Below are positions 1 through 64,000 of a stretch of 64,000 nucleotides of DNA, piece by piece. Within the stretch, counting starts at the first letter, position 1. The number at the start of each line of letters is the position of its first letter. The stretch lies in contig NZ_CP030280.1 in assembly GCF_003287895.1 (NCBI RefSeq), forward strand, positions 627,501 through 691,500, given 5' to 3'. The notes below the pieces were generated by a model that was not told the origin of the DNA, did no database searches, and saw nothing but the letters and a program-made list of their open reading frames with translations. This DNA is from Blautia argi. Lineage in GTDB: Bacteria; Bacillota; Clostridia; Lachnospirales; Lachnospiraceae. Both the position numbers and the translations under genes were made by a program.

Positions 1-1362
<1,362 letters not shown>

Positions 1363-1592
1363 AAAAGCTTAGGAAGCGGCGAAGGTATGACAGGAGTCAG
1401 GAGGAATGTTTACATTCCGAGGGACGGAAGTCAGACCGAAGTCATTTGCGAAGCAAAGGACACGAGTAAATGCGGAGCATTTATGAGTGACCGGTTGCTA
1501 AGCGGACGATACCGAAACTTAAGCAAAACGGTAAGTTGGAAATGGTTTGGTTTTGTGTATGTGGTTTTGAAGGTATAGTGTGAAAAGAATAT
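1363..1592 (+). other. Spacer between 23S and tRNA cluster, no 5S gene
   Basis: This stretch holds no protein gene and no recognisable 5S rRNA: the usual CCGAACACGGAAGTTAAG core is absent. It contains short self-complementary pieces, for example GGAATGTTTACATTCC near 1402 and AAATGCGGAGCATTT near 1468, which probably fold as rRNA processing stems. The tRNA-Asn gene starts directly after it. Confidence 0.7.
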
Positions 1593-1665
1593 TCCTCCTT
1601 AGCTCAGTCGGTAGAGCATGCGGCTGTTAACCGCAGTGTCGTTGGTTCGAGTCCAACAGGGGGAG
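1593..1665 (+). tRNA. tRNA-Asn (GTT)
   Basis: A 73-nt cloverleaf. The acceptor arm TCCTCCT pairs with AGGGGGA. The anticodon stem TGCGG/CCGCA encloses loop CTGTTAA with anticodon GTT, and the T arm carries GGTTCGAGTCC. CCA is not encoded. Confidence 0.97.
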
Positions 1666-1681
1666 TTTTTTAATATAATAT

Positions 1682-1753
1682 GGCTCCTTGGTCAAGCGGT
1701 TAAGACATCGCCCTTTCACGGCGGTAACACGGGTTCGATTCCCGTAGGAGTCA
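1682..1753 (+). tRNA. tRNA-Glu (TTC)
   Basis: A 72-nt cloverleaf with acceptor arm GGCTCCT/AGGAGTC, anticodon TTC within CGCCCTTTCACGGCG, and T arm GGGTTCGATTCCC. It lies 16 nt after tRNA-Asn and is presumably in the same transcript. Confidence 0.97.
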
Positions 1754-1783
1754 TTTGGCTTTTAGCTTAATTTTTAATAAGAT

Positions 1784-1856
1784 GCCGATGTGGCTCAATT
1801 GGCAGAGCAGCTGATTTGTAATCAGCAGGTTATCGGTTCGAGTCCGATCATCGGCT
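1784..1856 (+). tRNA. tRNA-Thr (TGT)
   Basis: A 73-nt cloverleaf. The acceptor arm GCCGATG pairs with CATCGGC. The anticodon stem GCTGA/TCAGC holds loop TTTGTAA, giving anticodon TGT. Confidence 0.97.
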
Positions 1857-1860
1857 TTTT

Positions 1861-1934
1861 GGACCTTTAGCTCAGTTGGTTAGAGCAACCGGCTCATAAC
1901 CGGTCGGTCCTGGGTTCGAGTCCCCGAAGGTCCA
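1861..1934 (+). tRNA. tRNA-Met (CAT), elongator type
   Basis: A 74-nt cloverleaf with acceptor arm GGACCTT/AAGGTCC and anticodon CAT in the stem ACCGG/CCGGT. The paired first acceptor base speaks against an initiator tRNA. A CAT anticodon modified to read Ile AUA cannot be fully excluded from sequence alone. Confidence 0.9.
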
Positions 1935-1968
1935 TTTGGTTAAAGGTATCAAATAAAATTACATATAT

Positions 1969-2042
1969 GGCCCAGTGGCTCAGTTGGTTAGAGCGCCGCC
2001 CTGTCACGGCGGAGGTCGAGAGTTCGAGTCTCTTCTGGGTCG
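1969..2042 (+). tRNA. tRNA-Asp (GTC)
   Basis: A 74-nt cloverleaf with acceptor arm GGCCCAG/CTGGGTC and anticodon GTC within GCCGCCCTGTCACGGCGG. It is the fifth tRNA of the cluster. Confidence 0.97.
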
Positions 2043-2070
2043 TTCAAGATGCAAAAGCATTTTGATAAAT

Positions 2071-2157
2071 GCCGCAGTGGCGGAACAGGCAGACGCACAG
2101 GACTTAAAATCCTGCGGGACTTATACTCCCGTACCGGTTCGATTCCGGTCTGCGGCA
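2071..2157 (+). tRNA. tRNA-Leu (TAA)
   Basis: An 87-nt class II tRNA with a long variable arm. The acceptor arm GCCGCAG pairs with CTGCGGC. The anticodon stem CAGGA/TCCTG holds loop CTTAAAA, anticodon TAA. It is the last gene of the rRNA/tRNA transcript. Confidence 0.97.
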
Positions 2158-2169
2158 TTCATTAGGAGT

Positions 2170-2210
2170 AAGGAGCTGTCGCACTAGTAATTAGTGCGAC
2201 AGCTCCTTTT
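2170..2210 (+). terminator. Rho-independent terminator of the rRNA/tRNA operon
   Basis: A 17-bp perfect stem (2170-2186 with 2192-2208) and a 5-nt loop, followed by TTTT, 12 nt after tRNA-Leu. Confidence 0.9.
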
Positions 2211-2303
2211 AATATGGCTTTTTTGACTTCAGCCTGATTCATGTCAGGTTTCATAAAGCCTTTTTCCGGAACAAAAGCATTGGTATGTAATAGAACTTTA
2301 TTT

Positions 2304-2336
2304 CTGCCACCAGTTTTTTGCTCTGGTGGCAGTTTT
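2304..2336 (+). terminator. Second hairpin terminator
   Basis: CTGCCACCAG (2304-2313) pairs with CTGGTGGCAG (2323-2332), followed by TTTT on the plus strand. It ends at the stop codon of the minus-strand MFS gene. It probably shields that gene from rRNA read-through. On the minus strand there is no T run. Confidence 0.65.
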
Positions 2337-2337
2337 C

Positions 2338-3528
2338 TTAGTATGACAGCTTTTCTTTGCGTTTTCGCATTTTTCGAATATACTTTACTAACAGAAGAAT
2401 ACAAATCAAATCAATTACAACTACTGCGATAATGGACTGCATACCATAGTAAATACCGGCGTTTTCCGCAATTTTACCGATAATAGACGGCATGAGAATA
2501 GAGCCGAAGCTGGCAAGGGTCAGAATAAAGCTCCACGCCAGAGAATATTTCTGGATCAGGCTTCCGGAAAAGGAAACTGTGGTTGGGTAAAGCCCTGCCA
2601 TGCTGAAACCAAAGCCCATAATACCAAGAAGAATGAGCGGTGTAGTGGAACTGAACAGCAGCAGAATTAAGAAGCCTACCAGTCCAAAGCCCATAACAAG
2701 CAGCAGCCATTCCTTGTGAATTCTGGTAGAAAGCCATGCAGTCAGAAGACGTCCGGCTAAAATCATAACCCATAAAAGACTGGCAGTTACCTGGGAAAGG
2801 GATTCCGGCAGCAGTCCGGTATCTTTGAAGTAAGTGATCATCCAGCCAATTACACCCTGTTCTGCACAGAGATAGAAGAAAAGTGTCAGTGTGCAGAGAT
2901 AAAACAGAGGCTCTTTAAAAAATCCAAAGTCCGCTTTTCTCTTTGTCTGTTTTCCACTTGCTTCCTTTTTGGAATCAGGAATCAGGAAGTACATAATCCA
3001 GCTTAAAATTCCCATGATGAACATAAAGTAGCAGGCATAAATCCAGTTCTTACTGTTTGTCTGTGTCATAGCAATCAAAAGAAGCGGGAAGAGGAAGGCG
3101 CCGATAGCAAACATGGCATGCAGACCGTTTAGGAGAGATGCCTTACCAGGAGCCAGTTCGTTAATGGAGGTATTGCAGAAATTACTGGTAGCCCCTCTTG
3201 CCATGCCGGTGAGGAAAAAGGCCAGAGCCAGCATAAAGTTATTCTCTGAAAGAATAATCACCAGATAGGACAGGGCAATAAAGAAATTAAAAAAGAGAAT
3301 ACTTTTCTTTCTTCCCCATACCTCTGCTAAAGCGCCGCAGGCAAAACTGGAAATCAGGTTACCCACAGAATGAAGGCTGACAATCATACCGCAGAAGGCA
3401 TAAGCCAGTCCTCTGGAATCCCGGATATAAGGCAAAAGTGAACCAATAGATAAGGCGAGCATTCCATTTATAATGAAGACGCCATAGCTGCACAGAAATT
3501 GTCTGTTTTGATTTTTGTTTTGAAACAA
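2338..3528 (-). CDS. MFS family transporter
   Basis: A 396-residue polytopic membrane protein with about twelve hydrophobic segments, as usual for the major facilitator superfamily. The loop between segments 2 and 3 carries the family motif as GALAEVWGRKKS (about residues 61-72). The start is a TTG: the minus strand reads GAGGGG nine bases before it, and no ATG fits better. The gene is divergent from the CUT1 sugar operon at 3.8 kb, so a sugar or sugar-derivative substrate is possible, but the sequence does not show it. The fold is clear; the substrate is unknown. Confidence 0.85.
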   Translation of the reverse strand: MFQNKNQNRQFLCSYGVFIINGMLALSIGSLLPYIRDSRGLAYAFCGMIVSLHSVGNLISSFACGALAEVWGRKKSILFFNFFIALSYLVIILSENNFMLALAFFLTGMARGATSNFCNTSINELAPGKASLLNGLHAMFAIGAFLFPLLLIAMTQTNSKNWIYACYFMFIMGILSWIMYFLIPDSKKEASGKQTKRKADFGFFKEPLFYLCTLTLFFYLCAEQGVIGWMITYFKDTGLLPESLSQVTASLLWVMILAGRLLTAWLSTRIHKEWLLLVMGFGLVGFLILLLFSSTTPLILLGIMGFGFSMAGLYPTTVSFSGSLIQKYSLAWSFILTLASFGSILMPSIIGKIAENAGIYYGMQSIIAVVVIDLICILLLVKYIRKMRKRKEKLSY

Positions 3529-3628
3529 TACTAAATTCCCCTCTTTCTATATTATTTATGTAAGTCTGTAAAACAAACAGAATATAGTCTAAAGCAAAAA
3601 AACAGTTTCGTCAATGAAAGAATTCCAT

Positions 3629-3711
3629 TTTTACAGAATGAAGAAAAAGTAACAGAATGTGAAAAAAAGGCAAGGTAAATTTTACACAATCTACAGAAAG
3701 TAACAGAAATC
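3629..3711 (+). repeat. Imperfect ~30-bp direct repeat upstream of the CUT1 operon
   Basis: Two related copies begin at 3629 and 3680, 51 bp apart. Each has TTTTACA, then an A-rich stretch, then AGTAACAGAA. Each TTTACA is followed after 17 nt by CAG-A-A, so either copy could hold a weak promoter (TTTACA at 3630-3635, CAGAAT at 3653-3658). Equally, the copies may be regulator sites. Confidence 0.5.
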
Positions 3712-3819
3712 GGTAAATAATTCATTTTAGAAAAGGGAGCTTTCTGCTAATCTATAAATACAAACAAAGCAGCCCGCAAAGGACGCGGGGAAAATTTAAA
3801 GAAAGAAGGAGAGAGGAAC

Positions 3820-5115
3820 ATGAAAGCAAGAAAAGCAGTAGCCATGGGACTCATCGCGGCAATGTCAGTGGGAATGCTGGCAGGCTGCGGCGGCGAAAAA
3901 AAAGAAGAGGGAAAGGAAACCGCAGACGGAAAACAGAAACTGACTATTTCCACCTGGGACAATGACACATCACCGCAGTTTAAGGCAGCCGTAGAAGTTT
4001 TCCAGGAGAAACACCCGGACGTGGAAATCGAGTACATTGACACAGCAGCCAATGAATACAACAATAAGCTGACTGTTATGCTGGCAGGCGGCGACCCGGA
4101 TCCGGACGTTATTTTTGTAAAGGATATGGGAACACAGTTGAGCATGCAGCAGAAGGGACAGATTGCATGTCTGGACGAGTACATAAAGAAGGATAATCTG
4201 GACTTGTCTGTTTACAACGGAACAGCAGAGGATTTGCAGATTGACGGTTCTTCCTATACACTTCCATACCGTTCTGACTGGTATGTGCTGTATTATAATA
4301 AGGACTTGTTTGATAAAGCAAATGTTCCTTATCCAGGCAATGATATGACCTGGGACGAATATGAAGAGCTGGCAAGAAAGATGACCTCTGGCGAAGGCAA
4401 TGATAAGATTTACGGAACACACAACCATAACTGGATGGCTCTGGTATGCAACTGGGCAATTCAGGATGGAAAGAATACACTGGTATCTGATGATTACAGC
4501 TTCTTAAAGCCAGCTTATGAGCAGGCGCTGCGTATGCAGGAAGACGGCATTATTCAGGATTATGCAACTATTAAAACAGGTAACCTTCACTACTCCAGTG
4601 TTTTTGAACAGCAGCAGTGTGCAATGATGCCAATGGGAACCTGGTTTATTGCAAACCTGATTCAGGCTCAGAACGCAGGAGAGCTTGATTTTAACTGGGG
4701 CTTTGCAACCATTCCTCATCCGGAGGGAGTAGAAGCAGGGAACAGTGTGGGTGCGGTAACACCGGTTGCTATTAACGCAAATTCTGATCAGAAAGACCTG
4801 GCATGGGAATTCATCAAATGCGCAACAAGCGAAGAAACAGCAGAAAAGCTGGCTGAACAGGGTATTCTTACCGTTATCCAGAACGATGCCATTATGGAAA
4901 AAGTAACTTCTGTAAAAGGATTCCCGGAAGGCTGCGAGGAAGCGCTGGAATTAAAGGGAATGGTATTTGACAGACCACTGGATAAAAACATTGAGAAAAT
5001 TCGTAAGGCAGTAGAAGAAGAACATGACTTGATTATGATTGGCGAAGAAAGTATTGATGACGGACTGAAAAATATGACGGAGCGGGTAAAAGAAATACGA
5101 GAAGCCAATCCGTAA
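3820..5115 (+). CDS. CUT1 ABC transporter, sugar-binding lipoprotein
   Basis: A 431-residue extracellular solute-binding protein of family 1. The N terminus is a lipoprotein signal with lipobox LAGC (Cys23), so the mature protein is lipid-anchored outside the membrane. The body has the usual early motif ISTWDND and the WDEYEELA segment of this family. The start has a strong site (GAAGGAGAGAGG). It is the first gene of an operon with two permeases, a GH88 enzyme and two sulfatases. The likely cargo is therefore unsaturated, possibly sulfated, disaccharides from glycosaminoglycans; this is inferred from context. No ATPase is encoded nearby. Confidence 0.92.
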   Translation: MKARKAVAMGLIAAMSVGMLAGCGGEKKEEGKETADGKQKLTISTWDNDTSPQFKAAVEVFQEKHPDVEIEYIDTAANEYNNKLTVMLAGGDPDPDVIFVKDMGTQLSMQQKGQIACLDEYIKKDNLDLSVYNGTAEDLQIDGSSYTLPYRSDWYVLYYNKDLFDKANVPYPGNDMTWDEYEELARKMTSGEGNDKIYGTHNHNWMALVCNWAIQDGKNTLVSDDYSFLKPAYEQALRMQEDGIIQDYATIKTGNLHYSSVFEQQQCAMMPMGTWFIANLIQAQNAGELDFNWGFATIPHPEGVEAGNSVGAVTPVAINANSDQKDLAWEFIKCATSEETAEKLAEQGILTVIQNDAIMEKVTSVKGFPEGCEEALELKGMVFDRPLDKNIEKIRKAVEEEHDLIMIGEESIDDGLKNMTERVKEIREANP

Positions 5116-5201
5116 GAAGTGGAAAAGTAAGGGGCAGGGTTTTCTGAATGTACATCAAAGACAGACAGAAAGCCCTGTATTACAGAAAAGGAGAAAAGGA
5201 T

Positions 5202-6104
5202 ATGGCATTGACACCGAAACAAAAACGAGTTGTAAAAAATAATCTGATAGGATATTCCTTTATATTACCAAACTTTATCGGGTATTTCCTGTTTATCTTT
5301 GTTCCCGTAGTATTTTCCTTTGTACTCAGCGTAATGAAGTGGAATGGTTCTGCAAATACACCTATGGAATTTGTAGGCTTTGACAATTTTGTAAGACTGA
5401 TGGGAGATTCTACTTTTAAGATGTCTGTAGGACACACCTTTTACTATGCAATTTTTACTGTACCGCTGACTGTGGCAGCTGCCCTTCTCATCGCGGTTCT
5501 GTTAAACAGTAAGATTAAGGGGATTGTGGTTTACCGTACTGCATTTTTCTTTCCATACATTGCTTCTCTGGTTGCCGTGGGCGCAGTATGGAACATGCTC
5601 TTTATGAAAGATGTGGGACCCATCAATGAATTTTTAAGAGCCATTGGTATTTCCAATCCTCCGGGCTGGGTGGCTTCCGTAAAATGGGCAATGCCTGCAA
5701 TCATCATTGTCAGTGTATGGAAATACATGGGTTATTACATGATTGTATATCTGGCGGCTTTGCAGGGAATTTCCAAAGAACTCTATGAGGCAGCAAGTCT
5801 TGACGGCGCAACAGGCTGGAAAAAGCTGAGATACATTACCATTCCCATGCTGAAACCAACCACCTTCTTTGTTGTTATCATGCTGACTATTCAGTGCTTC
5901 AAGGTATTTGACCTGATTTATATTATGACAGGCGGCGGACCTGGCCGTGCAACCCAGGTTATGGTAAATCATATTTACGATGCAGCGTTTACTAACTTTG
6001 AATTTGGCTATGCAAGTGCAAGTGCGATTGTGCTCTTTGCCATTGTACTGGTAATTACGCTGATTCAGTTCAGAGGCGAGAAGAAATTTACGGAATGGAT
6101 GTAA
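5202..6104 (+). CDS. CUT1 ABC transporter permease (MalF/UgpA type)
   Basis: A 300-residue inner-membrane permease with six predicted segments. The cytoplasmic EAA loop reads EAASLDGATGWKK, the site where the ATPase docks. The ATG at 5202 is chosen because AAAAGGAG precedes it; an in-frame ATG at 5148 lacks a good site. It lies 86 nt after the binding protein and 15 nt before the second permease. It would form the translocation channel with the next gene. Confidence 0.93.
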   Translation: MALTPKQKRVVKNNLIGYSFILPNFIGYFLFIFVPVVFSFVLSVMKWNGSANTPMEFVGFDNFVRLMGDSTFKMSVGHTFYYAIFTVPLTVAAALLIAVLLNSKIKGIVVYRTAFFFPYIASLVAVGAVWNMLFMKDVGPINEFLRAIGISNPPGWVASVKWAMPAIIIVSVWKYMGYYMIVYLAALQGISKELYEAASLDGATGWKKLRYITIPMLKPTTFFVVIMLTIQCFKVFDLIYIMTGGGPGRATQVMVNHIYDAAFTNFEFGYASASAIVLFAIVLVITLIQFRGEKKFTEWM

Positions 6105-6119
6105 AAAAGAGGTGACGAT

Positions 6120-6944
6120 ATGAAATCAGAAAAAAGAAAAAAGATATTCATTTATATAGGGTTGACGTTTCTGGCAGTGCTTATGGCTGTTCCGTTTTAC
6201 TGGATGCTGATTTCTTCTGTGAAGCTGAACAAAGATGTATTCAGTATTCCTATGGAGTGGATTCCCAGAAGCTTTCATTTTGAGAATTATCAGGAAATCT
6301 GGGAGAAAATTCCCCTTCTTACCTTCTTTAAAAACAGTACAAAGCTGACGGTGATTACCACCATTATCCAGTTGGCAACCAGTTGTTTTGCAGCTTATGG
6401 TTTTGCGAAAATGGAGTTCAAGGGAAGAGATTTTCTGTTTCTGGCTTATGTAACCACCATTGCAGTTCCATGGCAGGTATACATGGTACCTCAGTTTACC
6501 ATGATGTCTAAATTTGGTTTAAACAATACACACATTGGGCTGATTATGCTTCATGCCTTCAGCGCCTTTGGGGTATTCCTTATGAGGCAGTTCTTTTTAA
6601 GTGTACCGAAAGAGTTATCTGAGGCGGCGAGAATTGACGGACTTGGGGAATACGGAATCTTTGCAAGAGTGGTGCTGCCTCTTGCAAAGCCGGGTATTGC
6701 AACCCTGACAATCTTTACCTTTGTAAATGTATGGAATGATTTTATGGGACCATTGATTTACTTAAACAGCACAGAATTAAAGACCATTCAGCTTGGTATC
6801 CGTATGTTTATCTCTCAGTACGCAGCAGATTACGCTCTGATTATGGCAGCATCTGTATGTGCATTGATTCCGGTTGTGATTATCTTTATTGCATGCCAGA
6901 AGTTCTTTGTAGAGGGTGTTGCGGCAAGCGGTATCAAAGGCTGA
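6120..6944 (+). CDS. CUT1 ABC transporter permease (MalG type)
   Basis: A 274-residue permease, the partner of the preceding gene. The EAA loop reads EAARIDGLGEYGIF. The C terminus EGVAASGIKG is typical of MalG-like subunits. The start at 6120 follows GAGGTGACGAT. As in most Firmicutes CUT1 systems the ATPase is missing from the operon; a shared MsmK-like ATPase encoded elsewhere is presumed. Confidence 0.93.
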   Translation: MKSEKRKKIFIYIGLTFLAVLMAVPFYWMLISSVKLNKDVFSIPMEWIPRSFHFENYQEIWEKIPLLTFFKNSTKLTVITTIIQLATSCFAAYGFAKMEFKGRDFLFLAYVTTIAVPWQVYMVPQFTMMSKFGLNNTHIGLIMLHAFSAFGVFLMRQFFLSVPKELSEAARIDGLGEYGIFARVVLPLAKPGIATLTIFTFVNVWNDFMGPLIYLNSTELKTIQLGIRMFISQYAADYALIMAASVCALIPVVIIFIACQKFFVEGVAASGIKG

Positions 6945-6974
6945 TATTTGCAGATTTGAAATGGGAGGACAGGT

Positions 6975-8153
6975 ATGGCACAGACATTTGAAAGCCTGAA
7001 AAAGTATCCGGAAACTTCAGAAGAAATGGTTCAAAAGGCAATCCAACAGGCAGCAGAAATTGTAAAGGGAAATCTGGGGGACTTTACAGAGTCCTTCCAG
7101 TCCCCGAATACAGAGAACGGGTTTTACTGGCCAACAGAAAATGTGGAATGGACCACAGGTTTCTGGACAGGGGTTGTATGGCTGGCATATGAGCTGACAA
7201 AGGACGAGGCATTTCGGAAAACAGGAGAAATTCATGTGGAAAGTTTTTTAAATCGCATCGAGAAAAAAATTGATGTGAATTATCACGACATGGGATTTTT
7301 GTATAGCCTTTCCTGCGTTGCGGCTTATAAGCTCTGCGGCAGTGAAAAGGGAAAGAAGGCAGCGATTATGGCTGCGGATCACCTTTTGACAAGATACAGA
7401 GAAAAAGGAGAATTTATTCAGGCATGGGGCAATGTGGGGGACCCTAAGGACTATCGGCTGATTATTGATTGCCTGTTAAATCTGCCTCTTCTGTATTGGG
7501 CAACAGAGGTTACCGGCAATTCGGAATATGCAGACAAAGCATGCCGCCATATTCATACAGCCATGCAGTGTGTGTTAAGGGAAGACCATTCCACTTATCA
7601 TACTTATTATATTGACCCGGATACGGGAAAACCTTCTTATGGAGTGACCCACCAGGGAAACCGAAACGGTTCTGCATGGGCAAGAGGCCAGGCATGGGGT
7701 GTGTATGGCGTTGCTTTAAGTTACCGTTACCAGCAGAAGCCGGAATATATTCAGATGTTCCGGGATGTGACCGATTATTTTATTGAGCATTTGCCAGAAG
7801 ACTTGATTCCTTACTGGGATTTTGACTTTGACACAGGAAGCACAGAACCCAGAGATTCCTCTTCCTCTGCCATTGTCATCTGTGGTATTTACGAAATGCT
7901 GCCCCATCTGGAAAAGGAAGAGGCAGAGAAATACCGTATGGCAGCAGACAAGATGCTGTGTGCGCTCATAGAAAAATGCGCGGTAAAAGACAAAAAAGAA
8001 TCCAACGGGCTTTTGCTTCACGGCACTTATGCAAGAAGTTCAGAGGAGAATACCTGTAAGAACAGGGGCGTAGATGAATGTAATACCTGGGGAGATTATT
8101 TCTACCTGGAAGCTTTGAGAAGAAGACAGGGAAAATGGAATCCCTATTGGTAA
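6975..8153 (+). CDS. GH88 unsaturated glucuronyl hydrolase
   Basis: A 392-residue (alpha/alpha)6-barrel hydrolase of family GH88. It removes the 4,5-unsaturated uronic acid left on the non-reducing end by polysaccharide lyases acting on glycosaminoglycans. Family landmarks are WTTGFWTG (about 59-66), NYHDMGF with Asp105, and IIDCLLNLPLLYWA with Asp165. These two Asp, 60 residues apart, match the catalytic pair of Bacillus UGL (Asp88/Asp149). There is no signal peptide, so it acts in the cytoplasm on imported disaccharides. It sits 30 nt after the CUT1 permease and 9 nt before a sulfatase, in one operon. Confidence 0.93.
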   Translation: MAQTFESLKKYPETSEEMVQKAIQQAAEIVKGNLGDFTESFQSPNTENGFYWPTENVEWTTGFWTGVVWLAYELTKDEAFRKTGEIHVESFLNRIEKKIDVNYHDMGFLYSLSCVAAYKLCGSEKGKKAAIMAADHLLTRYREKGEFIQAWGNVGDPKDYRLIIDCLLNLPLLYWATEVTGNSEYADKACRHIHTAMQCVLREDHSTYHTYYIDPDTGKPSYGVTHQGNRNGSAWARGQAWGVYGVALSYRYQQKPEYIQMFRDVTDYFIEHLPEDLIPYWDFDFDTGSTEPRDSSSSAIVICGIYEMLPHLEKEEAEKYRMAADKMLCALIEKCAVKDKKESNGLLLHGTYARSSEENTCKNRGVDECNTWGDYFYLEALRRRQGKWNPYW

Positions 8154-8162
8154 GGAGGTAAA

Positions 8163-9545
8163 ATGGTGAGGAAAAAACCGAATTTATTATATGTTTTTCT
8201 GGACCAGTGGAGATATCATGCAATGGAATGCACAGGGGAAGACCCTGTGCATACGCCGCATATGGACACTTTTGCAAAAGAGAGCCTGAATTGTGAGGAG
8301 GCAGTCAGTACCTTTCCTCTCTGCTCTCCCCATCGGGCATCTCTTTTAACAGGAAAGTATCCTTTCAGCGTAGGCATGTGGACTAACTGTAAAATCGGAC
8401 TCAGCGAGGTATTGATGCTGCGTCCCCAGGAAACCTGTATTGGAAATGTATTGAAGGAACAGGGATATCACACCGGATATATCGGAAAATGGCATTTAGA
8501 TGCATCAGAGCAGAATTTTGAGCAGAATCCCGTTTCCGGGGCAAGGGACTGGGACGCCTACACACCGCCGGGAGAGAGAAGGCAGGGCTTTGATTACTGG
8601 CTTTCTTATGGAGCCTGTGACAATCATTTAGACCCCCATTACTGGGCAGATACACCAAAGCAGATAAAGCCGGGCTGCTGGTCTCCGGAATTTGAAACAG
8701 ATAAAGCACTGGAATATATGGAAAGCCAGAAAGGGGAAAAAGAACCTTTCGCTCTTTTTGTATCTTATAATCCCCCTCATCTTCCCTATGAGTTGGTGCC
8801 GGATAAGTATTATAAGCAGTATGAAAATATGCCGGTACATTTCAGGGAAAATGTACCACAGGAGAAGAGAACGCCGGAAATGGAAACCATTACCAGACAG
8901 TATTTTGCAGCTGTTACCGGAGTTGATGAGCAGTTCGGCAGAATTCTGCAGTATTTAAAGGACAATCATCTGGAGGAGGATACCCTGGTGGTGCTTTCCG
9001 CAGACCACGGAGAAATGCTGGGCTCTCACGGACGTATGAGCAAAAATGTGTGGTATGAGGAATCCATTCACATTCCCCTCTATATACGGCAGAAGGGTCA
9101 CCTTGCACCGGGAAGGTATCCGGAGCTTTTTGCAAGCCCGGACCACATGCCCACCCTTTTGGGACTTCTGGACATTCCGGTGCCGGATACTTGTCAGGGC
9201 TTTAATCATGCCTCATGTATCCGGGGAGAAGGGAGCCAGGCGCCTCAGGATGCATTTCTGTGTTCTTATCCGGGAATGCCGGAAATGGTAGCAGCCTTTG
9301 AAAAAAAGGGAATGAACAGTAAGTGCTATGGTTGGAGAGGAATTCGGACACACAGGCATACTTATGTAGTCAATAATGGCTATGCGCCGGATGGGCATCA
9401 GGTGCGCCTGCTCTATGACAATGAAAAAGATCCGTACCAGATGCACCCTGTAGTAATCACAGAGCTGAATCAGGATCTGGTAAAGGATTACGAAAAGCGG
9501 TTAAAAGAATATCTGGATATGCAACAGGACCCCTTCCTTTTATAA
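8163..9545 (+). CDS. Sulfatase (S1 family), cysteine type
   Basis: A 460-residue alkaline-phosphatase-fold sulfatase. The signature CSPHRASLLTG begins at Cys54, the residue oxidised to formylglycine. Other landmarks are the N-terminal metal segment FLDQWR (Asp14), YIGKWHLD, and the metal-binding SADHGEMLGSHG. It has no signal peptide, so it would act inside the cell. The strong site AAGGAGG precedes ATG 8163. With GH88 upstream and a second sulfatase downstream it probably removes sulfate from glycosaminoglycan disaccharides; which position is unknown. Confidence 0.92.
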   Translation: MVRKKPNLLYVFLDQWRYHAMECTGEDPVHTPHMDTFAKESLNCEEAVSTFPLCSPHRASLLTGKYPFSVGMWTNCKIGLSEVLMLRPQETCIGNVLKEQGYHTGYIGKWHLDASEQNFEQNPVSGARDWDAYTPPGERRQGFDYWLSYGACDNHLDPHYWADTPKQIKPGCWSPEFETDKALEYMESQKGEKEPFALFVSYNPPHLPYELVPDKYYKQYENMPVHFRENVPQEKRTPEMETITRQYFAAVTGVDEQFGRILQYLKDNHLEEDTLVVLSADHGEMLGSHGRMSKNVWYEESIHIPLYIRQKGHLAPGRYPELFASPDHMPTLLGLLDIPVPDTCQGFNHASCIRGEGSQAPQDAFLCSYPGMPEMVAAFEKKGMNSKCYGWRGIRTHRHTYVVNNGYAPDGHQVRLLYDNEKDPYQMHPVVITELNQDLVKDYEKRLKEYLDMQQDPFLL

Positions 9546-9566
9546 AGCAAGGGAGCAGGAGGAATT

Positions 9567-11081
9567 ATGAGCAGAAAAAAACAGGTTATTTTTATTATGA
9601 CAGATACCCAGAGAACCGATATGCTGGGCTGTTATGGCAATGAATATATGATAACTCCAAATCTGGACAGGCTGGCAACAGAAGGAATTCGCTATGACAA
9701 GGCATATACCACGCAGCCGGTATGCCAGCCTGCCAGAGCAGCGATTTTTACAGGAAGCTATCCCCATTCCTGTGCAGGCTGGTCCAACTGTATGGGACTT
9801 TCCGACAATGTACCCAATATTGGGCAGCGGTTAAGCGATGCGGGAATCCACACTGCCTATGTGGGAAAATGGCATCTGGACGGTGGGGATTACTTTGGAC
9901 TTGGAAGATGCCCCAAGGGCTGGGACAAAGATTACTGGTATGATATGCGCTGCTTCCTGGAGGAGCTGACCCCGGAGGAGAGATACCGCATCCGCCAGAT
10001 GGAAAGCATTGAGAAATACAATATTACAGAAGATATGACCTATGGACATCGGTGTGCAGACCGGGCTGTGGATTTCATTGAAAAGCACAGGGACGAGGAC
10101 TATTTCCTGGTGGTTTCCCTGGACGAGCCTCACGGTCCTCACATCTGTCCAAAGAAATATGTGGATTTATATCAGGACTATGAAATTCCGGTAAAAGAAA
10201 ATATGAAGGATACTCTGGAAGGAAAACCTGAGCATCACAGAATCTGGGCAGGTGAGGAATACTTAAAAGCCTGCAGAGAAGACTTTTCTTTAAAGCCAAA
10301 GGAGTTTTTAGGCTGCAATACCTTTGCAGACTATGAAATTGGAAGAGTTATAGATGCTGCCGAAGAGCAGGAGGAGTCACCGATTATTATTTATACCTCC
10401 GACCATGGGGATATGATGTATGCTCATTCCCTTACCGGAAAGGGGCCGGCTCTGTACGAGGAAATTGTACATATTCCTCTCATTATCCGGGGGCTGGGCC
10501 GGGGTGTGGACACCAATCCTGTTTCTCACATCAATCTGGCACCTACGATTTTTGAACTTTTCGGCGTTCCAATTCCGAAAATGTTTGAGGGAAAGAGTAT
10601 CTGGCAAGAGGTTTTAAATCCTCAGATACGCTGCAATGACTATGTGTTTATGGAATTTGGAAGATATGAGGTAGACCATGACGGATTCGGAGGCTATCAG
10701 CCGCTTCGCGGCGCTTATGACGGCAGATATAAAATGGTGCTGAATCTCATGACCAGCGATGAGCTGTATGATTTGGAGAATGACCCCCAGGAAATGGTAA
10801 ATCTCATTGGAAACCCGGAATATGATGAAGTGAAGAAACGGCTTCATCAGGCAATTCTGGACAATATGTATGAAACCAGAGATCCATTCAGAGGTTATTA
10901 CTGGGAGGACAGACCCTGGAATCGGATTACGGAGTTTAAGACCTGGGACAGCCGGCTTATGACAAGACAGAGAGAGAACGAGGAATATGAGCCAAGACAA
11001 TTGGACTATGGTACAGGACTTCCCATTACCGAGGCAGTACGAAAAAAGGGAGATTCTGACGCGAAATTTGCAAAAAAATAG
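9567..11081 (+). CDS. Sulfatase (S1 family), cysteine type
   Basis: A 504-residue sulfatase, a distant paralogue of the preceding gene. The signature is CQPARAAIFTG with Cys53 as the formylglycine precursor. It also has IMTDTQRTDMLGCYG at the N terminus, VGKWHLDGGDYF, and YTSDHGDMM near the middle. No signal peptide is present. It lies 21 nt after the first sulfatase and ends the operon, followed by a terminator. The two enzymes probably attack different sulfate positions of the same imported sugar. Confidence 0.92.
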   Translation: MSRKKQVIFIMTDTQRTDMLGCYGNEYMITPNLDRLATEGIRYDKAYTTQPVCQPARAAIFTGSYPHSCAGWSNCMGLSDNVPNIGQRLSDAGIHTAYVGKWHLDGGDYFGLGRCPKGWDKDYWYDMRCFLEELTPEERYRIRQMESIEKYNITEDMTYGHRCADRAVDFIEKHRDEDYFLVVSLDEPHGPHICPKKYVDLYQDYEIPVKENMKDTLEGKPEHHRIWAGEEYLKACREDFSLKPKEFLGCNTFADYEIGRVIDAAEEQEESPIIIYTSDHGDMMYAHSLTGKGPALYEEIVHIPLIIRGLGRGVDTNPVSHINLAPTIFELFGVPIPKMFEGKSIWQEVLNPQIRCNDYVFMEFGRYEVDHDGFGGYQPLRGAYDGRYKMVLNLMTSDELYDLENDPQEMVNLIGNPEYDEVKKRLHQAILDNMYETRDPFRGYYWEDRPWNRITEFKTWDSRLMTRQRENEEYEPRQLDYGTGLPITEAVRKKGDSDAKFAKK

Positions 11082-11093
11082 AAAACAGAACAG

Positions 11094-11123
11094 AGGACTG
11101 GCGCAGAAAGCGGCAGTCCTTTT
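11094..11123 (+). terminator. Terminator after the GH88/sulfatase operon
   Basis: AGGACTG (11094-11100) pairs with CAGTCCT (11114-11120), followed by TTT. The short stem and interrupted T run make it a modest terminator. Confidence 0.55.
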
Positions 11124-11146
11124 CGCAATTTACAAAGAGGTTTTTC

Positions 11147-11174
11147 TTGTGGACAGGAAAAAGAATGGTATAAT
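11147..11174 (+). promoter_or_regulatory. Sigma-A-type promoter for the first YesM/YesN pair
   Basis: TTGTGG (11147-11152) and TATAAT (11169-11174) are separated by 16 nt. The start codon of the kinase follows at 11210. Confidence 0.65.
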
Positions 11175-11209
11175 AGAAAACAGGAACAGGTATTGGCGGG
11201 GGATACAGC

Positions 11210-13001
11210 ATGGGAAAAAAGAAAATATGGAAAACACTCCAGGGCAGAATTCTTATCTATAATCTGAGTATTGTGATTCTGGTGGCATTTATCGGGAGCA
11301 TGGGGACGTATCACAGCTCTTTTAAACGTTCTTTGGAAATGACAGAGCAATCCATGGAGGACAATATAAACGGAATTGCAGAAAATTTTTTTGTGGCTTA
11401 TGAAGAAATGATGAACATTATTTTAAACTGTACAGGGCGAAGCTCTATGGATTACGGAAGCATGGATTTTGCAGACCAGCCCTCTGCGAAAAAGCAGGCT
11501 CTGATAAACAGCACACTTATGAGTGATTACTGTGCCATTTCCGGATACGGCTCATACATTAATAAGCTGATGATTTTGGATAAGAACGGAAATTCCATAC
11601 AGTCCGGGAGCAGTCCGGGGAGCAAAGATGATGTGAAAAGGCTTTTGGAAACAGACTGGTTTCAAAAGGAAGCAGCAAAGACCGCAGACGAATATTATCT
11701 GGAGGTAGTGGATAATCCTTTTTTTCATGGGAAAGGCCAGAAGTTGATTCCTATTGTCCGTCCTTTGGACGTTGCGGGAAGCAACAGCAAGGAGGGCTGG
11801 GGCTTTCTGGGATTTTCCACAAAGCTTTTTGAGGAGGAGCTGAAAAGAGCAGACAACAAAGATACCTTGATTGTGACTGTGCAGGATGGAACTGTTATTG
11901 CAGATCAGCATGCAGAACAGTTTGAAACAGAGAGCCTGGAAGCTTTGACAGAGCAGCTTCTTACAGCAGGAAAATCCAGTGGAATCAAGAGAAAATCCAT
12001 TCAGAAAGAGGAATGTCTGGTTGCCTGGTCCAGAAACGCCATGAGTGGAATCCTGGTGTATGAAATTATGCCAATTCGCTTTATCAGAAATCAAAAGATG
12101 CTTCTCATCAGTCTGGCATTGCTTTTATTTGCAAGCTGTCTGGTAGTGGGGCTGGGACTTTCTGTGTTGTTTTCCAACCGTCTGAAAAAGCCGGTGGCGC
12201 TTTTGATCGAACAGGCGAAGAAAATCGGAAACGGAGATTTTTCCGGGAATCCACAGCTTGAGAGTGAGGACGAGCTGGGGGAAATCGGCAGGGGTATGAA
12301 CAGGATGAGCAGGAAAATAGCTCAGCTTCTGGAAAAGAGTGTGGAGGACGAGCGGGAGAAGAAAAACCTGGAAATTAAGATGCTTCAGGCACAGATTAAT
12401 CCCCATTTTCTATATAATACCCTGGATTCAATCCGCTGGATTGCAGTCATACAGAAAAATGCCAGTATTGTAAAAATGGTAACCGCGCTTTCCGGACTTT
12501 TAAAAAATATGGCAAAGGGATTTAATGAAAAGGTCACCTTAAGAGAAGAGCTGAAGTTTCTGGAGGATTACATTACCATTGAGAAAATGCGCTACATGGA
12601 AATGTTTGATGTGGAAACAGAGGTAGAAGACGAAGCTTTGTATGCGGCAAGGATTATTAAGCTGACCCTGCAGCCTTTGGTGGAAAATGCTATTTTCTCG
12701 GGGATTGAGCCGGGAGGAAAGAACGGCAGCATTCATCCGTATCTGGCAGGAGCAGGCGATGCTTTGCATCAGCGTAAAGGACGACGGAGTCGGTATGACA
12801 GAAGAGAAAATCCGGGAGATTATGGAAACTCCCCAAAAGCGCAAGGGAGACACCATGAGCGGTATCGGTCTTCCAAATGTAGACCAGAGAATTAAGCTGG
12901 TGTACGGTGATGCGTATGGTCTGACTATTTCCAGTCAGGTGGGAGAATATACGGAAATTCTGGTAAAGTTACCCATAGAATATGGCAATGAGAAAAAATA
13001 A
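11210..13001 (+). CDS. YesM/LytS-type sensor histidine kinase, frameshifted as assembled
   Basis: Reads as a 596-residue membrane sensor kinase if one base is dropped near 12725-12737. Order: membrane segment at about 14-32, extracellular sensor domain, second membrane segment at about 296-318, HAMP, then the His_kinase box INPHFLYNT (His near 398) and HATPase. Before the shift the frame ends in LVENAIFSGIEPGGKNG. After it, the next frame continues with the ATP-binding motifs DDGVGM and GIGLPNVDQR. It pairs with the response regulator 15 nt downstream. Neighbours suggest it senses a host-glycan fragment. The shift may be a sequencing error. Confidence 0.85.
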
Positions 13002-13016
13002 AAGAGGGGAAAGAAC

Positions 13017-14661
13017 ATGTATCGTATTTTGCTTGTGGACGATGAACCGCTGATTCTGGCAGGAATCGCGTCCATGATGGATTGGGAAGCGTATGACTGT
13101 GTAATTGCAGATAAGGCCACAAACGGGAACCAGGCATTAATAAAAATGCAGGACCTTCAGCCGGACATTGTGATTACAGACATTAAAATGCCTGCCATGA
13201 ACGGGCTGGAATTTATGGAAAAGTGCAGGGAGCAGGGCAGTCAGGCAGAATTTATTCTTCTGACCAATCTGGAGGAATTTTCTCTGGCACAAAAGGCGTT
13301 GCGCCTGGGAGCTTTGGATTACCTGGTGAAAATTGAAATTACCCCGGAGGTGCTGGGAGAAAGCCTGCAAAAGGCTGTGGAGGTTTGCCGGGAGAAGCAG
13401 GAGCAGGAGGAGAGCGCTGCTTTTCAGGAGGTTCTGCAGAAAAATTCAGAAGAAACCACCAGAAGATTTTTTCGGGAGGTTTTGGAAAACAGGAAAGAAG
13501 ACTGGGATAAAATCAGAGAAAAATGGGTAAAGGAGGCAGAAGGACTGGGACTGGAAAAATTGTATGAAAATCCGGTACTGGTGTGGATTCGCCCCTATTC
13601 TAAAGAAAGCCATCTGTTTCAGAAAAAAGAACCGGCAGAACAGAAGGAAACTTATGGAGTATGCAGCCAGTCTGTTAAAGCAGTTTATGGAGAGAATCAG
13701 CTCGGTTTACTGTATGTTGGACTGGGAGAGAAAGGGACTTTTGGTTCTCTTTCCATACAAAGAGCTGCCAGACTCCTTTGATACCGTGGGGAAAAAGATT
13801 CTCACGATATTTCAGGATTACTTCGGAAGCGAGGCTCTGATAGCAGTCAGCACTCCTGCGGAAAATATATGGGAAGGTGTCTTTCAGGCCTTTTTGCAGG
13901 TAAAAGGACTGGAGGAATATTATTATTACCACAGTGAAAATCCGATTTTATACGCCGGGAAGGTTGCTACAGATAAGACAGAGAGCCGTCATTTAAAGCA
14001 TGATGTGTTTGATATCAGCTTTCTGAAAAAGGATTTGCAGCAGGCATTAATGATACAGGACAGAGAAAAGGTAGAGGGTGTTTTTTCAGAGATGGCAGAG
14101 CTGTTTTCTGAATATAAGCCGGCCAGGGCGCAGGTGATTGATGCCTGTATGAACCTGTATTATTTCTTTTTTTCCTATGCAGAAAAAGGAAAAGGCGAGG
14201 CAAAGGGCTTCCCCTATCCCTCTGAGCTTGTAGAACGTCTGGGACAGTGCTTTACCCTGGAGGAAAATATTCACTGGCTAAAAGAACTGGGAAGCTGGAT
14301 TGGCGGTATGCTGGAGGGACTGAAAGGCGGCAGTAAGACAGAAAAGCTGATTTGTTCCGTGAAAAAATATGTACAGGAGAATTATAAGGAAAAACTGACT
14401 CTTTCCACAATTTCCAACGCCATTGGCATCAGTCAGGGGTATTTAAGCAGTGCGTTTAAAAAGCAGACAGGAAGCAATCTGAATGATTATGTCAATCAGA
14501 TTAAAATAGAAAAGGCTCAGGAGCTTCTGGGTATGCATGAGTACATGATGTATGAGATTTCCGATATGCTGGGTTTTGAGAACGCCTATTATTTCAGTAA
14601 GGTTTTTAAGAAACTTACAGGAATGACGCCCAGCGAATATGAGATGACAAGAAAAAATTAG
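13017..14661 (+). CDS. YesN/AraC-type response regulator, frameshifted as assembled
   Basis: Reads as a 547-residue regulator if one base in the run AAAGGG at 13731-13736 is dropped, which turns ...GLGEKG into the continuing ...LLVLFPYKELPDSF. The N-terminal receiver domain has LLVDDE and phospho-acceptor Asp55 in ITDIKMP. A variable middle region follows, then a C-terminal pair of AraC helix-turn-helices (LSTISNAIGISQGYLSSAFK and ISDMLGFENAYYFSKVFKK). It is the partner of the preceding kinase. It probably controls the mannosidase genes that follow and perhaps the sulfatase operon. Confidence 0.87.
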
Positions 14662-14758
14662 AGGATATCTAGGATAATTCCACTATTTTTTTCAGGGGAA
14701 GTCTGCTAGAATAATCAACAGAAAATTTACAATCCAATCATTATACGGAGGATATATC

Positions 14759-16039
14759 ATGACCATACAGGAAACCATGGATCAATTTTTAGGCGGATTA
14801 AAGGAAAAGTCAGCAGATTTTCCTCATCTTATGGAGCTTTTTACCACCTGCTATACAAACACGCTGGATACCACAGTAAAGCGCATGGAGAACAACACCA
14901 CCCACGTGATTACAGGAGATATTCCGGCCATGTGGCTGAGGGATTCCGCCGCCCAGTTAAGACCCTACATCTTTTTGGCAAAGGAAAACGAGGAGGTGCG
15001 GGAGTTGATTGCAGGTCTGGTAAGACGCCAGTTTCTTTACATCTGTATTGACGAATATGCCAATGCGTTTAACGATTCCCCAAGTGGAGCCTGCTGGGAA
15101 AAGGACGATTCCAATCAGAATCCCTGGGTGTGGGAGCGGAAGTTTGAGGTGGATTCCCTTTGCTATCCCATTCAGCTTGCCTATCTTCTATGGAAAAATA
15201 CAGGCTGTACCACCCAGTTCAATGAGGATTTCCAAAAGGGCATACAGAAAATTCTCACCGTATTTCGGACAGAACAGTATCATGAAGAAAAATCTGCGTA
15301 CCGTTTTTGCCGCAATAACGGATATTACCGGGATACCCTTTCCAGAGAGGGCAGGGGTGCGTTGGTAAAATCCGGCACAGGACTTATCTGGTCCGGCTTC
15401 CGTCCAAGCGACGATGCCTGCACCTACGGCTACCTGATTCCTTCCAATATGTTTGCCGTGACGGTCCTGGGCTATCTGGAGGAAATCGAGAAGGAGATTT
15501 ATCAGAATCAGGAAATTGCAGAGGCGGCAAAAGCGCTGAAAGAGGAAGTACATGCAGCCATTGAAACCATTGGAAAGACCTTTACCGAAGAGTTTGGCAT
15601 GGTCTATGCCTATGAAACAGACGGCTTCGGCATGTATGACTTAATGGACGATGCCAATGTGCCAAGCCTTCTGGCAATGGATTATCTGGGCTATCCGGCA
15701 GACAGAGAAATTGCGGCAAATACCAGAAGATTTCTTTTAAGCGAGGCAAATCCTTTCTATTTTAAAGGAACAAAAGCAGCGGGAATCGGAAGTCCCCACA
15801 CCCCGTCCAATTACATCTGGCATATTGCCATGGCAATCCAGGGGCTGACCGAAGAAGACTCTGCAGAAAAGAGAAGAATTTTAGAGAGCATGGCTGCCAC
15901 TACGGGAGGCAAGGGCGTGATGCACGAGGGCTTTTGCTGTGAGGATGACACCAAATATACAAGAGAGTGGTTTTCCTGGGCAAATGCTATGTATGCAGAA
16001 CTGTTTTTGGATTATATGGGATATAAACTGGAGAAATAG
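14759..16039 (+). CDS. GH125 exo-alpha-1,6-mannosidase
   Basis: A 426-residue metal-independent alpha-mannosidase of family GH125 (formerly DUF1237), (alpha/alpha)6 fold. The family hallmarks ITGDIPAMWLRDSAAQLRPY (about 53-72) and WERKFEVDSLCYPI are clear. The stretch RPSDDACTYGY near residues 215-225 contains the Asp corresponding to the general acid of the Clostridium perfringens enzyme (Asp220). There is no signal peptide. The enzyme removes non-reducing alpha-1,6-mannose, as in N-glycans or yeast mannan. GGAGGATATATC precedes the ATG. A GH38 alpha-mannosidase follows. Confidence 0.94.
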   Translation: MTIQETMDQFLGGLKEKSADFPHLMELFTTCYTNTLDTTVKRMENNTTHVITGDIPAMWLRDSAAQLRPYIFLAKENEEVRELIAGLVRRQFLYICIDEYANAFNDSPSGACWEKDDSNQNPWVWERKFEVDSLCYPIQLAYLLWKNTGCTTQFNEDFQKGIQKILTVFRTEQYHEEKSAYRFCRNNGYYRDTLSREGRGALVKSGTGLIWSGFRPSDDACTYGYLIPSNMFAVTVLGYLEEIEKEIYQNQEIAEAAKALKEEVHAAIETIGKTFTEEFGMVYAYETDGFGMYDLMDDANVPSLLAMDYLGYPADREIAANTRRFLLSEANPFYFKGTKAAGIGSPHTPSNYIWHIAMAIQGLTEEDSAEKRRILESMAATTGGKGVMHEGFCCEDDTKYTREWFSWANAMYAELFLDYMGYKLEK

Positions 16040-16070
16040 AATTTTTACACTAAACATAGAAAATAGAAAA

Positions 16071-16099
16071 TTGAGAAAACATGTAAGATTGAGTACAAT
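16071..16099 (+). promoter_or_regulatory. Promoter of the GH38 gene
   Basis: TTGAGA (16071-16076) and TACAAT (16094-16099) with a 17-nt spacer, 53 nt before the GH38 start. The octamer TTTTACAC lies just upstream (16043-16050). Confidence 0.65.
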
Positions 16100-16151
16100 A
16101 AGAGCATAAAAACAGAAATAGATAAAACATACAAGAGCAGGAGGTTCTATC

Positions 16152-19100
16152 ATGGATATGTTTTTAACCGATAGAAAATTAGACAGACGAGTATCAGAAG
16201 CCAAAAACTACAGATACCGCAATGCCATTCCCATGGAGCAGTTTGCCATGTGCGAAGACGAGCAGGGCGTTGTAAATCCTGTAGTTCCTACAAGCTTTGA
16301 AAACTGGAATACCATTAAAACAGGGGATTGCTGGTCAGGGCGCGACCGTTATCTCTGGCTGCATAAGGAGGTCCACATTCCAGAAGAATGGAAGGGACAG
16401 AGAGTCGTCGGTGTTTTTGACTTTGGAAACACCGGAGCAGGAAACAACTCAGGCTTTGAGGCAATGTGCTATATTAATGAGAAGCCATACCAGGGTGTGG
16501 ACGTAAATCACAAGGAAGTATTCTTCCCGGAAGAGCTTTACGGAAAAACTTTCAGCCTGACTTTCCGTCTTTGGTCCGGTTTAGAGGGCGGCGGTGTGCC
16601 AAGAGCCCAGGAACACAAAATTGCACAGGCAGATTTGGCATGTCTGGACGAAAAAGTAGATGACTTTTACTATATGGGAACCCTGATTCTGGATACCCTT
16701 AGGAATCTGGACGACGGAAACCCGGTAAAATATGACCTGAGAATCGCCCTTGACGAAGCCTGCCACTGCATTGACTGGTCTTATCCGGGCAGCGATGCCT
16801 TCTATGAAACCATGCATCAGGCTGATGATGTGCTGAACGAAAAAATTGATAAGATGGACAAAAATTCTCCAATCAATGTAAGCTGTGTAGGACATACACA
16901 TATTGATATGGCATGGCTTTGGAGATTAAAACATACACACGAAAAAGCGTCACGTTCCTTCTCTACTGTACTTCGTATGATGGAAATGTTCCCGGAATAC
17001 ATTTTCCTGCAGACACAGCCGCAGTTATACGAATACATCAAAGAAGATTTCCCGGAAATCTACGAGGAAATCAAAAAACGTGTTGCGGAAGGACGCTGGG
17101 AAGCAGACGGCGGTATGTGGGTTGAAGCGGACTGTAACCTGACAAGCGGTGAATCCCTTACCCGTCAGATTCTTATTGGAAGCAAATTCATTAAAGATGA
17201 GTTTGGAAAAGATGTGGAATACCTGTGGCTGCCGGACGTATTCGGATACTCCTGGGCGCTGCCTCAGATTTTGAAAAAATCCGGTATTGATATGTTTATG
17301 ACAACAAAAATCAGCTGGAACCAGTTTAACCGTATGCCTCACGATACTTTCCGCTGGAAAGGTATGGACGGCAGCGAAGTGCTGACACACTTTATCACCA
17401 CACCGGAACCATGGAATGAACCTGGCTCCTGGTTCTACACCTACAATGGTCTTTTAACAGCAAAGACTGTAAAAGGGGTATGGGACGCATACAGTGAAAA
17501 AGAAATGAACAAAGACCTGTTGATTTCCTATGGATACGGAGATGGCGGCGGCGGCGTAAACCGTGACCTTCTGGAAGCAAGAAGAAGAATCGACAAGATT
17601 CCGGGACTTCCGAACCTGAAAACCTCCACAGCAGGAGAATACTTCAGAAAATTAAAGAAAACAGTAAAAGACACAGACCAGTATGTGCATACCTGGGACG
17701 GCGAACTGTACCTGGAATACCACAGAGGTACTTACACCAGCCAGGGCTACAACAAGCGTATGAACCGTAAAATGGAGCTTCTGTACAGAAAAGCAGAATG
17801 GCTTACTGCTATGAAGGCGGTTCTGGATAAGAACATGGACGAGGCAGAACAGGAAAAACTGACACAGGGCTGGAAGATGATTCTTACAAACCAGTTCCAC
17901 GACATTATCCCAGGTTCTTCTATCCATGAAGTATACGAGGACAGCAGAAGAGATTACGAAAAAGTACAGAATCTGGCTCTGGAAGTTACCAAAGACTTCA
18001 AAGACAGCGTGATTGATGCAGAAGAAGGAAGTTATACCGTATACAATGCTTCCGGTTGGGATTTGGAAGATTTGGCAGCTGTTCCATGTGAAGAAAACGC
18101 AGTCTTTACAGATGCAGAAGGAAACGAACTTCCTTCTCAGAAGGCAGAAGGCGTTACTTATGTACAGGTAAAAGTTCCGGCTATGGGACATGCTGTGATT
18201 AAAGCGAAAAAAGCAGAAACACAGGCAGAAAACAGCGCCTTCTCTGTAGAAGGAAAGAACATTGAAACACCGTTCTACTCCATCAGCCTCAATGACTACG
18301 GCCAGATGACACGTCTTTATGACAAGACAGAGGAAAGAGAAGTGCTGGCTCCCGGTGAAAGAGGAAACGTACTGCAGATGTTTGAAGATAAACCTCTTGA
18401 CAACGATGCATGGGATATTGATATCTTCTATCAGCAGAAAATGCGCGAAGTGACTGACTTAACCAGTTTTGAAGTGACACAGTGCGGACCGCTTCGTCTG
18501 GTTATCCATATGAACTGGAATTACATGAACACAGTAATTTCTCAGGATATGATTCTGTACAGCCAGGACAGACGCATTGACTTTAAGACAGATGTAGATT
18601 TCCACGAAAGACAGCAGCTCTTAAAGGCAGCCTTTACGGTAGATATCAGAAGTACGTTTGCTACTTATGATATCCAGTACGGAAACGTACGCCGTCCAAA
18701 CCATTGGAACACAAGCTGGGATCAGGCAAGATTTGAATCTGTAGGACACAGATTTGCAGACCTGTCTGAAAGAAATTACGGTGTGGCATTGATGAATGAC
18801 TGCAAATACGGTTATGATGTAAAAGATAATGTCATGCGTATTTCTCTCCTTCGTTCCGGTCTGCAGCCAGACCACTTACAGGATCTGGGAAGACATGAGT
18901 TCACTTACGCACTGCTTCCGCACAAGGGCGATTTTGTAGAAGGCCATGTAGTGGAAGAGGCCTATGCGCTGAACAATCCAATGGACGTGTTCAAAGGTGC
19001 AGATACCACTACTTACGGAAGCTTCTTTACTGTAGACAATCCGCAGGTGGAAATTGACGCTGTGAAGAAATCCGAAGACGGAAAATATCTGGTTGTTCGT

Positions 19101-19271
19101 TTCCATGACTTTGCAGGAGCAAAACAGAAAGTAGAGGTAAAACCGGGATTTGCGTACAAGGCATGGGCAGAATGTGATTTAAGAGAACGTGCAATCAGCG
19201 AATTCGCAGATAAAGCAATCGAGATGGAGCTTCACCCATTTGAGATTAAGACAATCTTATTTGAAATCTAA
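16152..19271 (+). CDS. GH38 alpha-mannosidase
   Basis: A 1039-residue zinc-dependent alpha-mannosidase of family GH38. The N-terminal part precedes the catalytic barrel, which starts with the zinc motif GHTHIDMAWLW (about 241-251). The nucleophile Asp is in WLPDVFGYSWALPQ near residue 361. The C-terminal half is the beta-sandwich region of the family. The length is typical for bacterial GH38. No signal peptide, so it works in the cytoplasm. With GH125 upstream it would strip alpha-1,2/1,3 and alpha-1,6 mannose from imported high-mannose glycans. CAGGAGG precedes ATG 16152. Confidence 0.95.
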   Translation: MDMFLTDRKLDRRVSEAKNYRYRNAIPMEQFAMCEDEQGVVNPVVPTSFENWNTIKTGDCWSGRDRYLWLHKEVHIPEEWKGQRVVGVFDFGNTGAGNNSGFEAMCYINEKPYQGVDVNHKEVFFPEELYGKTFSLTFRLWSGLEGGGVPRAQEHKIAQADLACLDEKVDDFYYMGTLILDTLRNLDDGNPVKYDLRIALDEACHCIDWSYPGSDAFYETMHQADDVLNEKIDKMDKNSPINVSCVGHTHIDMAWLWRLKHTHEKASRSFSTVLRMMEMFPEYIFLQTQPQLYEYIKEDFPEIYEEIKKRVAEGRWEADGGMWVEADCNLTSGESLTRQILIGSKFIKDEFGKDVEYLWLPDVFGYSWALPQILKKSGIDMFMTTKISWNQFNRMPHDTFRWKGMDGSEVLTHFITTPEPWNEPGSWFYTYNGLLTAKTVKGVWDAYSEKEMNKDLLISYGYGDGGGGVNRDLLEARRRIDKIPGLPNLKTSTAGEYFRKLKKTVKDTDQYVHTWDGELYLEYHRGTYTSQGYNKRMNRKMELLYRKAEWLTAMKAVLDKNMDEAEQEKLTQGWKMILTNQFHDIIPGSSIHEVYEDSRRDYEKVQNLALEVTKDFKDSVIDAEEGSYTVYNASGWDLEDLAAVPCEENAVFTDAEGNELPSQKAEGVTYVQVKVPAMGHAVIKAKKAETQAENSAFSVEGKNIETPFYSISLNDYGQMTRLYDKTEEREVLAPGERGNVLQMFEDKPLDNDAWDIDIFYQQKMREVTDLTSFEVTQCGPLRLVIHMNWNYMNTVISQDMILYSQDRRIDFKTDVDFHERQQLLKAAFTVDIRSTFATYDIQYGNVRRPNHWNTSWDQARFESVGHRFADLSERNYGVALMNDCKYGYDVKDNVMRISLLRSGLQPDHLQDLGRHEFTYALLPHKGDFVEGHVVEEAYALNNPMDVFKGADTTTYGSFFTVDNPQVEIDAVKKSEDGKYLVVRFHDFAGAKQKVEVKPGFAYKAWAECDLRERAISEFADKAIEMELHPFEIKTILFEI

Positions 19272-19317
19272 GAACACTTAGAGAAAAATAAATACAAAAG
19301 GAAGGAGGAAGCAGGGA

Positions 19318-19542
19318 ATGTCTGAAGGAATTTTATATGGTTTCTTTTTAGTAAGCATCATATTATCATGGAGCTGTTATCTGTCCGCAAAAGGGCAGCC
19401 CCTGCCTCCTCTTGTTCCTTTTCTGTATAGAGCTTCTGTAACAGTTACGGACAGATACAGAAGCTTTCTCCATAGAAATTTCTATGATACCTTTGACAAT
19501 TTAAAAAATTCTTGTATTTACAGGAGCAAAACAGGTTTGTAA
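19318..19542 (+). CDS. Possible small protein, 74 residues
   Basis: An open frame with a very good binding site (AAGGAGG ten bases before ATG). Only the first 25 residues look protein-like: they form one hydrophobic segment (ILYGFFLVSIILSW). The rest overlaps two palindromes and a promoter, which suggests it is not conserved coding sequence. It could be a leader peptide for the downstream sensor kinase or chance. No family is recognised. Confidence 0.3.
   Translation: MSEGILYGFFLVSIILSWSCYLSAKGQPLPPLVPFLYRASVTVTDRYRSFLHRNFYDTFDNLKNSCIYRSKTGL
19431..19520 (+). promoter_or_regulatory. Regulatory block before the second YesM/YesN pair
   Basis: Three elements follow each other. AGCTTCTGTA (19431-19440) pairs with TACAGAAGCT (19456-19465). 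A perfect 16-bp palindrome, CATAGAAATTTCTATG, lies at 19471-19486. A promoter follows: TTGACA at 19493-19498, 16-nt spacer, TATTTA at 19515-19520. The palindrome sits seven bases before the -35 box, where an activator or repressor would bind. Confidence 0.55.
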
Positions 19543-19550
19543 AAACCGGT

Positions 19551-19582
19551 AAAGAGAGCCATTTTATTGTGCTCTCTTTTTG
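19551..19582 (+). terminator. Terminator or attenuator in the sensor-kinase leader
   Basis: AAAGAGAGC (19551-19559) pairs with GCTCTCTTT (19571-19579), followed by a T run. It lies between the promoter at 19493-19520 and the kinase start at 19616, so transcripts of the kinase must pass it. A smaller hairpin GGTTT/AAACC lies just before it (19534-19547). Confidence 0.75.
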
Positions 19583-19615
19583 ACGTTACAGAGGTTTTTG
19601 GAGAGGAGGAATGAA

Positions 19616-21337
19616 ATGGAAAAAAGGAGGCGCAGTCAGTTATATTTTAAGCTGTTTTGGACCTATACAGCCATTGCACTGGTGATTGTATCTGTGCTGA
19701 CGATTTATTTTATGTACCTGTCTAAGAGGAGTGTTCTTCGACAGAACCAGGAGGAAAGAGAGCATATCAGTGCAAATGCAGCAGAGTATATCAGGGAAAC
19801 AGAAGAACGGGTGGATTATCTTTATCAGGATTTGTACCGTTCCTCCTCCGAGCTGGAGGATTTGCTGTCTTATTTCACTTTGGATCCTGAGGAGTATCAG
19901 CAGTGGTCCCTGGACAGATATTCTGCTTCCAGCGCACTGGTATATAAAGGCATTTACAATTTTATCACAGAAGCTTTTGAAGCCTATCAGGAACTGGAAA
20001 AAGTGGAACTGATAGGGTATAATGATTTGCGTATGACAGAATGTTATCCAGACAAGATCTTTTATCCAGGCAAAAGCGGCAAGGGAAAAATCAATGCTTT
20101 TCGGGACGGAACGTATGGGGAAGAGGGAAAGCTGGTGTATGTAAGAGAAATCAGAAATCCCAATACCATGGCACAGGAAGGCTGTATGGTCTTTACCTTT
20201 GAAGGAAAGGCAGTTTTTGAGAAGATCAGAAGAAACAGTGAATATACAGGACTTTTCGTCAACTTTCAGGGGCAGCAGCCGGTTTTTGAAGAGAATTTGC
20301 AGGCAGATACAAAATACGATTCTGTGAAAAAAGAAACCGTAGGAGAGTATGAGGTCTGTACACTTCTCAACCAAAAAGCAGCTTCCCGCCTGTCTGTATC
20401 CGCTTTTTTTACAATTTTGGGGGTAGGGGTTCTGGTAATGATACTGGGAATTTTGCTTATTGCACATGATGTAGGACGCTTTACTGCCCGTGTAGACACC
20501 ATTCTGGATACCATGAACCAGGTGGCAACCGGAGATTTGCAGGCCCGTGTGGATATTAGAAACAGAAAAGACGAGCTGGATATGCTGGCAGACCACTTTA
20601 ATAACATGTGTGAAAAATTAAATCTGTATATTAATAAAAGCTATCTGGCAGAGATTGAAAAGAAAAATGCCCAGATGCAGGCGCTGCAAAGTCAGATTAA
20701 TCCGCATTTTCTCTACAACACCCTGGAGGCTATCCGTATGAAGGCCATATGCAACGGAGATCGGGAAGTGGGCAAAATGCTCTACAGCATGGTAACACTT
20801 TTCAGAAGCCAGCTAAAAGAAACAGATATTATCACCCTGGGGCAGGAGCTGGATTACTGCAAGCAGTATCTGGAGCTGTTTGAATACCGGTATAAGGGGA
20901 TTTTCCGGTCAGAAGTTTCCTGTGAGCCAGAACTTTTATCCGTACCGATTATCAAATTTGTCCTTCAGCCTGTTGTGGAGAATTACTTTATTCATGGCAT
21001 AGACCGGGGAAGAGAGGATAACTGTGTACGCATATGGGCAGAGCGGAATCAGGGCAGCCTGACGTTGTTTGTCCGGGATAATGGCTGCGGTATGACAGAG
21101 GCAGAAATAGCGGAAAAGAACCGGCTGCTTCGGGAAAATCCAAAGGACAAAGATAAAAAGACGTCCATTGGACTGAGCAATGTAAACAGAAGAATCAAAG
21201 CAGTGTACGGAGAAGAATACGGCATTTCCATAGAGGCAGCAAAGCCTCAGGGATTGCTTGTAAAGGTTACGATTAAAATAGAGGATAAAATAGAGGAGAT
21301 GGAAGTTCATGAAGAAAGTCATGCTTGTGGAAGATGA
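19616..21337 (+). CDS. YesM/LytS-type sensor histidine kinase
   Basis: A 573-residue membrane sensor kinase. It has a membrane segment at about 16-36, an extracellular sensor region, a second segment at about 263-284, and HAMP. The box INPHFLYNTLEAIR follows with the phospho-acceptor His near 363, then HATPase with VVENYFIHG, DNGCGM and IGLSNVNRR. The ATG at 19616 is preferred over a TTG at 19580 because GAGGAGG lies just before it. The gene overlaps its response regulator by 29 nt, indicating translational coupling. It is probably the sensor for the importer at 24-29 kb. Confidence 0.92.
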   Translation: MEKRRRSQLYFKLFWTYTAIALVIVSVLTIYFMYLSKRSVLRQNQEEREHISANAAEYIRETEERVDYLYQDLYRSSSELEDLLSYFTLDPEEYQQWSLDRYSASSALVYKGIYNFITEAFEAYQELEKVELIGYNDLRMTECYPDKIFYPGKSGKGKINAFRDGTYGEEGKLVYVREIRNPNTMAQEGCMVFTFEGKAVFEKIRRNSEYTGLFVNFQGQQPVFEENLQADTKYDSVKKETVGEYEVCTLLNQKAASRLSVSAFFTILGVGVLVMILGILLIAHDVGRFTARVDTILDTMNQVATGDLQARVDIRNRKDELDMLADHFNNMCEKLNLYINKSYLAEIEKKNAQMQALQSQINPHFLYNTLEAIRMKAICNGDREVGKMLYSMVTLFRSQLKETDIITLGQELDYCKQYLELFEYRYKGIFRSEVSCEPELLSVPIIKFVLQPVVENYFIHGIDRGREDNCVRIWAERNQGSLTLFVRDNGCGMTEAEIAEKNRLLRENPKDKDKKTSIGLSNVNRRIKAVYGEEYGISIEAAKPQGLLVKVTIKIEDKIEEMEVHEESHACGR

Positions 21338-22275
21338 AGAACTTATTCTGCAGGGAGTCCGCTATATTATAGACTGGGAGGAGATTTCCATGGAGGTAAC
21401 TGCCATGGCACACAATGGCAGGGAGGCACTGGAAATGTATAAGGAAAATCCTGTAGATATTATTGTGACAGACGTGGAAATGCCTTTTATGAACGGTCTG
21501 AAGCTTCTGGGGGAAATCCGGAAACTAAGTTCCAGAACCAGGTGCATCATCTTGTCAGGATATGACGAATTTGAGTATGCCAGAACCGCCCTTAAGCTGG
21601 ACGTGGAGGAATACATTTTAAAGCCTATTGATGAAGAGCAGTTTCATCAGGCTCTGATAAATGCAGGAAAGCATCTGGATGAGATTGACCAGAAGAGAGC
21701 CGGAAGTATGGGGGAGAAGATTAGCTGGCACAGATTTTTAAAGGGAAAGCTGAAAAAGGAGGAGGAAGCCCCTTTTTACGAGATGTTGCCCAAAATGGAA
21801 GAAAATATCAAGGTCTATGCCGCTCTTATGAAAATTGATACAGGGACTCTGGAAAATGGGGAAAGCCTGAATGAAATTCAAAGAGAGCTTCAGAAATCTC
21901 TCATGGAAATTAAGACCATTTATCTGGCGCCGGATTTATTATTCTTACTTTTATATACCGAAAAATCAGTGGAAAATCAGGAAATATTGGAATTTTACAG
22001 CAGCTTCCAGAACAGTCTGGAAAGCAGTTACGGTATTATGAGCTTTCTGACTTTAAGCGATGCCACAGAGGACTATACCATGCTTCCGGAGTGTTACAAG
22101 ATGGCATCAAAGCTGCAGAAATACCGTATGCTGGAGGGGTATGGAAGCTGCATTGACGAAAGCCATATCAAAGACCGGAAATCCGCAGATGTGGTGATTG
22201 ACGAAATCCTCTTAAGGAAAACCATTCTGAAAAAGGATAAAGAGGGCGCATTAAATTATATTGAGGATTTATTTA

Positions 22276-22282
22276 TTAATAA
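22276..22282. repeat. Target-site duplication, left copy
   Basis: TTAATAA directly before the left end of the element; identical to 23608-23614. Removing the element and one copy restores the reading frame of the host gene. Confidence 0.9.
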
Positions 22283-23607
22283 CTATAAATGAGCAAATAT
22301 TGAAATTTGCACAAAACTACCCTACCAGTTTCAAAACAGCTTCAAGTGACGCGCCATTTTTTATGAACTGGTGCAGATTACCGATTCGCTCTGTTTTGAC
22401 TTGATCTTGAAAATACCGGTATCCTTCCTCGAAGGTATTGTATTTCCCAGAATGCATACAGCACATGTAATGAACCAATGACATGATCAGCCAATACCGC
22501 TCGATTCCCTGCCGTGAGCGGATCTGACATTTGTCCAGCGCAAGTTTGTTTTTGCTCTGACGGAAAAATAATTCGATTGGCCACCGTTCTGTATATGTGT
22601 CAAGGATTTCCTGTGTGGATATTCCGGCATTTGTGGATATAAATACCCTCAGCGATTTCGGATTTCCAAAAGCTTCCCGGGGATAGCTGATAATAACCAC
22701 CGCGTTTGGAATATCATTGAGTTCTCCTTCGTAGCGATACACATAGAATTCACGGCCGCCAACGGTCACAAGGCTGACAGCACGGTCTGTTTTTCTCAAA
22801 TGAAGGGCAAACTCACTGACTTTCTGGCGGATTCCGCATGGATAGATGACCCGGTTGGTCTTCAGCGCTCCAATCGTATAAAATCCTTTCCGGATAAAAC
22901 TCTCCATTACCTTTACGGAGGTATACCAGCTGTCGCATAGGAAATAGGAAATCACCGGTGCCACAGGAAGTTCATCCGCAATCTCCTGGACAATCTGTAT
23001 CTTTGACTTTGATTTGTCATACAGGATGTCGGCATAATTCAGTATGAGCCCATTACAGGAAAGCATGACAGAAACAATCTGATGCCCATAATCCTGACAG
23101 CCCTTTAAATGGGATTGATGAAAGTACGCCGCTTCAATTGGATGCCCGGCCTGTAACGAAGGCCTGGTATGCGAAGCAATCGTATCATCCACAATACAGA
23201 AAACAGGCTGTCCTGAGCGTTGCGCTTCCAGATAAATAACCTGTATGACGGCATTTTTCAAAGTATCCTGGAGAGCGGAATCATTCCACTTGCCGTGGTT
23301 CAGGAAATAGGCGGTTGTGGTTCTATGCTGGTTACTTACTTCGGCGAAATCTACAGTTTTCCCCCTGTAACCACGGAGGAAAACGGAAACAATGATAGTC
23401 ATCAGATGGTTTAGGTACACATCGGATAAAAATAAGCCGAGTTTTAAGGTTTTAAAGTAATTGTAAATACTGTTAGAATGATGTATACTGTTTGCAACGG
23501 GCACCCCCTTGTTGTTTGAGTATGTTGTTTGTTGGTACTTCAATTATACATCATTCAACAGCGGGTGTCTTTATTTTGTGCAATATTTGGTATTTACTCA
23601 TTTATAG
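22283..23607 (-). mobile_element. IS4-like insertion sequence, 1,325 bp
   Basis: The ends are imperfect inverted repeats: the left end starts CTATAAATGAGCAAATA and the complement of the right end starts CTATAAATGAGTAAATA, both continuing to TTGCACAAAA. It is flanked by the 7-bp duplication TTAATAA. It carries one transposase gene on the minus strand, opposite to the host gene. All parts look intact, so it may be recent and mobile. The 7-bp duplication is shorter than that of many IS4 members. Confidence 0.93.
22317..23543 (-). CDS. IS4-superfamily DDE transposase
   Basis: A 408-residue transposase with an RNase-H-like DDE core. The first Asp is in IVDDTIASH, the second in FLCDSWYTS, and the Glu in YTERWPIELFFRQSK, which fits the Y-R-E-K signature of IS4 relatives. 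The first possible start is a TTG at 23543; a GTG at 23504 is an alternative, and neither has a strong binding site. A perfect 12-bp inverted repeat (23476-23487 with 23545-23556) surrounds the start and may limit translation from read-through transcripts. The frame is intact. Confidence 0.92.
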   Translation of the reverse strand: MKYQQTTYSNNKGVPVANSIHHSNSIYNYFKTLKLGLFLSDVYLNHLMTIIVSVFLRGYRGKTVDFAEVSNQHRTTTAYFLNHGKWNDSALQDTLKNAVIQVIYLEAQRSGQPVFCIVDDTIASHTRPSLQAGHPIEAAYFHQSHLKGCQDYGHQIVSVMLSCNGLILNYADILYDKSKSKIQIVQEIADELPVAPVISYFLCDSWYTSVKVMESFIRKGFYTIGALKTNRVIYPCGIRQKVSEFALHLRKTDRAVSLVTVGGREFYVYRYEGELNDIPNAVVIISYPREAFGNPKSLRVFISTNAGISTQEILDTYTERWPIELFFRQSKNKLALDKCQIRSRQGIERYWLIMSLVHYMCCMHSGKYNTFEEGYRYFQDQVKTERIGNLHQFIKNGASLEAVLKLVG

Positions 23608-23614
23608 TTAATAA
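23608..23614. repeat. Target-site duplication, right copy
   Basis: TTAATAA directly after the right end of the element; identical to 22276-22282. Confidence 0.9.
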
Positions 23615-24184
23615 CTTAAAATCCGAAGTCAATGTAGACGTCCTGTATCAGATGACTTTGAAAATCGCCATGATTCTGCAGGACATCAAGGTGGAATACA
23701 AACTGATACAGTCTGACAATCTTCGGGATTTGTCTGAGATTATTGAGAAAATTTATCAGGCAGACGATATACTGGGTCTGAAGGCAATCTTTACCTCTGA
23801 GGTTGCGGAAATTATTAATTATCTCCACACAGAAGACTCCCAGTATACGCCTGTAGTCAAACAGATTATGGCAGAGGTGCAGAAAAATTATAAGGAGGAT
23901 ATGAACTTAAAAACTCTTTCTTATAAATATCATATGAATGCCTCTTATCTGGGACAGATTTTTCAGAAGGAGGCAGGCTGTTCTTTTGCCCAGTATTTAA
24001 GCAATACGAAAAACGGAATTGCCAAGGATCTGATTTTGAATACCAATATGAAAATTAATGACATTGCCAAGGAAGTGGGATATCCGGATACCAGCTATTT
24101 TTATCGGAAATTCAAGCAGTGCTATGGAGTTTCCCCGGCTTCCCTGAGAAATATGAAAAAATACTAAAGGAAAGAGGAGCTTTC

Positions 24185-25681
24185 ATGAACTGGAAACATG
24201 GAAAGAGGGCAGTCGCCCTTGGAATGGGTATGGTTCTGGCTGTTGCAGCATTTTCCGGGTGTCAGAAGAAGCGGGAAATTCGATCCGGGGAAAAAGACCT
24301 GGCGGAGCTGACCTGGTATCAGGTAGGGGACAGACAAAAAGACGATACCATGGTGCTGGAAGCAGTAAACGAGTATCTGGCAGAAACCATTGGTGTGAAG
24401 CTGAATATTATCAAAGTGGGCTGGGGCGATTACAGTCAGAAAATGCAGGTGGTGATAGCCACAGAGGACGAATGGGATTTGTGCTTTACCTCCTCCTGGA
24501 CCAATGACTATCTGCAGAACGCACAAAAGGGTGCTTTTCTGGAACTGGACGAGCTTCTGATGAAAAAGGGGAAGGAGATGTACAGACGTATAGATTACCG
24601 TTTCTGGAAGGCTGCCAGAGTGGGCGGTAAAGTTTATGGCGTACCCAGTGAAAAAGAAATGGCAAACTGCCCCATGTGGGTTTTTACAAAGGAATATGTA
24701 GATAAGTACGACATTCCCTATGAGGAGATACATACCGTGGAGGATTTGGAACCATGGCTGCAGCTCATTAAGGAAAAGGAGCCGGACGTGGTGCCGATGT
24801 ATTTGACAAAGGATTATTCCGCTCCTGCCTATATGGATACAATTGTAGATCCCATTGGGATTGAATACGGGGACGAAACCCTGACTGTAAAGAATCTCTT
24901 TGAAACAGACCGCATGATGTCCACATTAAAGACCATGCGGAAATACTATGAGGCAGGATATATTAATAAAGACGCGGCTCTGGCCTCTGATGATAAATGC
25001 GTAAAGCGGTTTGTCACCAAAGGGGACGGCCAGCCCTATGCAGAACTGGCCTGGGGGAAGGATCTGGGCTATGACGTGGTGGTCAGCCAGATTATGGATA
25101 CCCAGATTACCAATGCATCGGCAAGAGGCGCCATGACTGCAATAAACAGACATTCCAAAAATCCGGAAAAGGCAATGGAACTTCTGAATCTGATTAATAC
25201 AGACGAGTATCTGCGGAATCTTTTAAATTACGGCATAGAAGGCGTACATTGGCACAAAGCAGAGGTGCCGGTGAAAGAGGCTCAAAAAGCAGAAGGAAAG
25301 CCTTATGTCTATGACCGCAAAATTGTCCTGGACGAAGAGAAGAGCAGAGATTATTCTGTTCCTTACTGGGTGCAGGGCGGTTTGTTCAACACCTATGTGA
25401 CAGAAAAGGAACCCATTGATAAATGGTCTGTGTTTAAAGAATTTAACGATGATTCAAAAGCAGCCCCCTCCTTTGGCTTTGATTTTAACCTGGAGCCGGT
25501 GAAAACAGAGGTGGCAGGTTTTCGGAATGTGCTGGACGAATTTGGAAACGCCTTGTACACAGGAAGTGTGGACCCGGAGGAATATGTGCCTAAGCTTTTA
25601 AAGAAGCTGGACACAACCGGAGTGGACAAGGTTATGGAAGAAATGCAGCAGCAGGTTAATGCATGGAAACAGGCAAAATAA
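24185..25681 (+). CDS. Sugar ABC transporter binding lipoprotein (LplA-like)
   Basis: A 498-residue extracellular binding protein with a lipoprotein signal and lipobox FSGC (Cys26). It belongs to the long family-1 binding proteins found beside LplB/LplC permeases. The ATG at 24185 is chosen because AAAGGAAAGAGGAG precedes it and it begins the signal peptide. It starts 17 nt after the interrupted regulator and is followed by a strong terminator before the permeases. A paralogue with similar N- and C-terminal segments (NEYLAETIGVKL; FGFDFNLEPV) lies at 27.9 kb. Confidence 0.92.
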   Translation: MNWKHGKRAVALGMGMVLAVAAFSGCQKKREIRSGEKDLAELTWYQVGDRQKDDTMVLEAVNEYLAETIGVKLNIIKVGWGDYSQKMQVVIATEDEWDLCFTSSWTNDYLQNAQKGAFLELDELLMKKGKEMYRRIDYRFWKAARVGGKVYGVPSEKEMANCPMWVFTKEYVDKYDIPYEEIHTVEDLEPWLQLIKEKEPDVVPMYLTKDYSAPAYMDTIVDPIGIEYGDETLTVKNLFETDRMMSTLKTMRKYYEAGYINKDAALASDDKCVKRFVTKGDGQPYAELAWGKDLGYDVVVSQIMDTQITNASARGAMTAINRHSKNPEKAMELLNLINTDEYLRNLLNYGIEGVHWHKAEVPVKEAQKAEGKPYVYDRKIVLDEEKSRDYSVPYWVQGGLFNTYVTEKEPIDKWSVFKEFNDDSKAAPSFGFDFNLEPVKTEVAGFRNVLDEFGNALYTGSVDPEEYVPKLLKKLDTTGVDKVMEEMQQQVNAWKQAK

Positions 25682-25704
25682 CGAAAAAAAGCAGGAAATA
25701 AAAG

Positions 25705-25766
25705 AAAAGAGTTATCAAACGGATAGAGCAAGCTTTGGCTTAATCCGCCTGGGAACTCTTTTTTTA
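25705..25766 (+). terminator. Terminator after the first binding protein
   Basis: AAAAGAGTT (25705-25713) pairs with AACTCTTTT (25754 on), with an inner CGGAT/ATCCG stem, then a run of seven T. It separates the binding protein from the permease genes. The 180 nt that follow up to the permease are A+T-rich and show no clear promoter. Confidence 0.8.
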
Positions 25767-25950
25767 TATGCGGGAATTCTTATTTTCTATACATAAAAAT
25801 CTTTAAAGGGAGCAGATTGGAACGGAGTGGGAATAAGATTTTTATATTACTAGAATTTGTACAGGAAATCTAAAAATTTTCAAATTTTATAAAGCTTTCA
25901 TAAATGTTATAGTTATTTTACACAAAAAAACAAAAGGGAGGTCATGAAAA

Positions 25951-26923
25951 ATGCGAGCAAAAAAAACATCGGGAAAGCCGATGAAAGTACGCAAGAGAAG
26001 ATGGACAAAGGACGATACAGAACTGACTTTGTTATCCGTACCCACATTGATTTGGTATCTTATCTTTTCCTATCTTCCCATGTTCGGTATTGTTATTGCA
26101 TTTAAGCAGTATAAGCTGGCACCGGGCGGACATGGATTTATATACAATCTGTTCCATAGTGACTGGGCGGGGTTTGGCAACTTTGAATACTTCTTTTCGT
26201 CCAATGCTTTTTCTATGCTGCTTCGCAACACCATTCTCTACAAACATTGTATTTATCATTATCAGTGCCAGTGTTGCGGTAGGCGGTGCTTTGATGCTGA
26301 GCAATATGATTAACAAGAGGGGATCCAAGATTTATCAGACCATGATGTTTCTGCCTTACTTCATGTCATGGGTAGTTATCAGTTATTTCGTATATGCACT
26401 GCTGACACCGGAGAAGGGTTTGTTAAACGGTCTGATTACTTCACTGGGCGGAGATCCTGTCATGTGGTATCAGGAGGCAAAATACTGGCCGTTTATCCTG
26501 GTTATCCTGAATACCTGGAAAGGTATGGGATATGGTATGGTTATGTACCTGGCAAGTATTACCGGTATTGACCCGTCACTGTACGAAGCGGCAGTTATGG
26601 ACGGTGCGACCAAATCCCAGCAGATGCGGCACATTACACTTCCGGGAATTAAGCCTGTATTTGTTATGATGCTGATTCTGGACTGTGGTAAAATCTTTAA
26701 CTCTGACTTTGGTCTTTTCTATCAGGTAACAGGACAGATTCCTGCTTCTCTGTATGAAACAGTATCTACTTTTGATACCTTTATTTACAAGGCTATGCAG
26801 TCTACAGCGCCAATCGGACAGACAGCAGCAGCATCTTTCTTCCAGGCAATCTGCAGCTGTGGTACCATTCTGTTTGCAAACTGGGTAGTAAGTAAGATTG
26901 ACCATGAGAACAGAATTATTTAA
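25951..26923 (+). CDS. CUT1 ABC transporter permease (LplB-like), frameshifted as assembled
   Basis: Reads as a 323-residue permease if one A of the AAA at 26242-26244 is dropped (LLRNTILY then NIVFIIISASVAVGG). It has six membrane segments and the EAA loop EAAVMDGATKSQQM. The start at 25951 follows GGGAGG; a nearer ATG at 25944 is in the wrong frame. It forms the channel with the permease 18 nt downstream. The frameshift is probably a sequencing error, since the rest of the protein is complete on both sides. Confidence 0.88.
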
Positions 26924-26941
26924 GGAAGGGAGAGGACAAAA

Positions 26942-27862
26942 GTGAGTAAAAATAAGAATAAAGCAACATCGTCCCTGAATCAGATTAAAAAGTCCACAAA
27001 CATTGTGTTTAACGTTATTTTCCTGATTCTTGGCTGTATGTGTATCTTTCCCCTGTTGTTTGCCTTCTCCATTTCCATTACCAGTGAGTCGGCACTCCAG
27101 GCAGGTGGTTATCATCTGATTCCACAGGAATTTTCAAGTGCAGCTTATATGTTTCTGTGGAATGAAAGAGAGATGATTATCCGGGCATTTGTTATGTCCG
27201 TGCTGGTAACCTGTATCGGTACGGTGATTACCGTATGTCTGACTACTTCCATGGGGTATGTGGCATCAAGAACTACCTTTAAACTGAAAAAGCTATACAC
27301 CTGGATTATTTTCATTCCCATGGTGTTCAATGGCGGTATGTTTGCATCTTATGTAGTAGTCAACAACATTTTAAACTTGCGAGATACCATTTGGGCATTA
27401 ATCCTGCCGCTGGCCTGTTCTTCCTTCAGTGTTACCATTTGTCGTACGTTCTTCCGTACAACCGTTCCTGATGCACTGATTGAAGCAGCAAAAATTGACG
27501 GTGCAGGACAGTTTCGTATCTGGTCCGGAATTGTACTTCCGATTTCCAAGCCGGTTATGGCAACCATCGGAATGTTTGCAGCATTTGGTTACTGGAATGA
27601 CTGGTTCCAGGCATCTCTGTATATTTCAGATACCAAGCTGAACACACTCCAGGCAATGTTGAACAGTATTCAGAACAACATTGACTATCTGGCAAACAAC
27701 CCTTACGGCGGACTTTCCATGCAGCAGTATAAGATGAGCATGCCAACAGAGTCTGTGCGTATGGCCATTGCAATGGTTATCATTATCCCCATTGCCCTGA
27801 CCTATCCATTCTTCCAGAAATACTTTATTTCCGGATTGACCATTGGTTCTGTAAAAGAATAA
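26942..27862 (+). CDS. CUT1 ABC transporter permease (LplC-like)
   Basis: A 306-residue permease with six membrane segments and the EAA loop EAAKIDGAGQFRIWSG. The start is a GTG at 26942 preceded by GGAAGGGAGAGG. The C terminus SGLTIGSVKE is typical for the family. It is co-transcribed with the preceding permease and the second binding protein 33 nt downstream. Confidence 0.93.
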   Translation: MSKNKNKATSSLNQIKKSTNIVFNVIFLILGCMCIFPLLFAFSISITSESALQAGGYHLIPQEFSSAAYMFLWNEREMIIRAFVMSVLVTCIGTVITVCLTTSMGYVASRTTFKLKKLYTWIIFIPMVFNGGMFASYVVVNNILNLRDTIWALILPLACSSFSVTICRTFFRTTVPDALIEAAKIDGAGQFRIWSGIVLPISKPVMATIGMFAAFGYWNDWFQASLYISDTKLNTLQAMLNSIQNNIDYLANNPYGGLSMQQYKMSMPTESVRMAIAMVIIIPIALTYPFFQKYFISGLTIGSVKE

Positions 27863-27895
27863 TTAAATAATTATATAAAATTTTAGGAGGACGCT

Positions 27896-29357
27896 ATGAA
27901 GTTAAAAAAAATAGCAGCGCTTGGTATGGCAGCCGTTATGGCAGCCGGAACACTGGCAGGCTGCGGCGGTGAAGAAAAAAAAAGAAACTGCAAAAAATGC
28001 AAACGGTGATGAAGTCGTAAACCTGAAATGGGTGATCATTGGAAACGGTATGCCGGAAAACTATGACTCCTGGATTGGCAAAGTAAATGACTACATTGGC
28101 GAAAAAATCGGTGTAAACCTGGAAATGGAAGTCATTCCATGGGGTGACTGGGACGACAGAAGAAACATTATCATCAGTACCAACGAACCATACGATATTA
28201 TCTTCGGTAATGGCAATAACTACACAGCAGATATTAAATTAGGCGCTTATGTAGATATCACAGATATGATTCCTGAAATCATGAAGGAATTCAACGAACT
28301 GATGCCAGAGAAATATTGGGACGCAGTAAAGGTAGACGACAGAATCTACGGTGTTCCTGCTTACAAAGACAGTTCTATTTCTAACTATGCAGTTTGGGAT
28401 AAAGAACTGGTAGATGAGTACAACATTGATTACAAAAACCTTACAACGGTTGAATCTCTGACACCAACTTTTGAGATGCTGAAAAAAGAGAAAAATGATT
28501 ACCCTGTATATGTGAAAAACGACGGTGTTTATTCTATCTTTGACGTATATGATCAGTTAGGCGCTGGTACACAGATTCTGGGTGTAAGATACGATGATGA
28601 AAAAGGTAAAGTATGCTTTACTCTGGAAGAACCTGATATTTATGCTGCACTGGAAACCTTCCATGACTGGTCTAAAAAAGGTATCATCAACCCGGATGCT
28701 GCTACTTTAACAGAAGCTCGTGTATACAACATGTGGCGTATTGCCCAGGGTTGGGAATCTGCCGGTGAAACTGCATGGGGACCGGACATGGGTAAAGAGG
28801 TTGTTGTTCAGAAATGGGGCGATACTATTCTTTCCAATGAAACCGTACGCGGTTCTATGAATATGATTTCTGCAAACAGCAAATATCCGGAAAAATGTCT
28901 GGAACTGCTGAACCTGGTAAACACAGATACTACTCTTCGTGATATGTTCTACTATGGAGAAGAAGGCGTGAACTTTGAATATGTAGACGTAGACGGACAG
29001 AAGAAAGTACATAAAATCAACACAGACTGGAGTATGGCTGGTTATACACAGGGTACCTTCTTTACTGTTACACCGGAGGATACAGTAACCACTGACCAGT
29101 GGGGTGAAATCAAAGCCCTCAACGAAGCTGCTGTTCCATCTGTAATGCTTGGATTTAACTTTGACACAACAGAAGTAGATTCTCAGCTTGCAAACTGCCG
29201 TGAAGTATGGCTGCGTTACAAGAGTGAAGTTATGGCTGGTGTAAATGACCCGGCAGAGGTTGTTCCGCAGATTAAGAAAGAATTAATGGCAGCAGGTTTC
29301 CAGGACGTTATGGATGCTGCACAGGCACAGGTAGATGAATTCCTGGCATCTAAATAA
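27896..29357 (+). CDS. Sugar ABC transporter binding lipoprotein (LplA-like), frameshifted as assembled
   Basis: Reads as a 486-residue lipoprotein if one A is dropped from the run of nine at 27975-27983. The true start at 27896 follows TTAGGAGG and gives a signal peptide with lipobox LAGC (Cys23). Without the correction the frame stops 37 codons in. The body (KWVIIGNGMPENYDSW near the mature N terminus, FNFDTTEVDSQL near the end) is paralogous to the binding protein at 24.2 kb. Two binding proteins around one permease pair suggest two ligands or a division between import and sensing. Confidence 0.88.
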
Positions 29358-29403
29358 TAAAAAACAGGAAAGCCGAAAATAAGAAGTTCTGACATGTAAA
29401 AGG

Positions 29404-29456
29404 AAAAAGCTGACGCAAACAAAAAAGTAGTTGTTACTGGTTTTGCGTCGGCTTTT
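29404..29456 (+). terminator. Intra-cluster terminator
   Basis: AAAAGCTGACGCAAA (29404-29418) pairs with TTTGCGTCGGCTTTT (29442-29456), about 15 bp. It ends 20 nt before the next gene, whose site AAAGGGAAAAC begins at once. Expression of the hydrolases then depends on partial read-through, because no promoter fits in between. Confidence 0.8.
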
Positions 29457-29475
29457 CTGACGAAAGGGAAAACAG

Positions 29476-31641
29476 ATGAAACTGAGAAACAAGACAGACA
29501 ACAGACCTTACATGAATGTCATTTTTGGAAATTTTTACAGCCCTGCCTTTGATGACGAAGAGTTTGTGGACGAAACCATGGGGCTTATCCGGGATTTAGG
29601 CTTTAACAGCGTGATGTTTGATACAAAGGCATGGGAGGATTTCAGGGAGCGTTATGAAACAGGGGCTTTAAGTCAGTATGTGAAAATGCAGGAATATATG
29701 GGAAAATCTGCACACGCCCATGACCTTTTCTATAACTTTCTTCTGCTGTATTTAAATGGAGACAACCTGTATCCTCATATTCGCTACAGCCCGCCGATTT
29801 TTGGGGAGGAAATCACTTATCTGGATGGGACGCCGGGCAGATGGTATAAATACTGGTCAGAAAAAGCCCAGGCATCTATGAAAGAGCATGTGGAGCGAAT
29901 TATGGAAAGCTACAAAGAGGGTTGCCAGCGATGCGTGACTGAGGAGGACAGGGAGGTTGTTCCGGTCTGCAGCATGTGGGATCCAGTGGTGGCAGTGAGT
30001 TTTGATGAGGAAGGACAGAATCGTTACCGTTCCTATCTGAAAGAGCTGTATCACGGGAACATTGAAGAGCTGAATAAAAATTACAATACTACAGCCAGGG
30101 ATTTCGATGCCCTGACGCCTCAGGAATACTGGTATGGCGTGAAATACCCGGAAGGAGGCTTTTATACAGAGGAAGATGTCAGAAACCGCACACCGAAATT
30201 TTATGTGTGGAGAGATAATGCATTCTGGAAAATCCATGAGATGACCGAGTATTTTAAGACCATTGGACCGAAATTAAAGGAAAAAAATCCAGACCTTTTC
30301 CTCTGTCCGGATTTAAGCCAGTGGGGCTATTTCCTGAATATTTACGGCAGAGAGCAGCAAGACCATGACAACGAATTCAGCGATTTGTGGGATACCGCCA
30401 TCCGTGGTATTGACATGTATGCTCTGGCGCCTTATGTGGATTCCTGCCATTTTATTACTGTGCCCGTGACTCCGGACGGTCTTCCAGATGCCTATGTGGT
30501 TTCCTGTCAGCACAGTATGATGCGGGTCATGAATAAGGAAAAGCCCATGACAGGAGGCATTTACTGGGGACGTTACATTTACAGTGATATTTATGCACAG
30601 CTTACGCCAGCGGAAATCATCGGTTCCATGACCGCCTGCGGTATGGACGGGTACACTTGCTATGGTATGAACGGTCTGGACGACGGGGGCGTGATGAACC
30701 GTATGGACGAAAACTTCCAGGAATCTCTTCGTCTGGCAAATGACTGGTTTGCAAAGGTTTTGCCCCTGCGGGGAAATAAAAAGAAAAAAGAAATCGCCCT
30801 TTTGTTCCCTTCGGAAATGGCGCATTTAGAACCTTTTGAGGTGGGAAATAATAAGATTCGACGCCTGGATCTGCTGGGCTGGTATAAAATCTGCTGTGAC
30901 CTGGGATATCAGACCGATGTAATCAGCAATCACGAAATTGAGGCAGGGGATTTGGAAGATTATCAGGTACTCATTGTACCTGTAAATGACTGTTATTTTG
31001 CAGCAGAGCATGCGCTTTTGGAAGAAAAGGTGCGTGGCTGGGTGGCAAAAGGCGGTGTGCTTCTCCACGGTCCGGAGGATATGCTGGCAGAAAACTGCTT
31101 CGGCATTTCGGGAGAAAACTGTGAGAAGACCCCTTACCGTTACGGAAAGGTTATCATTGCCCAGGGAGAGCGTTTTTGTAAGTATCCGGATGGAAAAGAA
31201 ATTGCACCATATGTAGACGGAGTTGGCTCCTGTGTAGTAAAATATGAAGCAGAAGACCTTGCAAAAAAAATGCAGAGAGCAGGGGAAATCAAGGGAGTCG
31301 TGTATTCCTTTGGCGTACAGCTGGGTGCTTCCTATGCTGCCAAAAACATTCCCCATGTGCCTTATGCACAGGGAAATAAGGAAATGTATCCCATTATTCA
31401 GTCCAGAACCACTTTGGTGAAGGATATTTTAAATGCGTATGTTACCCCGATAAGCGCTATCTGCGAAAGAGGCATTGAAACAGCCGTGTATGAAGACAGC
31501 ATGGTGATTGTGAATCACCGTTCCACACCTTTTATTCTGCCAAAGAGATTCAAAGAGGAAATTTACCAGTATCCATGGCACGGAGAAAAGGAAGGAAAGG
31601 GTATTCTTTTCGGACACGAGGCTGTTTGGGTAAGATTGTAG
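29476..31641 (+). CDS. GH42-like glycoside hydrolase (clan GH-A), substrate unknown
   Basis: A 721-residue cytoplasmic protein. The N-terminal ~430 residues look like a beta/alpha barrel of the GH42 type: VSFDEEGQNRYRSYLKELY followed by NIEELNKNYNTT matches the conserved helix before the active site. The next ~200 residues resemble the GH42 trimerisation/amidotransferase-like domain (DLEDYQVLIVPVNDCYF; GWVAKGGVLLHGP). Overall similarity to classical GH42 beta-galactosidases looks low. It could be a beta-galactosidase, or belong to a newer related family such as GH164, which contains beta-mannosidases. Position beside a GH2 beta-mannosidase favours a role on mannose-containing glycans. This is inference. 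Confidence 0.65.
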   Translation: MKLRNKTDNRPYMNVIFGNFYSPAFDDEEFVDETMGLIRDLGFNSVMFDTKAWEDFRERYETGALSQYVKMQEYMGKSAHAHDLFYNFLLLYLNGDNLYPHIRYSPPIFGEEITYLDGTPGRWYKYWSEKAQASMKEHVERIMESYKEGCQRCVTEEDREVVPVCSMWDPVVAVSFDEEGQNRYRSYLKELYHGNIEELNKNYNTTARDFDALTPQEYWYGVKYPEGGFYTEEDVRNRTPKFYVWRDNAFWKIHEMTEYFKTIGPKLKEKNPDLFLCPDLSQWGYFLNIYGREQQDHDNEFSDLWDTAIRGIDMYALAPYVDSCHFITVPVTPDGLPDAYVVSCQHSMMRVMNKEKPMTGGIYWGRYIYSDIYAQLTPAEIIGSMTACGMDGYTCYGMNGLDDGGVMNRMDENFQESLRLANDWFAKVLPLRGNKKKKEIALLFPSEMAHLEPFEVGNNKIRRLDLLGWYKICCDLGYQTDVISNHEIEAGDLEDYQVLIVPVNDCYFAAEHALLEEKVRGWVAKGGVLLHGPEDMLAENCFGISGENCEKTPYRYGKVIIAQGERFCKYPDGKEIAPYVDGVGSCVVKYEAEDLAKKMQRAGEIKGVVYSFGVQLGASYAAKNIPHVPYAQGNKEMYPIIQSRTTLVKDILNAYVTPISAICERGIETAVYEDSMVIVNHRSTPFILPKRFKEEIYQYPWHGEKEGKGILFGHEAVWVRL

Positions 31642-31669
31642 AGCAGTCTTGTAAGTTTTAGGAGGTTTT

Positions 31670-34105
31670 ATGGAAACAAGAGAATTGAACGAAAGCTGGA
31701 AAATGAAAGGCACCCAGGAGGCAGATTGGCAGGAGGCTGTGGTTCCGGGAACTGTATATACAGATTTGCTGCGAAACGGCAATATGGAGAATCCTTACTG
31801 GAAGGATAATGAGGACAGCATCTGCGCTCTTATGGAAAAGGATTATGAATATTGTTGTGAATTCAGGGAAGAGGATATTGCTGCATGGACAGAGATTCTG
31901 CTTCATTTCGACGGTCTGGACACTGTGGCAGAGGTGTATTTAAACGGAATACTTCTGGGAAAACCATGCAACATGCACCGCGTCTGGGAGTATGAGGTGA
32001 AAAGTCTGTTAAAGGAAAAAAACACCCTGCAAGTGATTTTCCGTTCTCCTTTGAAGTATATTGCTCAGGCGTATAAAAAATACGGAAACATTGGAAACGA
32101 GGACACCTATGAAGGCTTTATGCACCTTCGGAAGGCACACTACATGTTTGGTTGGGACTGGGGCGCACACCTTCCCGATGCCGGGATTTTCCGTCCGGTA
32201 AAGCTTTTAAAGGTCAAACATGGAAGAATGGACAGTATGTATATCCGTCAGGAGCATGAGGAGGGAACATGTACCCTGCATTTTACTTCGGCATATATCT
32301 GCAAAGAACCGGAAAACTGCCAGGTTATTGTAAAAGTTACTTCTCCTGACGAACAGGTATGGGAAACCACCCTTTCTAAAGAAGGAGAGGGCTGCATTAC
32401 CATTGAAAATCCACAGCTCTGGTGGGTGAACGGTCTGGGAGAGCAGCCTCTTTACCAGGTAAAAGCCATGCTTTTCTACGACAATCAGGAAGTGGATACC
32501 TGGGAGAGGAGAATCGGTCTTCGAACCATGACCATGAAGCGGGAAAAAGATGAGTGGGGAGAGAGCTTTGCTCATGAAATTAACGGAAAAGCCTTTTTTG
32601 CCATGGGCGCAGACTATATTCCGGAGGAGCATCTGCTGGGAAGAAGAAGCCCGGAGCGTACCAGACAGCTTTTAGAGGACTGCAAGCTGGCGAATTATAA
32701 CGTGATTCGCGTCTGGGGAGGCGGCTTTTACCCAGATGACTGGTTCTTTGATTTATGTGATGAGCTGGGACTGGCAGTCTGGCAGGACTTTATGTTTGCT
32801 TGCTCTGTATACGAGCTGACTCCGGAATTTGAGGCAAATATCCGTCAGGAATTTATTGACAATATCAAACGTCTGCGTCATCATGCTTCCCTGGGACTGT
32901 GGTGCGGAAACAATGAGATGGAAATGTTTGTGGACGAGAGATGTTGGGTGACAAAGCCTTCTGAGGTGCGGGATTATCTCTTTATGTACGAGCGGGTGAT
33001 TCCTGAGGTGTTAAGAGAATACGACCCACAGACCTTCTACTGGCCGGCAAGCCCGTCCTCAGGCGGTTCCTTTGATAACCCCAACGACCCGGATAGAGGA
33101 GATGTGCATTACTGGCAGGTATGGCATGGAAATAAGCCGTTTTCCGAGTATCGGAAGCACTTCTTCCGCTATGCCTCTGAGTTTGGTTTCCAGTCTTTTC
33201 CATGCAAGAAGACCATTGAAACCATTTCCGATGACCCGGAGGACTGGAATATCTTTTCCTATGTCATGGAGAAGCACCAGAGAAATTACGGGGCAAACGG
33301 AAAGATTATGAATTATCTCCAGCAGACGTATCGCTATCCGGGAGAATTTGACACCCTTTTGTACGCTTCCCAGCTTTTGCAGGCAGACGCCATTCGCTAC
33401 GGCGTGGAGCATTTCAGAAGAAACCGGGGCAGATGCATGGGGGCTGTGTACTGGCAGTTAAATGACTGCTGGCCTGTGATTTCCTGGTCTTCTATTGATT
33501 ACTGGGGACGGTGGAAAGCCCTTCATTACTATGCAAAGCGTTTCTTTGCCCCTGTGATGATTTCCTGTCAGGAGGAAAGCTGGCTGACCCAGGAAGCCAA
33601 TATGAACCGCCAGCATTTTGTATTTGAAAAATCCATTACCTTAAATGTGACAAATGAAACTTTAAAAGACAGAGAAATCCTGGTAAAATGGCATCTTAGA
33701 AATGCCAGTGCAGAAATTCTGGAGGAGCATGAGGAAACGGTTTCTGTACCTGCGCTGACCAGTGTATGGCTTGACAAAGTGGAACTTCCGGAAGTGGACG
33801 TATTTAACCAGTATGTGAGCTTTGAGGCATGGGAACAGGGAGAAAGAATCTCTGAGGGAAGTGTGATTTTCTCTTATCCGAAATACTTTAAGTACAAAAA
33901 CCCAAACCTTAACGTTAAGATAGAGGGAGATACTATTACTGTGACAGCAGATGCTTATGCAAAGAGTGTGGAAATTTTAAATGAGTATGAGGATCTGGTG
34001 TTGTCAGACAATTATTTTGATTTGAACGGGGACAGCAAAACCGTGAAAATATTAAGAGGTGTACCGGAAAATATCAGAGTACGCAGTGTTTATGACATTC
34101 GATAA
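31670..34105 (+). CDS. GH2 beta-mannosidase
   Basis: An 811-residue GH2 enzyme of the beta-mannosidase subgroup. It has an N-terminal jelly-roll domain (VPGTVYTDLLRNG), immunoglobulin-like domains, then the catalytic barrel. The acid/base Glu is in LWCGNNEMEMF near residue 416. The nucleophile Glu is in YASEFGFQSFP near 503. The RKAHYMFGWDWGAHLPDAGI segment (about 150-169) is typical of beta-mannosidases. No signal peptide. It would release mannose from Man-beta-1,4-GlcNAc, the N-glycan core, after the alpha-mannosidases have acted. AGGAGG precedes the ATG; the next gene starts 13 nt after its end. Confidence 0.94.
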   Translation: METRELNESWKMKGTQEADWQEAVVPGTVYTDLLRNGNMENPYWKDNEDSICALMEKDYEYCCEFREEDIAAWTEILLHFDGLDTVAEVYLNGILLGKPCNMHRVWEYEVKSLLKEKNTLQVIFRSPLKYIAQAYKKYGNIGNEDTYEGFMHLRKAHYMFGWDWGAHLPDAGIFRPVKLLKVKHGRMDSMYIRQEHEEGTCTLHFTSAYICKEPENCQVIVKVTSPDEQVWETTLSKEGEGCITIENPQLWWVNGLGEQPLYQVKAMLFYDNQEVDTWERRIGLRTMTMKREKDEWGESFAHEINGKAFFAMGADYIPEEHLLGRRSPERTRQLLEDCKLANYNVIRVWGGGFYPDDWFFDLCDELGLAVWQDFMFACSVYELTPEFEANIRQEFIDNIKRLRHHASLGLWCGNNEMEMFVDERCWVTKPSEVRDYLFMYERVIPEVLREYDPQTFYWPASPSSGGSFDNPNDPDRGDVHYWQVWHGNKPFSEYRKHFFRYASEFGFQSFPCKKTIETISDDPEDWNIFSYVMEKHQRNYGANGKIMNYLQQTYRYPGEFDTLLYASQLLQADAIRYGVEHFRRNRGRCMGAVYWQLNDCWPVISWSSIDYWGRWKALHYYAKRFFAPVMISCQEESWLTQEANMNRQHFVFEKSITLNVTNETLKDREILVKWHLRNASAEILEEHEETVSVPALTSVWLDKVELPEVDVFNQYVSFEAWEQGERISEGSVIFSYPKYFKYKNPNLNVKIEGDTITVTADAYAKSVEILNEYEDLVLSDNYFDLNGDSKTVKILRGVPENIRVRSVYDIR

Positions 34106-34118
34106 GGAGGAACTTAAA

Positions 34119-35366
34119 ATGGGAGAAACAAACAAAAAATATCTGATTGACACAGAGGAAAACAGACAGTTTTTAAAAGAAATCAATGAAAACTTATTAA
34201 GCTTCGGACATAGATTCCCGGCTCCGGGAGGAAGCTCTTATTATCTGGGCGATGACGGAACTCCCTGGAAAGAGAGAAACCGTGAAACCTGGATTACTTC
34301 CCGTATGGCACATGTATACAGTATCGGAACCTTCCTGGGACATGAAGGAAGCAAAGAGCTGGCAGCAGCAGCCATCAAAGGCTTAAAAGGCGAACTTCAC
34401 GATGATAAAAATGGCGGCTGGTATGCAGGACTTACTGCAGAGGGAGAGATCCTGCCCAACAAACAGTGTTATGCCCATGCATTTGTAATTCTGGCAGCGT
34501 CTTCCGCAGTGCTGGCAGGCGTAGAAGGCGCAAAAGAACTTCTGGAGGACGCTTTAAAAGTCTATGACCTTCGTTTCTGGAATGAAGAAGAAGGACTTTC
34601 CTGCGATACCTGGAACACAGAATTTACCGTATTAGATGATTACCGCGGCTTAAATGCCAACATGCATACCGTAGAGGCTTTCCTTGCAGCAGCAGACGTG
34701 ACAGGTGATGAAAAATACCGCAAAAGAGCAGGCAGAATTATTGACCGTGTGCTGGTATGGGCTTCTGACAACAACTGGAGAATTCCGGAACATTTCACAA
34801 AAGACTGGGCAGCAGATTTGGAATGCAACAAAGAGCAGCCGGCAGACCAGTTTAAACCATACGGTGCAACACCGGGACATGGTATTGAGTGGGCAAGACT
34901 GATTACCCAGTGGGCATTGTCTGCACATAAAGACAACAGAGAAGACGCTGCAAAATACATAGAAGCAGCAGAAAATCTCTTTAACCGTGCAGTAAAAGAC
35001 GCATGGAATGCAGATGGCGCGCCGGGAATCGTGTACACTACAGACTGGGAAGGAAAACCAGTGGTACACGACAGAATGCACTGGACTCTGGCAGAAGCCA
35101 TTAACACCTCCGCGGTGCTGTACCATGTGACAAAGAAGGAAAAATACGGGGAAGATTACGCAGAGTTTATGAAATATCTGGACGAAAAGGTGTTAGACCA
35201 TGTAAATGGCTCCTGGTTCCACCAGATGAACGAAAAGAATGAAGTCATCGGAACCGTATGGCCGGGTAAATCCGACATTTACCATGCCCTTCAGGCAACT
35301 CTGATTCCATACCATACGCCGGATTTATCCATTGCTCCGGCAGTAAAAAACAAACTGACTGTTTAA
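34119..35366 (+). CDS. AGE-family sugar isomerase (YihS/mannose isomerase-like)
   Basis: A 415-residue (alpha/alpha)6-barrel protein of the N-acylglucosamine 2-epimerase superfamily, close in length to YihS and D-mannose isomerases. Motifs include the Arg/His-containing TWITSRMAHVYSIG, LNANMHTVEAFLAAADVTG, TPGHGIEWARL with a catalytic-type His, and HWTLAEAI. The ATG at 34119 follows AAGGAGG and begins 13 nt after the GH2 gene. The likely reaction is D-mannose to D-fructose, which would feed mannose freed by the three mannosidases into glycolysis. A mannobiose 2-epimerase role is less likely but possible. Confidence 0.85.
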   Translation: MGETNKKYLIDTEENRQFLKEINENLLSFGHRFPAPGGSSYYLGDDGTPWKERNRETWITSRMAHVYSIGTFLGHEGSKELAAAAIKGLKGELHDDKNGGWYAGLTAEGEILPNKQCYAHAFVILAASSAVLAGVEGAKELLEDALKVYDLRFWNEEEGLSCDTWNTEFTVLDDYRGLNANMHTVEAFLAAADVTGDEKYRKRAGRIIDRVLVWASDNNWRIPEHFTKDWAADLECNKEQPADQFKPYGATPGHGIEWARLITQWALSAHKDNREDAAKYIEAAENLFNRAVKDAWNADGAPGIVYTTDWEGKPVVHDRMHWTLAEAINTSAVLYHVTKKEKYGEDYAEFMKYLDEKVLDHVNGSWFHQMNEKNEVIGTVWPGKSDIYHALQATLIPYHTPDLSIAPAVKNKLTV

Positions 35367-35380
35367 ATTTTACAAAACAC

Positions 35381-35409
35381 TTGTAAAAGCAGGGCGAATT
35401 GATTACAAT
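35381..35409 (+). promoter_or_regulatory. Promoter of the purine permease
   Basis: TTGTAA (35381-35386) and TACAAT (35404-35409) with a 17-nt spacer, 43 nt before the start codon. There is no room for a purine riboswitch. Confidence 0.65.
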
Positions 35410-35452
35410 ACTTCTGTTGTCCAATAACAAAACAATGTGGAGGAAAGATAGA

Positions 35453-36835
35453 ATGTTGGAAAAACTATTCAAACTGCGCAAGAACGGTACAGACGTCAAG
35501 ACCGAAGTGCTTGCCGGAATTACCACTTTTATGACCATGGCGTACATTCTGGCTGTCAATCCAAGCATTATGGCAGAAGCAGGCATGAATCAGGGCGCTG
35601 TGTTTACTGCAACGGCTCTGGCAGCTCTTCTGGGTACGTTGTTTATGGCATTTTTTGCCAATTATCCTTTTGCCCTGGCGCCGGGAATGGGCTTGAATGC
35701 CTACTTTGCCTATACGGTTGTGCTGGGAATGGGATATTCCTGGGAAACAGCCCTGACCGCTGTTTTTGTAGAAGGCCTGGTATTTATTGTTCTTTCTCTA
35801 ACCAATGTGCGGGAGGCGATTTTTAATGCAATTCCCCAGAATTTAAAGGCAGCGGTAAGTGTGGGAATCGGTTTATTTATCGCTTTTATCGGTCTGCAGA
35901 ATGCAAAAATTGTCATTGGGGGTTCTACCCTTTTACAGTTGTTTTCTGTAGAAGCTTATAATGAAGTAAATGGAGTGAAGGCTTCCTTTAACGATGTGGG
36001 AATCACGGTGCTTCTGGCAGTTATCGGAATTTTAGTCACCGGCTATCTGGTGATTAAACAGGTAAAGGGAAATATCCTGTGGGGGATTCTGATTACCTGG
36101 ATTCTGGGGATTCTTTGCCAGTTTGCAGGCATCTATGTGCCGAATCCGGAGCTGGGCTTTTATGGGCTGCTGCCTGATTTCAGCAATGGACTGTCTGTTC
36201 CCAGTATTGCACCGATTTTTGGAAAGCTGGATTTCAGCGGAATTTTTTCCCTGAATTTTGTAGTTGTGGTATTTGCATTTTTATTTGTAGATATGTTTGA
36301 TACCATTGGAACTCTGATCGGCGTGTCCTCAAAGGCAAAGATGCTGGACGAGGAAGGAAAGCTTCCTAATATCAAGGGTGCATTAATGGCAGACGCAATG
36401 GCAACCACACTGGGAGCTGTGATGGGAACTTCCACTACAACCACTTTTGTGGAAAGTGCGTCCGGTGTTTCCGAAGGAGGAAGAACAGGTCTGACTTCTG
36501 TGACGACTGCTGTTTTATTCGGTCTGTCCCTGTTTTTATCCCCGATTTTCCTGGCGATTCCGTCCTTTGCAACTGCGCCGGCGCTGGTAGTGGTAGGATT
36601 TTATATGCTGACAAATGTGACAAATATTGATTTCAACGATATTTCCGAAGCATTGCCATGCTATATCTGTATTGCCGCCATGCCGTTTTTCTACAGCATT
36701 TCCGAGGGAATCTCCATGGGAGTCATTGCCTATGTGGTGCTGAATCTTATGACAGGAAAAGCAAAAGAGAAGAAAATCAGTCTGCTGATGTATGTGCTGG
36801 CGATTTTGTTTGTGCTGAAATATTTGCTTTTGTAG
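35453..36835 (+). CDS. NCS2 family purine permease (AzgA/PbuG type)
   Basis: A 460-residue polytopic membrane protein, twelve to fourteen segments. The N-terminal hallmark TEVLAGITTFMTMAYILAVN and GMGLNAYFAY are diagnostic for the adenine/guanine/hypoxanthine branch. The segments FVDMFDTIGTLIG and STTTTFVESASGVSEGGRTG carry the substrate-binding residues of the family. ATG 35453 is preferred to a TTG at 35399 because TGGAGGAAAG precedes it. It has its own promoter and terminator, so it is a single-gene unit unrelated to the glycan genes. Confidence 0.94.
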   Translation: MLEKLFKLRKNGTDVKTEVLAGITTFMTMAYILAVNPSIMAEAGMNQGAVFTATALAALLGTLFMAFFANYPFALAPGMGLNAYFAYTVVLGMGYSWETALTAVFVEGLVFIVLSLTNVREAIFNAIPQNLKAAVSVGIGLFIAFIGLQNAKIVIGGSTLLQLFSVEAYNEVNGVKASFNDVGITVLLAVIGILVTGYLVIKQVKGNILWGILITWILGILCQFAGIYVPNPELGFYGLLPDFSNGLSVPSIAPIFGKLDFSGIFSLNFVVVVFAFLFVDMFDTIGTLIGVSSKAKMLDEEGKLPNIKGALMADAMATTLGAVMGTSTTTTFVESASGVSEGGRTGLTSVTTAVLFGLSLFLSPIFLAIPSFATAPALVVVGFYMLTNVTNIDFNDISEALPCYICIAAMPFFYSISEGISMGVIAYVVLNLMTGKAKEKKISLLMYVLAILFVLKYLLL

Positions 36836-36858
36836 AAAAGAGAATAGAATAAGGAAGG

Positions 36859-36893
36859 AACAGCCCCTGCTTGAGGAGAGAGCAGGGGCTGTT
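36859..36893 (+). terminator. Terminator of the purine permease gene
   Basis: AACAGCCCCTGCT (36859-36871) pairs with AGCAGGGGCTGTT (36881-36893), followed by TATT. It is a strong stem with a short T tract. Confidence 0.85.
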
Positions 36894-37042
36894 TATTGGT
36901 ATAAAACGGATTCTTTGGCACATACTAACTCCGGAGGTTCAAATAATATTAAAAATTAAAAAAATTGTAATAAAATGAGGAAATCCGGAGGAAAAGATGA
37001 TATAATGATTGCATATTATGCAATTCAAGCCGATGAATCGGT

Positions 37043-37094
37043 TTGTTGCTGCAGTTGCAGCACATTATATTGACAGCCACGACTTGCTGCAGCA
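37043..37094 (+). promoter_or_regulatory. Promoter with embedded palindrome before the carboxypeptidase
   Basis: TTGTTG (37043-37048) and TATATT (37066-37071) with a 17-nt spacer. The palindrome TGCTGCAGTTGCAGCA (37047-37062) overlaps the -35 box and fills the spacer. A second palindrome, TGCTGCAGCA, lies at 37085-37094, downstream of the start point. Both would fit a repressor that recognises TGCTGCA half sites. Confidence 0.55.
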
Positions 37095-37130
37095 TAAGAT
37101 GTGTTTCATATATTGAGGTGAGAATAGACG

Positions 37131-37997
37131 ATGAGTGATATCAGGCAAAGGCGACGTAGAAGCAGAAGAAATATAAAAAGAATCCGGCAGAGAAACAGAA
37201 GGGTATTGCTGTCTGTTGGTTTGCTATGCTTTATTGTCTGGGCGGGATTTGTAAACGTCAGTAAGCAGAAGAAGGAGCAGGAAGCAGAACAGGCTTATGC
37301 TGAGCAGCAGGAGAAGAAAGCCCGGGAAGCAAAGGAAGTCAAAGCAGGCAAAGAGGAAAAGGACGAGCCTGTACTGGCTGCAGAAAGCGAAAAAAACAAG
37401 TGGTATTTAAAACTGGTGAACGCCAAAAATCCCATGATACAGACAGATGTGCCGGAGGTGGAAACAGAAACTCTGGATTCGGAGGGGTATCAGGTAGACG
37501 CCAGAATTATGAAGGATTTGGAGGCTATGTTTGAGGCAGCCCGGGCAGACGGAAGATCCCCTATGATTTGCTCTGCATTCCGTGCCTGGGATACTCAGGT
37601 ATCTCTGTATCAGAATAAAATAGGAAGAGTTATGAACGAGGAGGGTCTGAATGAGGAAGATGCAGCCATCAAGGCAGCCACTGTTGTGGCAAAGCCGGGT
37701 ACCAGCGAGCATCAGATTGGACTGGCCCTTGACATTGTTTCTTCCGAGTATACAAATCTGGACGAAGGTCAAATGGAAACAGAGGATCAGAAGTGGCTCA
37801 TGGAAAACAGTTGGAAATACGGCTTTATTCTCCGTTATCCGCTGGATAAAAGTGACATTACAGGTGTTATTTTTGAACCCTGGCATTACCGCTATGTAGG
37901 AAAAAAGGCAGCAAAGGAAATTACAGAACAGAATCTGACCCTGGAGGAATATCTGGGAGAAGAGCCTGTAGGAGATCCTACAGAAAATATCAAATAA
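37131..37997 (+). CDS. D-alanyl-D-alanine carboxypeptidase, LAS/VanY family (M15B)
   Basis: A 288-residue membrane-anchored peptidase. A highly basic N terminus (about 1-24) is followed by one membrane segment (about 25-43), a charged Gln/Glu/Lys-rich stalk (about 46-85) and the catalytic domain. Zinc-binding motifs are SEHQIGLALDI (His and Asp) and EPWHYRYVG (His). CSAFRAWDTQ is the usual upstream motif. It trims the terminal D-Ala of peptidoglycan stem peptides outside the cell. There are no vancomycin-resistance genes nearby, so this is a housekeeping cell-wall enzyme. Confidence 0.92.
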   Translation: MSDIRQRRRRSRRNIKRIRQRNRRVLLSVGLLCFIVWAGFVNVSKQKKEQEAEQAYAEQQEKKAREAKEVKAGKEEKDEPVLAAESEKNKWYLKLVNAKNPMIQTDVPEVETETLDSEGYQVDARIMKDLEAMFEAARADGRSPMICSAFRAWDTQVSLYQNKIGRVMNEEGLNEEDAAIKAATVVAKPGTSEHQIGLALDIVSSEYTNLDEGQMETEDQKWLMENSWKYGFILRYPLDKSDITGVIFEPWHYRYVGKKAAKEITEQNLTLEEYLGEEPVGDPTENIK

Positions 37998-38016
37998 AAA
38001 ATACAGATAATATAAG

Positions 38017-38072
38017 AATTGCCCCGGCTGCAGAACACAGAAAAATGTGGAAAACAGCCGGGGCAATTTTAA
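38017..38072 (+). terminator. Terminator of the carboxypeptidase gene
   Basis: AATTGCCCCGGCTG (38017-38030) pairs perfectly with CAGCCGGGGCAATT (38055-38068), followed by TT and A-rich sequence. Confidence 0.88.
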
Positions 38073-38080
38073 AATCTGTA

Positions 38081-38135
38081 TTGACATTAAAAATTCTTTT
38101 TTCTATAATGGAAAAATAATGGTTAGGGAACTAAC
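38081..38135 (+). promoter_or_regulatory. Consensus promoter and palindromic operator of the ABC exporter
   Basis: TTGACA (38081-38086) and TATAAT (38104-38109) match the sigma-A consensus exactly with a 17-nt spacer. The palindrome GTTAGGGAACTAAC (38122-38135) covers the region just after the transcription start, in the style of MarR-family operators. No MarR gene is adjacent in this window. Confidence 0.75.
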
Positions 38136-38170
38136 AAATTAAATTTCATATACGGAAGGAGTGTAAAACA

Positions 38171-39934
38171 ATGATAAAAACCTTAGCCGGACAGATTAAA
38201 GAATTTAAGAAAGCCTCGATTCTGACCCCGGTGTTTATGATACTGGAGGTTTTGTTTGAGATGATGATTCCCCTGCTTATGGCGTCCATTATTGATAATG
38301 GCGTGGAAAAGGGAGATATTGGTCATATCTGCAAGGTAGGAATTGCCATGGCTGTGCTGGCTCTGTGCGGTCTGTGGGCAGGTGTTATGGGAGGTAAATA
38401 CGGCGCCCGGGCGTCTACCGGATTCGCCAGAAACCTGCGAAGAGCCATGTATGAAAACATTCAGAATTTTTCTTTTTCCAATATTGACAAATTCAGCACC
38501 GCTGGTCTGATTACCCGTCTGACCACAGATGTCACCAACCTGCAAATGGCGTACCAGATGCTGCTGCGTATGTTTACTCGTGCCCCGGCAAGTCTGATTT
38601 GCGCCATGGTTATGGCGTTTACCATTAATGCAAAGCTGGCGAGTATTTATCTGGTGGCGGTTCTGGTACTGGGAACCTGTCTGGTACTGATTATGAGCAG
38701 GGCGACGAAGTATTTCCAGCAGGTATTTAAAAAGTATGATGAATTAAATGCCAGTGTACAGGAAAATATTACAGGTATCCGTGTGGTAAAAGCCTATGTA
38801 AGAGAAGATTATGAAAACAACAAATTCTTTAAAGCAGCAGAAAACGTATATCGTATGTTCATCAAAGCAGAGAACATTATTGTGGCAAACATGCCTCTTA
38901 TGATGTTTACCGTATATGCCTGCATTCTGGGGCTGAGCTGGCTTGGCGCCAAGATGATTGTGGTAGGCGGACTCACTACGGGAGAACTGATGAGCCTTCT
39001 GACCTATTGCATGAATATTATGATGAGTTTGATGATGCTGTCCATGATTTTCGTTATGGTAACTATGAGTGTGGCATCAGCAGAGCGTGTCACAGAGGTG
39101 CTAAATGAAAAAAGTGATATTACCAATCCTGAAAATCCTGTGATGGAAGTAAAAGATGGCAGCATTGTTTTCAATCATGTAAACTTTTCCTATAAGAAGG
39201 AAAGCAGCGAGCCGGTGTTAAAGGATATTGATTTACAGATTCATGCAGGAGAAACCATAGGAATTATCGGCGGAACGGGAAGCGCCAAATCCAGTCTGGT
39301 AAACCTTATCAGCCGTCTTTATGACGTGAGCGAAGGAAGGGTGCTGGTGGGCGGTATTGATGTCCGCGAATATGATCTGGAGGAGCTTCGTAATCAGGTG
39401 GCAGTGGTGCTGCAAAAGAACGTCCTTTTCAGCGGAACGATTTTGGACAACCTGCGCTGGGGCGATAAAAATGCTACAGAAGAAGAGTGTATCCGTGCCT
39501 GCCGTCTGGCATGTGCTGATGAATTTATTGAGCGTATGCCGGAGAAATATCACACCTACATAGAACAGGGCGGAAGCAATGTATCAGGTGGACAGAAGCA
39601 GAGGCTTTGTATTGCAAGAGCGCTGCTGAAAAAACCGAAAATCCTGGTGCTGGACGATTCTACCAGCGCAGTGGATACTGCCACAGACGCTAAAATCCGC
39701 AGAGCCTTTGCAGAGGAGATTCCAAATACCACAAAGTTGATTATTGCACAGCGAATTTCCAGTATCAGGGACGCAGACCGGATTATTGTTATGGACAACG
39801 GAGAAGTCAACGGCTTTGGTACCCATGAGGAACTGCTTGCAAATAACGCGATTTACAGGGATGTATACGAATCCCAGACAAAAGGCGGAGGCGGAGATTT
39901 TGATGAAGCTTCCAATCAGGGAGGTGAGGCATAA
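38171..39934 (+). CDS. ABC exporter half-transporter, degenerate-site subunit
   Basis: A 587-residue fused membrane/ATPase protein (six membrane segments, then the nucleotide-binding domain from about residue 330). Walker A is GGTGSAKSS near 365-373, with Ala where Gly is usual. The signature NVSGGQKQR is near canonical. Walker B is VLDDSTS, with Asp in place of the catalytic Glu. This is the pattern of the inactive site of heterodimeric exporters. It overlaps the next gene by one base at its stop, so the two form one transporter. Substrate is unknown; drugs, peptides or lipids are typical. Confidence 0.93.
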   Translation: MIKTLAGQIKEFKKASILTPVFMILEVLFEMMIPLLMASIIDNGVEKGDIGHICKVGIAMAVLALCGLWAGVMGGKYGARASTGFARNLRRAMYENIQNFSFSNIDKFSTAGLITRLTTDVTNLQMAYQMLLRMFTRAPASLICAMVMAFTINAKLASIYLVAVLVLGTCLVLIMSRATKYFQQVFKKYDELNASVQENITGIRVVKAYVREDYENNKFFKAAENVYRMFIKAENIIVANMPLMMFTVYACILGLSWLGAKMIVVGGLTTGELMSLLTYCMNIMMSLMMLSMIFVMVTMSVASAERVTEVLNEKSDITNPENPVMEVKDGSIVFNHVNFSYKKESSEPVLKDIDLQIHAGETIGIIGGTGSAKSSLVNLISRLYDVSEGRVLVGGIDVREYDLEELRNQVAVVLQKNVLFSGTILDNLRWGDKNATEEECIRACRLACADEFIERMPEKYHTYIEQGGSNVSGGQKQRLCIARALLKKPKILVLDDSTSAVDTATDAKIRRAFAEEIPNTTKLIIAQRISSIRDADRIIVMDNGEVNGFGTHEELLANNAIYRDVYESQTKGGGGDFDEASNQGGEA

Positions 39935-41817
39935 TGAAACAAAAGAAAAAAGCAGAGGTGGACAATCCCGGAAAACTGCTTATGCGAATTCTGGGATATG
40001 TGGGAAAAACTTATAAGGTACATCTGATTCTGGTAGTCATAGGGATTTTTGTAAGCGTGCTGGCAAATGTCCAGGGAACCATGTTTATGAAAACCATGAT
40101 TGATGATTATATTGTGCCTCTTCTTCAGGCAGATGTACCGGATTTTCGGCCCTTTGCCATGGCTATTTTACGGGTTGCCTGTCTTTATGCAATTGGAGTT
40201 GCCTGTGCTTATGCATACAACAAAATTATGATTTACGTGACACAGGGAACTCTGAAAAATTTAAGAGATGACATGTTTGAAAAGATGGAAAGTCTTCCGG
40301 TGAAATATTTTGACACGCACCCCCATGGGGATATTATGTCCGTGTATACCAATGACATTGACACACTGCGCCAGATGATCAGTCAGAGTATGCCTCAGAT
40401 GCTGTCCAGCATGATAACCATTGTCAGCGTATTTATCAGTATGCTGGTGCTGAACATTCCTCTGACTCTGCTGACGGTCGTTATGCTGGCTCTGATGATA
40501 AGCGTCACAAAAAAGATTGCCGCGTTGTCCGGAAAGCACTTTATGGATCAGCAGGTAAATATCGGTAAGCTGAACGGCTACATTGAAGAAATGATGGAAG
40601 GTCAGAAGGTAGTAAAGGTTTTCTGTCACGAGGAAGAGGCAATGAAGCAGTTTGATGAGCTGAATAATCAGCTTTTTGAGAGCGCGGATAATGCCAATAA
40701 ATGTGCCAATTATCTGGGACCTGTCAATGCGCAGCTTGGAAATGTAAACTATGTGGTCTGTGCGGTTGCTGGAGGAATGCTGGCTATCAATGGCATTGGA
40801 GGATTTACCCTGGGCGGCCTTGCCAGCTTTCTGACCTTTAATAAGAGCATCGGTATGCCGGTGAATCAGATTAGTCAGCAGTTAAACAGCATTGTTATGG
40901 CTCTGGCAGGCGCCAAGCGAATTTTTGACCTTATGGACGAAAAGCCGGAGGAAGACCACGGCTATGTAACTCTGGTAAATGCAAAGTGGGAAAACGGCCA
41001 GCTTACCGAGAGTCAGGAGAGAACCGGACACTGGGCATGGAAGCATTACCATAAGGCAGACGATACCACTACTTATGTGGAATTAAAGGGTGATATGGTA
41101 CTGGACGGTGTGGATTTCGGATATAACGAGGACAAGATTGTTCTGCATGATATTAAGATGTATGCCACACCTGGTCAGAAGATTGCTTTTGTAGGTTCTA
41201 CCGGGGCGGGAAAAACTACAATTACCAATCTGTTGAATCGTTTTTATGATATTCAGGACGGTAAAATCCGTTATGACGGGATTAATATCAACAAAATCAG
41301 AAAAGGGGATCTGCGCCGTTCCATGGGAATTGTCTTGCAGGATACCAACCTGTTTACGGATACGGTTATGGAAAATATCCGTTATGGAAAGCTGGACGCT
41401 ACAGATGAAGAGGTCATTGCAGCAGCAAAGCTGGCAAATGCAGATGGATTTATCCGCAGGCTGCCGGAGGGCTACAATACCATGCTGACCGGAAACGGAG
41501 CCAACTTAAGCCAGGGACAAAGACAGCTTCTTTCCATTGCAAGAGCTGCTGTGGCAGATCCGCCGGTGCTGATTTTGGACGAAGCTACCAGTTCTATTGA
41601 TACCAGAACAGAACGTCTGGTGCAGGAAGGCATGGACCGCTTAATGGAGGGCAGAACCACCTTTGTCATTGCCCACAGACTTTCTACAGTCCGAAACAGC
41701 GACTGTATTATGGTACTGGAGCAGGGAAGAATCATAGAACGCGGCTCTCACGAAGAGCTTATGGCGGAAAAAGGCAAGTATTATCAGCTTTATACGGGAA
41801 ATAGTGTGGGCGCATAA
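39934..41817 (+). CDS. ABC exporter half-transporter, catalytic subunit
   Basis: A 627-residue partner of the preceding protein. Walker A is GSTGAGKTT near 420-428. Walker B is LILDEATSS near 545-553 with the catalytic Glu intact. The signature reads LSQGQRQ, slightly off the LSGGQ consensus, as expected for this partner because its signature faces the other subunit's degenerate half. An insert of about 45 residues (WENGQLTESQERTG to YVELKGD) lies just before the ATPase core. GGAGGTGAGGCATA precedes ATG 39934. Confidence 0.93.
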   Translation: MKQKKKAEVDNPGKLLMRILGYVGKTYKVHLILVVIGIFVSVLANVQGTMFMKTMIDDYIVPLLQADVPDFRPFAMAILRVACLYAIGVACAYAYNKIMIYVTQGTLKNLRDDMFEKMESLPVKYFDTHPHGDIMSVYTNDIDTLRQMISQSMPQMLSSMITIVSVFISMLVLNIPLTLLTVVMLALMISVTKKIAALSGKHFMDQQVNIGKLNGYIEEMMEGQKVVKVFCHEEEAMKQFDELNNQLFESADNANKCANYLGPVNAQLGNVNYVVCAVAGGMLAINGIGGFTLGGLASFLTFNKSIGMPVNQISQQLNSIVMALAGAKRIFDLMDEKPEEDHGYVTLVNAKWENGQLTESQERTGHWAWKHYHKADDTTTYVELKGDMVLDGVDFGYNEDKIVLHDIKMYATPGQKIAFVGSTGAGKTTITNLLNRFYDIQDGKIRYDGININKIRKGDLRRSMGIVLQDTNLFTDTVMENIRYGKLDATDEEVIAAAKLANADGFIRRLPEGYNTMLTGNGANLSQGQRQLLSIARAAVADPPVLILDEATSSIDTRTERLVQEGMDRLMEGRTTFVIAHRLSTVRNSDCIMVLEQGRIIERGSHEELMAEKGKYYQLYTGNSVGA

Positions 41818-41858
41818 AATGTAGCAGGTTGGCAGGCAACGGAAAAATCAACCATGAG

Positions 41859-41899
41859 AAGGGAATGTTTAGTGCTGCGGCATAAACATTCCCTTTTTT
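41859..41899 (+). terminator. Terminator of the ABC exporter operon
   Basis: AAGGGAATGTTTA (41859-41871) pairs perfectly with TAAACATTCCCTT (41883-41895), followed by a T run. Confidence 0.9.
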
Positions 41900-41984
41900 A
41901 CAATCTTTATTCTTTCTCCTGTTTTCCTTTTCCGGGTTTAATACTCAAGATGATAAGATAGAAACATCAAGGGAGGGAATGAGA

Positions 41985-42179
41985 ATGTTGCACATGCTAT
42001 ATGCTATCCATGATTTCAAAGAAAGGGCAGAGATTTCTGCCAATTGTTTTGCAAAATTGCACCCGTTTGTATTTTTTCTGAGCGTCTTTATCGGTATGCC
42101 GGTTCTGACTTTGGGAGCAGTCTTTCTTTTTTCTTCAGTTCTGGTGGTTCCCATGGCGCTGGTTCTGGGGTGGACATAA
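41985..42179 (+). CDS. Small hypothetical membrane protein, 64 residues
   Basis: A short gene with its own strong site (GGGAGGG, eight bases before the ATG at 41985) and a terminator-like repeat after it. The N-terminal third is soluble (HDFKERAEISANCFAKL). The C-terminal 37 residues form one or two hydrophobic segments (PFVFFLSVFIGMPVLTLG, VLVVPMALVLGW). No family is recognised. It lies upstream of a potassium-uptake locus, so a small accessory role is conceivable but not shown. Confidence 0.55.
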   Translation: MLHMLYAIHDFKERAEISANCFAKLHPFVFFLSVFIGMPVLTLGAVFLFSSVLVVPMALVLGWT

Positions 42180-42202
42180 AGATTTCTTTATACGGTCTTA
42201 AT

Positions 42203-42232
42203 ACTGTGTAAATTTTATTTATACAGTTTTTA
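42203..42232 (+). terminator. Inverted repeat with T run before trkH
   Basis: ACTGTGTAAAT (42203-42213) pairs with ATTTATACAGT (42217-42227) with one G-T pair, and a T run follows. It serves as terminator of the small gene. Its 25-bp near-palindromic form could also be an operator for the downstream TrkH gene. Confidence 0.6.
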
Positions 42233-42288
42233 TGCATGACAAGCCATAATTAAGATACCATAAAGATTGTGGAGGAAGAAAAAAACTC

Positions 42289-43618
42289 ATGCGTAAAAAA
42301 AGACATTTTACTTCTTTTCAGATAATCAGCCTTGGATTTCTGATTGTGATTCTTACAGGCAGCTTTCTTCTGATGCTGCCCATTTCAACCAATGGGCCGG
42401 GAGGGGCTTCTTTTTGGGACTCCCTGTTTACTGCAACCTCAGCTGTCTGTGTGACAGGCCTGGTGCTGCATGACACTGCACAGTACTGGTCCTATTTCGG
42501 ACAGTTTGTCATTATTACTCTGATTCAGATTGGCGGCATGGGAGTAGTAACCGTATCCATTGCCATTGCCATGCTTTCCGGCAGAAAGATAGGCCTGATG
42601 CAGAGAAGTACCATGTGCGAGGCAATTTCTGCCCATCATGTAGGCGGAATTGTGCGAATGACAGGCTTTATTTTAAAAACAACCATGATGATAGAAGTGA
42701 CAGGGGCAGCAGTAATGTTCCCTGTTTTTTGCCGGGATTTTGGCGTGTTGAAGGGGTTATGGTATTCCCTGTTTCACTCCATTTCCGCTTTTTGCAATGC
42801 CGGTTTTGATTTGCTGGGGGTGCGGCAGGAATTTTCCTCTCTGACTACCTATGCGGATAATCCGGTGATTAATCTTACCATTATGGCGCTGATTGTCATT
42901 GGCGGTATCGGTTTTTTGACCTGGGACGATATTAAGACCCATAAGTTACATATTAAAAAATACCGAATGCAGAGCAAAGTGATTCTTACAGTCACAAGTC
43001 TGCTGATTCTTCTGCCGGCTTTGTATTTCTATTTTGTGGAGTTTTCAGCAGACAAGTGGAGTGATATGAGTCTGTCTGAGCGGATTTTAGGTTCCTTTTT
43101 CCAGTCAGTTACCCCCAGAACAGCAGGCTTTAACACCGTAGATTTGACGGCGCTCAGCGAGGCAGGGGTTTTTATTATGATTATATTAATGATTACCGGC
43201 GGTTCTCCCGGCTCTACCGCAGGAGGAATCAAGACAACCACCATTGCGGTTTTGTTCTCATCTGCTCTGGCAGTCTTTAAGAGAAAAGGAGAAACCAACT
43301 GCTTTCACCGCAGAATTTCAGAAAACACGGTCAACCATATTGCTGATGTATCTGGTGCTGTTTTTAAGTGGGGGAATTGCCATAAGCTGTATAGAAGGAA
43401 TCCCGATTTTAGACTGTCTTTTTGAAACGGCTTCGGCGATCGGAACCGTGGGGCTGACCCTTGGAATCACAACAGAATTGAGCCTTATCTCAAGATTTAT
43501 CCTGATTGTCCTGATGTTCTGGGGCAGAGTCGGAGGGCTGACACTGGTCTTTGCCGCAATCTCCAGCAGACACCTTGATGTTTCCAAATTCCCTATGGAG
43601 AAAATTACAGTGGGGTAG
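42289..43618 (+). CDS. TrkH/KtrB-family potassium channel subunit, frameshifted as assembled
   Basis: Reads as a 442-residue TrkH-type protein if one C is dropped near 43335 (ENTVN then ILLMYLVLFLSGG). It has the fourfold membrane-pore-membrane repeat. The selectivity-filter-like turns appear in TATSAVCVTGLVL, SAFCNAGFDLLG, TPRTAGFNTVD and SAIGTVGLTLG. GTGGAGGAAG precedes the ATG. It imports K+ (or Na+/K+) using the ion gradient. The usual RCK partner (TrkA/KtrA) is not in the window. The next genes are a KdpDE-like pair. Confidence 0.88.
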
Positions 43619-43674
43619 TGAAGTCGGGGGAAAAATATGCTAATATGGAAGCGATTAAGGAGAGGAGCAGAAGC

Positions 43675-45237
43675 ATGAAAGGAGATTTTGAAACACGGCT
43701 GTATCAGGAAGAGGGAAAAAAGAGAAAAGCGGCGGCAGATATTTTTAAGAGTATTCTGGTGCTGGGAATTTCTACTTTTATTAGTTACTTTTTCTCAAAG
43801 AGAGGATTCCGGGAAGCGAATATTATTACCGTATATATTCTGGGAGTGCTGATTACGGCTGTTGTGACTTCCCAGAGAATTTACAGCCTTATCAGTTCTG
43901 TCATCAGCGTTTTGCTTTTTAATTTTTTGTTTACAGAGCCAAGATATACCTTTAACGCCTATGATGCGGGCTATATCGCTACGTTTCTGGTTATGTTTAT
44001 TGCTGCTTTTATTACAAGCTCTCTGGCTGTGCGGATAAAGAAGCAGGCCATACAGTCAGCGGAAACTGCTTATCGGACCAGAATTCTTTTTGAAACCAAT
44101 CAGCAGCTGGGACAGGAACAGAATAGCCAGGGAATTATTTCCGTTACCTGTGGACAGCTGGAGAAGCTTTTGAAAAGAGATATTATTTTTTATGAGGTGA
44201 AGAATGGGAACTTAGCCGAGCCGGTTCTTTTTTCCGGGCAGGAGGGAGAAAAACAGGATTATCTTGCTCCAAAGGAAAAGAGAGTGGCAAAATGGGTATT
44301 GGAGAACAATACTCATGCAGGGGCTGCCACAAAGACTTTTTCTGATGCGGATTGCCTGTATCTGTCTGTGCGGGTAGGCAGCGAAGTCTTTGGTGTGGTA
44401 GGGATTGCCATTGGAAAAAACACTCTGGATTCTTTTGAAAAGAGCATTATGCTTTCTATTTTAGGCGAGTGCGCCTTGGCAATGAAAAACGATAAAGTAT
44501 CAAGGGAAAAGGCTGCGGCAGCCCTTTTGGCAAAGAATGAGCAGCTTCGGGCAAATCTGCTGCGTTCCATTTCCCATGATTTGCGGACACCTCTTACTTC
44601 CATATCCGGAAATGCCGGAATTTTGCTTTCCAGCGAGGACAGTATGGACAGGGAGAAACGCAGACAGCTTTACGAAGATATTTATGATGATTCCCTGTGG
44701 CTGATTAACCTGGTGGAAAATCTGCTTTCCGTCACAAGGATTGAGGACGGAACCATGAAGCTGCGGTTAAATACAGAGCTACTGGAGGAAATTGTACAGG
44801 AGGCTGTAAACCATGTGGAAAAACGCAGCAAGGAACACAAAATCACCGTGCATTTTTCAGACAGTCTGCTTTTGGTAAAGGCAGATGCCCGCCTGATTGT
44901 TCAGGTGCTGGTGAATCTAATGGACAATGCCATCAAATATACGCCTGCCGGGTCAGAAATCGAAATTGAAATACGTCTGCAGGGCAATATGGCAGAGGTT
45001 TCTGTAGCAGATAACGGCAGTGGCGTTTCCGAAAATGCTAAAGCGCATATTTTTGAAATGTTTTATACAGATGCAACAAAGGCGGCAGACAGCCGCAGAA
45101 GTCTGGGGCTTGGGCTTGCCCTTTGCAAATCCATCATCACTGCCCATGGGGGAATGATAAAAGTGGAAGACAATCAGCCTCATGGCGCCCGTTTTATATT
45201 TACATTGCCCGCAAAGGAGGTCAAACTGCATGAATAA
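43675..45237 (+). CDS. KdpD-like sensor histidine kinase (short form)
   Basis: A 520-residue kinase. The N terminus has the four-segment KdpD membrane domain (DUF4118; FSKRGFREANIITVYILG), then a GAF-like region, HisKA with the phospho-acceptor in RSISHDLRTPLTS, and HATPase with NLMDNAIKY, DNGSGV and LGLGLALCKSI. It lacks the cytoplasmic KdpD-N and universal-stress domains of full KdpD. The ATG at 43675 follows GAGAGGAGC; a GTG at 43618, which overlaps the TrkH stop, is the alternative. It is likely to sense K+ or turgor and control TrkH. Confidence 0.9.
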   Translation: MKGDFETRLYQEEGKKRKAAADIFKSILVLGISTFISYFFSKRGFREANIITVYILGVLITAVVTSQRIYSLISSVISVLLFNFLFTEPRYTFNAYDAGYIATFLVMFIAAFITSSLAVRIKKQAIQSAETAYRTRILFETNQQLGQEQNSQGIISVTCGQLEKLLKRDIIFYEVKNGNLAEPVLFSGQEGEKQDYLAPKEKRVAKWVLENNTHAGAATKTFSDADCLYLSVRVGSEVFGVVGIAIGKNTLDSFEKSIMLSILGECALAMKNDKVSREKAAAALLAKNEQLRANLLRSISHDLRTPLTSISGNAGILLSSEDSMDREKRRQLYEDIYDDSLWLINLVENLLSVTRIEDGTMKLRLNTELLEEIVQEAVNHVEKRSKEHKITVHFSDSLLLVKADARLIVQVLVNLMDNAIKYTPAGSEIEIEIRLQGNMAEVSVADNGSGVSENAKAHIFEMFYTDATKAADSRRSLGLGLALCKSIITAHGGMIKVEDNQPHGARFIFTLPAKEVKLHE

Positions 45238-45925
45238 ACCATTGATACTGGTTGTGGAAGATGACACAGCAGTAAGAAACTTAATTGTAACCACACTGGA
45301 AACCCATGATTACCGTTTTCAGGCAGCGCCCACCGGAGAAATAGCCATTATGGAAGCGGCTTCTCACAATCCTGATGTGATTCTTCTGGATTTGGGACTT
45401 CCGGACATGGACGGTATTGATATTATCCGAAAAATCCGTACCTGGTCCAAGACCCCCATTATTGTCATCAGCGCCAGAAGCGAGGATACCGATAAAATCG
45501 AAGCGCTGGACGCAGGGGCTGACGATTATCTGACAAAGCCTTTTTCGGTGGAAGAACTGCTGGCACGGTTAAGGGTAACCTTTCGCCGTTTAAACGACAG
45601 CAGAGGAGAAGCGATTCAGAATTCTGTTTTTCAAAACGGAGATTTGAAGATTGACTATGCCGGGGGCTGTGCCTTTATGAAGGAAAAAGAACTGCATTTA
45701 ACCCCTATTGAATATAAGCTGTTGTGTCTTCTGGCAAAAAATGTGGGAAAAGTGCTGACCCATACCTATATCACAAAAGAAATCTGGGGAAGCGCCTGGG
45801 ATAATGATGTGGCTTCTCTGCGGGTATTTATGGCAACTTTGCGGAAAAAAATAGAACCCAATCCTTCAGAACCCATGTATATACAGACCCACATCGGAGT
45901 GGGATACCGTATGCTCAAGGTGTGA
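45230..45925 (+). CDS. KdpE-like response regulator (OmpR family)
   Basis: A 231-residue two-domain regulator. The receiver has VVEDD at the N terminus, phospho-acceptor Asp54 in LLDLGLPDMDG, and Lys in YLTKPFS. The C-terminal winged helix matches OmpR/KdpE (LTPIEYKLLCLLAKN; HIGVGYRM). It overlaps the kinase by 8 nt, with AAAGGAGG before the ATG, so the pair is translationally coupled. Its target is probably the upstream trkH promoter region. Confidence 0.93.
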   Translation: MNKPLILVVEDDTAVRNLIVTTLETHDYRFQAAPTGEIAIMEAASHNPDVILLDLGLPDMDGIDIIRKIRTWSKTPIIVISARSEDTDKIEALDAGADDYLTKPFSVEELLARLRVTFRRLNDSRGEAIQNSVFQNGDLKIDYAGGCAFMKEKELHLTPIEYKLLCLLAKNVGKVLTHTYITKEIWGSAWDNDVASLRVFMATLRKKIEPNPSEPMYIQTHIGVGYRMLKV

Positions 45926-45953
45926 AAAGAATCTCGCCTGTGAGATTCTTTTC
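45924..45953 (+). terminator. Terminator after the KdpDE-like pair
   Basis: GAAAAGAATCTC (45924-45935) pairs with GAGATTCTTTTC (45942-45953); the stem starts at the stop codon. Confidence 0.75.
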
Positions 45954-45991
45954 GCATCGGCGCGCCGTTAGCGGCTGATTTTCTGTGTAAT

Positions 45992-46044
45992 AAAAAACGG
46001 TCGTATTTCACTGTCTGTATGCATGTGAAATGCGATCGTTTTTT
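45992..46044. terminator. Bidirectional terminator between convergent genes
   Basis: A 20-bp stem (45992-46011 with 46025-46044) has A6 on one side and T6 on the other, so it works in both directions. It ends six bases before the stop of the minus-strand peptidase gene. Confidence 0.9.
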
Positions 46045-46049
46045 GGAGT

Positions 46050-47279
46050 TTAGTTCTCTTTTGCGTAAAGTTTTGCCAGTTCTACAATTACTTGGACGCA
46101 TTTTTCCATGGACTGAATACATACAAATTCAAAATGTCCGTGGCAGTTGTGGTCCCCGGTTCCCAGATTCGGGCAGGGCAGTCCTTTAAAGGAAAGCTGG
46201 GCGCCGTCTGTACCGCCGCGGATTGGAAGAACCTGAGGCTGAATCCCCAGCTTCTCATACACTGCAAGCACATTGTCCACTAAATGCATATGAGGTTCAA
46301 TCTGTTGTTTCATATTAAAATAGGAATCTTCAAGTTTTAATTCTACCGTGCTTTCTCCGTATTTTTCATTCATATAGGCAGCAGCTCTTTCCATGAAGCG
46401 CTTCTTTTCCTCAAACAATTCCATATCATGGTCGCGGATAATATATTCGGAAACTGTTTTTTCCACAGAACCCTGAATGGTATCCAGATGCAGGAAGCCT
46501 TCTCTGTCCTGGGTATATTCCGGTTTCTGATTCTGGGGCAGCATACCCTGAAATTCCATGGCAAGAAGAATGGCATTTACCATTTTGTTTTTGGCAGAGC
46601 CGGGGTGAATGCTTACTCCATGAAAGGTGATGAAAGCGCTGGCAGCATTGAAGTTTTCATACTCCAGTTCCCCACATTCTCCTCCGTCCATGGTATAGGC
46701 AAAATCTGCGCCGAATTTTTCCACATCAAAATGGTCGGTTCCCTGTCCGATTTCCTCGTCTGGTGTGAATCCAATGCGAATAGGACCATGAGGGATTTCC
46801 GGGTGTGCAAGGAGATATTCCGCGGCTGTGAGAATTTCCGCAATTCCTGCCTTGTCATCACCGCCTAAAAGGGTCTGTCCGTCGGTTACGATTAAATCCT
46901 GTCCCTCATACTGACTGAGATTGGAGAAATCCTTTGTCCGCATAACAATTCCTTTTTCCTCGTTGAGAACAATATCCTTTCCGTCATAATGTTCCAGAAT
47001 CCGGGGTGCAATGTTTGTTCCCGAGGCAGCACAGGAGGTGTCCATATGGGAAATGAATCCCAGGATTTTACCCTGATAGTTAGGAATCGTGGAAGGAATG
47101 GTGCCGAATACATAGCCGTATGCATCAAGGGAAACCTCAGTAAGCCCCAGTTCCTTCATTTCTTTTTCCAGTTCTGCCGCAAATGCAAGCTGGCTTTTGG
47201 TGCTTGGAAAGGTTTCTGAGGACGGGTCAGAGGTTGTGTCCATAGAAATGTATTTGAGAAAACGTTCTTTTACCTGCAT
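46050..47279 (-). CDS. pepT: Peptidase T (tripeptidase)
   Basis: A 409-residue M20 zinc aminopeptidase that cleaves the N-terminal residue from tripeptides in the cytoplasm. Zinc-site motifs are FISHMDTS, LLGGDDKAG, FTPDEEIG (catalytic Glu), YTMDGGECGELEYENFNAA and TGDHNCHGHFEFV. The length equals that of known PepT proteins. The ATG at 47279 is chosen because AAAAGGAG lies eight bases before it; a TTG two codons upstream is less likely. It is a single gene with its own promoter and a bidirectional terminator. Confidence 0.96.
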   Translation of the reverse strand: MQVKERFLKYISMDTTSDPSSETFPSTKSQLAFAAELEKEMKELGLTEVSLDAYGYVFGTIPSTIPNYQGKILGFISHMDTSCAASGTNIAPRILEHYDGKDIVLNEEKGIVMRTKDFSNLSQYEGQDLIVTDGQTLLGGDDKAGIAEILTAAEYLLAHPEIPHGPIRIGFTPDEEIGQGTDHFDVEKFGADFAYTMDGGECGELEYENFNAASAFITFHGVSIHPGSAKNKMVNAILLAMEFQGMLPQNQKPEYTQDREGFLHLDTIQGSVEKTVSEYIIRDHDMELFEEKKRFMERAAAYMNEKYGESTVELKLEDSYFNMKQQIEPHMHLVDNVLAVYEKLGIQPQVLPIRGGTDGAQLSFKGLPCPNLGTGDHNCHGHFEFVCIQSMEKCVQVIVELAKLYAKEN

Positions 47280-47311
47280 AGTCAAATCTCCTTTTCTTTA
47301 TTCTGTAAAAT

Positions 47312-47340
47312 ATGCTAACACAAGGAAAAGGGCTTGTCCA
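47312..47340 (-). promoter_or_regulatory. Putative promoter of pepT
   Basis: On the minus strand TGGACA (47340-47335) and TAGCAT (47317-47312) are 17 nt apart, 33 nt before the start codon. The -10 box is weak. Confidence 0.45.
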
Positions 47341-47380
47341 GCCGGAGAAAGGGGAAAGAGGCTCTTTTTGGCAGGTCTTC

Positions 47381-47409
47381 TTGACTTTGGAAAGGAGCAT
47401 GTCTATAAT
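47381..47409 (+). promoter_or_regulatory. Promoter of the lrgAB genes
   Basis: TTGACT (47381-47386) and TATAAT (47404-47409) with a 17-nt spacer, 35 nt before the LrgA start. Confidence 0.75.
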
Positions 47410-47443
47410 AAACTGGTACTACCACCGAAAAGAGGAAAAAAAG

Positions 47444-47803
47444 ATGAAGTTTTTGAAACAATTCAGTATTATTTTACTGTTCTCCTTTTTGGGAGAGCTT
47501 TTACGCAGACTGATTCCCCTGCCCATACCAGCCAGTGTTTATGGACTTGTGCTGATGCTGGCAGCCCTTGGCAGCGGAATTCTAAAGGCGCATCAGGTAA
47601 GAGAAACGGCGGGATTTCTGATAGAAATTATGCCCGTGATGTTTATACCGGCAGGCGTGGGGCTTTTGGATTCCACAGATGCACTTTTGCCTGTATGGAT
47701 TCCAGTAGTTGTCATTACTGTGGTGACAACGGTACTTGTGATGGCAGTCACAGGTGGGGTTACACAGAGCATGCTGAAAAGGGGGAAAAAGAAAGATGAA
47801 TGA
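47444..47803 (+). CDS. lrgA: LrgA/CidA family holin-like protein
   Basis: A 119-residue membrane protein with four hydrophobic segments. The stretch LLRRLIPLPIPASVYGLVLM is the LrgA/CidA hallmark. LrgA-type proteins are holin-like and modulate murein hydrolase activity or, in some species, pyruvate uptake. The start at 47444 follows AAAGAGG. It overlaps the next gene by 8 nt. Confidence 0.9.
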   Translation: MKFLKQFSIILLFSFLGELLRRLIPLPIPASVYGLVLMLAALGSGILKAHQVRETAGFLIEIMPVMFIPAGVGLLDSTDALLPVWIPVVVITVVTTVLVMAVTGGVTQSMLKRGKKKDE

Positions 47804-48488
47804 ATTTTTAAGCAATTCTGTTTTTTTTGGAGCAGTTTTAAGTCTGGCGGCCTATGAAACAGGATTACTTTTGAAAAAGAAATTTAAGATGGCGATTTTA
47901 AACCCTCTGCTCATTGGAACGATTTGTGTTATGGCAGTTTTGATGATTTTTAAAGTGGATTATAAGAAATACAATGAAAGTGCAAAATATATCAGCTATC
48001 TGTTGACACCGGCTACGGTATGTCTGGCAGTTCCCCTCTATGAACAGATGTCCCTTTTGAAGAAAAATTTCAGAGCCGTGGCAGTGGGAATTGTGTCCGG
48101 TGTGCTTGCCAGTCTGGTCAGTGTACTGGCGCTTTCCAGAATTTTCGGGCTTAGTCATGAGTTGTATGTAACCCTGCTTCCCAAATCCATCACAACCGCG
48201 ATTGGCATGGGAGTGTCTGAAGAGCTGGGAGGAATTGTAACGATTACAGTGGCTGTGATTATCATTACCGGTATTTTAGGAAATGTAATTGCAGAGCTGG
48301 TTTGCAAAATCTTTCGTATTCAGAATCCCATTGCCAAAGGGCTGGCTCTTGGAACCGCCTCTCATGCCATCGGAACTGCCAAAGCTATGGAGATGGGACC
48401 TGTGGAAGGCGCTATGAGCAGTCTTGCTATTGCTGTAGCAGGACTTTTGACGGTTATAGGTGCATCTGTGTTTGCAGGCTTTATGTAA
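47796..48488 (+). CDS. lrgB: LrgB/CidB family membrane protein
   Basis: A 230-residue polytopic protein, the usual partner of LrgA. Family motifs include NPLLIGTI, LLTPATVCLAVPLYEQ, LLPKSITTAIGMGVSEELGG and GTASHAIGTAKAME. It overlaps LrgA, showing coupled translation. No LytSR pair is adjacent; a GntR regulator two genes downstream could be the regulator here. Confidence 0.93.
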   Translation: MNEFLSNSVFFGAVLSLAAYETGLLLKKKFKMAILNPLLIGTICVMAVLMIFKVDYKKYNESAKYISYLLTPATVCLAVPLYEQMSLLKKNFRAVAVGIVSGVLASLVSVLALSRIFGLSHELYVTLLPKSITTAIGMGVSEELGGIVTITVAVIIITGILGNVIAELVCKIFRIQNPIAKGLALGTASHAIGTAKAMEMGPVEGAMSSLAIAVAGLLTVIGASVFAGFM

Positions 48489-48501
48489 GGAGGGCAAAAT
48501 T

Positions 48502-49099
48502 TTGGAAAAATTAGTGATTACCATTGCAAGACAGTATGGCAGTGGCGGAAGGCAAATTGGCAGGGAGTTGGCAGAACGTCTGGAAATCCCTTTTTACGGC
48601 AAAGAAGAATTGATGGAAATCGCCAGGGGAAGAGAAGACTATGAGGAAGTGCGGGCTTTCTATGAGGAACAGCCTGTAAACAGCCTTTTGTATGCCATTG
48701 CCATGAATCAGAGTGAAAATCAGGTTGGAAAAATACCGTTTAAAAGAATCCGGGAGCTTTGCGGAAAGGAGTCCTGCGTACTCATTGGCAGGTGCGGAAA
48801 TTATATTTTCAGAGAAGAGGAAAACTGTATTCGGGATTTTTATCTATGCAGATATGAAAACAAAGCAGGATTGGGTTATGAAACATGAGGGACTGTCTGC
48901 CCACAGGGCAAAAGCGAAGATTCAGGAAATAGAAGAGGAAAGAGCAGAGTTTCACAAATACTATACAGGAGAAGCCTGGGGCAGCATGAATTACTATGAT
49001 TTGTGCATTAACGCAGGTGTGCTTGGAACAGAAAAAACCGTGGAACTGATTTGCAGCTATTTAAAAAGCAGAGGTTTGAGAAATGGAAGAAAAAAATGA
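48502..49099 (+). CDS. Cytidylate kinase-like family protein, frameshifted as assembled
   Basis: Reads as a 198-residue P-loop-type kinase if one T is dropped from the run at 48837-48841 (CIRDF then IYADMKTKQDWV). The start is a TTG: AAGGAGGG lies eight bases upstream, and the coding similarity begins exactly there (EKLVITIARQYGSGGRQIG). GSGGRQIG is the phosphate-binding loop. LIGRCGNYI and HRAKAKIQEIEEERAEFHKYYTG are typical of the cytidylate-kinase-like family (PF13189). The nucleotide substrate of this family is not well established. It lies 13 nt after LrgB and overlaps the GntR gene. Confidence 0.85.
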
Positions 49100-49782
49100 A
49101 AAAGTATATTATTTGGTGATTACATACATCAAAGAGTTGGCAGAAACAGGGCAAATTGAGTTTGGAAGCAAGATTCCTTCGGAAAGAGAGCTTATGGTGA
49201 CACTGGGGCTGAGCCGAAATTCCGTGAGGGAGGCGCTTCGATGTCTGGAGCATATGGGGCATTATTGAAAGCCGTCACGGACAGGGGAATTTCCTGGTAA
49301 ATCATGTGGGAAACAGCCTTTCCAGTGTGTTTTCCATTCTTTTAGTAACGCAGCAGAGTAATTATATTGAAATCAGCCAGCTGCGTCGTTTTATTGAAAT
49401 CGGCGCGTATCTGCTGGCGTCAAAGCAGGCAAAAGAGGAGGACTTGCACCGGCTTTTTCAGCTTGTGGAGCAAATGGAGGACTGCACCAGCAGAAATTGT
49501 ATAGAAGAGCGGGTGAAGACGGATAAGAAGTTTCACGATGAGTTGATAAAGATTTCCGGGAATAATTTGCTGGGAATCTTAAATGATGCGCTGTCTGACA
49601 TATTTGAAATGGTTATCAGCCAGGTGTCCACACAGGTGCAGCCTGAGGAATGGAAGGAATTAAGCGGCTGTCACAGGAAAATCTGTGAAAATCTGGAGAA
49701 AAAGGACGTGCAGGAGGGCATTAAGGTAATTCGGGAGCATTATAATGTGCTGGACAGAGAAATTGGGAAGATGGAGGAATAG
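49083..49782 (+). CDS. GntR-family regulator (FadR/FCD type), frameshifted as assembled
   Basis: Reads as a 232-residue regulator if one G is dropped from GGGG at 49256-49259 (LEHMG then IIESRHGQGNFLV). The N-terminal winged helix has SERELMVTLGLSRNSVREAL. The C-terminal all-helical FCD domain spans about residues 80-225. It overlaps the kinase-like gene by 17 nt. Its ligand is unknown; neighbouring targets would be LrgAB or the EamA transporter. Confidence 0.87.
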
Positions 49783-49798
49783 AAAGTGAGGATTTACC

Positions 49799-50791
49799 AT
49801 GAACCAACATCTACATAACACAAAACAAAACCAACAGCCCACCCCACCACGCCTTTTGCAGAGTTCCTTTGTAGTCTGTCTTCTGGCCATTCTCTGCAAT
49901 GCCCTGTGGGGAAGCGCTTTTCCGGCAATTAAGTCCGGCTACCGTCTTTTTGAAATTCCGGGAAACAGTCCGGCTTCTCAGATTCTTTTTGCGGGAATCC
50001 GCTTTTTTCTGGCAGGATTTCTGGCTCTGGTATTTGGCAGTCTTTTGCAGAAGCGGATTCTTATTCCAAAGAAGTCTTCTATTCCCATGGTGTTAAAGCT
50101 GTCCGTTTTTCAGACGATTTTACAGTATATTTTTTTCTATCTGGGTCTGGCGCACACTTCAGGAGTAAAGGGTTCTATTATTATTGCGTCCAACACCTTT
50201 GTGGCGATTTTGGTTGCCAGCCTTTTGTTTCATCAGGAAAAGCTGACCAGAAGAAAAGTCGCAGCCTGTGTCATAGGCTTTGCCGGCGTTGTGCTGGTAA
50301 ATTTAAACGGAGAGGGCATTGGCATGAGCTTTCATCTGGACGGGGAAGGTTTTTTGCTGATTTCCGTTGTTGCCTATGCCTTTGCCTCCAGCCTTTTAAA
50401 AATCTATTCCAAAGAGGAAGACCCGGTAACGTTAAGCGGCTGGCAGTTTATGGCAGGCGGATTGGTGATGATAGTGGGAGGGTATCTTCTGGGCGGAAGA
50501 ATTTCCAAGGTAACTCTGCCGGGAATGGCAGTGCTTATCTATTTAGCTCTGGTTTCCTCAGTTGCTTTTTCTCTTTGGGGGATTCTCCTGAAGTATCACC
50601 CGGTTTCTAAAATCGCTATTTTCGGTTTTACCAATCCGGTGTTCGGAGTTCTGTTATCCACACTGATTCTTCGGGAGGAAAGCCAGACAAAGGGCTGGCA
50701 GCTTGCAGCAGCCCTGGTCTTAGTTTGCGTCGGTATTTGTCTGGTAAACAAACCCCCTAAGAAAGGGAAAGTATCCGAAAAAAACAGGTGA
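49799..50791 (+). CDS. EamA family (DMT) transporter
   Basis: A 330-residue membrane protein with ten segments arranged as two EamA repeats. The first repeat starts ILCNALWGSAFPAIK. The second ends near FTNPVFGVLLSTLILREE. Such proteins export or import metabolites such as amino acids, nucleosides or sugars; the substrate cannot be read here. It follows GntR by 16 nt. Its last 35 bp overlap the end of the minus-strand FeoB gene. Confidence 0.9.
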   Translation: MNQHLHNTKQNQQPTPPRLLQSSFVVCLLAILCNALWGSAFPAIKSGYRLFEIPGNSPASQILFAGIRFFLAGFLALVFGSLLQKRILIPKKSSIPMVLKLSVFQTILQYIFFYLGLAHTSGVKGSIIIASNTFVAILVASLLFHQEKLTRRKVAACVIGFAGVVLVNLNGEGIGMSFHLDGEGFLLISVVAYAFASSLLKIYSKEEDPVTLSGWQFMAGGLVMIVGGYLLGGRISKVTLPGMAVLIYLALVSSVAFSLWGILLKYHPVSKIAIFGFTNPVFGVLLSTLILREESQTKGWQLAAALVLVCVGICLVNKPPKKGKVSEKNR

Positions 50792-52640
50792 CAAGAAAAC
50801 AAAGCAGAAACCCCATGCAAGTGGGCAGCAAAAAGGCAAGCGCTGTCCATTTCAGGCTGTGGGTTTCTTTTTTTATGGTTAAAAGTGTGGTAGCGCAGGG
50901 CCAGTGCAGGACAGAAAAAATCAGCATGGACACAGCTGTGGAAAAGGTCCAGCCCTGTTCCGTGAGCAGAGTATGAAGGCTGGAAAGGCTTTGAAAATCC
51001 ACAAGAGAGGACTGCGCTGTGTAAGCCATAATCATAACCGGAATCACAATTTCATTTGCAGGAATGCCCAGAATAAAAGCAAGCAAAATGGTGCCGTCCA
51101 GGCCCAGAAGCCGGGCAAAAGGGTCTAAAAAGGACGAAAGCAGAGTCAGAAGCGTGGTTTGGTCTATGCGGATATTTGCCGTAAGCCAGATAAGCAGTCC
51201 GGCGGGGAACGCGGCAAATATGGCGCGGGTCAGCACCAGAAGAGTCCGATTGATAATAGAGTGCAGAAGCACGGAGCATATCTGGGGCTTTCTGTAAGGG
51301 GGCAGTTCCAGTGTGAAGGAGGAGGGAACGCCTTTTAAAATCGTGGCAGAGAGAAGCCGGGAGGCTAAAAAAGTCATGGCAACTCCAAAAAGAATCACGC
51401 AGGTGAGCAAAACAGCAAGCAGCAGGGCATGCAATATCCGAGAATCTGAGGGTAAAGCTGTGGCAAAGAAAATTGTCAGCACTGCCAGAATCGTGGGAAA
51501 ACGGCCATTACAGGGGACAAAACTGTTGGTCAGAATTGCAATCAGCCGTTCCCTGGGAGAATCAATAATCCTGCACCCGGTTACGCCTACAGCATTGCAG
51601 CCAAAGCCCATGAGCATGGTAAGCGCCTGTTTGCCGCAGGCTCTGCATTTGGAAAAGCAGCAATCCATGTTAAAAGCAATTCTGGGCAGATAGCCAAAAT
51701 CCTCCAGCAGAGTAAACAGCGGAAAAAAGACAGCCATGGGAGGAAGCATGACACTGACAACCCAGGCAGTCACCCGGTAGCAGCCGAAAACAAGAAGCTG
51801 ACATAGCTTTAGAGGCAAGATACCGGATAGCTTTTCGTACAGCAAAGGCTCCAGCCGGAATAAAACGTCCTGGAGAACCTGGGAAATGGAATTAGCTCCA
51901 AGAAGGGTAATCCAGAAAATACCCAGAAGAAGCAGAAGCATACAAAAAATACCGGTGTATTTTCCGGTAAAGAGAGTATCCAAAGCCTGGTCAAAGGAGG
52001 GGAGATGTTGTTTTTTCCGGCAGACAGCTTTCTGATAGAGGGAAGAGGCAAGGCGAGCCTGAATTTCCGGTGTGGAAAGGTCCGGATTTTGTTCGGAGAA
52101 GCTTTGCCTGACCGTGTTTTTTTCATACATACAGGTATTCAGAAAAGTTTTCAAACGCCTGATTTCTCTTTTGCGGCGAGCTGTGATGCCGATAACCGGA
52201 ATATGGAGTTCCTTTTCCAGAATATCGCAGGAAATATGTATTCCTTTTTTGGCTGCCTGGTCCATAAGATTTACACATAAAATGACATTATCTGTAACCG
52301 CAAGAATTTGCAGTACCAGATGCAGGTTTCGTTCCAGACATACGGCATCGCAGATAACCAGTACTGCGTGGGCGGTATTTCCCATAAGACAGCTTCCGGC
52401 AATTTTTTCCTCCGTGGAGCAGGCGTGCAGGGAATAACAGCCGGGCAGGTCTGTAAAGGCATAAGTATGATTTTTTATTTTACATCTTCCCGTTGCCAGA
52501 GCTACGGTTTTTCCGGACCAGTTTCCGGTGTGCTGGTGCATGCCGGTCAGTCCGTTGAAAACCGTACTTTTTCCTACATTTGGATTTCCGGCAAGGATAA
52601 TGGTACAGACAGAGTCTGTTTTTTGATGAAAATGCAACAT
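50757..52640 (-). CDS. feoB: FeoB ferrous iron transporter
   Basis: A 627-residue protein with an N-terminal G domain and a membrane transport domain. G motifs are GNPNVGKST (G1, about 18-26), the Thr in HTGNWSGKTV (G2), DLPG (G3) and NLMD (G4). The membrane part has the paired gate regions and the Cys-containing motif FGCNAVGV. It is shorter than the ~700-770 residues of enterobacterial FeoB, as common in Clostridia. The ATG at 52640 follows GAGGTG; a GTG two codons upstream is possible. It is encoded with FeoA, 12 nt upstream. Confidence 0.94.
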   Translation of the reverse strand: MLHFHQKTDSVCTIILAGNPNVGKSTVFNGLTGMHQHTGNWSGKTVALATGRCKIKNHTYAFTDLPGCYSLHACSTEEKIAGSCLMGNTAHAVLVICDAVCLERNLHLVLQILAVTDNVILCVNLMDQAAKKGIHISCDILEKELHIPVIGITARRKREIRRLKTFLNTCMYEKNTVRQSFSEQNPDLSTPEIQARLASSLYQKAVCRKKQHLPSFDQALDTLFTGKYTGIFCMLLLLLGIFWITLLGANSISQVLQDVLFRLEPLLYEKLSGILPLKLCQLLVFGCYRVTAWVVSVMLPPMAVFFPLFTLLEDFGYLPRIAFNMDCCFSKCRACGKQALTMLMGFGCNAVGVTGCRIIDSPRERLIAILTNSFVPCNGRFPTILAVLTIFFATALPSDSRILHALLLAVLLTCVILFGVAMTFLASRLLSATILKGVPSSFTLELPPYRKPQICSVLLHSIINRTLLVLTRAIFAAFPAGLLIWLTANIRIDQTTLLTLLSSFLDPFARLLGLDGTILLAFILGIPANEIVIPVMIMAYTAQSSLVDFQSLSSLHTLLTEQGWTFSTAVSMLIFSVLHWPCATTLLTIKKETHSLKWTALAFLLPTCMGFLLCFLVTCFFRILSLS

Positions 52641-52652
52641 AGACACCTCGAT

Positions 52653-52922
52653 TTATAGAGTCTTTGAAGGCGGAAGTTTTACCAGAATCATTTTTGCGTC
52701 TTCATTTCTTATGGCAATGACACTGCCACGCAGAGCATAAGCATGGGGATTTTTGAAAATGCCGGTGTTGACGCAGGTTACAGGAGTTCCCCGGCAAAAG
52801 CCCAAATCGAGAAGACGCTGTATGATATCTGCCTTTTCTTCCAGCTTTGCAGAGGGACAGGAAATGCCTTCCACAACTGCACATTGGTCTTTTTTTAATT
52901 GACATAAAGGAATTGAAAGCAT
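52653..52922 (-). CDS. feoA: FeoA family protein
   Basis: An 89-residue SH3-like protein of the FeoA family, with LLDLGFCRGTPVTCVNTG and the ending YALRGSVIAIRNEDAKMI matching the fold. It helps FeoB function at the membrane. The ATG at 52922 is chosen because GGAAAGGAAC precedes it and family similarity starts there, although the frame is open further upstream. It is the first gene of a two-gene feo operon. Confidence 0.88.
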   Translation of the reverse strand: MLSIPLCQLKKDQCAVVEGISCPSAKLEEKADIIQRLLDLGFCRGTPVTCVNTGIFKNPHAYALRGSVIAIRNEDAKMILVKLPPSKTL

Positions 52923-53002
52923 AGAAAGTTCCTTTCCTGGCAAAGAGATATAAGATAGAATATGCAGGAAAAGAGAGAGGGTGACGATTCCCGGGGCTGT
53001 TA

Positions 53003-53032
53003 TTGACAAGGGACAGCGACAATCGCTATAAT
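53003..53032 (+). promoter_or_regulatory. Promoter of the DUF1275/AraC genes
   Basis: TTGACA (53003-53008) and TATAAT (53027-53032), both perfect, with an 18-nt spacer, 43 nt before the start codon. Confidence 0.8.
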
Positions 53033-53075
53033 TGAGGGAAAAGCTGTATTTGTATGAAAGAAGGAGATTTCCGCC

Positions 53076-53750
53076 ATGAAACAAACAAAACAAATGTCCG
53101 AAACCCATCTTTTGGCAATTTTACTGGCTGTGGTGGGCGGTTTTCTGGACGCTTACACCTATATTTGCAGAGGCCATGTTTTTGCCAATGCCCAGACCGG
53201 AAATATTGTGCTTTTGGGACTGCATCTGACCAATCAGGACTGGAAAAAGGCCTTTTATTATTTTGTTCCCATACTGGCGTTTGTACTGGGAATTCTTATC
53301 TGTGAAACCATTCAGACCTTTTTTAAATGGAAAAAAGCCATACACTGGAGGCAGCTTGTGGTACTGTTGGAATTAATTTGCCTGATTTTTGCAGGATTTA
53401 TGCCTCTTGGGAAAGCAGATACTCTGGTGAACGTTATGGTTTCCTTTGTATGTGCCCTGCAGGTAGAGGCATTCCGCAAAATGAACGGAAATTCTTATGC
53501 CACGACCATGTGTACCGGAAATCTGCGCAGCGCCACAGAAAATCTTTACCGTTATCTGGAAACCAAAAATAAACATTGTCTGAAAAACAGTCTGCAGTAT
53601 TACAATGTGATTGTATTCTTTATTGCAGGCGCGGCAGTGGGAAGCTGCCTGACGCTGCGCATGGGCGCCCATGCCGTATGGGTAAGCTGCATCGGGCTTC
53701 TGGCTGTTTTTCTTGCCATGTTTCACAGCCGACAGGAGAAAGAAGCATGA
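53076..53750 (+). CDS. DUF1275 (YoaK-like) membrane protein
   Basis: A 224-residue protein with six hydrophobic segments. VVGGFLDAYTYICRGHVFANAQTGNIVLLG near the N terminus (seen as GGFLDAYTY and AQTGNIVLL) and MCTGNLRSATENLYRY are hallmarks of DUF1275. The function of the family is unknown. GAAGGAG precedes the ATG. Its stop overlaps the start of an AraC regulator, so both are made from the promoter at 53003. Confidence 0.92.
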   Translation: MKQTKQMSETHLLAILLAVVGGFLDAYTYICRGHVFANAQTGNIVLLGLHLTNQDWKKAFYYFVPILAFVLGILICETIQTFFKWKKAIHWRQLVVLLELICLIFAGFMPLGKADTLVNVMVSFVCALQVEAFRKMNGNSYATTMCTGNLRSATENLYRYLETKNKHCLKNSLQYYNVIVFFIAGAAVGSCLTLRMGAHAVWVSCIGLLAVFLAMFHSRQEKEA

Positions 53751-54667
53751 GAAAAGACACGTCGGATTTAAAAGAACAGAAAGACCATGGAACCGCCATA
53801 TTTCCCTGTGGGCTTTATGAGGTAAAGGAGTCATGCAGGTGGAGAGGGGTCAGGCACCACTGGCACGATGAAATAGAAATTCTCTATTTTGCAAAAGGGG
53901 AGTTTCTGCTTCATGTGAATATGGAAACCTTTTCCATACAGGAGGAATGTTTTTACTTTATCAATCCCGGAGAACTTCATTCCATTGAGCCGCGGACAAG
54001 AGGAAAAGAGTTTGCCGTATTGTTTCACCCCTGTATTTTGGGCTTTGAGTCCTGTGACAGGGCGCAGACAGGTCTGATGCAGCTTCTGCTGCAGGGAAGT
54101 ATGGGGTTTCCACGGTGCCTGGACAGCCATTCCCCGGTTTTTGACCGGGTGCGTCGGGAATATATGGAAATTCTTCGCACTTTTCACGAAGATGGATATT
54201 TTCAGCGGGAAGATGAACAGACAGTAACAGAAAAATTTTCCTCACAGCTGTTTATACGGGCAGGTCTTCTGGGGATACTGGGCGTACTTGCGGATTCTGC
54301 CCTGCTTGTCAGGACAGAAAAGGAATTTGACTACAGAGTAGAACTCATTAAATCCTCCCTGGAATTTATCCGCAGACATTATCAGGAAAAACTCTATGTC
54401 CGGGATTTGGCGTGTCAGGTGAATATGAATGAGCAGTATTTCTGTCGTTTTTTCAAAAAAGCCCTTGGAAAATCACCGATTTCCTATTTGAATGAATACC
54501 GGATTAAACAGGCAATGCTTCTTTTGCAGACCACAGACATGCCGGTTATGGACATTTGTCTGGATTGCGGCTTTAATAATCTGGGGAATTTTCTGCGGGA
54601 ATTTAAGAAGAATACAGGTCTTACGCCTCTTCAATATCGTAAGTGCCATGCTGAGAAAAAGTCATAA
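53747..54667 (+). CDS. AraC-family transcriptional regulator
   Basis: A 306-residue one-component regulator. The N-terminal cupin-type sensor has HHWHDEIEILYFAKGEF (about 36-52). The C-terminal DNA-binding domain has two helix-turn-helices (VRDLACQVNMNEQYFCRFF and MDICLDCGFNNLGNFLREFK). ATG 53747 overlaps the preceding stop and follows ACAGGAGAAAG. Directly after its stop lie two direct repeats and the promoter of a GH13 gene, which is the likely target. The ligand is probably an alpha-glucoside. Confidence 0.92.
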   Translation: MRKDTSDLKEQKDHGTAIFPCGLYEVKESCRWRGVRHHWHDEIEILYFAKGEFLLHVNMETFSIQEECFYFINPGELHSIEPRTRGKEFAVLFHPCILGFESCDRAQTGLMQLLLQGSMGFPRCLDSHSPVFDRVRREYMEILRTFHEDGYFQREDEQTVTEKFSSQLFIRAGLLGILGVLADSALLVRTEKEFDYRVELIKSSLEFIRRHYQEKLYVRDLACQVNMNEQYFCRFFKKALGKSPISYLNEYRIKQAMLLLQTTDMPVMDICLDCGFNNLGNFLREFKKNTGLTPLQYRKCHAEKKS

Positions 54668-54669
54668 TA

Positions 54670-54723
54670 TCGTAGTTTTAAATCAAATATTCGTAGGATT
54701 TTTATGGAATTGCACATTATAAT
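54670..54723 (+). promoter_or_regulatory. GH13 promoter with AraC-type direct repeats
   Basis: TCGTAG occurs at 54670-54675 and 54691-54696, exactly 21 bp (two helical turns) apart. TATAAT is at 54718-54723; a 17-nt spacer puts the -35 at 54695-54700 (AGGATT, far from consensus), overlapping the second repeat. A weak -35 beside paired sites is typical of AraC-activated promoters. Confidence 0.65.
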
Positions 54724-54764
54724 AAAGGCCATAGGAAACAACGGAATTGACGGAGGTATCAGAG

Positions 54765-56435
54765 ATGACAAGAAAATGGTGGCATGATAAGGTTGCCTAT
54801 CAGATTTATCCCAAGAGTTTTTATGATTCCAATGGGGACGGAATCGGAGATATACCGGGAATTATCAGCAAGCTGGATTATTTAAAAGAACTGGGTGTGG
54901 ACATTGTGTGGATTTCTCCCATGTATCCATCACCCTTTGCAGACCAGGGTTATGATATTTCCGATTATTACAATATTGACCCTGCTTTCGGTACTCTTGA
55001 AGATATGGAACACCTGATTGAAGAAGCGAAAAAACGGGACATGTATATTTTAATGGACCTTGTGGTAAATCACTGTTCTGATGAGCATGAATGGTTTGAA
55101 AAGGCATGTGAAGACCCAGAAGGAAAATACGGAAACTTCTTTTACATAGAAGATCGCAAAGAGGGAGAATTGCCCTGCAACTGGAGAAGTTATTTCGGAG
55201 GTTCTGTGTGGGAATCGCTGCCGGGAAGAGCAGACAAGCAGTATTTCCATGCGTTTCATAAAAAACAGCCGGATTTAAACTGGGAAAATCCGGAGGTCAG
55301 AGAAGAGGTTTACAAGAATATAAACTGGTGGCTGGATAAGGGACTGGGTGGTTTCCGTGTGGACGCCATTATTAACATCAAGAAAAAGCTGCCGTTTCAG
55401 GATTATCCCACAGACCGGGAGGACGGATTAAGTGATATGGGGCTTATGCTTGCAGACGCAGAAGGTGTAGGAGAATTTCTGGGAGAAATGCAGAAACGCA
55501 CCTTTCAGCTTCACGATGCATTTTCTGTAGGAGAAGTATTTAACGAAAAAGAAGAGGAAATCCCGGATTTTATAGGGGATAACGGATATTTTTCTTCTAT
55601 TTTTGACTTTTCCACAACTTCCTGGGGGAAAAACGATAAAGGCTGGTATGCGAACGAGCGCATTACTCCTGATGCGTATAAAAAATGCTATTTTAACGCA
55701 CAGAAGAGAGCCGGTGACATTGGCTTTTATTCCAATATTATTGAAAACCATGATGAGCCAAGAGGCGTAAGCTACTATATTCCGGAAGGTGATGTTTCTG
55801 ACGAAAGCAAGAAAATGCTGGCAACCCTGTATTTCCTGATGAGAGGTTTGCCGTTTATTTACCAGGGACAGGAAATTGGTATGGAGAATCTGGGAGTGGT
55901 TCCTCTTGAGAAAATTGACGATATCAGCGCTTTAGACCAGTATCGGGTCTGTGTAGAAGCCGGCTATACACCTGAAGAGGCTTTGAAAATTGTGTCTGTT
56001 TACAGCAGGGATAATGCCAGAACTCCGGTGCAGTGGAATAACAGGGAGCATGCCGGTTTTACTACAGGCACACCATGGCTTATGGTAAATCCCAACTATA
56101 CCAGAATTAATGTGGAAGCACAGGAGAATGATGAAAATTCTGTTCTTGCCTTTTATAAAAAGCTGGTTGCCCTTAGGAAAAGCCCGGAATACAAAGAAAC
56201 CTTTGTGTATGGAGAGGTGATTCCTTTTGAAGAAGAACGCCACAATCTTATGGCTTATCAAAGAAAAGCGGATAAAGATGTATTGGTAATCGGTAATTTC
56301 CAGAGAGAAAAACAGAGCGTAACCCTGCCAAAAGAGATGGAGAAGGTTCTGTTGAACAATTATCCGGATATGGAAATAAAAGGCAGGGAACTGACCCTGG
56401 AAGGATACCAGGCAGTAGTGTTGGAAATGAAATAA
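54765..56435 (+). CDS. GH13 alpha-glucosidase (oligo-1,6-glucosidase type)
   Basis: A 556-residue cytoplasmic alpha-amylase-family enzyme of the GH13_31-like group (oligo-1,6-glucosidase, isomaltase, sucrase-isomaltase type). It begins KWWHDKVAYQIYPKSFYDSN. Conserved regions are DLVVNHCSD, GGFRVDAI (nucleophile Asp near 199), VGEVF (acid/base Glu near 256) and IENHDEPR (Asp near 329). ATG 54765 is preferred to one at 54747 because GGAGG lies before it. The adjacent AraC regulator probably controls it. A trehalose-6-phosphate hydrolase role is less likely without a PTS. Confidence 0.93.
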   Translation: MTRKWWHDKVAYQIYPKSFYDSNGDGIGDIPGIISKLDYLKELGVDIVWISPMYPSPFADQGYDISDYYNIDPAFGTLEDMEHLIEEAKKRDMYILMDLVVNHCSDEHEWFEKACEDPEGKYGNFFYIEDRKEGELPCNWRSYFGGSVWESLPGRADKQYFHAFHKKQPDLNWENPEVREEVYKNINWWLDKGLGGFRVDAIINIKKKLPFQDYPTDREDGLSDMGLMLADAEGVGEFLGEMQKRTFQLHDAFSVGEVFNEKEEEIPDFIGDNGYFSSIFDFSTTSWGKNDKGWYANERITPDAYKKCYFNAQKRAGDIGFYSNIIENHDEPRGVSYYIPEGDVSDESKKMLATLYFLMRGLPFIYQGQEIGMENLGVVPLEKIDDISALDQYRVCVEAGYTPEEALKIVSVYSRDNARTPVQWNNREHAGFTTGTPWLMVNPNYTRINVEAQENDENSVLAFYKKLVALRKSPEYKETFVYGEVIPFEEERHNLMAYQRKADKDVLVIGNFQREKQSVTLPKEMEKVLLNNYPDMEIKGRELTLEGYQAVVLEMK

Positions 56436-56454
56436 ATTTATAGTTGCAGAAATG

Positions 56455-56504
56455 AAAAAATCCGAAAAGAATTCACAAAAGGAGAGTTCTTTTCGGATTT
56501 TTTT
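56455..56504. terminator. Bidirectional terminator between GH13 and the LacI-kinase gene
   Basis: AAAAAATCCGAAAAGAA (56455-56471) pairs with TTCTTTTCGGATTTTTT (56487-56503). Long A and T runs flank it on the two sides. It abuts the stop codon of the minus-strand gene. Confidence 0.9.
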
Positions 56505-58404
56505 ACTTAAGCAGTTCCGGTTCAAGATTTTTTATATGAGTTTCCAGGGTGTTGCGGTCAACCAGGGCAGGAACAACCCCTTGTCTGGAAACACAGAAAC
56601 CTGCGGCATATGTGGCAATACGAATGGATTTTTCCAGAGAATAACCTTCAATTAGAAAAGAAGCCAGCGCAGAAATAAAAGCATCGGCGCCGCCGGTAGT
56701 ATCAATGGAAACAAAGTCAGCAGAGGGAAAATATTTTGCCTTTTCTGCAGTTTTCAGATAGCAGCCTTCATGTCCAAGGGTAATAATAACAATTTTTACC
56801 CCTTTTTGAAAAAAGTATTCAGCTTGCCCTTCTATGGTGTTGTACTGAGGACACAGGGCAGCGGCTTCTTTGCGGTTAGGTATAAAAATATCTGTGTTTT
56901 TTAAAAGCTGATCAGGTATTGTTTTCAGAGCAGCAGGTTTTACAATATTTTGCGCTCCGTATTTCCGGGCAATTTTAGCAGCTTCCAGGACAGTTTCAAG
57001 AGGAATTTCCGTAGAAAGCAGACAAAAGCCGGTATTTTCAAAAAGATGCTGCCTCTTTTGAATATCTTCCGGATTTAAATTTCCGTTTGCACCGGACATG
57101 ATGGTAATAGTTCCCTCACCATTTCGCTCAATATAGATATAAGCTTTGCCGGTCTGTGTTTTCATGTCCCTATGAACGCCCTGAGTAGCCACCTGTTCTT
57201 TTTCTAAAATATCAAATATAAAGTTGGAATCAGAATCATTGCCGATTTCTCCTATCAGAGAAACCTCTCGCCCCAGCTTCGCAGCTCCAACAGCCTGGTT
57301 GGCACCTTTTCCTCCAAGCGTGGTGGTAGAACTCAGTATCGTGGTGGTTTTCCCTGCCTGGGGTAGCCAGTCTACATTAAACGTGATATCCATATTGATA
57401 CTTCCCACTACCACAATTTTTTTTGAACGAAAGAAAGAAGGAATATCCAAACTGTCTTCATTGTCAAAACAATAGGGAGAAGTAAAGGTATATTCGGATT
57501 TTTCAGCCTCTTTTTTTTCACATTTTTGGATTAAGTTTTTGCATACATAGTACCCAAATTCGCGGTAAGGAATTTTGATACTGGAAATGTGAGGGAATGA
57601 AACTGTTTCTCTCACATCATCTTTTAGACTTACTATGGACAAGTCCGAAGGCACATAATAGTGCATTTTATTCATTTGTTCGTATAGAGTCAAAGAAGAA
57701 GCAAAATGTGAACTGGCAATTCCTGAAAATCCATAATTCAGTATTCGGGAACAACAGGCCGGGTCTGAGATATAGAGCTTCATATTATCATGGTAAGGAA
57801 TTTGATAATCGAAAAGACATTCCTTAAATCCTTCAAATACCATATCGGAACGTCTGCTTTTTTCCTTCAAAAGGCAGGCAATTTTGCTGTGTTTATATTC
57901 TAATAGCTTTTGGGTGAGAATATATCCCATGGTTTTAAAGTCTATATTATAAGCAGATAGAGTATAAGGTGCATTTATATAACAGACAGAAATATTCTGT
58001 TCTGTAAAATAATGTTCGTATTGAAGGCTGTTTTTATCTGCCGGTTCCCAGAGCACTCCATCTACGTTATTTTTGCACAGAGAGGTAATATGCTTTAATT
58101 CAATGTTTGTATCATTTTGGCTGTCAAGAAGCAAGATGTTATACCCCTGCTCTTGTGCTGCCTGGAGAATACCATTCAGCAGTAGATTCGTTTGTGAGGT
58201 TGTGCGTAACAGAACCCCCAGCAGGAATCGTTTGGCATTGGATATATTTTTTACCGTGGCATAAGGTGTATAGTTATATTCTTTTACAATTTTCAGTACC
58301 CGGTTGCACGTTTCAGGATTGATATTTTGCGCCTTGTTGTTGATGACTTTAGAAACTGTCGAAATAGAAACACCAGCCAGGTTAGCAATTTCTTTAATGG
58401 TCAT
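56503..58404 (-). CDS. LacI-type repressor fused to a ribokinase-type (PfkB) domain
   Basis: A 633-residue two-part protein. Residues 1-50 are a LacI helix-turn-helix and hinge (IKEIANLAGVSISTVSKVIN). Residues about 57-315 are a periplasmic-binding-protein-like ligand domain. Residues 328-627 are a full ribokinase fold: KKIVVVGSINMDITF, GGKGANQAVGAAKLG (364-378) and the NxxE motif (Asn510, Glu513). The catalytic loop reads DTTGGADAF (568-576): the base Asp574 is kept but the usual GAGD/AAGD is GGAD. CGAGG precedes the ATG. It is divergent from a riboside-uptake operon that has its own ribokinase. It is probably a repressor whose kinase domain senses or modifies the sugar. Confidence 0.93.
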   Translation of the reverse strand: MTIKEIANLAGVSISTVSKVINNKAQNINPETCNRVLKIVKEYNYTPYATVKNISNAKRFLLGVLLRTTSQTNLLLNGILQAAQEQGYNILLLDSQNDTNIELKHITSLCKNNVDGVLWEPADKNSLQYEHYFTEQNISVCYINAPYTLSAYNIDFKTMGYILTQKLLEYKHSKIACLLKEKSRRSDMVFEGFKECLFDYQIPYHDNMKLYISDPACCSRILNYGFSGIASSHFASSLTLYEQMNKMHYYVPSDLSIVSLKDDVRETVSFPHISSIKIPYREFGYYVCKNLIQKCEKKEAEKSEYTFTSPYCFDNEDSLDIPSFFRSKKIVVVGSINMDITFNVDWLPQAGKTTTILSSTTTLGGKGANQAVGAAKLGREVSLIGEIGNDSDSNFIFDILEKEQVATQGVHRDMKTQTGKAYIYIERNGEGTITIMSGANGNLNPEDIQKRQHLFENTGFCLLSTEIPLETVLEAAKIARKYGAQNIVKPAALKTIPDQLLKNTDIFIPNRKEAAALCPQYNTIEGQAEYFFQKGVKIVIITLGHEGCYLKTAEKAKYFPSADFVSIDTTGGADAFISALASFLIEGYSLEKSIRIATYAAGFCVSRQGVVPALVDRNTLETHIKNLEPELLK

Positions 58405-58433
58405 AAGAGAAACCTCGTTGTAAGTTTTTTTCT

Positions 58434-58462
58434 ATTATGAAGGATAAGGAAAAATTTGTCAA
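58434..58462 (-). promoter_or_regulatory. Promoter of the LacI-kinase gene
   Basis: On the minus strand TTGACA (58462-58457) and CATAAT (58439-58434) with a 17-nt spacer. The start codon follows 29 nt further on. Confidence 0.8.
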
Positions 58463-58544
58463 TGCAGAAATGAAGGGCAGTTGTAAAAATGCATAAAAAT
58501 AAAAGCGATAAAATGGAATTAATTAACAAAAATGCAAAAACATA

Positions 58545-58573
58545 TTGACAGGGAAATGGAATATGAGTATTCT
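58545..58573 (+). promoter_or_regulatory. Promoter of the nucleoside-hydrolase operon
   Basis: TTGACA (58545-58550) and TATTCT (58568-58573) with a 17-nt spacer. The leader to the start codon at 58649 is about 70 nt and contains the palindrome at 58593-58612. Confidence 0.8.
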
Positions 58574-58592
58574 ATGTGTATAGGAAAAAGGT

Positions 58593-58612
58593 TTAGGAAA
58601 ATGATTTCCTAA
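58593..58612. promoter_or_regulatory. Candidate operator of the LacI-kinase protein
   Basis: TTAGGAAAATGATTTCCTAA is a palindrome with 8-bp arms and a 4-nt centre, just after the predicted transcription start. An extra half site TAGGAAAA lies at 58581-58588. The centre lacks the CG pair common in LacI-family operators, so the assignment is tentative. Confidence 0.55.
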
Positions 58613-58648
58613 TACGTAATGACATAAGAATGAGAAAGGAGAAACGCA

Positions 58649-59626
58649 ATGAAAGAAGAAATACAAAGGAGTTGGGAAGAATTTACCAGTGCAAGAGCAA
58701 AGGAGAAAAGTAAGATTGATAACGCAAAACTTATTATGAAGTTAGAAAAGCCAAAAGGAAAGGTAGATGTAGTAATTGATACAGATACATACAATGAAAT
58801 TGATGATCAGTTTGCAGTGGCGTATTTAATAAAATCAGATGACAAGCTTAATCTAAAAGCAATATATGCAGCTCCATTTCACAATGAGAAATCCACCGGA
58901 CCGGCAGATGGTATGGAGAAAAGCTATCAGGAAATTATGAACATTCTTACATTGCTGGAGAGAGAAGACTTAAAAGCCAATGTATATAAGGGTTCAACTG
59001 CATATATGCCATCTGAAACAGAACCAGTAATATCTGAAGCAGCCAAAGACTTAGCGGAAAGAGCTATGCGGTATACAGAGGAGGATCCGTTATATGTGAT
59101 TGCGATAGGCGCTATTACGAATGTGTCTTCTGCACTTTTATTGAATCCGGAAATAAAAAATAGAATGGTATTAATCTGGTTAGGCGGAAATGCTATTCAC
59201 TGGCCTCATAATAGAGAGTTTAATCTGTTTCAAGATGTGGCAGGAGCCAGAATTGTATTTGGGTGTGGGGTTCCATTGGTTCAGCTGCCCTGTATGGGAG
59301 TTGTATCTGCCTTTACTACAAGCGGTCCGGAACTGGAGTATCACCTCAGAGGGAAAAACAAGCTTTGTGATTACTTGGTAGATGTTACGACAAAAGAGGC
59401 ACTGGAATGTTATGGAGGCTCTACGTGGACAAGGCCGATTTGGGACGTGACAGCAGTAGCATGGCTGCTTGATGGGGATTTTGAGGAGGATTGTCTGATA
59501 CATAGCCCGATTCCGGAATATGATGACAGATATGCCTTTGATAACAATCGCCATTTTATAAAATATGTGTACCATATTAAGCGAGATAATCTTTTTGCGG
59601 ATTTGTTTGAAAAACTTGCAAAATAA
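58649..59626 (+). CDS. Nucleoside hydrolase family protein, atypical active site
   Basis: A 325-residue protein of the inosine-uridine nucleoside hydrolase family. The calcium/ribose motif is DTDTYNEIDDQFA (Asp44, 46, 52, 53), two residues longer than the classical DxDPGxDD loop. FNLFQDVAGARIVF (Asn193, Asp197) matches the ribose-binding E-F-N...D-A motif. The segment that normally reads H-D reads RPIWDVTAVAW, so the leaving-group His is Trp266 while Asp267 is kept. A 40-residue N-terminal extension is present. It is first in an operon with a CUT1 importer and a ribokinase. The fold is clear; the exact riboside substrate is open. Confidence 0.88.
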   Translation: MKEEIQRSWEEFTSARAKEKSKIDNAKLIMKLEKPKGKVDVVIDTDTYNEIDDQFAVAYLIKSDDKLNLKAIYAAPFHNEKSTGPADGMEKSYQEIMNILTLLEREDLKANVYKGSTAYMPSETEPVISEAAKDLAERAMRYTEEDPLYVIAIGAITNVSSALLLNPEIKNRMVLIWLGGNAIHWPHNREFNLFQDVAGARIVFGCGVPLVQLPCMGVVSAFTTSGPELEYHLRGKNKLCDYLVDVTTKEALECYGGSTWTRPIWDVTAVAWLLDGDFEEDCLIHSPIPEYDDRYAFDNNRHFIKYVYHIKRDNLFADLFEKLAK

Positions 59627-59682
59627 ACAGGAAAGCAAGGGGATAGATGGAGAAGTATTTAAAGAAAAGGAGATATGGGAAT

Positions 59683-61014
59683 ATGAGAGCAAGAAAAATA
59701 TTGACATTAACAACAGTAAGTACAATGATTGCAGCATCATTAAGTTTTACAGGGTGTGGAAACGCGGAAAGCAGCGACGGCAAAGCGACATCTAAGGGGG
59801 ATTCAGACAGCGTGACTTTAAAGTGGGTTTCTCAGGGACCTGGCGAGGACTCCTGGGAAGGTCTTACAAAGCCCATATTGGAAGAATACGAAAAGGAAAC
59901 AGGTGTGCATATTGATGCGGAATTCTATTCTTTCAATGATTTGTTTGAGGTTATAGAAACAAAAGCCGCAGCAGGAAATGCAGACTTTGATGTGATGAGT
60001 GTTGACGTTACCTATATTGCCAAATATGGCACCAGTGGATATCTGGAACCATTGGATAAGTATTTTACTGATGAAGACAAAGCAAAATGGGATTCTGCTT
60101 CTTATCAGGCCGGAGTTTGGGAAGATACGATGTATGCGGCGCCAGAAAATACTTCTACACAGGTACTATATTATAATAAAACATTGCTTGATGAGGCGGG
60201 CATTGTAATTCCTGAAAACGATGAGAATCATCGACTTACATATGATCAGATAGCAGATTTAGCAAAACAGGCATTGGAAAAACTGGATCCAGATGGAACA
60301 GAGGGATTGATTGGCTTCGATTTCCAACAGGTAAGTCGTGTATATCAGATGAATATGCTTGCCAATGCTATGGGAGGTAAAAATATCAGTGATGATGGAT
60401 ACTCATTAGATGGCGTTGTCAATACAAAACCATGGATTGATGCCATGACCTGGTATCAGGACTTAGTAAATGCGGGTATTGCTTCCAAGGGGTATGATGC
60501 AGATCAGCTGGGCGAACAATTCTATGCAGGTAAGATGTTATTTATGGTTGGCGGAACCTGGACGCCATCAGGTATGAAGGTTGATGATGAAATTGAATGT
60601 ACATATGCACCATGCTTTGAAGGATTTGAAGACAAGGCGGCAACATCTACAGGAAGTTGGTATTTTGGTATTAATTCTAATTCGAAAAATAAAGATGCGG
60701 CGGCAGACTTTATTAAATGGTTTACCTTGGAAAAAGGAAATGATATGTGGTTAGAGGTAAACGGAGATGTACCTAGCCGTTTGGATAAGCAGGAAGAGAT
60801 AAAGAACGATCCAGATGCTTCTAAGGATATGAAAATAGCGGCATATGAAGCAGCAAACACTGCTGTACCACGTGCGGTAACGCCTGTTTTTGGTGAGTAC
60901 TCTACCGTATTAGATCAGGCCTGGGAAGATGTTCGGAACGGTGCAGATGTAGAGGAAACCTTGGAGAATGCAATAGAACAGTTTGAATCCGCTACAGCGG
61001 CATATAAAAAATAA
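59683..61014 (+). CDS. CUT1 ABC transporter binding lipoprotein
   Basis: A 443-residue family-1 binding protein with lipobox FTGC (Cys25). Recognisable pieces are LKWVSQGPGEDSWEG near the mature N terminus and AAADFIKWFT near the C-terminal half. ATG 59683 is preferred to 59647 because AAAAGGAG lies ten bases before it and it opens the signal peptide. It lies 56 nt after the nucleoside hydrolase. Nucleosides are usually imported by BmpA-type or CUT2 systems, so a CUT1 binding protein here is notable. The ligand may be a riboside or a larger ribose-containing sugar. Confidence 0.9.
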   Translation: MRARKILTLTTVSTMIAASLSFTGCGNAESSDGKATSKGDSDSVTLKWVSQGPGEDSWEGLTKPILEEYEKETGVHIDAEFYSFNDLFEVIETKAAAGNADFDVMSVDVTYIAKYGTSGYLEPLDKYFTDEDKAKWDSASYQAGVWEDTMYAAPENTSTQVLYYNKTLLDEAGIVIPENDENHRLTYDQIADLAKQALEKLDPDGTEGLIGFDFQQVSRVYQMNMLANAMGGKNISDDGYSLDGVVNTKPWIDAMTWYQDLVNAGIASKGYDADQLGEQFYAGKMLFMVGGTWTPSGMKVDDEIECTYAPCFEGFEDKAATSTGSWYFGINSNSKNKDAAADFIKWFTLEKGNDMWLEVNGDVPSRLDKQEEIKNDPDASKDMKIAAYEAANTAVPRAVTPVFGEYSTVLDQAWEDVRNGADVEETLENAIEQFESATAAYKK

Positions 61015-61121
61015 GGAATGATGTGAGATGGCGGTATATCCTGACCGGTATTCCGCCATTTCTTTGATGAAACAGATAAAATCTGACAGGTTGTTTTGAT
61101 TTGGAAAGACAGGAGGATACT

Positions 61122-61980
61122 ATGGGTGGTGTCTACATTAAAAATAAATGGCTTCCGTATCTTTTAATACTGCCAACAATTATTTTGATTTGCATATTTA
61201 AAATTTATCCTATTATTGACAGTGTTATACAGGGAGTTCTCTCTACAGAGGGGAGTTTTACACTGGAAAATTACAAATTATTATTTGCGGATAAAACATT
61301 TTGGAACTCTTTGTGGGTCACTTTGAAGTTTAATCTTATTATTATACCGCTGCAGATTATCATTGCTTTTATTATGGCCATGATTGTCAATGTCAAAGTT
61401 CGTGGCATTGAAATTTTCAGAACGGTTTTTTATTTGCCGTTTTGTATTTCATTAACCATTGCAACTGTTATCTGGCAGATGATGTTGAATGTGAATAACG
61501 GAGTAATCAATAGTGTGCTTGGGATTTTAGGTATTCGTCCCATCGGATTTCTTATTGATAAAAAATGGGCGCTCCTGTCGATTGTTTTAATTGCGTCATG
61601 GAGAGGCTGTGCATACTGGATGATGTTTATTTCTGGCAGGATTGAAGGGAATTGATACTGCAGTATATGAGTCAGCTAAAATTGACGGATCGGGTTTTTT
61701 CAGTACATTATTTAGAATTACAATTCCTCTTCTGAAAAATACATTACTTTTTGTGGTTATAGCGAATACTACTGCTAACTTTTTGCTTTTTGCGCCCATT
61801 CAAATTGCTACAGATGGCGGCCCTCAAGGCAGCACCAATGTGTTAATGTATGAGGCGTATAAGTCAGCGTTTAAATATTCAAACAGACCAAGACAGGCCT
61901 GTATTGTGACCATACTGCTGGTGATTGTTGTGCTGGTATGTTTTGTTCAAAATAAGTGTTTGAAAGAAAAGGAGGTATAA
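61122..61980 (+). CDS. CUT1 ABC transporter permease, frameshifted as assembled
   Basis: Reads as a 285-residue MalF/UgpA-type permease if one G of the GG at 61635-61636 is dropped (WMMFIS then AGLKGIDTAVYESAKIDG). It has six membrane segments and the EAA loop as ESAKIDGSGFFSTL. ATG 61122 follows AGGAGG; the frame is open from 61101 but without a site there. Its last codon lies 4 nt before the next permease. Confidence 0.88.
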
Positions 61981-61984
61981 GGGT

Positions 61985-62833
61985 ATGACACGGAAGCAAA
62001 AAAGAATTACAAAAAAAGTTGTCATATATATAGTGTTGGTAATTATGACGATTGCGTCCTTATTTCCTATTTTCTTTTGTTTATCAGCATCTTTAAGAAC
62101 ACAGGAAGACTTGTTTAGGAATATGTTTCCATTTACGATAAAGTCTTTGATTCCTACTGCGGTTACAGGGGAAAATTACAGCATACTTTTTACAAAGTAT
62201 GAGTTTTGGCGTCCGATTCTGAATACAATGATTGTTACAGTGGCTTCGATTATTCTGGGCTGTCTTATTAACTCAATGGCGGGATTTGCATTTACCTGTT
62301 TTGAATTCAAAGGAAAAAAACTTTTTTATCCACTTGTGTTAATATCGTTTATGGTTCCGTTTGAAGCAATTGCGATTCCGTTGTATAATGTTGCGGACAG
62401 TTTTGGAATGGTGGATACTTATGCGGGCATGATAATACCTGCGATTGCAGATGGATTGGTAACCTTTTTGTTTATTCAGTTTTTCAAAGATATTCCGCCG
62501 AGTTTGGTAGAGGCAGCACGGGTAGACGGAGCAAAGTGGCCGACGATATTTGCAAAAGTAATTATGCCCATTTCAATTCCGGTATTTGTGACAGCCGGAC
62601 TTATGATTTTTATGAATCAGTGGAATTCTTATATGTGGCCTCTTTTGGTAGCGCGTTCTAAGGAAATCAGGACAATTCAGATAGCAATCAGTCAGTTCAG
62701 CGGAGAGCGTTCTATTCAATGGACATATATCTATGCAGGGTCTATGATATCAGCCATTATTCCAATCTGTCTGTTCCTTCCATTTCAGAAATACTTTGTG
62801 GAAGGTATTACGGCAGGAAGCGTGAAAGGATAA
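61985..62833 (+). CDS. CUT1 ABC transporter permease (MalG type)
   Basis: A 282-residue permease with six membrane segments and the EAA loop EAARVDGAKWPTIFAKV. The C terminus EGITAGSVKG is typical. AAAGGAGG precedes the ATG. It pairs with the preceding permease and the binding protein at 59.7 kb. No ATPase is encoded in the operon. Confidence 0.93.
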   Translation: MTRKQKRITKKVVIYIVLVIMTIASLFPIFFCLSASLRTQEDLFRNMFPFTIKSLIPTAVTGENYSILFTKYEFWRPILNTMIVTVASIILGCLINSMAGFAFTCFEFKGKKLFYPLVLISFMVPFEAIAIPLYNVADSFGMVDTYAGMIIPAIADGLVTFLFIQFFKDIPPSLVEAARVDGAKWPTIFAKVIMPISIPVFVTAGLMIFMNQWNSYMWPLLVARSKEIRTIQIAISQFSGERSIQWTYIYAGSMISAIIPICLFLPFQKYFVEGITAGSVKG

Positions 62834-62847
62834 TAGGAGAGGCCGGT

Positions 62848-63780
62848 ATGAAAAAAATTTTAGTTATTGGAAGTTTAAATTTGGATATGACGGTTCAGGT
62901 GGATCATACACCTGCTGTAGGAGAAACGATTCTCAGCAATAAAATGGATATGAATGCAGGCGGCAAAGGAGCAAATCAGGCATGCGCTTTGGGAAAACTG
63001 GGAGCAGATGTTACAATGCTGGGCGCAGTTGGAAAAGATATGTATGCAGATATTCAACTTAACAGTCTGAAAGCAGCCGGTGTTCATACTGATAAGATAG
63101 TAATAAAAGAAAATACAAGTACAGGTATTGCGCTGATTGCGGTAAATGCAGAAGGAGATAATAGTATCATTGTTGTTTCGGGAGCAAATTCAGATTTATC
63201 TAAGCAAGATATCGATAATAATCTGGAGGCGATAAGGGATTGTGATATAGTGATTCTCCAATTAGAAGTGCCGTTGGAAACAGTATGTTATGCCGCAAAA
63301 ATTGCAAAAGAAATGGGGAAGATGGTGATTTTGGATCCGGCTCCTGTACCAAAAGAATTTCCGGAGGAGCTTTATCAATATTTAGATATTATAAAGCCAA
63401 ATGAAACAGAATTGGGAATGTTGACCGGAATAAAAGAACCGGAGAGTCATTTGAAAGAGGCGGTTGAGTGCTTGAGGGAGAAAGGTGTTCATAATATCAT
63501 AGTAACCTTAGGCGAAAAGGGGGTTTATGTAGACTGTAAAACAATGAAAGCAGAATGGATACCTGCAATAAAAGTACATGCTGTGGATACAACAGCTGCC
63601 GGAGATTCTTTTACAGCAGCATTAGCCATTATGCTTGCGGAAGGAAAAAGTCTGAGAGAAGCAGTTATATTTGCAAACTATGTTTCGTCTATTGTGGTGA
63701 CACGAAAAGGGGCACAGACTTCTATTCCTACCTTGGAAGAGGTGAGGTGTTATATCAAATTAAAGGAAACTGCACTATAG
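62848..63780 (+). CDS. rbsK: Ribokinase (PfkB family)
   Basis: A 310-residue kinase that converts D-ribose to ribose 5-phosphate. It has the N-terminal VIGSLNLDMTVQVDHTP, the first PfkB signature GGKGANQACALGKLG (about 37-51), the metal-linked NxxE in IKPNETEL, and the catalytic loop DTTAAGDSF with the base Asp. ATAGGAGAGG precedes ATG 62848, 14 nt after the permease. It is the last gene of the riboside operon and would use ribose released by the nucleoside hydrolase. It is clearly related to the kinase half of the fusion protein at 56.5 kb. Confidence 0.93.
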   Translation: MKKILVIGSLNLDMTVQVDHTPAVGETILSNKMDMNAGGKGANQACALGKLGADVTMLGAVGKDMYADIQLNSLKAAGVHTDKIVIKENTSTGIALIAVNAEGDNSIIVVSGANSDLSKQDIDNNLEAIRDCDIVILQLEVPLETVCYAAKIAKEMGKMVILDPAPVPKEFPEELYQYLDIIKPNETELGMLTGIKEPESHLKEAVECLREKGVHNIIVTLGEKGVYVDCKTMKAEWIPAIKVHAVDTTAAGDSFTAALAIMLAEGKSLREAVIFANYVSSIVVTRKGAQTSIPTLEEVRCYIKLKETAL

Positions 63781-63799
63781 TTTTTAAAAAATAATTTTG

Positions 63800-63861
63800 T
63801 TTTCGGTTAGAGCAGGCGTTACATGCCAGTTCGTTTGCAAATGGTTTGACCCGACCGAAAA
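63800..63861 (+). other. Structured region after the ribokinase gene
   Basis: TTTTCGGT (63800-63807) pairs with ACCGAAAA (63854-63861), enclosing about 46 nt that contain a further GGC/GCC stem (63813-63825). It may be a terminator of the operon, since more A follows rather than T, or an uncharacterised RNA element. No known riboswitch is recognised. Confidence 0.4.
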
Positions 63862-63883
63862 AATCGTGATAACAAATAAGTCT

Positions 63884-63926
63884 AAGACCCTCAGAGGCGG
63901 CTGCTTCTAGGGGTCTTGTTATTTTT
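63884..63926 (+). terminator. Terminator after the riboside operon
   Basis: AAGACCC (63884-63890) pairs with GGGTCTT (63911-63917), with an inner AGAGGC/GCTTCT stem, followed by GTTATTTTT. Confidence 0.7.
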
Positions 63927-63999
63927 GATGTCTTTTGTGCTTCATCTTATTTTTCCCGTCTGTCTTAAATTTTCTTTTGAAAATTTCCCAAATCCCGCA
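63919..63999 (-). CDS. Possible C-terminal end of a minus-strand gene
   Basis: From the window edge the minus strand is open for 26 codons, ending at 63919. It encodes a Lys-rich tail (FKRKFKTDGKNKMKHKRH). A hairpin directly follows the stop. It is too short to identify, and another minus frame gives a similar short tail. Confidence 0.25.
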   Translation of the reverse strand, partial: CGIWEIFKRKFKTDGKNKMKHKRHQK

Positions 64000-64000
64000 G

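Follow-up and report, generated by a model that had tools for sequence, protein, structure and literature searches.

Why should a sugar kinase form the C-terminal part of a repressor? The question is raised by a gene on the minus strand of the window (the whole stretch of 64,000 nucleotides analysed here), which at 56503..58404 encodes a LacI-ribokinase fusion of 633 amino acids in a single uninterrupted ORF with an ATG start, and which is present in a single copy in this genome. Pfam searches placed a LacI helix-turn-helix (HTH; PF00356, 59.9 bits, cut-off 27) at residues 2-47 (58264..58401, minus strand) and a PfkB/ribokinase domain (201 bits, cut-off 25.8) at residues 328-611 (56572..57423, same strand). 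Between them lies a periplasmic-binding-protein-like domain (residues 58-305, 57490..58233, likewise on the minus strand), recognised by Peripla_BP_1 (PF00532, residues 75-193, 41.5 bits, cut-off 22.2), by Peripla_BP_3 (PF13377, residues 165-305, 41.1 bits, cut-off 26.5) and by alignment with RbsR 9ny7 and other LacI proteins, and the linker that joins this core to the kinase comprises residues 306-327. A LacI repressor and a ribokinase in one frame, as a preliminary description of this DNA had it, are thus what the domain searches recovered. That description had also stated that no characterised protein of this architecture was known, and our literature searches found none either: no description of a LacI-PfkB fusion appeared in the titles and abstract beginnings of the open-access literature, a set that leaves subscription papers mostly outside. 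Each half comes from a known family, and database records of the combined protein carry inconsistent names ('LacI family regulator', 'PfkB family carbohydrate kinase', 'ribokinase'), which should be a warning to annotators.

Our answer, which as a whole chain we hold at a probability of about 45%, is that the protein would be a local LacI-type repressor of a divergent nucleoside/riboside operon, with the fused ribokinase acting as the inducer sensor. The kinase part, in other words, may now serve the switch as its sensor for a sugar, probably ribose, which would be an uncharacterised form of food sensing.

The divergent operon and the predicted operator

Genes for a nucleoside-hydrolase-like protein, an ABC sugar transporter and a separate ribokinase are arranged divergently from the fusion gene in the window. 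The first gene of this presumed target operon, all of which is on the plus strand, is the nucleoside-hydrolase-like one (58649..59626; PF01156, 66 bits), which is found beside the fusion in a subset of relatives. It is followed by the genes for a solute-binding protein (SBP_bac_1 by Pfam, 59683..61014), a first ABC permease (61101..61980), a second permease (61985..62833, an ORF that resembles permeases in the operons of relatives) and a canonical ribokinase (62845..63780; TIGR02152, 355.3 bits, cut-off 299.65). The first permease is represented here by two overlapping frames of 184 and 112 aa and, in the four relatives compared, by a single gene of 287-305 aa; the split is a frameshift or a sequencing error. 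The product of 58649..59626 is atypical, since it reaches at most 43 bits with NCBIfam models whose cut-offs are 382-459, and its Asp motif reads DTDTYNEIDD.

Relatives are encoded in 224 genome stretches, of which the best 80, corresponding to 78 loci, were retained; by their titles these are largely from Lachnospiraceae. The L070 row, whose match begins at query residue 179, was dropped, and L085 is cut by a contig end. For 78 fusions (77 loci plus the window) the neighbouring gene was divergent in 59, co-directional in 14 and missing from the stretch in 5. A PfkB kinase, a nucleoside hydrolase or an ADP-ribosylglycohydrolase was present in the stretch in 63/78, and none of the three was nearby at the other 15 loci, some of which are short contigs and others not. 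Where at least 6 kb was available on both sides (51 loci), we found a nucleoside hydrolase in 30, an ADP-ribosylglycohydrolase in 13, a PnrA-type nucleoside-binding protein in 6 and a separate PfkB kinase in 39, the latter called by similarity to the window's ribokinase (and, in the sample described next, also to that of L095), so that some may be other sugar kinases. In a sample of 28 members drawn without pattern bias from 31 matching genomes (G754, G609 and G639 not being included), the nucleoside hydrolase was near 19, the PfkB kinase near 18, the PnrA-type protein near 6 and the ADP-ribosylglycohydrolase near 2. Representatives of the neighbours were checked with Pfam and, judging by these genes, ribosides are the common theme of the fusion neighbourhoods. 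ADP-ribosylglycohydrolase-like genes, detected with phmmer at 22/78 loci (and Pfam-checked in L009), are often joined by a PfkB kinase and an ABC system; L009 and the other loci of this kind are perhaps an unstudied type of riboside-catabolic operon.

Palindromes upstream of several members were used to build a 22-bp matrix with the consensus TTTAnGAAAATATTTTCnTAAA. In a leave-one-out evaluation of 78 upstream regions (77 loci plus the window), 60 gave motif scores above the 99th percentile of dinucleotide-shuffled sequences and 18 did not, the loci not being independent because several are close relatives; among held-out regions, 10/16 exceeded the same threshold and 6/16 failed. The motif from relatives predicts the operator TTAGGAAAATGATTTCCTAA at 58593..58612, the only perfect match to the pattern TTARGAAANNNNTTTCYTAA in the 3.3 Mb genome. 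Eight other places match this pattern with two mismatches each, fewer than those matching the reversed control pattern (36), and the single perfect match makes a local, one-operon regulator the simplest reading. The predicted operator begins 20 bases downstream of a promoter-like TTGACA-17-TATTCT of the divergent operon (58545..58573, plus strand), and a promoter-like TTGACA-17-CATAAT of the fusion gene lies about 130 bp from the operator (58434..58462, minus strand); the consensus scan that gave both was at chance level (7 sites versus 6.6 expected) and is not evidence of function. In L079 and L080 the predicted site lies directly before the fusion gene, with further genes on the same strand behind the fusion.

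The predicted operator is an even palindrome with TA or TG/CA at its centre, in contrast to the CG pair of the LacI family, which according to the excerpted text of PMC4052901 is central in 1173 of 1251 LacI regulators with even palindromes (49 having another centre and 29 a degenerate one). In the alignment the hinge of the fusions is often K-N-I/L-S, versus A-R-x-L in ordinary LacI members. Taken on its own, the part of our proposal by which the fusion represses the adjoining divergent operon is very probably correct.

The fused kinase domain

By Pfam and by fold search (alignment rows over residues 325-632) the C-terminal part is a PfkB/ribokinase, and its TIGR02152 score of 269.4 bits is below the ribokinase equivalog cut-off of 299.65. 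Its TGGAD motif (residues 570-574, 56683..56697, minus strand) keeps the catalytic Asp574 and has Ala573 in place of the preceding Gly; from ribokinase, we take the Gly to provide the anion hole and the Asp to be the catalytic base. All the positions that we take to be the ribose and catalytic residues of the E. coli enzyme (N14, D16, GGK, N46, E143 and D255) have their equivalents in the window protein, and the ribose/ATP-contact positions, assumed from E. coli, are nearly invariant in closer homologues, among which Asp574 is present in the 197/197 domains that reach that position.

The Gly before Asp574 behaves differently. In the unbiased sample it is replaced by Ala, Ser or Cys in 26/28 members and is thus kept in 2/28 fused kinases versus 49/49 standalone kinases of the loci, and the variants met in that sampling were TGAAD, TGACD, TGASD and TGAGD besides TGGAD. 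Locus counts at this motif are biased because TGGADAFI itself was used as a genome-scan pattern; TGGAD as an invariant family signature, drawn from 22 sequences, was rejected by the pattern-free sampling, which the loss of Gly survived. Across 79 non-redundant members, both the HTH and the kinase are better conserved than the LacI ligand domain: pairs share an average identity of 0.40 in the ligand domain and 0.53 in the kinase, which is the more conserved of the two in 99.4% of 3081 pairs. Such greater conservation of the kinase may be general, ordinary RbsR/RbsK pairs included.

That the window kinase keeps the catalytic Asp and the checked ribose/ATP positions, as a working enzyme would, weakens the reading of the domain as a sensor. 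The alternative that survives best is a trigger enzyme, that is, an active ribokinase carrying flux, attached to a repressor whose own LacI domain does the sensing, the fusion securing only co-production or a local product. We consider it unlikely, since the same operon already has a separate canonical ribokinase, a PfkB kinase is near 18/28 members, the Gly that precedes the catalytic Asp is gone from 26/28, and the LacI domain has lost its sugar-contact Asp (see below); moreover, a repressor made at regulator level would be a poor enzyme for flux.

The LacI ligand domain

Lys261 (57622-57624) stands where LacI and RbsR proteins carry the sugar-binding Asp of the effector pocket, which we take to be LacI D274 and PurR D275. 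In the alignment, this position is Lys or Arg in 67/86 members and Asp in 1/86, the 'D' of 'ND' is His in 63/86 and the NPFF/Y loop is shortened. The pocket Asp is not universal in LacI proteins either, as it is found in 9/12 comparators (the ribose repressor 9ny7 and eleven others) and is absent from CcpA 2o20, L007 and the short L008, so that its loss alone proves little. Of the repressor and kinase that the preliminary description had called intact, both are present, but the ligand domain has lost positions by which ordinary LacI proteins hold the sugar. Since W119, H172 and G192 stay conserved in it, this domain may still bind something.

The nature of the replacement suggests that the bound molecule could be the product of the kinase. 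The kinase would then make ribose 5-phosphate or a related phospho-sugar, and the LacI pocket, retooled with Lys/Arg, would bind it as the true effector. A basic residue at the pocket position in 20/28 members of the unbiased sample, as in the larger alignment, the conservation of Arg185 in 58/79 and the presence of the catalytic Asp in most members seen all agree with product sensing. Nevertheless, we judge it quite unlikely: in a more distant set Lys/Arg accounts for 34/98 (with Glu in 16 and Gly in 15), confidence in the structure model is low immediately beyond residue 261, and the branch described below, which presumably makes no product as it lacks Asp574, has the same architecture.

A branch without the catalytic aspartate

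In the distant set of 98 members, 75 have Asp574 and 23 carry another residue there (21 Asn, one Thr and one Gln). P0211 (the Gln) was dropped because its C-terminus seems out of frame, and L093 was left out as a repeat of P0121. The 21 remaining proteins (17 after thinning), with Asn or in one case Thr at this position, formed one clade with a support of 100/99, and this is a different subfamily from that of the window protein. Within the clade, identity is 0.50 for the kinase and 0.32 for the LacI domain, the kinase being higher in 136/136 pairs. The 17 thinned members show no variation at D339, G365, K366, E466 and E513, and Asn337 and Asn369 are kept in 6/21 and 12/21 members, respectively. 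Judging from this clade, catalysis is dispensable and the kinase domain is not, and a domain kept with much of its active site is most easily read as a putative binding sensor.

L093 and L109 are fusions without the catalytic Asp, and L093 adjoins an M24 peptidase, a Peripla_BP_4 ABC system and a DHDPS-family gene. These neighbours and the partly eroded ribose site suggest that the ligand of this branch may not be ribose, and the erosion lowers our confidence in the sensor reading and slightly raises that in a trigger enzyme and in product sensing. The same clade bears on the idea that the kinase is a passive module for oligomerisation or stability in a regulator that answers to something else. 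Ribokinases are dimers, and a dimeric ribokinase would help a LacI-type dimer; however, a scaffold needs no invariant active site, and the five residues that are invariant in the thinned Asp-less members make this idea improbable.

A mechanism for the switch

If the fused kinase is the inducer sensor, the LacI part would, when there is no ribose, occupy TTAGGAAAATGATTTCCTAA, immediately past the operon promoter, and block the operon. Nucleosides entering the cell would be hydrolysed, and ribose, with ATP/Mg, would then bind the kinase domain. Ribokinases typically close a lid, and in the fusion the linker (306-327) would relay this closure to the LacI core, with release of the DNA, the LacI pocket presumably no longer being an ordinary sugar site. 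The window kinase probably still phosphorylates ribose, perhaps slowly, and this would reset the switch. What the comparisons show directly is the architecture, the family, the single clade of fused kinases, the conservation and position of the motif, and the residue patterns. Repression, ribose and ATP as the signal, the direction of the response and catalytic competence are what we infer here from sequence comparison.

The sensor reading is supported by the operator motif, the riboside context, the conservation of the kinase, the Asp-less clade, the loss of the Gly and the loss of the pocket Asp. Sensing by the kinase domain would fit these data better than either of the two possibilities put forward in the preliminary description, namely two sugar sensors in one protein or coupling of repression to phosphorylation flux. 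The former is not supported as written, because the LacI-type pocket lacks the usual sugar-holding residues. As for the latter, a fusion that ties sugar-kinase chemistry to repression is plausible, but flux coupling as the main idea is weakened by the canonical ribokinase of the operon, by the PfkB kinases near the sampled members and by the branch without the catalytic Asp.

Distribution and origin of the fusion

PF00356 and PF00294 occur together in 119 of the best 120 of 825 homologues in the protein collection (counted by eye), P0051 being the one among those 120 that lacks the HTH, and a search from a distant member gave 95/102 matches with both the LacI HTH and PfkB (also by eye). These independent fused sequences exclude a missed stop or a junction near residue 320 and, together with matches over the full length in other genomes and the single clade of fused kinases, refute an artefact in which a missed stop, an assembly error or a chimera makes two genes look like one, to which we leave practically no probability.

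With the distant query, the fusion was found in 31/397 sampled genomes of the window's family (Lachnospiraceae) and, with the window query at a strict threshold, in 8/150, the window's own genome being counted in both cases. Phylum-wide, 3/398 genomes matched, and these were the window's own, one with a split pair and one with a standalone kinase. We rejected a strain-specific feature, as record titles place related loci in other lineages: Enterococcus (L064) and metagenome-assembled genomes of Synergistaceae (L068, L072), Pleomorphochaeta (L077) and Family XIII (L078). A scan of viral contigs for relatives of the fusion found none.

A maximum-likelihood tree built from 63 kinase domains separated the 35 that are fused from the others by a branch with a support of 100/99. 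The standalone ribokinase L095, whose gene is beside an ADP-ribosylglycohydrolase-like gene, adjoined the fused clade in this tree and, in another that included fused members from further away, was placed beside early fused members with weak support; we are unsure of the exact root of the fusion and of the position of L095 among the earliest branches. Homologues are not always split; the one split pair encountered comes from a genome that is further away (L094). There, a canonical LacI gene (334 aa) is directly followed by a separate canonical ribokinase gene (301 aa), and this pair is a plausible precursor arrangement of the fusion. We tentatively suggest, with some doubt, that a ribokinase was joined once to a LacI repressor and took over sensing, that the pocket was then retired or retooled while the anion hole drifted, and that one branch, having lost the catalytic base, became a pseudokinase sensor.

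Comparison with known systems

The fusion shares with LacI/RbsR repressors (9ny7; CcpA 2o20) the N-terminal LacI HTH and the periplasmic-type core, together with a palindromic predicted operator and one adjoining divergent sugar operon, and differs from them in the extra C-terminal ribokinase and in the altered sugar-contact Asp, ND and NPFF/Y positions. With respect to the ribokinase RbsK (PfkB; E. coli 1rkd/1rk2), the differences are the attached repressor and the equivalent of Gly254, which is mostly Ala, Ser or Cys.

Two other groups combine DNA binding with a sugar-kinase fold. Members of the ROK family are described as sugar kinases or as regulators, and the ROK repressors resemble the fusion in using such a fold as the sensor of a DNA-binding protein. 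The family includes NagC, Mlc and XylR, and its kinase fold is of the hexokinase/actin type. The fusion, with a PfkB/ribokinase domain by Pfam and fold, is not one of them: the ROK kinase fold is unrelated, the HTH is different and there is no periplasmic-type domain between the two. The PRK09954 'sugar kinase' proteins, a model that we take to be of the E. coli YeiI type, have, like the fusion, a DNA-binding domain before a PfkB kinase. Unlike it, they have a short HTH and are not known to carry a LacI-type ligand domain, and the PRK09954 model scores 50.5 bits at residues 329-604 of the fusion, far under its cut-off of 561.

In the excerpted text of PMC4052901, the domain structure of the LacI family is called rigid, a rule that the family found in 31/397 sampled Lachnospiraceae genomes breaks. 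Several states coexist in one lineage: most fusions seen have the catalytic Asp, one branch of them lacks it and, at a greater distance, LacI and ribokinase are encoded by neighbouring but separate genes. Together with a predicted operator, these states make the transition from enzyme to sensor testable. If our reading is true, the fusions would form a class of one-component sugar sensor that has not been described before, with a pseudokinase on a LacI scaffold in one branch.

Between the fusion gene and a convergent alpha-amylase-family gene, a 15-bp inverted repeat (AAAATCCGAAAAGAA / TTCTTTTCGGATTTT) separated by a loop of 15 bases was noticed by eye at 56457-56501; the terminator scan did not list it, the loop being of that length, and it looks like a putative two-way terminator shared by both genes. 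In L092 the divergent neighbour of the fusion is itself a canonical, separate LacI gene (332 aa), so that two LacI regulators are found at one nucleoside-hydrolase/ribokinase locus. Genome G149, to which L089 belongs, contains a second copy of the fusion (L096, left out of the loci); it is broken into two pieces (198 and 438 aa) and is separated by about 10 kb from an intact copy.
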